DNA of 32,008 nucleotides from Prevotella sp. (GTDB taxonomy: Bacteria > Bacteroidota > Bacteroidia > Bacteroidales > Bacteroidaceae): the NCBI GenBank assembly GCA_022788105.1, contig JALEVZ010000076.1:1-32008 (forward strand). Reading direction: 5' to 3'. This document shows positions 1-32,008 of this stretch, one piece after another; the first letter of the stretch is position 1; each line of letters begins with the position of its first letter. The notes beneath the pieces were generated by a model that saw only the letters and a list, made by a program, of their open reading frames with translations, had not been told where the DNA came from and searched no databases. Position numbers and translations under genes: made by a program.

Positions 1-498
1 GAGGTCCATCTTCTCCAGTTCGTCGAAGTCGGGTTGCCAACCGTTCTCCTCGCGCAGATTGTAGTTCACGATTTCTGCACCGAGTATCTTGCTTAGCGAG
101 GTGTAGGTGGGGTAGCCGGGATTTGGCACCAGCACCTTTTCGCCGGGATTGACGAAGGCAAGGGTGACATGCAGGATGCCTTCCTTTGAGCCGATGAGCG
201 GCTGCACTTCTGTCGCTGGGTCGAGATCTACGTTGTACCAGCGCTTGTAGAACTGTGACATGGCTTGTCGCAACTCCGGCGTTCCCATCGTGGGCTGGTA
301 GCCGTGGGCGTTGGGTTGCGATGCCACCTCGCAGAGTTTGTCTATAGTCTGTTGCGATGGTGGCATGTCGGGCGAACCGATTGCCAGTGAGATGATGTCT
401 TGTCCTTCGGCGTTAAGTTTCGCCACTTCTTTCAGTTTACGGCTGAAGTAATATTCTTGTACGGCCGACACGCGGTCAGCGGGTTTTATTGTAGTCAT
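1..498 (-). CDS. PLP-dependent class I/II aminotransferase, N-terminal part (runs off the window)
   Basis: Minus-strand translation from ATG at 498: MTTIKPADRVSAVQEYYFSRKLKEVAKLNAEGQDIISLAIGSPDMPPSQQTIDKLCEVA...; fold-type I aminotransferase pattern; directly downstream of pheA on the same strand. Confidence 0.85.
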   Translation of the reverse strand, partial: MTTIKPADRVSAVQEYYFSRKLKEVAKLNAEGQDIISLAIGSPDMPPSQQTIDKLCEVASQPNAHGYQPTMGTPELRQAMSQFYKRWYNVDLDPATEVQPLIGSKEGILHVTLAFVNPGEKVLVPNPGYPTYTSLSKILGAEIVNYNLREENGWQPDFDELEKMDL

Positions 499-577
499 TT
501 TTTCTATTTATTATGTGAATGCCTTGCATTTTGATTTTTCACTTTTTACTTTTCCCTCTTCATTTTCTTCACTTTCT

Positions 578-1408
578 TCATTCTCCCTTATATTCTCCCA
601 GTATCTTCATCTCGCTTGTCAGTGGAATGATGGCGTCGATGCTTTGGTGGTATCGGGTGAGGTTGTCGTAGGTCACGTCAACGTAGAAGAGATATTCCCA
701 CTCGTGGCCGATGATGGGGAGCGATTGTATCTTCGTAAGGTTTATGCTGTAGAACGACAGTATGGTCAGCACCTTTGAGAGACTGCCACCTTCGTGTGGC
801 ACGTTAAAGACAAGGCTCGCCTTGTCGGCTTTCTCTATGGGTCGGAGGAAGTCTGCCTTGTTTGGGTCGCACACCACGAGGAAGCGTGTGTAGTTGTGCT
901 TGTTGTCTTCGATGTGGTCTTCCAAAATCTTCAAGCCGTACAGTTTGGCAGCGGCAGCGTTGCAGATGGCGGCCCATCCTTTGCAGCGGTTCTTTGCAAT
1001 GTACTCTGCAGAGCCTGCGGTGTCTTCTGCCTCCACAGCCTTCAGGTCGGGGTGGTTGGCCAGATATTGCCGACATTGCATCAATGCCACGGGGTGGGAG
1101 TGTACCTCTCTTATTGTCGACCAGTCGTCGTCGGGCAGACAGCAGATGCAGTGGTGAATCTGCAACTTATGTTCTCCGGCTATCGTGGCGCCTGAGTCAC
1201 GCAGTAACTGGTAGTTGTGCAACAGGCTTCCGGCAATGGTGTTCTCTATAGCCACCATTCCTATGACTGTCGGGTCGCGCTTAATGTTTTCAAACACTTG
1301 CTCAAATGTCGCGCAGCATATAAGCTGTATTTGTTCCCCCTGGAAGTGTTCGTGTGCTGCAATGTCGTGGTACGACCCGTTGAAGCCTTGTATTGCAATC
1401 CTTTTCAT
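578..1408 (-). CDS. pheA: Prephenate dehydratase with C-terminal ACT domain
   Basis: 276 aa; RIAIQGFNGSYHDIAA, IENTIAGSLLHNYQLL, TRFLVV and ACT region SLVFNVPHEGGSLSKVLTILSFYSINLTKIQSLPI. Confidence 0.93.
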   Translation of the reverse strand: MKRIAIQGFNGSYHDIAAHEHFQGEQIQLICCATFEQVFENIKRDPTVIGMVAIENTIAGSLLHNYQLLRDSGATIAGEHKLQIHHCICCLPDDDWSTIREVHSHPVALMQCRQYLANHPDLKAVEAEDTAGSAEYIAKNRCKGWAAICNAAAAKLYGLKILEDHIEDNKHNYTRFLVVCDPNKADFLRPIEKADKASLVFNVPHEGGSLSKVLTILSFYSINLTKIQSLPIIGHEWEYLFYVDVTYDNLTRYHQSIDAIIPLTSEMKILGEYKGE

Positions 1409-1442
1409 CTCTGTCTCTTTTTGTTATTTATCGTTTGTTACG

Positions 1443-1480
1443 AAAAAGCCCCGCGTTCACTTATATGTGAAGCGGGGCTT
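1443..1480 (-). terminator. Intrinsic terminator in the pheA leader (attenuator)
   Basis: Minus strand AAGCCCCGCTTCAC-ATATAA-GTGAACGCGGGGCTT followed by TTTTTCG; 14-bp stem with one bulged base, about 35 nt upstream of the pheA ATG. Confidence 0.9.
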
Positions 1481-1512
1481 GAGTTTAATAATATCTTACC
1501 ATAAGTTGAAAT

Positions 1513-1587
1513 TTACACGCAACTTCCCGCTTCACAATTTCTTGCAAAGTAAAAATAAAAGTAATAAAAAGATGCGTACATTTTCAT
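1513..1587 (-). CDS. pheA leader peptide MKMYASFYYFYFYFARNCEAGSCV
   Basis: ATG at 1587, TAA at 1513-1515; run of eight consecutive aromatic residues FYYFYFYF; followed by mutually exclusive antiterminator/terminator pairings. Confidence 0.85.
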   Translation of the reverse strand: MKMYASFYYFYFYFARNCEAGSCV

Positions 1588-1624
1588 AACTATATGTTTT
1601 CTGTCTTATTTTGTTGTTTGCTTG

Positions 1625-1655
1625 CAAATGTATAACATTTTTTTCTTATAGGCAA
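1625..1655 (-). promoter_or_regulatory. Bacteroidota-type promoter for the pheA leader
   Basis: Minus strand TTG (-33, plus 1653-1655), 20-nt spacer, TACATTTG (TAnnTTTG -7, plus 1625-1632); about 38 nt upstream of the leader ATG. Confidence 0.65.
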
Positions 1656-1729
1656 GAAAAAATCGAGAAAATGTTATCAAGATGCTTAATTTCTTTATTT
1701 TTTGATAAATAATCTCTGTCTGTAGATAG

Positions 1730-1770
1730 TGCGGAAGCTGCTGCTTGGAGCTTTGATGGGAGCCTCCGCA
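1730..1770 (-). terminator. Possible terminator hairpin downstream of the TPR gene
   Basis: TGCGGAGGCT...AGCTTCCGCA on the minus strand (10 bp, one G:U), 34 bp after the stop codon; weak U tract. Confidence 0.4.
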
Positions 1771-1803
1771 TGACTGCTTAGTTGAAAACTATCGCGCTGC
1801 CGT

Positions 1804-2688
1804 TTATCCGTTGAACACTCCGAACGGGTCTACGCTCTTATAGGCGGTGCGCACCTTGTGCTCCACGCCCTCGGCGGTGTAGTCGCCACTCACGCCTTCC
1901 GCCATCTTCGGGTCAAGTTCGAGTACTGAGCGCATATCTTCCTCCGCACCTTTGGTGTCGCCTTGTGCCAGTCTGATGGCGCCGCGCTCCTTGAAAGCTG
2001 CCACACAGAACGGATCGGCATCTATCACGCGTCCGTAGTCGGCGATGGCCTTGTCGTGGTCGCCCGCTTTTTCTGCTATGCGTGCCACGAGCAGCAACAC
2101 GTCCTCGTTGCCTTCCGCAGCCTGCTCCAACCACTCCGCATCTTCCGTCGCACCCTTTATGTCGCCCATCTTCATGAGCAGATCACCGCGCATCAGACGT
2201 GCCGTTCCGAAGTCCTCTTTCAGTGCTATTGCTTTGGTGAACAATGCTATTGCGCTGATAGGGTTGCCTTGTCCGTTGCATGCCCGTGCATAGTTGAACA
2301 GCACGATGGGGTTCTCTTTGTCCGTCTCCATAGCTTTCTCGCAAGCCGCTGCCATAGCGTCGTAGTCCTCCATCATGTAGCACACCTCAGCCATGCGGAT
2401 AAATATCGCCGTGTTTTGTGGTTGTGCCTCGCCGAGCAATTGCAGCTGTTCGAGCGCTGGTGCCAGTTCATCGGCGTGCATGTAAGCCTGTGACAGATAG
2501 TCGCGACACTCGAGATCTTCCTGAATGTCGAGCGCATGTGTGAAGCATTTTATTGCAAAGCCGAACTGTCCTTGCTTTAGAGCCCGTACGCCGTCGTATT
2601 TAAGAGTATCGAAATTCTTGCTGTCCTCGTCTTTACGTTTATCCTCAGAAGACGGGCTACCGCCGAAGAGTGACTTGAAAAATCCCAT
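1804..2688 (-). CDS. Tetratricopeptide repeat protein
   Basis: 294 aa; repeated TPR-like motifs such as AIALFTKAIALKEDFGTARLMRGDLL and AIADYGRVIDADPFCVAAFKERGAI. Confidence 0.8.
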   Translation of the reverse strand: MGFFKSLFGGSPSSEDKRKDEDSKNFDTLKYDGVRALKQGQFGFAIKCFTHALDIQEDLECRDYLSQAYMHADELAPALEQLQLLGEAQPQNTAIFIRMAEVCYMMEDYDAMAAACEKAMETDKENPIVLFNYARACNGQGNPISAIALFTKAIALKEDFGTARLMRGDLLMKMGDIKGATEDAEWLEQAAEGNEDVLLLVARIAEKAGDHDKAIADYGRVIDADPFCVAAFKERGAIRLAQGDTKGAEEDMRSVLELDPKMAEGVSGDYTAEGVEHKVRTAYKSVDPFGVFNG

Positions 2689-2961
2689 GTTTTTATTTCT
2701 TGTTAGTTATGTTTAGTTTTGGGCGAGGAGCGAAGTCCACGCTTTGATAATTGTTATTGTATTTCCTATTGGTCAGACAAAGGTAATGTAAAGAAGTCTA
2801 TCCGCAAAATATTAACCGATTATTTAGGCTTTTTTTGATTATGGTGGCGTGTGATAAAGAAAAAAGTCGCAACGCGTGCAACTTTTACCCTGTTTCATTC
2901 GTCTTATGTAAAGAAGAAGGGGGACATCTCCTCGAAAGTGAAACATATAAATAACAAATAA

Positions 2962-3780
2962 ATGAGAAGAGACATGACAAAAGCATTTATAGTAGCGTTG
3001 GCAGCCTTTATGCTGACCGCGTGCAATGGAGGAGCGGCCAATACTGGTAACAATAGCAACGCCTTTAAGGCAGATATGACATCGACAGACAGTAAATCGA
3101 ATGGTAAAACAACCGTGGTGCGGAAGTTGGGCTATTTCCATAGCATCGACGTCAGCGTGCCGTGCGACGTCTATTTCACTCAGGGCAAGACGTCAAGAGC
3201 GCGCATTGTGGGTCGTGCCGAGGATATAGAGAAGCTGAAGTTTACAACAGATGCCAGTGGTCGGCTGTCCATTACAGGCAATAGGCTAAGCAACAACATC
3301 TTCAACTTCGCATCATGTAAGGAGTTGAAGATATATCTCACCTCTGCCGACCTCGTTGGGGTGAACATGTTAGGAGCTGGCGACTTCAAGACCTTGTCAG
3401 CTATAGACACCGACAACCTGACCATCACCATGTCGGGAGCAGGCGACATAGACTTTGAGAAGCCTGTGGTGTGCGACAATTTCAGCGTAGCGTTGCGTGG
3501 TGCTGGCGATGCAGAGTTCAAGAGTGTTGAGGCACTGAATGCCAACGTGGAGCTGTTCGGCACTGGTGACATCGACGTGAAGCTTCGCAAGGTGGAGCAT
3601 TCCGACGTTTCGTTGAAGGGCACTGGCGATGTGAAAGTCAGCTTCGACCGCTGCGGCGCCGCCACCTGCACCCTCTATGGCACTGGTGATATAGAGCTGA
3701 AAGGCTCTGTCCGCTCCATCATGCATAAGAAACGTGGCACTGGCGACATCGATATGAAGGAGTTGAATGTAAGAAAGTAA
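2962..3780 (+). CDS. DUF2807-like (head GIN domain) surface lipoprotein
   Basis: 272 aa; N-terminal lipobox-like LTAC; seven G-[AT]-G-D motifs at roughly 20-aa spacing typical of beta-helical GIN-domain proteins. Confidence 0.8.
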   Translation: MRRDMTKAFIVALAAFMLTACNGGAANTGNNSNAFKADMTSTDSKSNGKTTVVRKLGYFHSIDVSVPCDVYFTQGKTSRARIVGRAEDIEKLKFTTDASGRLSITGNRLSNNIFNFASCKELKIYLTSADLVGVNMLGAGDFKTLSAIDTDNLTITMSGAGDIDFEKPVVCDNFSVALRGAGDAEFKSVEALNANVELFGTGDIDVKLRKVEHSDVSLKGTGDVKVSFDRCGAATCTLYGTGDIELKGSVRSIMHKKRGTGDIDMKELNVRK

Positions 3781-3877
3781 TTGATAGAAGTTTCGCCTGT
3801 CTGCGATTTGCCGTTTGTAAACCATAGGCTTGCGAAACTTATCTATATATAATGTAAGGTGTAAGGATAAAGAAAAC

Positions 3878-5992
3878 TTATAAATAAAGGTATAGACATA
3901 AAAAAGGAGGGTGTTTTGACACGCCCTCTTTGTGAGTTTTTGGGTGTTTTGACACACCCTCGCCCTCAGGCACAACGATGGCAAGATTCTTGTCGAGCAC
4001 CAGTGTTCCGATGTTCATCATGGCAGCCTGTTGGCTTGTAGAGTTCAGCAATGTGTTCTCGCCCTTAATGGTGAACACACCGTCTTCGCCTTCCATGCCA
4101 TACTTCATGAACACACCGCTCCAACCGCCGTTTATTATCACGGCACAGTTGTCTATGGTCAGGTTGCCAAGATAAGAGTAGATGCCGTCGGCAGAATCGC
4201 CGCCCAATTCGATGTTGAGCATGCTGTTCTCATCGCCCACGATGGTGAGGTTGCCGCACCACCTTTCTTTCCGAATACGCCATAGTTTATGCCGTAGACA
4301 TTGCTCTTCAAGGTGCAGTGTCCCACCACGCGTATGGTGAGGTCGCCGCCTCCGCCGTTGATGGCAGAGTAAGCCGATTTCTGTTTTGTCGCGTCGATGG
4401 TTGCCCATGTCAGCGTCAGCACCTCGCTCTTCGGCTCATAGACCACCGACCCCTTGTCGCCAAGCACGTCGTTGCAGTTCTTCTCATCCATCATCATGCC
4501 ACATATCTCAAGCGACACCTTGCGTATGACGGGCGCCTTATAGGTGTAGACGCTCTTCGCATACTCGCTGCTGTTTATGCCGTCAACGATGTAGGCGTAT
4601 ATCGTTACCGACTGTTCGCTGATGTTTAGCGGCTCGGTGTACACAGCGTAAGACACCTCGTCCTTTGCTGTGCCGTCGGGACCAACTTATAGTAGAGTGT
4701 GCCGGTAGCGTTGGGGTTGGTTATCGTCACCGTTATAGGCTCTGTGTAGGTGCAACTTTCTTTTGAGAGCACAGGGTTGTTGAGTGTGATGAAGCCCTCG
4801 CCTTCCGTCTTCTGATTGAAGCGGCTCCATAGGTACTTGTCGTTGTAGTTTGAACCCTCGGGCACAATCAGTCGGGTAGTATTGTAATGATTGTCGTTGA
4901 AGATATAACTACCGGCGGTGGGAGCTGTAGGAGCATGACACACGATGTCGGTGAGCGGACAATCCTTAAACGTGTCTCTGCCTGCAAGTTCTGTCACTGT
5001 AGACGGCAACACCACACACGCCAAGCTTGTACACGACATAAACAAAGCTCCGGGTATGATGGTCACGCCCTCGGGTATGACCATTTCCTTTAGTTGTTTG
5101 CAGTTTGCAAAAGCGTTAAAGCCAATGGTGGTCACGGTAGCGGGCAACTCACTCTTGTTGAAGAGCGTATTATCAAAGGCGTATCTTCGATAGCCGTCAG
5201 CCCTGAGGGTAGCTCCACCTTTTTAAGTGAGACACAATCTCTAAAGCTCGATTCTGGTATCGTGGTGAGCGTCGATGGCAACTTGACCTCCTTCAGCGCC
5301 TCGCAACCGTAAAACAGTGCTGTGCCGATAGTCACGCCATCGCAAATGGTCATGCGCTCCAAAGCTATACAAGACTTGAAAGCACAACTTTCGATGGTCT
5401 CAATGGCTGATGGCATCTTTAATGTTGTGAGCGCGTCGCATTCGGCGAAAGCATATTCTCCAATAGATGTAACGTTGTCTGACATTGTCACCGTTCTTAA
5501 AGACTTACAGCTATAAAATTCTTTTTGGGGTATTGTGGTGAGTCCTTCAGGAAGGACTATTTCTCTTAGTGACGAATGGTCAAAGCACGATTTTCCCAGA
5601 GAGGTAACTCCCTCCGGAATGTTGATCTTATTGAGAGAAGACCACGCGAACGCGTCTTCTCCTATAGTCTTTATTGTTGAAGGTAGCGTTATTTCTGTAA
5701 TTTTGCCACATCTTTGACAGAAATCATGGGGAATAGATGTGCATCCCTCTGCTATCGTCACGCTCTCAAACTTCGAATTGAATGACAAATTTACATTTTA
5801 TATATTCTTTGGCAGCACCACTTCTTTGAGTGTGCCGTTATTGAAACATTCAAGATTGGCTATAGCATTGCTGTTTTCAAACACAATGCTTTCCAACGCA
5901 AGAGTTATGTTTTGGTACGTAACAGAGCCATTCGTTATGCCGTCATGGAAAATCACTTTTTTCACAGTGTTATTGTCACATTTTCCTGTCAC
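3878..5992 (-). pseudogene. Degenerate BspA-like leucine-rich repeat (LRR_5) protein with chitobiase-like C-terminal repeat
   Basis: Consecutive ORF fragments in different frames (5992-5798, 5788-5132, 5147-4626, 4656-4159, 4408-3878) form one protein; in-frame TAA at 5798-5800 and three apparent 1-nt deletions near 5178-5190, 4670-4685 and 4258-4275; no signal peptide at the N-terminus. Confidence 0.8.
3907..3959 (-). terminator. Two tandem copies of a GGTGTTTTGACAC(A/G)CCC hairpin
   Basis: GAGGGTGT-TTTGAC-ACGCCCTC (3907-3928) and GGGTGT-TTTGAC-ACACCC (3942-3959); the first is followed on the minus strand by CTTTTTT. Confidence 0.65.
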
Positions 5993-6069
5993 ATTTTTTT
6001 TTCTCCTTTCTTCGTTTTTTCGCCTCTATATATTCGCGGTTTGTGGCTATATGGATGGGCGGTGTCAGC

Positions 6070-6290
6070 ACATGGTTTTGCCATAAGGCTCAGTTGACAA
6101 AATGATAGCAGTCCTTTGGGCTTGTCAAAGGGCCGTAGTGGCGACGTCAAAGGGCCGTAGTGGCGATGTCAAAGGGCCGTAGTGGGAATATCGCGGTGTG
6201 TTTAACACGTGTTAACAAATAGTGTTGCTTTTTGCGGCTAAAACGTAGCAAAGTGTCACAAAAAACGTGTTGGTGGTGACAGACGTGTCT
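6070..6290 (-). repeat. Dispersed intergenic element, copy 1 (164-bp core 6095-6258)
   Basis: Core bounded by TGACA (6095-6099) and TGTCA (6254-6258); palindrome TTAACACGTGTTAA 6202-6215; three 22-bp units 6119-6184; aligns without gaps to copies at 17637-17800 and 31419-31582. Confidence 0.8.
6119..6184 (-). repeat. 3 x 22-bp tandem repeat (CACTACGGCCCTTTGACRTCGC)
   Basis: Units 6119-6140, 6141-6162 and 6163-6184, nearly identical. Confidence 0.95.
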
Positions 6291-6327
6291 GTGGGGTTTG
6301 GCGTAAATACAGGCTCTGGTAAAAGCA

Positions 6328-6368
6328 AGAACGTGAGCCAAAGGCAATGGTGCCTCGACCCACGTTCT
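6328..6368. terminator. Hairpin AGAACGTG...CACGTTCT with inner AGGCA/TGCCT stem
   Basis: 8-bp outer stem plus 5-bp inner stem; lies downstream of the minus-strand lipid gene cluster; minus strand continues TGCTTTT. Confidence 0.5.
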
Positions 6369-6410
6369 CTTTCTTACTATTGGTTGTGTAGTTGTTTTTT
6401 TTATTTGTAG

Positions 6411-6482
6411 CATAACGCGCGTTTTTCGCTTTTTAGTGCGCGTTTTTTCGACTTTTTTTATGCGCGTTTTTTTCGCTTTTTT
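6411..6482. repeat. Three imperfect tandem repeats of GCGCGTTTTTTCGCTTTTTT (23-25 bp period)
   Basis: Units 6411-6434, 6435-6459 and 6460-6482, differing mainly in T-run length. Confidence 0.8.
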
Positions 6483-6542
6483 CAATGTGTGTGTCGCCTC
6501 GTGAGACTGGTCTTTCGACCTCTTCGCGTGCGACGTTTTGTC

Positions 6543-7370
6543 TTAGATGTGTGCTATGTAGCTTTGCAGACCCTTTTGTAAGGTGGGCAGGCGCAAGAGC
6601 ACTTTCTCAAGCAACACGATGCCCACTATGGTGGTGGCGATGCCGAGCATCACGTCTATGATGTAGTGGTGGCCGGAGTAGACGGCTGTCCACCAGATGC
6701 CGAGACAGATGAAGGCGAATATCACTACTGTGGTCTTGCGCTGTCGGCTCACCACGGCGTAGATTGTAGCGATGAGCATGTAGGCGGCGTGGAGCGACGG
6801 CACGGCTGCAAACACGTTGGCGTTTTTGCCGTATAGACCGTGGAAGATTCCCAGTCCGGTCATGGCGTCGAAGCGTCCGAGGCCTGCCACGTTGCCTGGC
6901 GTGTTGAGCACAGGCTCAAAACCGTAGTTCATGGCGTACCATGGTGGTGCGGCGGGGTGGATGTAGTAGCCGCAGAAGCCCAACAGATTGACGAACAGGA
7001 AGGCGAGTGAGAAGCGCAGATAGCTCTTTTTGTCACCTTTCAGGTATAGGTATATGGCGAAGCCCAGCGGCACGGGCACCCAGCAGAGGTAGAAGAGGCC
7101 TGCCATGAAGTCGGCGATGCCGCAGTGGTGTTGTGCGAAATATTCGCTTGGTATTTGTCGCGCCGCCTCTGTGCCGATGCCGAACAGTGCCTTTTCGGCG
7201 TCGTAGAGTCCGCGCACGTCGATGGGGTTGACCTCATAGTTTGGCAACAGACGCATCCAGTCGTAGGAGCATGCGAACACGAGCCACGGCGTGAGGGCGA
7301 GTGCCAGCTTGCGCGTGGGGCGCAGAACGAGTAGTGCGGCGTACAGTGCTATGATGTAGATGCTAAACAT
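6543..7370 (-). CDS. PAP2-superfamily membrane protein (phosphatase / inositolphosphotransferase Aur1-like)
   Basis: 275 aa multi-pass protein; PSLHAAY and SGHHYIIDV motifs of PAP2 enzymes. Confidence 0.75.
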   Translation of the reverse strand: MFSIYIIALYAALLVLRPTRKLALALTPWLVFACSYDWMRLLPNYEVNPIDVRGLYDAEKALFGIGTEAARQIPSEYFAQHHCGIADFMAGLFYLCWVPVPLGFAIYLYLKGDKKSYLRFSLAFLFVNLLGFCGYYIHPAAPPWYAMNYGFEPVLNTPGNVAGLGRFDAMTGLGIFHGLYGKNANVFAAVPSLHAAYMLIATIYAVVSRQRKTTVVIFAFICLGIWWTAVYSGHHYIIDVMLGIATTIVGIVLLEKVLLRLPTLQKGLQSYIAHI

Positions 7371-7387
7371 TGGTGTGTCGGTGGGGC

Positions 7388-8089
7388 TTATTTCGTTGCT
7401 TCTACGTTTTGCGCTTTCTCGCTCTGTGTCATTACTTTATAGCAGTGTGCTATGCGCCAGAAAGCGGTGATGTTGGCAAGCACGGCGATGAGTAACATGC
7501 CTCCTGCGAGCCACCAGATGTCGCCTGTCATGCCGGTTATCATGGCTGCTGCGGCGGTCACCACCACGCGCTCGGGGCGCTGCATGAATCCCACCTTGCA
7601 GTCGATGTCGAGGCCTTCGGCGCGAGCGCGCACGTAGCTCACCATTACCGAACCAATCATGGCGGCGAAGGTCACCACTCCCATCCAAAACCACTGTCCG
7701 TCTTCCATGCGTATGAAGGCGAGGCAGATGCCGAAGAGGCTCACCAACTCGCTGTAGCGGTCGAGTGTGCTGTCCCACAGTGCTCCGAACAGGCTGCTCT
7801 TGCCGCTCATGCGTGCGAGGCGTCCGTCCATCATGTCGAACAGTCCGGCGGCAATGATGATAAATCCGCCCCATCCAATCTCTGTCGTGCAGGCATCGAG
7901 GCTCTGTGCGTCAGCGCCGTCGAGTCCTAATTTCCATGCTGCATCTATGAAGAACGCTGCTGCCACGATGTTGCCTACGAATCCGATTGCTGTCACCATG
8001 TTGGGGGTTATGCCCAGCTTTATCATGCCCTTGATGAGAGGGTTTATGATGACGTAGATCACTTTCTGTAAAAAATCTCTATAGTTCAT
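7388..8089 (-). CDS. CDP-alcohol phosphatidyltransferase family protein
   Basis: 233 aa; contains DMMDGRLARMSGKSSLFGALWDSTLDRYSE, matching the D-x2-DG-x2-AR-x8-G-x3-D-x3-D motif. Confidence 0.93.
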   Translation of the reverse strand: MNYRDFLQKVIYVIINPLIKGMIKLGITPNMVTAIGFVGNIVAAAFFIDAAWKLGLDGADAQSLDACTTEIGWGGFIIIAAGLFDMMDGRLARMSGKSSLFGALWDSTLDRYSELVSLFGICLAFIRMEDGQWFWMGVVTFAAMIGSVMVSYVRARAEGLDIDCKVGFMQRPERVVVTAAAAMITGMTGDIWWLAGGMLLIAVLANITAFWRIAHCYKVMTQSEKAQNVEATK

Positions 8090-8181
8090 GGTGTCTTGTT
8101 TGTAACTTTTCTATTTTGTTGAGTGCTGTTTGGCGTCTGCCGTGTGGCTGAAATCTTGTGTCTGTTGTCGAAACGGTGGCT

Positions 8182-8604
8182 CTAAGCCTCGTCGTGGTCT
8201 GTGTCTTTGACGTGATGGAAGACAAACCAGCTTTGCATTTGGTAGTTCCACAACACGGCAACGGCGATGGCAATGATGGCTTTGGATATGACGAAGTCGA
8301 TACCTGTCGACTCGGTCAGCTTGTATGTGCCGTAGGTGTTGAGGGCTATGCTGCCTGCCCACACTATGAAGTAGCGTAGGGCTATGTACTTCTTCTTAAG
8401 GCCGAAGGAGCAGAACACCCAGCGGTAGTTTATGCAACAGTTTACTATGCCGCCCGTGACGGCACCGATGAATGTGGCGTCGGCGTACCATAGATGCAGA
8501 AATTTTGCCAGAACAATGGTGGTGGCAAAGTCGGCGCCTGTCGCGATGGTAGCGGAGCACTGGGCTTTTACAAAGGTCTTGATGGCGCGACTTATATTGC
8601 CCAT
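8182..8604 (-). CDS. GtrA family membrane protein
   Basis: 140 aa, four-TM pattern; ATGADFATTIVLA, GAVTGGIVNCCINYRWVF. Confidence 0.85.
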   Translation of the reverse strand: MGNISRAIKTFVKAQCSATIATGADFATTIVLAKFLHLWYADATFIGAVTGGIVNCCINYRWVFCSFGLKKKYIALRYFIVWAGSIALNTYGTYKLTESTGIDFVISKAIIAIAVAVLWNYQMQSWFVFHHVKDTDHDEA

Positions 8605-9077
8605 CTTGCTGCTATTATGATTATGAGACTGTATATGCCAGCGAGTATGTCGTCTGCCATGACGTAGAACGCGCCTTTCATGTTGTCGATTTTGCGTATG
8701 CCGAGGGGTTTGAATATGTCAAACAGTCTGAACAGCACAAACGCTGCTATACAATAGCCCCATGCTGCGCCGCCCTCGCTAAGGGTGGGGCATGCCAACA
8801 ACGGAATCCACACGCCCACCATCTCGTCGGCAACGACACGGCTGGGGTCGTCGCCCCAGAACGGCATGAGCCGCTGTGTGGCCCATGTGCCCAGCGCTGT
8901 GAGGACTATCACCAGCGCAAGTGTGACGAAGAAGAGTGTGAATGACGATAGAAAAAAAGAAAGTACTGACCACATGACGGTGGCCAGCAATGCACCTGCT
9001 GTTCCTGGTCCCCATGGCCAGAAACCGCTTCCGAATCCTGTACCTATAATAATAGGTAATAATGGGGGTCTTTTCAT
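8592..9077 (-). CDS. pgpA: Phosphatidylglycerophosphatase A family protein
   Basis: From ATG at 9077: MKRPPLLPIIIGTGFGSGFWPWGPGTAGALLATVMW...DDPSRVVADEMVGVWIPLL...; PgpA signature; upstream part of the listed ORF is probably untranslated. Confidence 0.88.
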   Translation of the reverse strand: MKRPPLLPIIIGTGFGSGFWPWGPGTAGALLATVMWSVLSFFLSSFTLFFVTLALVIVLTALGTWATQRLMPFWGDDPSRVVADEMVGVWIPLLACPTLSEGGAAWGYCIAAFVLFRLFDIFKPLGIRKIDNMKGAFYVMADDILAGIYSLIIIIAARWAI

Positions 9078-9149
9078 ATTGTGATGCAAAATTAATGGAA
9101 AAAATATTAATGTGCAAAGAGTTTTCTTTTTTTTTATAAATATTATGTA

Positions 9150-9187
9150 TAACTTTGCAGGGCAATAGCGACTGTTGTCGCTTTTTA
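9150..9187 (+). promoter_or_regulatory. TAnnTTTG-type -7 element followed at once by a perfect small hairpin
   Basis: TAACTTTG 9150-9157; AGCGAC-TGTT-GTCGCT 9167-9182 then TTTTT; upstream of the DUF5686-like gene. Confidence 0.4.
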
Positions 9188-9289
9188 TTAGCAATAAGGT
9201 TATGACATGACGCATTTTAATATGCAGTAAGGTCGGTTGATTGGGATTAAAAGATAAGATTTTTTTTAGTTAGAAAGGTGATTGTAAAG

Positions 9290-11950
9290 GTGAAAAGATT
9301 ATTTAGCATCATATATTTGGTTATGTGCGTGGTGGCCATGAACGCCCAGCAGAAGATTACGGGCGAGGTGGTAGACGCAGACGGATATGCCATACCCCTG
9401 GCGAGCGCCATGTATAAGGGCCATCATGTGGCTGTGGTGAGCGACATAGAGGGTAAGTTTAGCATCGACCGCCACGACGGATGGGCACTTACCGTCAGTT
9501 CGGTGGGCTTCAAAACGCAGACCATAGCCATCAACAGCAAGACTCCGTCGCATCTTAAAATTGTGCTGAAAGATGACGCCACAAACCTCGGCGAGGTGGT
9601 GGTGAAGGTGAAGCGTGGTCGCTACTCGCGCAAGGACAACCCTGCCGTGGAGCTAATGAAGCGCGTGGTGGCTGCAAAGAAGCTGACAGACTTGTCCAAC
9701 CACGACTACTATCAGTACAACAAGTACCAGAAAATAACGCTGGCGCTCAACGACATAAAGCCTGCCGACCTCGACAGTGGCAAGTTTAAGAACAAGCAGT
9801 GGGTCATAGACCAAGTGGAGGTGAGCCCTTACAACAACAAACTTATACTGCCTGTATCGGTGGACGAGACCGTTACACAACATGTTTACCGCAAGAGTCC
9901 GAAGGAGGAGAAAGACATTATAAAGGGTACGCGCTCTGAAGGCGTGAACAATGTGTTGCAGACGGGTGAGATATTGAACACTATGCTCAAGGAGGTGTTT
10001 ACTGATGTGAACATCTACGACGACCATATTCGTCTGCTTCAGTACCAGTTCGTAAGCCCCATCGGTGAGACGGCGGTGTCGTTTTACCGCTTCTACATCG
10101 CCGACACGGTGTATGTAGACCGCGACTTGTGCTATCATCTCGAGTTTATACCTAACAACCAGCAGGACTTCGGATTCCGTGGAGAGCTGTATGTGCTTGC
10201 CGACTCTACGCTGCATGTGAAGCGTTGCGAGATGACGCTGCCCAAACGCAGTGACGTGAACTTCGTGGAGGACATGAAGATAGTGCAGGAATTTACGAAG
10301 TTGCCTAACGGAGAGTGGGTGCTTACCACCGACGACATGACGGCGGAGATACGTATAAATAAATGGATTCATGAGGCGCTTGTCACGCGAACGACGCGTC
10401 TTAGCGACTATGCGTTTGATGAACTGCCTAACAAGCTGTTCAAGGGACGTGCAAAGGTGAAGCATGAGGCCGACGCCATGATTCGTGATGAGGCGTTCTG
10501 GAATCAGTACCGCGCTGTGGGACTGACGAAGAGCGAGTCGTCGATGAACGCGTTTATTCACCGCATGGAGCAGTCAAAGAACTTTAAGTGGTTGCTCTTC
10601 GGAATTCGTGCGCTGTTTGAAAACTACGTGGAGACGGGTTCGTTGCGCACAAAGAGCAAGTTCGACTTCGGACCGATAAACACTATTATATCGAAGAACT
10701 TTGTCGATGATTATCGTTTCCGAGTAAGCGGCAGAACGACTGCCAACCTCAATCCACACCTCTTCTGGAACGGATATTACGCCTACGGCACGGGTTCGAA
10801 GCATCACTACTATGGTTCGGAGATAACATACAGTCTGAACAAGAAGAAGAATGTGCCGTTTGAGTTCCCGCAGCGTAACATAACGTTTGAAAGCGCAAAC
10901 GACGTTATGTCGCCCTCGGACAAATATCTTATCCACAATAAGGACAATGTGTTCATGACATTCCGCACTACGGAGGTGAAGCAGATGTATGCTTACAACC
11001 GCCAGAAGCTTGGATTTATGTATGAGACGGACTGGGGATTGTCATTCAACGCATCGATAAAGGCGGAGAGCAACCGCCCGAAGGGTGACCTCCTGTTTGA
11101 GAAGATGACACCGGCTGCCGCTGGTGGTGCCGGAACAAGTATAGCTGGTGGTGCTGGAACAGGTGCTACAGGTGGTGCCGAAATGGCAGGCGCGACTGCT
11201 GTGACGGGTGGTGCCGACGTGGCAGGAGAACCTGTTTATGTTAACCGTCTGCGTACTACGGAGTTTAAGGTGGGCTTGCGTTACTGCCCAGGACAGACAT
11301 ATATCAATACGAAGCAGCAGCGTCTGCCTGTAAATCTCGATGCTCCGGAGTTTACGGTGAACCACACTATGGGTGTGAAGAACTTCCTCGGCGGACAGTA
11401 TAAGCTCAATCTCACAGATGTTGGAATATATAAACGCTTCTGGATGGGAACCTGGGGATATATTGACACGCACCTCAACGCTGGCGCACAGTGGGACAAG
11501 GTGCCGTTCCCGCTGCTCATCATGCCGCCCACCAACCTCACTTACTTCGAGCTGGAGAACACGTTCAGCATGATGAAGAACATGGAGTTCCTCAGCGACC
11601 GCTACGCTTATGCGTCAATATCGTGGGACCTCAGCGGCAAGTTGCTTAACCGTCTGCCGCTCATCAACCGTCTGAAGTGGCGCGAATACATCGCGGTGAA
11701 GGGTATGTGGAGTACACTTACCGACAAGAACAACCCGTTCTTGGAGCAGAACGCCAACGATCCGCTGCTGTTTAAGTTCCCAGAAGGTTCGTACATAATG
11801 GACAAAAACAAACCTTATGTCGAAGTGGTGGCAGGCGTACACAACATCTTTAAGTTCTTCGGCGTAGACTATGTACGACGCATTACTTACACCGAGTTGC
11901 CAGGAGTGCATAAAAATGGTGTGCGCTTCAGCTTCATGATGAGTTTCTAA
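9290..11950 (+). CDS. DUF5686-like outer-membrane protein with N-terminal carboxypeptidase-like regulatory (CarboxypepD_reg-like) domain
   Basis: ORF 9278-11950; signal peptide if started at GTG 9290 (VKRLFSIIYLVMCVVAMNAQ); KITGEVVDADGYAIPLASAMYKG...; large beta-rich C-terminus ending in ...VRFSFMMSF. Confidence 0.75.
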   Translation: MKRLFSIIYLVMCVVAMNAQQKITGEVVDADGYAIPLASAMYKGHHVAVVSDIEGKFSIDRHDGWALTVSSVGFKTQTIAINSKTPSHLKIVLKDDATNLGEVVVKVKRGRYSRKDNPAVELMKRVVAAKKLTDLSNHDYYQYNKYQKITLALNDIKPADLDSGKFKNKQWVIDQVEVSPYNNKLILPVSVDETVTQHVYRKSPKEEKDIIKGTRSEGVNNVLQTGEILNTMLKEVFTDVNIYDDHIRLLQYQFVSPIGETAVSFYRFYIADTVYVDRDLCYHLEFIPNNQQDFGFRGELYVLADSTLHVKRCEMTLPKRSDVNFVEDMKIVQEFTKLPNGEWVLTTDDMTAEIRINKWIHEALVTRTTRLSDYAFDELPNKLFKGRAKVKHEADAMIRDEAFWNQYRAVGLTKSESSMNAFIHRMEQSKNFKWLLFGIRALFENYVETGSLRTKSKFDFGPINTIISKNFVDDYRFRVSGRTTANLNPHLFWNGYYAYGTGSKHHYYGSEITYSLNKKKNVPFEFPQRNITFESANDVMSPSDKYLIHNKDNVFMTFRTTEVKQMYAYNRQKLGFMYETDWGLSFNASIKAESNRPKGDLLFEKMTPAAAGGAGTSIAGGAGTGATGGAEMAGATAVTGGADVAGEPVYVNRLRTTEFKVGLRYCPGQTYINTKQQRLPVNLDAPEFTVNHTMGVKNFLGGQYKLNLTDVGIYKRFWMGTWGYIDTHLNAGAQWDKVPFPLLIMPPTNLTYFELENTFSMMKNMEFLSDRYAYASISWDLSGKLLNRLPLINRLKWREYIAVKGMWSTLTDKNNPFLEQNANDPLLFKFPEGSYIMDKNKPYVEVVAGVHNIFKFFGVDYVRRITYTELPGVHKNGVRFSFMMSF

Positions 11951-12039
11951 GGCTACTTGGGAGGAGTCTCAAAGGCTACTTGGAATGAATCTCAAAGGCT
12001 ACTTGGGATGAATTTCAAAGACTATTTGGATAGATTTCT
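11949..12039. repeat. Four tandem repeats, 23/23/23/22 bp (AAGGCTACTTGGGATGAATCTCA)
   Basis: Units 11949-11971, 11972-11994, 11995-12017 and 12018-12039; first unit overlaps the stop codon of the preceding gene. Confidence 0.92.
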
Positions 12040-12062
12040 AAGGTTAATTAAATTATAGTAAA

Positions 12063-12548
12063 TTGAGAAAGATAATCAATCCTTATATAGGTAAAGAGGG
12101 TTACGACTGCTTCGCATGCTGTCCTGATAACCCCTACGGGCTTCGTATGGAGTTTTACGAAGACGGCGACGATATTGTGTCGTTTTGGCGTCCCGACGCC
12201 CACTATCAGGGTTGGTCGGGTGTGATGCACGGTGGCATTCTTGCCACACTTGTGGACGAAGTGGCAGGATGGGTCGTGACACGCAAACTGCAAACCACTG
12301 GCGTGACGTCGCGCATGAACGTGCAGTATAAGAAGCCGCTCATGGCAGACGAACCGCAACTCACAGTGCGTGCACACATTGTGTCTAACCGCAGAAACAT
12401 ATACACGATAGCGGCGAGCATAGCCAACGCTATGGGCGAGGTGTGTGTGGAAGCGGAACTCATCTATTTCACGTTCGATGCAGAACGCGCACGCTCGATG
12501 GGATTCTGTGGTTGTGAGGTGGAAGATGAGCAATTGCTGCCTCTGTAA
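12063..12548 (+). CDS. PaaI-type hotdog thioesterase
   Basis: 161 aa, TTG start; HYQGWSGVMHGGILATLVDEVAGWVV hotdog motif. Confidence 0.85.
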   Translation: MRKIINPYIGKEGYDCFACCPDNPYGLRMEFYEDGDDIVSFWRPDAHYQGWSGVMHGGILATLVDEVAGWVVTRKLQTTGVTSRMNVQYKKPLMADEPQLTVRAHIVSNRRNIYTIAASIANAMGEVCVEAELIYFTFDAERARSMGFCGCEVEDEQLLPL

Positions 12549-12643
12549 GTAGCAATTGCAGCTTCAGTGGATGGCTTTTGTTACTTATGTAGGTAGCTTT
12601 TGCTGCCTCAGTAGATAGCTTTGTTATCTCTATAGATATGATG
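12536..12643. repeat. Five diverged tandem repeats, 22/22/22/21/21 bp
   Basis: gctgcctctgtaagtagcaatt / gcagcttcagtggatggctttt / gttacttatgtaggtagctttt / gctgcctcagtagatagcttt / gttatctctatagatatgatg; first unit contains the thioesterase stop codon. Confidence 0.85.
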
Positions 12644-12650
12644 TTGACGG

Positions 12651-13292
12651 ATGGATATATTCTTAGCAGATAGGCAGGATATAACCCGTGCAGGACTGAT
12701 GTATGTCATTGGTCAGATGGGCGGGTGTGACAGCAGGCGTGTGGAAGACAAAAACGACCTGTTGCAGGTCCTTTCGCGCGATGTGAGTAGCGTGGTAGTG
12801 CTCGACTATACCCTGTTCGACTTCAACGATATGGACGAACTTCTCATCGTGAGCCAGCGCTTCCCGTTGGTACACTGGGTGCTGTTTAGCGAAGATTTGA
12901 GCACAGAATTCGCCCACCACATGGTGGTGGCGAGCAACCTTTTCAGCATAGTGATGAAGGAGTCGCCGCTCTCTGAGATACGCGAGGCGTTGCACTATGC
13001 GACAGAGGGGCGCCGCTTCATCTGTCAGCGTATGGCGGAGATGCTGCTTGCGCCGCAGAATGCTCCTGCCGACGATACTGTGAAACTGACGAAAACGGAA
13101 ACGGAGATATTGAAATGTATTGCGCTCGGCATGACGACAAAGGAGATAGCAGAGCGTCGCTTCTCCAGTTTCCACACTATAAACACCCACCGCAAGAACA
13201 TATTTCGTAAGCTTGGCGTCAACAATGTGCACGAAGCCACGAAATATGCGCTCCGTGCAGGATTGATAGACAGCGCGGAGTATTATATATAA
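12651..13292 (+). CDS. LuxR/NarL-type response regulator transcription factor
   Basis: 213 aa; receiver-like N-terminus (VVVLDYTLFD), C-terminal LuxR HTH LTKTETEILKCIALGMTTKEIAERRFSSFHTINTHRKNIFRKLGVNNVHEA. Confidence 0.88.
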   Translation: MDIFLADRQDITRAGLMYVIGQMGGCDSRRVEDKNDLLQVLSRDVSSVVVLDYTLFDFNDMDELLIVSQRFPLVHWVLFSEDLSTEFAHHMVVASNLFSIVMKESPLSEIREALHYATEGRRFICQRMAEMLLAPQNAPADDTVKLTKTETEILKCIALGMTTKEIAERRFSSFHTINTHRKNIFRKLGVNNVHEATKYALRAGLIDSAEYYI

Positions 13293-13362
13293 AAGTGTGG
13301 AGTATTATATATAAAGGTGTGGCGCCTTATAAAGAAAGGCGCTGGGTCTTATATATAAAAAG
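13275..13362. repeat. Four tandem 22-bp repeats (GYGGAGTATTATATATAAAAGT)
   Basis: Units 13275-13296, 13297-13318, 13319-13340 and 13341-13362; first unit contains the stop codon of the upstream gene; array fills the convergent intergenic space. Confidence 0.92.
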
Positions 13363-13367
13363 GTCCT

Positions 13368-14003
13368 TTATTTCCTTTTTCCGACTTTTACGGCTACTTT
13401 TTTAAATCCCAGTTGCAGCATGAGACTTTGCATCTGGCTGGTTGCATTCTGCTCTGCGCTACGATAGTTGGCAGGTGTCAGACAGCGCTTCATCATCGCG
13501 TGCTGTGCGCGAGTGTAGAGTTCTGCGCGGTCGTCGTTGCTCCATTTCCCACTTTCGAAAAACGATTTCGTGCGTGCTTCGTCTATGAAGCGCGTGTCAA
13601 GTAGTTTGACAGGCGGCAGCGTGACGGTCACAGAGTCGCCGCTATGGGCTATCCAGTTAGCGTCGGCTTGGCTCATGTCTATGCCCAGGCGCAGTGTGCC
13701 GTTGTAGATGCGCACCAGTTCGTCGTCGGAGAAGAAACCGTGGCACACGGTGTCTATCATCTCTTCGTCAGATATGGACAGAAACTCCCACTCGCCGATG
13801 CTCTTCATCGACGCTATGAGGGTAGGGGTGGGGTCTATGCGGTTGTCGCTGCCTATGCTGATGGTAGTGTCGCGGTTGAGGTGGACAAGGGTCAATACGA
13901 TTGCTACCGCCGCCGCTGCCGCTGCTGCTACTAATGTCCATGACGCGAAAATGTTGCCCATTATTCTGGACAACAGTCCGCGTGAGTTATTTCTTTTTTC
14001 CAT
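13368..14003 (-). CDS. DUF4230-like membrane-anchored protein
   Basis: 211 aa; N-terminal TM segment; similar layout to the adjacent 13987-14670 product. Confidence 0.65.
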   Translation of the reverse strand: MEKRNNSRGLLSRIMGNIFASWTLVAAAAAAAVAIVLTLVHLNRDTTISIGSDNRIDPTPTLIASMKSIGEWEFLSISDEEMIDTVCHGFFSDDELVRIYNGTLRLGIDMSQADANWIAHSGDSVTVTLPPVKLLDTRFIDEARTKSFFESGKWSNDDRAELYTRAQHAMMKRCLTPANYRSAEQNATSQMQSLMLQLGFKKVAVKVGKRK

Positions 14004-14670
14004 TGTCGGTGCCTGTTACAAGTATTGGTGTGATGTTGTTCTTATTGAAGTCTTTACGGAATGTCACGGTGATGTTCTCTTCCTTGAATCCTGCTTGGCG
14101 GAGCATGGGTATAAGAATGTTGGCTGCACTCTCCCGTGCCATGTCCGTAATGTTGAGCTTCGGTATGTCGCCGATGATGGCTTGACGTCCCTGCTGCTCA
14201 TACGACGCAATCTCTTCGTCGCTGAAGTTGCTGCGTGTAAGCGCCACAAACTGCTTCATGCCCTTGTGGTCGATAGTGGTGGAGGTGAGCGCCACCTTCG
14301 GGTCGGGCAGTATAAGTTCTATCTTGTCGCCCTCGCGACGTATGTTATCGGCAGCGAAGTCGGCGAAGTCGATATATGCTTTCACCGTGGCGTCTATGGG
14401 TATGGCTATCTTTCTGTTGCCGAGGGGAAGTCCGATGTCGTAGTCTTGGCTCATGAATTTGCCGCGCAGGCTCACCTTGTCGTCATGTGTGATGATTTTG
14501 TGCAGGCGACATTCGGCGGTGTAGAGGCGCGAACACTTTTGTATCTGCATTATAAGCATGGGTATAGTGTCGGTGTGTGGTGTCGCCTCTGGCGCCTTGT
14601 TGCGGCATGCTACCATGACAAGCACGACGGCAATAAGGAGCGTGTATGTTGTCTTTCTCATCAGTTCCAT
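13987..14670 (-). CDS. DUF4230-like lipoprotein
   Basis: 227 aa; signal/lipobox VVLVMVACRNK; KIELILPDPKVALTSTTIDHKGM; overlaps the next gene by 17 bp. Confidence 0.7.
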   Translation of the reverse strand: MELMRKTTYTLLIAVVLVMVACRNKAPEATPHTDTIPMLIMQIQKCSRLYTAECRLHKIITHDDKVSLRGKFMSQDYDIGLPLGNRKIAIPIDATVKAYIDFADFAADNIRREGDKIELILPDPKVALTSTTIDHKGMKQFVALTRSNFSDEEIASYEQQGRQAIIGDIPKLNITDMARESAANILIPMLRQAGFKEENITVTFRKDFNKNNITPILVTGTDNGKKK

Positions 14671-14777
14671 ATTTAATCTCTTTCTTTTAAATCTGTCTTA
14701 TAACGTTTACAAAGATAGCTTTATTCGGTGTAAGGGCAAAATAAAGAGCCGTGTTTTTATTTATACTAAGCTGGAAT

Positions 14778-14865
14778 ACTCTTCTTTTTATATGTGAAGT
14801 TTCTTATATCTATACGTGAAGCCCCTTCTTTTTATATGTGAAGTCTCTCCTTAATATATATAAGG
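14778..14865. repeat. Four tandem 22-bp repeats (CYYCTTCTTTTTATATGTGAAG)
   Basis: Units 14778-14799, 14800-14821, 14822-14843 and 14844-14865; last unit diverged. Confidence 0.88.
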
Positions 14866-15028
14866 TGGCACACTCGCCGTCTCTGTCGGCAGGGAAGAGG
14901 GCAGTGAGTGAATCTTGACCACATGTGAAAGGGAAGAGAAATCAGAAAAGAAGAATTTGGCGACTTTATGGTATGGATTTAATAAGATAATGAGATTTCT
15001 TAGTCGTTATCAGAAAAAATGATTACCT

Positions 15029-15625
15029 TTGTGCATGATGGAAATGAATAAGTCATACACAAAAGCGTGCCTTGCCATCTTATTGTCGGCAGGCATCGGG
15101 CTGTTTTCTTCTTGCGAAGAGAAGAAGAAGACAAGCAGAGACATTATTGCTACCAAGCCAGTGGTTTTGGAGAAAAAGGCTACGCAGAGCATGAGCGACT
15201 ATTCGCAGAAGCGCAATGTGGAGTGGCGTGGCAAGTCTTATGTGGTGTCAATGTCGCGTAAGGCAGACTCGTCGCTGCCTCTTGCAGAAGACGAGTCTGG
15301 CAATAAGTATTACGACAACCGCATCACCGTCACGGTGGAACGTGCCGACGGCTCGCTGTTCTTCAAGCGCACATTCCAGAAGAGCGACTTCTCGTCGTGC
15401 ATCTCTGGCGACTATGCCGCTCATGGCGCGTTGCTCGGAGTGGTATTTAACGAGGTGAAGGGCGACAATTTGTATTTCGCTGCAAGCGTGGGGTCGCCCG
15501 ACAACATGAGCGACAACTTCGTGCCGATAGTCGTCAGACTGTCACACATGGGTGCGGTGAAGGTCTACCAGGACACGCAACTCGACACTTCCATGGTCGA
15601 CGACAACGACGACGACGGTGTATAA
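15029..15625 (+). CDS. DUF4738-like lipoprotein
   Basis: 198 aa; lipobox-like GLFSSCEEKKK; conserved-looking beta-rich domain. Confidence 0.6.
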   Translation: MCMMEMNKSYTKACLAILLSAGIGLFSSCEEKKKTSRDIIATKPVVLEKKATQSMSDYSQKRNVEWRGKSYVVSMSRKADSSLPLAEDESGNKYYDNRITVTVERADGSLFFKRTFQKSDFSSCISGDYAAHGALLGVVFNEVKGDNLYFAASVGSPDNMSDNFVPIVVRLSHMGAVKVYQDTQLDTSMVDDNDDDGV

Positions 15626-15637
15626 TGCCCCGTCGTG

Positions 15638-16996
15638 TCACCCCTGCGCGTGCTCTATTTTACGCATTTCTTTTCTGAACCGTTGCCAGAAGAGCACTCC
15701 GGCAACGGTCAAACCTATCGGAAACGCCCCCCAAATGCCTAAAATGCCGAGGTCGGCGACAAATCCGAGGAAATAGCCCATAGGCAGATTTATGCCGAAG
15801 TAGGCTATGAACGCATACCATACCATCGGTTTTACGCATGCAATGCCTCTTAGCGCGTTGGCAAAGGTGTATTGCAGGCCGTCGCCGAACTGGTAGATGA
15901 CAAGCACAATAATCAGCATTGCTACCACCTGGTGTACTTCGGCGTTGTCGCTGAAGAGCGCACCTATGTTGTGACGGAACAGTATTATGGGCACAGACAT
16001 GCAGGCGGAGATGGTTAATGCCAGTCTGAAGCCGTCGGCAGATGTGGCACGTACGGCGGCAATGTCGTTTTGTCCGATGAAGTGACTTACGCGTATAGAC
16101 AACGCCGATGCCAGACCCGATATTACGAGGTAGAACAACTGCGACACGGTAATCATGACCTGGTGGGCGGCAAGTGGTATGGTGCCGAGCCAGCCTACCA
16201 TCACACAGCTGAGGCTAAACGCTGCAGTCTCCATGCCGAGCTGTAGCGCCACGGGCCATCCCATGCGGTTCATCTCTATGAAGTCGGCGCGGTTGATGCG
16301 GCTGTTTGCTATGTCGCGGCGGTAGTGGCGGTAGCGTTTGTGGAACATAATGATGGCTGCGAGTGCCAATGGCATTATTATGCGCGAGCTCATGGTCGCT
16401 ATACCTGCGCCGAGCAGTCCCATCTCAGGGAATCCGCCGACGCCATAGATGAGTAGCCAGTTGAACAGTATGTTCACCATATTGCCTGCAATCATTACCC
16501 ACATCGACACTTTGGTGCGTGTGATGCCGTCGAAGAACTGCTTCAGAGTGTTGAACACGCCGACAAAAGGCACCGAGATGAGGTTCACGATGAAGTATGG
16601 GCGTATGAGCGGCAGCAGCTCTTCTGGCTGTCCGATGTTTGCGAGGTTGAAGTAGAGCACGGTCATTGCTGTCACCAGCATGACACCGATAGCCATGTTT
16701 GCGACAAGCGAGTTCTTCACTTTCTGACCTATTGCCTCTTCCTGTCCCATGCCGAACAGTTTTCCGACGATAGGCGTCAGTCCGTAGGAGAAGCCGAGGT
16801 AGAAGAGCAGCACGAGTCCGAACGTGTTGTTTACCAGTCCTGCTGCAGCCAGTTCGTTAGTGCTGTGGTGGCCAATCATAAGCGTGTCGGCAAAGCCAAG
16901 CACAATAGTGCCGAGCTGTCCGATGATGATTGGTATGCCGATGGATAGCAATTCGCTGTAGTGGTGTCTTGTACGTGTCGCTTCGTGTCTTGTCAT
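15638..16996 (-). CDS. MATE family efflux transporter
   Basis: 452 aa, 12-TM pattern; GFADTLMIGHHSTNELAAAGL, QLGMETAAFSLSCVMVGWLG. Confidence 0.93.
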   Translation of the reverse strand: MTRHEATRTRHHYSELLSIGIPIIIGQLGTIVLGFADTLMIGHHSTNELAAAGLVNNTFGLVLLFYLGFSYGLTPIVGKLFGMGQEEAIGQKVKNSLVANMAIGVMLVTAMTVLYFNLANIGQPEELLPLIRPYFIVNLISVPFVGVFNTLKQFFDGITRTKVSMWVMIAGNMVNILFNWLLIYGVGGFPEMGLLGAGIATMSSRIIMPLALAAIIMFHKRYRHYRRDIANSRINRADFIEMNRMGWPVALQLGMETAAFSLSCVMVGWLGTIPLAAHQVMITVSQLFYLVISGLASALSIRVSHFIGQNDIAAVRATSADGFRLALTISACMSVPIILFRHNIGALFSDNAEVHQVVAMLIIVLVIYQFGDGLQYTFANALRGIACVKPMVWYAFIAYFGINLPMGYFLGFVADLGILGIWGAFPIGLTVAGVLFWQRFRKEMRKIEHAQG

Positions 16997-17118
16997 GTGT
17001 TTCGTGCTTCTTGTGTTTTGTTATTGTTTTTGAGGTCGGTTGTTGCGCCTTGTGGTGGGCGCGTGTTGTCTTTATCTTATGTGGCAGGGACTTTTGTCCG
17101 TGCAGTCAGAGGTGTCGC

Positions 17119-17511
17119 TTACTGCTCGAGCGAACTGAGCAACTCTTGCTTCATCGGGAGGAACTCGCGCGGACAGCGTCCGGTCAGACACATGTTGACC
17201 AGGCTGTTTGCTGCCATCTCTATGTCAGAGAGTTCCACTTCGTCATCGCGTATTAGTTCTTTTGCGATGCACACCTCCCATGTCGTGGCAAAGCAACTGT
17301 CTTCTGCTCCGAAAAATTCGAAGTCGTTAGCTTCGTCATAAATCACCTTATATCTTATCTTCTTTTTCGATGCAATGGGCGTAAGACCTTTCATTATGGC
17401 ATATGCCTGCTCGAATATGGGATGAAACTGCTCTGTGTCAGGAAACATTGCGTCGATGGTGGCAATGAGTTCGCTGGCGCTGTATTTGTTGAATAAGTCG
17501 AGTAACTGCAT
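17119..17511 (-). CDS. Hypothetical protein
   Basis: 130 aa ORF with plausible composition between intact genes; no family recognised. Confidence 0.6.
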   Translation of the reverse strand: MQLLDLFNKYSASELIATIDAMFPDTEQFHPIFEQAYAIMKGLTPIASKKKIRYKVIYDEANDFEFFGAEDSCFATTWEVCIAKELIRDDEVELSDIEMAANSLVNMCLTGRCPREFLPMKQELLSSLEQ

Positions 17512-17625
17512 GTCTTCGTATTTTTTTTGATGGTTGATGATTTTCTAGTGCTGACTCTTGTATCTACTTAATTGGTCTCATGTGCTGTACATGGAAATTG
17601 GCATTTGCGTTAATGTAACCTATTT

Positions 17626-17824
17626 CGTGGTTTTAGTGACACTTTGCTCAGATTTTGTGGCAAATGCTGACGCCAATTCTTAACGTGTGTTAATAACGCG
17701 GTGACCTTCCCACTACAGCCCTTTGGCGCCCTCATTAGGCCCCTTTGACGTCGTCATTAGGCCGTAGTGACAAGCCCATAAAGGCCCTTTCATTTTGTCA
17801 ACTCGCCTTATAGGCAAAACCACG
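17626..17824 (+). repeat. Dispersed intergenic element, copy 2 (164-bp core 17637-17800)
   Basis: TGACA 17637-17641, TTAACGTGTGTTAA 17680-17693, three 22-bp units 17711-17776, TGTCA 17796-17800; CGTGGTTTT/AAAACCACG inverted repeats at 17626-17634 and 17816-17824. Confidence 0.8.
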
Positions 17825-17954
17825 GTCTGTTGTCGGCTTTTTGATGTGGATGCTGGTTTGCCACCATGTGTGCATAGAGGCTTTATGTATCCTCGTCAGA
17901 TTTGTCATGTTGGATTTTATTTGCTTCTGGCGTTTCGGTTCGTTGAGAAAAACG

Positions 17955-17991
17955 AAAAGGGCGGAACCTTAAGAAGTTTCCGCCCTTTTTT
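17955..17991. terminator. Intrinsic terminator downstream of ribH
   Basis: AAAAGGGCGGAA-CCTTAAGAAGT-TTCCGCCCTTTT; U-run on both strands. Confidence 0.9.
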
Positions 17992-18030
17992 ACAAAATGA
18001 CTTGCGTTTTTCTTGTTACATCCAGTGATG

Positions 18031-18507
18031 TTAGAACTTTGCCATCTTAATGGCGTCAACAGCACATTCGTCTCCCTTGTTGCCGTATTTGCCTCCGCTG
18101 CGGTCTTTTGCCTGCTGAAGGTCGTCGGTAGTGAGCAGTCCGTAGATGATGGGTATCTCACTGATGGTGTTGAGACGGGCAATGCCGTAGGTCACGCCCT
18201 GGCAGATGTAGTCGAAGTGTGGAGTCTCTCCGCGAATCACGCTGCCGAGTATGATGACAGCATCGTAGCCTCCGTGGAGCACCATCTGATGGGCGCCATA
18301 GACGAGCTCGAAGCTTCCGGGCACGGTCTTGACATGTATGTTCTCAGGCAGTGCGCCGTGCTTCTCCAGTGTCTTGACTGCACCGTCGAGCAGTGCGCCT
18401 GTTATGTCTTCGTTCCATTCTGCCACAACAATGCCGAAGCACATGTTGCTGGCGTCAGGAATGTTTGCGCTGTCGAAGTCGGAGAGGTTGTGAAGTGCGG
18501 TTGCCAT
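18031..18507 (-). CDS. ribH: 6,7-dimethyl-8-ribityllumazine synthase
   Basis: 158 aa; [33 protein letters not shown]. Confidence 0.96.
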
Positions 18508-19208
18508 TACTCAGAAACTCTTTCGATATATTTTTCTATCTCTGAGCTCTGAACGAGCTGAGAGTTTACGTACTTCTTCTTGATGTCGTTGTACACCTTC
18601 AGAGCCTCGGCTTTGTTGCCCTGGCTCTCGAGCAGCTCGCCTGCCTGAAGCATGAATGTGGGCGAGAGGCTGTTGTTGGCGTTGTTGTCTGCCTTGCTGT
18701 CAGCCATGTCTGCTGCCTTCTTCAGTGTGCTCACTGCCTTGTCGATGTTGCCGTTCTGTGCGTAGGCGTTGCCGAGTGCAGACACTGCAGCGGGGCTTAC
18801 CAGCATGTCATCGTTTGTAGAGTAGTCTTCCAGGTACTTCTGTGCGTCCTGCCACTTGCCGAGGTTGGCGCAGCAAAGTCCTGCGTAGAGGTTTGCGAGG
18901 TTGGCAGCGTCGGTGCCGCTGTAGTCGTCGGCAATCTTTACAAATCCGGCGTATGAAGCGCCGTCGCCGTTGAGTGCCTTGTCAAACTGCTCGTTTGCGA
19001 AGTACTCCTGACCCTTTGCCAACGCTGTGCTTGCCTTGTCGGCGCGCGGTGTAGCGTACATTACGTTGTACAGAATGACGGCAACCACTACTACTATGAG
19101 TGCGAGTATGCCTAATGCAAATGGCTTCTTGTATTTGTTGACAAGAGCCTCTGATTTTGCGATTCTCTCGTTCACGTCGAGAGTTTCTACATTTTTCTTG
19201 TTTGTCAT
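18507..19208 (-). CDS. Tetratricopeptide repeat protein with N-terminal TM helix
   Basis: From ATG 19208: [60 protein letters not shown]...; repeated helical pairs. Confidence 0.85.
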
Positions 19209-19392
19209 TATCTTTTTTTGTTTTATTGTTATCAAGTATTGGGCTGTAGGTTCGCGCGGTATGACGCATGCAAAAACTATGCGTGAGCTTCGCTGACGAC
19301 ACTAAAGCGCAGCAAAATTAATCATTTTATCTCACATATTGAAATTTATCATATGTTTTTTTGACCGTCTCCGCCATTTCTTTGGGCTTTTC

Positions 19393-19423
19393 TTGCTTTT
19401 AACTTATAAATGATTTAACTTTG
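19393..19423 (+). promoter_or_regulatory. Bacteroidota-type promoter for recF
   Basis: TTG 19393-19395, 20-nt spacer, TAACTTTG 19416-19423. Confidence 0.6.
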
Positions 19424-19446
19424 CAATTCAAAAATCTTATTACGGG

Positions 19447-20571
19447 ATGATTCTGAAGAAAATATCCATACTGAATTTCAAGAATATACGTGAGGCATCG
19501 TTGGAGCTGTCTCCGAAAATGAACTGTCTGATAGGACACAACGGGGTAGGGAAGACAAACTTTCTCGACGCGTTGTTCTATCTGTCGTTTTGCAAGAGTT
19601 CGCTCAATCCTGTAGACTCGCAAATCATGACTCATGACAGCGACTTTTTCATGGTAGAAGGACTCTATGAAGACGAATCGGGAAAGCAGACGGACGTGTA
19701 TTGCGGCATGAAACGCGGTACGAAGAAGCACTTCAAACGTGACAAAAAGGAGTATAAACGCCTGTCACAGCACATCGGACTCATCCCGCTCATCATGGCA
19801 TCGCCTGGTGACAGTTCCATAATATCGGGCGGCAGCGAGGAGCGTCGCCGCTTCATGGATATCGTCATCTCGCAGTATGACTCTGTTTATATAGACGCTC
19901 TGTCGGCATATAACAAGGCGCTGCTGCAACGTAATGCGCTTTTGAAGATGGAGAACGAGCCTGACGCTGCGTTGCTCGACATCTGGGAGGAGGAGATGGC
20001 GCGCAATGGTGAGGTGGTCTATGCCAAGCGTCGCGCCTTTGTGGAGGAGTTCGTTCCTGTGTTTCAGAAGATTTATGCCGTGATTTCTGGAGGCAAAGAA
20101 CGGGTCTCACTGACTTATATCTCTCACTGTCAGCGTGGTCCGCTGCTTGACGTTATACGCCGCGACCGTTTCAAAGACCGTGCTGTGGGCTATTCGCTTC
20201 ATGGCGTTCATCGTGACGAACTGGAGATGATGCTTGACGGATATATGATGAAGCGCGAGGGAAGTCAGGGTCAGAACAAGACCTATGTGCTGTCGCTGAA
20301 GCTTGCGCAGTTCGATTTCTTGTGTCGTACGGCTTCAAAGACCACTCCGCTGCTTCTGCTTGACGACATTTTTGATAAGCTTGACGCACAGCGTGTGGAG
20401 CAGATTGTGAAGTTGGTGTCGGGTGATGGCTTTGGCCAGATATTTGTTACGGACACCAACCGCGACCATCTGGACCGCATACTTCACAACGGATGTTTCG
20501 ACTATAAACTGTTTTATGTCGACGGCGGGAATATTGTGGAGAAGACAGATGGTAACGGACAGCAGGTGTAA
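19447..20571 (+). CDS. recF: DNA replication/repair protein RecF
   Basis: 374 aa; Walker A IGHNGVGKTNFLDAL; SPGDSSIISGGSEERRRFMDIVISQYD; LLLLDDIFDKLD. Confidence 0.95.
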   Translation: MILKKISILNFKNIREASLELSPKMNCLIGHNGVGKTNFLDALFYLSFCKSSLNPVDSQIMTHDSDFFMVEGLYEDESGKQTDVYCGMKRGTKKHFKRDKKEYKRLSQHIGLIPLIMASPGDSSIISGGSEERRRFMDIVISQYDSVYIDALSAYNKALLQRNALLKMENEPDAALLDIWEEEMARNGEVVYAKRRAFVEEFVPVFQKIYAVISGGKERVSLTYISHCQRGPLLDVIRRDRFKDRAVGYSLHGVHRDELEMMLDGYMMKREGSQGQNKTYVLSLKLAQFDFLCRTASKTTPLLLLDDIFDKLDAQRVEQIVKLVSGDGFGQIFVTDTNRDHLDRILHNGCFDYKLFYVDGGNIVEKTDGNGQQV

Positions 20572-20621
20572 CAGCCTGCTGCTGATTATGTAAGGTTACG
20601 AATATTGAAAGCAATAGGTGT

Positions 20622-20912
20622 ATGTTCAGACGGGAAGTGAAGTCTATAAGCGACTTGCTTAATAAATATCTTCGTGCGGAGGGGTTTGAAACTCCTCTGC
20701 TGCAGAAGCGTGTCATCGACTCTTGGGAGAAGGTCGTGGGACGGACTGTCGCTTCTTATACTGGCGAGAAGTTTATAAAGAACCAAACATTGTTTGTTAA
20801 AATCGTAAACCCGGCGTTGCGTCAGGACTTGTCTATGATGAGATCGCAGATTGTAAAGCGGCTCAATGCGGAGGTCGGCGCAATGGTTATCGCTGATTTG
20901 CGGATATATTGA
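20622..20912 (+). CDS. DUF721 (DciA-like) domain protein
   Basis: 96 aa; VIDSWEKVVGRTVASYTGEKFIKNQTLFVKIVNPALRQDLSMMRSQIVKRLN; adjacent to recF. Confidence 0.85.
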   Translation: MFRREVKSISDLLNKYLRAEGFETPLLQKRVIDSWEKVVGRTVASYTGEKFIKNQTLFVKIVNPALRQDLSMMRSQIVKRLNAEVGAMVIADLRIY

Positions 20913-20967
20913 GGGGTGTCGCTGTTGTGGAATGGGGATTTCAGGACGTTTGGTAAAGATTGCAGTA

Positions 20968-21142
20968 ACTTCCCTTTTTTATTACAATACTTCCTCCTTT
21001 TTATTACAAATCCCTTTCCTTTTTATCATAAATTCTCCTCCTTCTTATCCTAATTTCCCTTCCTTCTTATCCTAATTCCCCTTCCTTCTTATCATAAATA
21101 CCATTCTTTCTTATTATAAATACCATTCTTTCTTATTATAAA
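20968..21142. repeat. Eight tandem repeats, 21 then 7 x 22 bp (e.g. TACCATTCTTTCTTATTATAAA)
   Basis: Units from 20968, 20989, 21011, 21033, 21055, 21077, 21099 and 21121; last two identical; last unit overlaps the stop codon of the 21136-21666 gene. Confidence 0.93.
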
Positions 21143-21666
21143 ACCTCATCCATTTGGATGTCGTCTTTGGCAGATGGCACTGACTCTCGCTTCTGAAAAT
21201 CGAAGCAAATGCCGATTTTGTGGATTCCAAGATGTTGGGCAAGGAATCTGTCGTAATAGCCTTTTCCGCGTCCGAGGCGGTTGCCAGAGGTGTCGAAGCT
21301 CATTCCTGGAATGACGGCAACGTCAATTTCTTCGTATCGAGTGAATGGCTTTCCTGTCGGTTCAAGTATGTGGAAGGCGCCCTCCTTGAGGTCTTGCATG
21401 CCGTTGCATTCACGCAACTCCATCTCTGTGTCGCTGATAACTGCTGGCAACACAACCTTGCATCCTCGCTCCAACAGTACGTCTATGGCGCGACGAGTGT
21501 CTACTTCGTCGGGTAGCGAGCAATACATCATAATTGTATTGGCACTCGTTATGCGGCTGTGACTTAGCAGTCTACTAATGACTGGAAGCGACATCTCCTC
21601 CAGTTGTTGTCTGGTGAAATGTCGCTTCTGTAGTCTTATCTCTTGTCTTAACTCTTGTTTGTTCAT
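21136..21666 (-). CDS. 5-formyltetrahydrofolate cyclo-ligase
   Basis: 176 aa; VIPGMSFDTSGNRLGRGKGYYDRFL motif. Confidence 0.93.
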   Translation of the reverse strand: MNKQELRQEIRLQKRHFTRQQLEEMSLPVISRLLSHSRITSANTIMMYCSLPDEVDTRRAIDVLLERGCKVVLPAVISDTEMELRECNGMQDLKEGAFHILEPTGKPFTRYEEIDVAVIPGMSFDTSGNRLGRGKGYYDRFLAQHLGIHKIGICFDFQKRESVPSAKDDIQMDEVL

Positions 21667-21693
21667 GAGTGTGATGAGATGGCGGTGTCAGTT

Positions 21694-23370
21694 TTATTTC
21701 TTTCCTTTGGCTTTTGCCCTTGCCCTGTTGACCTTTGCCTCTGGTTGCACTGGCTTTTTGGGGAAAGCCGCCTTGTCTTTGAACACCTTCAGTGCTGCCG
21801 CTATGGTCGGGTCGTCGAGGTTTATGTACTCGTTCCAAGCCCCTTCGTCGAGCATGTTGTATATGATGCGGCTGTTTATGTAGCGCTCAAGCAGCTTGTG
21901 CGACTTGCGAATCATGAGGTTGCGACGCTTCAGTCCACGCTTGTCAGCGTATGACACGAACTTCTCCACCGTGTTTTGCTTCACAAGATAGTCTGCCAGT
22001 TCCATCATCTCTTTGAAGTTGTTGAGCTTCGGGCGGTTGTCGTCGGTGTATGTAAACGCGAACTGTAGGATGAGTCCGCTCATGCTTGCCTCCTTATAGT
22101 AGGAGGTCATGTCAAGCGTATCTTCTGCCACGAAGATGTCAGGGGTGATGCCACCACCGCCATATACCACGCGGCCGATGCCTGTATGGTAAGCTGGTCC
22201 GGTGTGTTTTATGCTGTCTTGAGAGAAGAATTCACCATGACGGTAGCGTGTAAGCAAATCCTGTTCGTAGTCCTTGTCGTCGCCAGTAGTGTATGGCTTC
22301 TGTATGCAACGACCAGAAGGAGTGTAGTAACGGGCTATGGTGAGGCGTATGAGACTGCCGTCAGGGAATCCTATCTGCTGCTGCACAAGACCTTTACCGA
22401 ATGAGCGGCGGCCGATGATAGTTGCTCTGTCGTTGTCTTGCATGGCACCTGCAAATATCTCGGACGACGATGCCGACACTTCGTTGATGAGCACAATGAG
22501 TGGTATCTTCTGGTAAGAGCCGTGTCCGTCGGAACGGTATTCCTGCTTCGGCGACTTGTGTCCCTGCGTGTAGACAATGAGTTTGTTCTTGGGAAGGAAC
22601 TCGTTGGCAATCTGAATTGCAGATGTCAGATAGCCTCCTGTGTTGTCGCGCAGGTCTATAACGAGGTTTTTGAAGCCTTGCTGTGACAGTGTCTCAAGGG
22701 CGATGAGCAGCTCGGGATAGGTCGTTTCTCCGAAGTTCTTTATGCGGATGTAGCCTGTCGAATCGTCAATCATGTATGTGGCGGCAATGCTCTTCTGCGG
22801 AATCTCGCCGCGAGTGATGGTGAATGTCTGCACCTTCTTGCTGCCATATCTCACTACTCCGACCTTTACCTTAGTGTTTTTCGGACCTTTCAGGCGGTGC
22901 ATGGCTTCCTGATTGGTGACAATGCTGCCTACGAACGGCTTGTCGTCGACGCTCACAACCTTGTCACCAGCGAGCAGACCGGCACGCTCGGCAGGACCGT
23001 TCTTTATAACGTTCTGTATGTGTATGGTGTCTTGGCGTATGGTAAACTCCACGCCGATGCCTGTAAACGAGCCTTTCAACTCGTCGTTGGTGGCTTGTGC
23101 CTCTTTTGCGCTGATGTACACAGAGTGTGGGTCAAGCTCTGACAAGATTAGCGGTATGGCGTTGTTTACAAGCGAGTCGATGTTTACCTTGTCCACATAT
23201 TGGTCGTCAATGATGTGGAGAAGGTTGGTCAACCGGTTGCTGCCAGAGTTTATTATGTTTAGTCTGTTGCCAGAGAAGTGGTTGGCGTAGAAGTTGCCAA
23301 TGAGCATACCTACCACAATACACAATGCCATGATTAGTGGCATGAAACGGTTTGTCTTCTTCATAATCAA
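21694..23370 (-). CDS. S41 family C-terminal processing peptidase with PDZ domain
   Basis: 558 aa; PDZ GPAERAGLLAGDKVVSVDDKPF; NLVIDLRDNTGGYLTSA; VLINEVSASSSEIFAGAMQDNDRATIIGRRSFGKGLVQ. Confidence 0.95.
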   Translation of the reverse strand: MIMKKTNRFMPLIMALCIVVGMLIGNFYANHFSGNRLNIINSGSNRLTNLLHIIDDQYVDKVNIDSLVNNAIPLILSELDPHSVYISAKEAQATNDELKGSFTGIGVEFTIRQDTIHIQNVIKNGPAERAGLLAGDKVVSVDDKPFVGSIVTNQEAMHRLKGPKNTKVKVGVVRYGSKKVQTFTITRGEIPQKSIAATYMIDDSTGYIRIKNFGETTYPELLIALETLSQQGFKNLVIDLRDNTGGYLTSAIQIANEFLPKNKLIVYTQGHKSPKQEYRSDGHGSYQKIPLIVLINEVSASSSEIFAGAMQDNDRATIIGRRSFGKGLVQQQIGFPDGSLIRLTIARYYTPSGRCIQKPYTTGDDKDYEQDLLTRYRHGEFFSQDSIKHTGPAYHTGIGRVVYGGGGITPDIFVAEDTLDMTSYYKEASMSGLILQFAFTYTDDNRPKLNNFKEMMELADYLVKQNTVEKFVSYADKRGLKRRNLMIRKSHKLLERYINSRIIYNMLDEGAWNEYINLDDPTIAAALKVFKDKAAFPKKPVQPEAKVNRARAKAKGKK

Positions 23371-23871
23371 TTATTCATCTGGATTAAGATGTATGACTTC
23401 AATGTTAGCCCTGCCTAATAGTTCTATGCCGTCAGTCAGACGATACTGTTTGGCATAGACTACGCGCTTGATGCCAGCCTGTATGATGAGTTTTGAACAT
23501 TCTATACATGGTGCGTCGGTGACGTATAGTGTGGCACCGTCGCTGTTGTTGCTGCTTCTTGCAAGTTTGGTTATGGCGTTGGCTTCAGCATGCAGGACGT
23601 ATGGTTTGGTTACGTTGTTGTCGTCTTCGCACACGTTTTCAAATCCGCTCGGCGTGCCATTGTAGCCGTCGCTGATTATCATTTTGTTCTTCACGACCAA
23701 CGCTCCAACCTGTCGGCGGTGGCAGTAGCTGTTTTCTGCCCATATGCGTGCCATGCGCAGATAGCGCAAATCAAGGCGCTTCTGTTTCTCGCTGTCTTGC
23801 GGTTTGTCTTGCTGCCTGTCTTGCGGTGCAGACTCTGTAAACTTCTTATCGCTTGATTCCATTTCTTTCAA
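23371..23871 (-). CDS. Deoxycytidylate deaminase-like (ComEB family) protein
   Basis: 166 aa; HAEANAI and DAPCIECSKLIIQAGIKRVVY zinc-deaminase motifs. Confidence 0.92.
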   Translation of the reverse strand: MKEMESSDKKFTESAPQDRQQDKPQDSEKQKRLDLRYLRMARIWAENSYCHRRQVGALVVKNKMIISDGYNGTPSGFENVCEDDNNVTKPYVLHAEANAITKLARSSNNSDGATLYVTDAPCIECSKLIIQAGIKRVVYAKQYRLTDGIELLGRANIEVIHLNPDE

Positions 23872-25924
23872 GTAATGCGTCTATGGTCGGCTCCTGACCG
23901 CGGAAACGCTTGTATAGCGTCATCGGGTGCTCTGTGCCTCCCTTCGACAATATGTTGTCTCTGAAGCTTTGTGCTGTCTTTTGGTCAAATATGCCGTTCT
24001 GTTTGAACACGCTGAACGCGTCGGCGTCAAGCACTTCTGCCCATTTATAGCTGTAATATCCTGCTGCGTAGCCTCCTGCCATGATGTGGCTGAACTGCAC
24101 CGTCATGCAGGTGTCTTTTAGTTGCGGCATGACCATAGCCTTTTCCCATGCCTTCTTCTCAAAGGCGACGATGTCTTCTGTGAACGGAGTCTGCTTGGTG
24201 TAGTATGCCATGTCGAGCAATCCGAAGCTCACTTGGCGCAGACAACCATATGCTGCCATGAAGTTGCGGCTCTTCACGATGCGTTCTATCAGCTCGTCGG
24301 GTATAGGTTCGCCCGTCTTATAGTGGAAGGCGAAGGTGCGTAGGAAGTCTTTCTCCACAGCGTAGTTCTCCATAAACTGCGATGGCAGCTCCACAAAGTC
24401 CCACCACACGTTGGTGCCGCTAAGACTTTCGAAGCGTGTGTTGGCAAACATGCCGTGCAGAGAGTGACCGAACTCGTGTAGGAAGGTCTCCACTTCTCCG
24501 AGTGTGAGGAGTGCTGGCTTTTCCGCTGTTGGCTTTGTGAAGTTCATCACCACGCTGACATGAGGTCTTACGTTGTTGCCCTTGCGGTCAATCCACTGAC
24601 CTTGAAACTCGGTCATCCATGCTCCTCCTTGCTTGCCTTTGCGTGGGTAGAAGTCTGCATAGAGTACCGCCAGGTAGCTCCCGTCCTTGTCAAACACTTC
24701 GTATGCCTTCACGTCGGGGTGGTAGACTGGTATGTCTGTGTTCTCCTTGAAGGTGATTCCGTATAGAGTTGTTGCCAGTCCGAAAACGCCCTTTATCACG
24801 TTTTTAAGCTCGAAATAGGGTCGCAGCATCTCCGCATCGAGGTTGTAGCGCTCCATTTGCAGCTTGTGCGAATAGTAGCTGAAGTCCCACGGCTCTACCG
24901 TGAAGTTGTCGCCTTCAAGTTTATGCGCCAGTTCCCTTATCTCTTCAACCTCCTTTTCCGCCGTGGGTTTGTAGGCATCGATAAGGTCGTTGAGCAGTTT
25001 GTAGACGTTTTGCGTATTGCTTGCCATGCGGTGTTTCAGCACATAGTCGGCATAAGTGTCGTTGCCGAGCAGCTGTGCAATCTCCCGTCGCAGGTTCACG
25101 ATGCGCTTGCAAATCTCTATGTTGTTCTCTTTGTTGTCGTGTGTACACTCCGTGTTCTTCGCCATGTATAGCTGTCGGCGCAGTTCGCGCTGCTTGGAGT
25201 ATGTCATAAACGGCGAGTAACTGGGGTAGTCGAGAGTGAAAATCCAACCCTCTTCGTTCTCTTCTGCCGCGTTTTGTGCCGCTGCTTCAATGGCGGTGTC
25301 GGGCAGTCCGTCGAGCTGAGCCTTGTCTGTGATGTGCAGTTTGAAAGCCTTGTTTTCTTTCAGCAGGTTCTGTGAAAACTGCAACGACAGCATGCTTGCT
25401 TCCTCTGTGAGTGTGCGCAGCCGTTCCTTGTCTTCGTCGTTTAACAATGCTCCGCTACGTACGAAACCGTCGTAGCAGTTGTCAAGCAGCATCTTCTCTT
25501 CCGGAGTAAGTTCGCGGTGGTGTTCGTAGACGTATTTTATACGCTCGAAAAGCCGTTTGTTCAGCCTTACGTCGTTTGAGTGTTTCGTAAGAATGGGACT
25601 CATTTTTTGAGCCAACTCGTCCAGCTCATCGCTTGTCTCGGCGCTGAGCATACATGAGAACACGTTCGACACTCTATCAAGCAAGTCGTAGTAGTGGTTG
25701 CCTTTCTCGTTGTCGATGCGTACTATTGTGTTTTCAAATGTCGGCTCTTCAGGGTTGTTGACAGTCTTTTCTATCTCTTCGTCGTCCCGTCTGATGCCTT
25801 CCATGAATGCTTCCTCATAGTCGTCGAGCGCAATGCGGTCGAACGGTACTGTGTCGTGGGGAGTATTGTATGGTTCAAAAAACGGATTCTTTCTATTAAT
25901 GTCTCTCTGGGTTGTGTCGCACAT
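23846..25924 (-). CDS. M3 family oligopeptidase / dipeptidyl carboxypeptidase
   Basis: 692 aa; FLHEFGHSLHGMF zinc-protease motif; overlaps the deaminase gene start. Confidence 0.93.
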   Translation of the reverse strand: MCDTTQRDINRKNPFFEPYNTPHDTVPFDRIALDDYEEAFMEGIRRDDEEIEKTVNNPEEPTFENTIVRIDNEKGNHYYDLLDRVSNVFSCMLSAETSDELDELAQKMSPILTKHSNDVRLNKRLFERIKYVYEHHRELTPEEKMLLDNCYDGFVRSGALLNDEDKERLRTLTEEASMLSLQFSQNLLKENKAFKLHITDKAQLDGLPDTAIEAAAQNAAEENEEGWIFTLDYPSYSPFMTYSKQRELRRQLYMAKNTECTHDNKENNIEICKRIVNLRREIAQLLGNDTYADYVLKHRMASNTQNVYKLLNDLIDAYKPTAEKEVEEIRELAHKLEGDNFTVEPWDFSYYSHKLQMERYNLDAEMLRPYFELKNVIKGVFGLATTLYGITFKENTDIPVYHPDVKAYEVFDKDGSYLAVLYADFYPRKGKQGGAWMTEFQGQWIDRKGNNVRPHVSVVMNFTKPTAEKPALLTLGEVETFLHEFGHSLHGMFANTRFESLSGTNVWWDFVELPSQFMENYAVEKDFLRTFAFHYKTGEPIPDELIERIVKSRNFMAAYGCLRQVSFGLLDMAYYTKQTPFTEDIVAFEKKAWEKAMVMPQLKDTCMTVQFSHIMAGGYAAGYYSYKWAEVLDADAFSVFKQNGIFDQKTAQSFRDNILSKGGTEHPMTLYKRFRGQEPTIDALLERNGIKR

Positions 25925-26076
25925 ACTAAACGCTTATAATTGCTTTCTAAATTAATGCAAATTTAGCAATTTTCTTACAGAAGTCTTCTGTATCTGTCTT
26001 AATTTAACTTTAATTTGTAAGAAAGGTTACTGTTATTATTTGGAAATGGTGTAAGAAAGGTACTGACGGAATACTG

Positions 26077-26208
26077 AAAAGGCGTAGAACGAACAAATAA
26101 AAGGCGTAGAACGAACAAATAAAAGGCGTAGAACGAACAAATAAAAGGCGTAGAACGAACAAATAAAAGGCGCAGACCGAACACAGAAAGGACACAGAAA
26201 GAATAGTT
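26077..26208. repeat. Tandem 22-bp repeat array (AAAAGGCGTAGAACGAACAAAT), 4 perfect + 2 degenerate units
   Basis: Units start at 26077, 26099, 26121, 26143 (identical), 26165 and 26187 (diverged). Confidence 0.98.
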
Positions 26209-26274
26209 AAAAGCAGCAGATTACGTTCCGAAAATGCTGCCTTCTATGTGTGGTGAAAGCAGTTTGTCTTTCTG

Positions 26275-26961
26275 TTAAGAGTGCGGTTCGATAGCCTTTT
26301 CGAGTTGCTTGACTATTATTTTGTTGCGCATTAGTTCAATCAGCCCCTCGCTTTCCATTGCGTGAAGCTCTTTGGAAATGTTGAGACGCGGCGCGTTGAG
26401 TTCCTTCGCAAGATGTGCCATCTTTATGATGACAGTCTTTTCTCCAGCAGGAAGCATGCAGCGAGTGTACACAAATCTCACTATGCGCCCACGAAGGGTG
26501 TCGGGAGTGTGGCGCCACGGCATGCGCGCCAGCCTTTGGACTTGTGAAGAAATGGTGTTGAGCAGGTTAATACGGAATATCTGGTAGTGGTCCGAAAGGC
26601 TCACTACATCTTTCTTCGGAATATAAACGATGGTAGACTTTTCCTTCGTTACGAATGTGCGCGAATAGCGCGGCGACAGACCGAACACACGCTCAGGCTG
26701 TATGACGCCGGGAGAAGGAAACGTCTCTTCCACCGTGTAGCTGTGGTCGTCAGACTCTGTTATGACAGACAGCTTGCCGCTTGCCACGATTATCAGACCG
26801 TTGCACGGCTCGTCAGCAGCGACCACTATCCGTTTCTCGCTGTAGACATGGTGTGCAATCTTGTGGTTGGACATCAGCTCGTCAATGTCGTTGCCACTCA
26901 TTCCGAGGAACAGTGGCAGCGCCATCATTTGCTTACTGATGTTTTCTGTCTTGTCTTTCAA
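26275..26961 (-). CDS. Crp/Fnr family transcriptional regulator
   Basis: 228 aa; N-terminal cNMP-binding-like domain, C-terminal HTH HLAKELNAPRLNISKELHAMESEGLIEL. Confidence 0.88.
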   Translation of the reverse strand: MKDKTENISKQMMALPLFLGMSGNDIDELMSNHKIAHHVYSEKRIVVAADEPCNGLIIVASGKLSVITESDDHSYTVEETFPSPGVIQPERVFGLSPRYSRTFVTKEKSTIVYIPKKDVVSLSDHYQIFRINLLNTISSQVQRLARMPWRHTPDTLRGRIVRFVYTRCMLPAGEKTVIIKMAHLAKELNAPRLNISKELHAMESEGLIELMRNKIIVKQLEKAIEPHS

Positions 26962-26998
26962 TGCTATCGTTGAAAATGAAATGTGACGTGACGCAGGC

Positions 26999-28021
26999 TC
27001 ATTTGCCGTCGATTATCTTACCCTTCATCGATGGAGAACTCCACACTTTGTACTTCCCGTCCTTGTCTGCGTAGATGAAGTAAGCCATAAGTTGCGGATT
27101 ACGTTCCAATACTTTCTTTGCCTTCTCTATGCCCATGACCATAAACGATGTAGCATAGGCGTCGGCGGTAGCACAGCGGTTGGCTACCACCGTGGCAGAA
27201 AGCAGAGAGTGTTGCACAGGGAATCCGCTCTTCGGGTCTATGGTGTGTGCGTATTTGCGTCCGTTTTTGAAGTAGAAGTTGCGATAGTTGCCGCTTGTTG
27301 CCATAGCCTTGTCGGTGATGTTGAGCACTGTCTGCAGCTCCTTGCTGGTGTTTGTAGAGTCGTCGGAAGGCTTGGTCACACCAATCTTCCATGGCACACG
27401 CTTCTCGCTGATGCCGCTCGTAACCACCTCACCGCCTATTTCCACCATGAAGTTTTCTATTCCTTGACGGCGCATATAGTCTGCCACGACGTCGCAACCA
27501 TATCCCTTTGCGATGGCTCCACAGTCGAGCATGGTGCGCGGGTCGCTCTTTTTCACCTTTCCATCGTTGAGGCTCACCTTGTCAAAGCCAACAAACGCCT
27601 TCAGACTGTCTATCTTTTCTTTTGTCGGCAGGGTGCCGTTTTTGAATCCGAATCCCCATGCGTTGACGAGCGGTGCCACCGTTATGTCGAACGCTCCGTC
27701 CGTGTCGGCAGATATTTTCTCTGCCAATGTGAACACGTCGGTGAACATCTTGCCTACGGTAATAGGCTCATTGTTGTTTATTCTTGTTATCTCCGATTTC
27801 TTGTTAAACATCGACAGGGCGGCATCTACCTTGTTCAGTTCCGCCACAATCTCGTTGTTGAGACTTTTGTCGTGCTGGTAGGTGATGTGGTAAACCGTGC
27901 CAAAAATGAATCCTGTGTCATACTGGTAGGGTGTGTTGCGCTGCTTGCTTATTATGTTGACTGTCGCTCCTATGAGGAACAACAGGAACAGAAGTTTCAA
28001 CCAAAATTTTTTCTTGTCCAT
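26999..28021 (-). CDS. apbE: FAD:protein FMN transferase (ApbE family)
   Basis: From ATG 28021 MDKKKFWLKLLFLLFLIGATVN...; LDCGAIAKGYGCDVVADYM, YAHTIDPKSGFPVQHSLLSATVVA. Confidence 0.92.
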   Translation of the reverse strand: MDKKKFWLKLLFLLFLIGATVNIISKQRNTPYQYDTGFIFGTVYHITYQHDKSLNNEIVAELNKVDAALSMFNKKSEITRINNNEPITVGKMFTDVFTLAEKISADTDGAFDITVAPLVNAWGFGFKNGTLPTKEKIDSLKAFVGFDKVSLNDGKVKKSDPRTMLDCGAIAKGYGCDVVADYMRRQGIENFMVEIGGEVVTSGISEKRVPWKIGVTKPSDDSTNTSKELQTVLNITDKAMATSGNYRNFYFKNGRKYAHTIDPKSGFPVQHSLLSATVVANRCATADAYATSFMVMGIEKAKKVLERNPQLMAYFIYADKDGKYKVWSSPSMKGKIIDGK

Positions 28022-28151
28022 ATCGATGTTCTTGATTCTTGACTTTATAAGCCGTTGTAGAGTCTTGCTGTAAGACGTGTTGTGCAACCGTCGGGGCATC
28101 GGTCGCCGCCGTAGGGCATGGTGTCAACATGCGCCGTAGGGCGCAATGACA

Positions 28152-28832
28152 TTATATTTCCACTATCACGTTGAATGTACCGCCAAGACGAGTGCCGCCC
28201 TGCTTGCCGAAACCAGGTACATACCATGTATTGCCGTAGTCGCCGTCGTTGTTTGACAGACGCTTGCGGTAGCGCACACTCCATCCCAAACGTATCGGAC
28301 CGAATATCTTAGCATCGACACCTACCGATGCTTCCAACCAGTGGTAGTTGCACTTCACCCCGCTGATGTTGTAGTCGCCAGCGTCGCCCCATACCGGGTC
28401 TTTTACTCCAGTAGAGAACGCGTCGTACTCAAAATAGGTGAAGGCATATCGTGCTCCGAGATATATGCGGTAGTCGTCATGCTTGTTTTTCATCATGTTC
28501 AAGTCCATGCCGACCCTGAAATAAGGCGCGCTGGTCTTGTATGTGATGCGTGTGGTGGCATTTTCGGCGTTGGCTTTGCCCAGTCCCACTTCTACGATGG
28601 GGAAGAATTTGTCGCGTAGGTTTACCCTCAACGCCGCCTCATATTGTCCGTAGTCGCTGAAGGCGAGCTGTGCGAGTCCCACCATGTCGGCAGACACGGA
28701 GATGCCGCGAAACAGCGCCACGCTGTCTTTCTGCTGCTTTGTCGCGTCCTTGTCGCCCGTTCCGGGTGCCGCATGCAGACTTGGTGCAGACAGCGCCAAG
28801 CCCAATGCAATGGCTATGAGGGTTTTATTCAT
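28152..28832 (-). CDS. DUF6048-like outer-membrane/periplasmic protein
   Basis: From ATG 28832 MNKTLIAIALGLALSAPSLHAAP...; beta-barrel-like; stop/start overlap with the upstream gene. Confidence 0.6.
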   Translation of the reverse strand: MNKTLIAIALGLALSAPSLHAAPGTGDKDATKQQKDSVALFRGISVSADMVGLAQLAFSDYGQYEAALRVNLRDKFFPIVEVGLGKANAENATTRITYKTSAPYFRVGMDLNMMKNKHDDYRIYLGARYAFTYFEYDAFSTGVKDPVWGDAGDYNISGVKCNYHWLEASVGVDAKIFGPIRLGWSVRYRKRLSNNDGDYGNTWYVPGFGKQGGTRLGGTFNVIVEI

Positions 28833-29313
28833 TGTCTTCTTTAAGTCTGATGATGAGGTTCGCAATCTGTGTGTTATATGTGACATGGCTGTTGTTGGTC
28901 TCTATAGATGCAATCCTGTGTGTGGTGTGGCTGACCTTCGTTATCTCATGGAATAACATTGGGTTGCAGTCCACCGATTCGAAATGCGGCACGTTGGTCT
29001 TTGTCACTCTCACCGTGTCTATAACATGTGCCTTTGTGGCCTTGTCTTTGAAGTCGAAGTAGAAGCTATCGCACTCGTGGACATAGCTCATCGGCAACAT
29101 TATGCTGTCGATGTCGCACACGCGGTTTACCAGCACAGAGTCGGTGTCGTCCATCCTGGTGGTAGACACGGTCAGTGTGTCGCTTGACAGCTTGCCGTCT
29201 CCCATCCTGCAAGTCATCATAACGCGGCTGTTGAGCGGGCAGTCTATAGACGAGCAGGCAACAAAGGCAGCCGCGAGAGTCAAGAGCAGGGCGTTGATTA
29301 CTGTTTTACGCAT
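28825..29313 (-). CDS. DUF6452-like lipoprotein
   Basis: From ATG 29313 MRKTVINALLLTLAAAFVACSSIDCPLNSRV...; lipobox; adjacent to the DUF6048-like gene. Confidence 0.6.
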   Translation of the reverse strand: MRKTVINALLLTLAAAFVACSSIDCPLNSRVMMTCRMGDGKLSSDTLTVSTTRMDDTDSVLVNRVCDIDSIMLPMSYVHECDSFYFDFKDKATKAHVIDTVRVTKTNVPHFESVDCNPMLFHEITKVSHTTHRIASIETNNSHVTYNTQIANLIIRLKEDNE

Positions 29314-30263
29314 CTCAGTGTTTTTTCTATCTGATAGTCGTTGCGGTTCTGTGACGAACGGCTTACGAGGTCGCCAATGAAGCCTGCGAGGAACAGCTGT
29401 GTTCCAATCATCATCATGGTGAGTGCAATGTAGAAGTACGGCGACTCGGTGACGAGACGCTGCGGTATGCCCTGTGAGAGACACCACAGCTTGTCGGCGC
29501 CAATGATGAATGCCGACACAAAGCCGATGAGGAACATCAGTGTGCCGAGGAAGCCGAACACATGCATCGGCTTTTTGCCGAAGTTGCTTAAGAACCAAAG
29601 GGTTATGAGGTCGAGATAGCCGTTGAAGAAACGGTTGAGTCCGAACTTCGACTTGCCGTATTTGCGTGCTTGATGATGTACTACCTTCTCGCCAATCTTG
29701 TCAAAACCAGCGTTCTTGGCGAGGTAGGGGATGTAGCGGTGCATCTCTCCATACACCTCAATGTTCTTCACCACTTCGTTTCTGTAAGCCTTCAGGCCAC
29801 AGTTGAAGTCGTGCAGGTTGTGTATGCCACTAATCTTACGCGCTGTGGCGTTGAAGAGTTTGGTTGGCAAAGTCTTGGATAGCGGGTCGTAACGCTTCTG
29901 CTTATAGCCAGACACGAGGTCGTAGCCGTCTTCGGTTATCATCTTGTACAGCTCCGGAATCTCGTCGGGTGAGTCCTGAAGGTCGGCGTCCATGGTGATT
30001 ACCACGTCGCCCTGTGCCTCCTTGAATCCGCAGTACAGTGCGGGGCTTTTGCCGTAGTTGCGGCGAAACTTTATGCCCTTCACGTTCTCTGACTGGTGGC
30101 TGAGGTCTTCTATCACCTGCCATGAATTGTCGGTAGAGCCGTCATTGACGAATATTACTTCAAAACTGAAACCGTTAGCTTTCATCACCCGCTCTATCCA
30201 TTTGTAGAGTTCTGGCAACGATTCTTCTTCGTTGTATAGTGGAACGACAACTGTAATGTCCAT
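29298..30263 (-). CDS. Family 2 glycosyltransferase with C-terminal TM helices
   Basis: 321 aa; VVPLYNEEESLPELYKWI, FVNDGSTDNSW, ITMDADLQDSPDEIP. Confidence 0.94.
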   Translation of the reverse strand: MDITVVVPLYNEEESLPELYKWIERVMKANGFSFEVIFVNDGSTDNSWQVIEDLSHQSENVKGIKFRRNYGKSPALYCGFKEAQGDVVITMDADLQDSPDEIPELYKMITEDGYDLVSGYKQKRYDPLSKTLPTKLFNATARKISGIHNLHDFNCGLKAYRNEVVKNIEVYGEMHRYIPYLAKNAGFDKIGEKVVHHQARKYGKSKFGLNRFFNGYLDLITLWFLSNFGKKPMHVFGFLGTLMFLIGFVSAFIIGADKLWCLSQGIPQRLVTESPYFYIALTMMMIGTQLFLAGFIGDLVSRSSQNRNDYQIEKTLRCVKQ

Positions 30264-30340
30264 AATCTCTGTTATTTAGGGTTATTATTTTTCTTCGGTT
30301 CTTGCCGCTGCATGTCGCGGCGGCGGTGTCTTGTGATGCG

Positions 30341-30862
30341 TTACTGTCTCTTTGTGCGGCGGCACATGACGGCAATCGGCAGTCCTACAATTACTCCTGT
30401 GAGTATGTTCTGCATCATGAAGATGAATGCCCAGTTGATGGGCGACAGCTCTTGCATCAGCTTGAGTGTAGCCTTCAGGTCGTCGGTAGATACGCCAGCT
30501 TGGCTATATGCGTTTTCAAGTGCTGTGGCAGATGCCTGCAACGTTGTGAAAAACGTGCCGTGGTCGAGAAACTTGAAGTACAGAAACTGCACTACGGCAA
30601 AGATGATTGACGCATAAACGAATGTGTACACGCTGAAGCAGTAGCCTCTGCGCAGCGATATGGCTCCGTCGAGGGCATAGTTTCTGAATGAGCACAGACG
30701 CCATCCTACAAAGAATGGTGTTGCCAGCGCTAACAGATTGCCAATCGTGCTCTCCGGCATGAACATCATGGCGGCAAAGCTCAGTGTCCATAGCAGTGCC
30801 AGAAAGGCTCCGTCCTGGCGTGCAAACGCCTTGACTTGTATGAAATCTTCAATTTTTATCAT
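30341..30862 (-). CDS. DUF4199-like membrane protein
   Basis: 173 aa, four hydrophobic segments; directly upstream of the GT2 gene. Confidence 0.65.
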   Translation of the reverse strand: MIKIEDFIQVKAFARQDGAFLALLWTLSFAAMMFMPESTIGNLLALATPFFVGWRLCSFRNYALDGAISLRRGYCFSVYTFVYASIIFAVVQFLYFKFLDHGTFFTTLQASATALENAYSQAGVSTDDLKATLKLMQELSPINWAFIFMMQNILTGVIVGLPIAVMCRRTKRQ

Positions 30863-30995
30863 TAAAAGACCGATGTTTTATAAAACGCTACAAAGTTACA
30901 GTAAATCGGGTGAAGCACAAAATAAAAGTGCCCTTTTCTTTGTTGTAGCGACTTGTTAGTGAATGTTGTTGCTTCGTTGTTTTGTTGTGGGTGAT

Positions 30996-31271
30996 TCATG
31001 GTTGCTCTTGCGCCATCATGTGTTCAAGTGTTTCCACCGCCTTAGGCATGTCGCTGGCGAATGTGGTGTGCGACAGCAGAAACCTGTCGTTGCCGGCAGA
31101 CAATGCTGTGTATAGTGCCTTGTTCATACTCTCTACATATTGCGCCACGGCATATTCTATGTCGTCTTTTTGCCATTCCATGGTGGAGTGGAGGTATATG
31201 CGCCATTTCTGGTGCAGCAGACAGTACGTCTGTTCAATGCTGTCTTTCGTTATCTGTATGTTGTCTGTCAT
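30996..31271 (-). CDS. Hypothetical protein
   Basis: 91 aa ORF, plausible composition; no family recognised. Confidence 0.55.
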   Translation of the reverse strand: MTDNIQITKDSIEQTYCLLHQKWRIYLHSTMEWQKDDIEYAVAQYVESMNKALYTALSAGNDRFLLSHTTFASDMPKAVETLEHMMAQEQP

Positions 31272-31409
31272 GTCTTTTTCGTTGTCTTCGACGCTGTTAC
31301 AGCTTATGTGTAGCCCTTGTTGGGCGTGTAGAAAAGCCGTGTGTTGTCAGAATCGTACCGCAAAGGTAGTGCATTTCTTTTCAATATTTGCGCAGTGTAC
31401 ATATTTTTG

Positions 31410-31605
31410 CGGTTTTTGTGACATTTTGTTACTATTTCCTTGCGTTGGCTAACGCCAATTCTTAACGTATGTTAAAATCATGGTGACGTTCCCATTAGGC
31501 CCCTTTGACGTCCTCATTAGGCTCCTTTGACGTCGCCACTACGGCCCTTTGGCAAGCCCGAAAGGGTGCTTTCATTTTGTCAGTTGGCGCCCGTCGCAAA
31601 ATGGG
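31410..31605 (+). repeat. Dispersed intergenic element, copy 3 (164-bp core 31419-31582)
   Basis: TGACA 31419-31423, TTAACGTATGTTAA 31462-31475, three 22-bp units 31493-31558, TGTCA 31578-31582. Confidence 0.8.
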
Positions 31606-31813
31606 CGTCTCGTTATTGCTTTTTCGAGTGGCAGTATTCCTGTCGTGCAGACACACAGACGGCGTTTCTGCTTTGTGCTCTTGTCAGAAAAGGGGTTATG
31701 CGTGGGCTCGCGCCTTGCATGCAATGTTTATAAACGTTTGTACGAAAATAAATTGCAAATATCTGCGTGTTACGGATTTTATTTGTTAATTTTGCAATAA
31801 ATAAGAATACACA

Positions 31814-32008
31814 ATGGGAATATTTGGAATTTTCAACAGAAACAAAAAAGAGATACTCAACGATGGACTCGAGAAGACCAAGCACAGTGTCTTTGACAAG
31901 TTGACCCGTGCGATAGCCGGCAAGTCGACGGTAGATGATGATGTGCTCGACAATCTTGAGGAAGTGCTCATCACATCAGATGTCGGTGTAGACACCACAC
32001 TGAAGATT
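31814..32008 (+). CDS. ftsY: Signal recognition particle receptor FtsY, N-terminal part (runs off the window)
   Basis: MGIFGIFNRNKKEILNDGLEKTKHSVFDKLTRAIAGKSTVDDDVLDNLEEVLITSDVGVDTTLKI. Confidence 0.9.
   Translation, partial: MGIFGIFNRNKKEILNDGLEKTKHSVFDKLTRAIAGKSTVDDDVLDNLEEVLITSDVGVDTTLKI

Follow-up and report, generated by a model that had tools for sequence, protein, structure and literature searches.

The pheA operon in the window, by which we mean the whole 32,008-nucleotide stretch of Prevotella DNA analyzed here, is very probably controlled by a ribosome-mediated transcription attenuator that senses phenylalanine and tyrosine. Comparison of related loci supports the leader open reading frame (ORF), its mixed codon run, three mutually exclusive helices, a terminator and the content of the operon, all at the level of sequence. 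Ribosome stalling, ribosome-polymerase coupling and the direction of the response are steps that we infer.

All elements lie on the minus strand and can be read directly in the order TTG-N20-TACATTTG, leader ORF, GTGAAGCGGG, intrinsic terminator and pheA. The putative promoter is of the Bacteroidota type (1655-1625), with TTG at 1655-1653, a 20-nt spacer and TACATTTG at 1632-1625. The leader ORF (1587-1513) has 24 codons and a stop and encodes MKMYASFYYFYFYFARNCEAGSCV, with eight consecutive aromatic residues, FYYFYFYF (1569-1546), giving it the cluster of pathway amino acid codons that characterizes short leaders of the trpL/pheL class. The stretch GTGAAGCGGG (1535-1526) is an exact complement of CCCGCTTCAC (1476-1467), and the pairing extends to 11 bp. 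The terminator (1480-1443), whose identification rests on folding energy and covariation, comprises a stem at 1480-1446 and a U-tract running to 1443, with a predicted energy of -23.6 kcal/mol, and is separated by 37 nt from pheA, as expected for the 3:4 terminator of this class. The first-pass annotation had described the promoter, the 24-codon ORF with its aromatic run, the terminator and pheA in just this way, and a base-by-base comparison on the minus strand agreed throughout; the 10-bp complement that it reported between the codons after the run and the 5' arm of the terminator was likewise exact, falling one base pair short of the full pairing. An aromatic run of this length is unique to the leader among the short ORFs of the window, which holds one attenuator module only, and a search of the 32 kb for further leader peptides gave low-specificity matches only. 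Runs of five His codons had three matches in the genome.

The first gene of the operon, pheA (1408-578), encodes prephenate dehydratase (Pfam PF00800 [PDT], E value of 2.1e-56) and is followed by the 5' part of a class I/II aminotransferase gene (498-1) that is cut by the contig end. Relatives with longer contigs carry, in order, pheA, the aminotransferase gene, a DAHP synthase-chorismate mutase fusion and tyrA, which together cover entry into the shikimate pathway and the two branches that lead to Phe and to Tyr. An operon that makes both amino acids fits a leader with mixed Phe and Tyr codons and nearly without Trp, and the earlier suggestion that an alternating leader would suit such an operon is thus borne out by the gene content of the relatives. 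One same-genus genome without a pheA match (G029; locus L180, G029:C62:7500-12500) retains the leader immediately ahead of the aminotransferase gene, which indicates that the attenuator is tied to the operon rather than specifically to pheA.

To place the leader in its genus, we took 100 same-genus genomes, 80 of which had pheA, and read the upstream DNA at 76 loci. The closest named carriers of pheA include Leyella stercorea, Hallella bergensis, Hoylesella loescheii, Segatella albensis and Xylanibacter ruminicola, and the genus is therefore Prevotella in the broad sense. An aromatic leader ORF precedes pheA at 73 of the 76 loci (96%) and at 64 of 68 loci (94%) from Bacteroidales outside the genus, drawn from other genera and families, compared to 0.7% and 2.1%, respectively, in dinucleotide shuffles and 0.25% in neighboring stretches (n = 408). 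In a phylum-wide draw, the upstream DNA of the 29 closest pheA genes was read, and 27 have the leader. The leader before pheA is therefore not due to chance, and it is present, judged by these sequences, at nearly all Bacteroidales loci checked and in many other Bacteroidota. The aromatic runs of the genus contain 316 Tyr and 259 Phe codons and a single Trp codon. The motif TAnnTTTG stands upstream of the leader ATG at 69 of 73 genus loci versus 6.7 expected from dinucleotide shuffles, in line with the promoter proposed earlier. A covariance model of the leader had exactly one match in 48 of 60 same-genus genomes; 47 of these have a pheA match with the leader directly upstream, the remaining one is G029, and none of the 12 genomes that the model missed has a full pheA match. 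Three same-genus pheA loci have no leader (L065, L068 and L069). L065 retains a promoter-like motif despite the missing leader, and in L068 and L069, apparent coding DNA extends close to the pheA start.

Downstream of the codon run, the leader can fold into three mutually exclusive helices, all of them conserved with double changes, as in the trpL/pheL class. Segment 1 (1549-1542), which comprises the last Phe codon and flanking bases (CTTTGCAA), pairs over 8 bp with TTGTGAAG (1537-1530) across a GAAA loop. All eight pairs are intact in 61 of 64 distinct loci; 99.4% of alignment cells are paired, and 25 cells carry double changes versus 7.0 in shuffles. On a tree of 80 pheA genes, the closing pair underwent about 14 changes. 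For the contrasts, we used a tree of full pheA genes from named genomes, a 198-nt pheA tree being too weakly supported for counting independent changes. Across five independent supported contrasts, both sides of the closing pair changed jointly in a mean of 4.8 out of 5 and never in opposite directions (p of ∼0.06, the floor attainable with five contrasts). In many leaders of other Bacteroidales, the Phe/Tyr codons (TTTTACTTT) themselves form segment 1.

Segment 2 (TTGTGAAGCGGG, 1537-1526), identified from sequence and conservation, is the alternative partner of segment 1 or of segment 3 (CCCGCTTCACA, 1476-1466), the latter forming both the 5' arm of the terminator and the far side of the antiterminator. 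Within the genus, the 2:3 antiterminator varies too little for strong covariation: double changes occur at 5 of its 11 pairs, a pair count equalled by 25 of 500 shuffles, and 11 double-change cells were counted versus 3.3 expected. At all 73 genus loci, the sequence that pairs with segment 2 overlaps the terminator's 5' arm. Across families, where the segment sequences diverge widely (GACCGGGA/TCCCGGTC, GGTCGGG/CCCGACC and ACGGGATTTTAT/ATAAAATCCCGT), an own-locus 2:3 complementarity score of 18 is reached by 78% of modules versus 33% when the two segments come from different loci and 3.6% when segments are shuffled. By this comparison of sequences, compensatory changes have preserved the antiterminator pairing across families. 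The 3:4 terminator covaries strongly, with double changes at 10 of 14 pairs and 67 double-change cells versus 24.5 in shuffles.

The first-pass annotation had proposed that the 2:3 and 3:4 pairings exclude each other and had suggested looking for a conserved aromatic upstream ORF and covarying alternative helices in relatives. The alignments answer in its favor, since the ORF is conserved at the counts given above and both helices show double changes in excess of shuffles. Its appeal to the enterobacterial pheA/trp logic also holds, although its description was incomplete, the 1:2 protector hairpin having been overlooked. With this hairpin in addition to 2:3 and 3:4, the leader has the complete 1-2-3-4 layout of the trpL/pheL type.

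Two further structural features were seen. A hairpin over the leader stop codon (AAGTTG/CAACTT, 1525-1503) adjoins the antiterminator and has 18 double-change cells versus 7.1 in shuffles; it is missing from some clades and may serve as an element that stacks on the antiterminator or as a pause site. Separately, eight loci (L011, L030, L053, L054, L064, L070, L073 and L076) have a second type of terminator, ACGGTCC/GGACCGT, in which the stem is offset from segment 3 and the antiterminator is only 6 to 8 bp long. Automatic terminator finders gave over-long or wrong stems at a few loci, such as L008, L010 and L107.

From this layout, a mechanism can be proposed. Transcription would start a few bases downstream of TACATTTG, probably near 1618, and the leader would then be translated. 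A shortage of Phe-tRNA or Tyr-tRNA would stall the ribosome within FYYFYFYF, masking segment 1 and leaving segment 2 free to pair with segment 3 as it emerges; no terminator would form, and the polymerase would read on through pheA and the genes behind it. With an ample supply of both amino acids, the ribosome would reach the stop codon and cover segment 2, so that 3:4 forms and transcription ends near 1443. If the leader were not translated, 1:2 could form and termination would likewise be expected. Simple folding with a general model favored 2:3 in 97% of loci as long as segment 4 had yet to be transcribed and retained it in only 22% afterwards. Because most loci lose 2:3 once segment 4 exists, switching must depend on kinetics, as it does in trp. 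When ribosome edges like those of E. coli were assumed, which may not be those of the host, the stall and termination geometry across 71 loci was that of the trpL/pheL class: about three of the eight aromatic codons are positions where a stalled ribosome both hides segment 1 and exposes segment 2, and in 99% of loci, segment 2 is covered when the ribosome terminates.

Other readings of the same sequences were considered. The leader might encode a TnaC-like arrest peptide, in which translation is stalled by the nascent FYFYF chain itself, possibly together with ribosome-bound free Phe or Tyr, and not by a lack of charged tRNA. The good conservation of the end of the run as YFYFA or YFYFS would be in keeping with this, but the last aromatic codons are also needed at the RNA level by the 1:2 hairpin, which accounts for their conservation. 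Phe and Tyr moreover interchange at most positions, and the C terminus is variable or lost to earlier stops, and we therefore regard an arrest peptide as improbable.

It is very unlikely that the terminator, though real, is constitutive, with an ORF that is a small protein or a product of chance and a pairing that has no role in switching. GC-rich segments can be complementary by chance, and the ORF could specify a small hydrophobic peptide; against this, complementarity within a locus exceeds that between mismatched loci across families, the partner of segment 2 falls within the terminator arm at every genus locus, and the RNA segments persist while the peptide ends differ in length and frame. 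An RNA-level sensor of another kind (a T-box, a riboswitch or the site of an RNA-binding protein), to which the ORF would be incidental, is a reading for which we found no supporting point. A scan of the window assigned no Rfam family at the gathering threshold, nor did a relaxed threshold, where the best same-strand matches include Leu_leader and Phe_leader, far below their cutoffs; we consider such a sensor extremely improbable.

Some relatives of the Phe/Tyr attenuator have a more elaborate form. At 10 of the 68 Bacteroidales pheA loci (L089, L099, L101, L103, L107 and L108 and also L085, L088, L132 and L140), two aromatic leaders stand in tandem, each followed by a terminator-like hairpin, and in several of these, the second module has a pairing of its own, AAGGTGGGAT/ATCCCACCTT. 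The phylum-wide draw contained three loci with two leaders.

The kind of attenuator is known, and its Phe/Tyr form, as far as sequence models go, matches no Rfam family; what is notable is how widely it occurs, its use of both Phe and Tyr codons and its doubling into tandem modules in relatives. We see an even chance that this is a dual Phe/Tyr attenuator present across the Bacteroidota, probably ancestral, in which the sensing codons form the protector helix and the tandem modules of several families act as two serial gates. Attenuation of this type needs a ribosome that closely trails RNA polymerase, and its conservation would thus be indirect evidence for coupling in the Bacteroidota; if the attenuator is indeed conserved throughout the phylum, it would imply close ribosome-polymerase coupling across it. 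To our knowledge, there is little direct work on such coupling in this phylum, and attenuator leaders offer ready reporters for it. For the Bacteroidales, which are a major part of the human gut flora, the leader is also a clear candidate for an amino acid sensor on the Phe/Tyr operon. With the tandem form comes the question of how serial attenuators shape a response, and a new Rfam model could be built from the present alignments.

Among known systems, the enterobacterial pheL/pheA leader has an aromatic-rich ORF, alternative helices and an intrinsic terminator with pheA downstream, pheL being a leader with Phe codons before pheA. The window shares this layout of leader, helices, terminator and pheA but has Phe and Tyr codons before a joint Phe and Tyr operon, whereas pheL has Phe codons. 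Membership in Rfam Phe_leader (RF01859) was rejected, with 19.5 bits versus a cutoff of 55.

The first-pass annotation had called such attenuators little documented in the Bacteroidota, which is correct in part, since two elements precede the present one: the Bacteroid-trp RNA motif of 2010 and a Flavobacterium pheA 5' element of 2021. Bacteroid-trp (RF01692), published as a motif and listed as cis-regulatory (Weinberg 2010, PMC2864571), is found in the same phylum and also has a leader ORF inside a structured 5' region; it differs in sequence and in its Trp codons (WWW in the leaders of seven of eight examples that we inspected) from the Phe/Tyr leader of the window, and neither the window nor its genome had a match to this family. 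A 2020 map of Bacteroides thetaiotaomicron mentioned short ORFs that resemble leader peptides (PMC7366714). Our literature search found no description of a Bacteroidales Phe/Tyr leader, and an earlier prediction is possible in a comparative study of attenuation of amino acid operons (Lopatovskaya 2010). The tandem arrangement of about 10 of 68 Bacteroidales pheA leaders resembles that of Salmonella mgtCBR, where two short ORFs and attenuators share one leader (PMC3641672), although the signals, genes and phylum differ and the window itself has a single module. The 2021 transcriptome of Flavobacterium psychrophilum suspected leader peptide attenuation for amino acid operons and described a conserved structured pheA 5' element in Flavobacteriaceae without an Rfam match (PMC9723704). 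It resembles the leader of the window as a structured 5' transcript region before a Bacteroidota pheA that matches no Rfam family; the main text of that article gives no mechanism, and the present analysis adds to it the helices, the Phe/Tyr run and the extension to the Bacteroidales.
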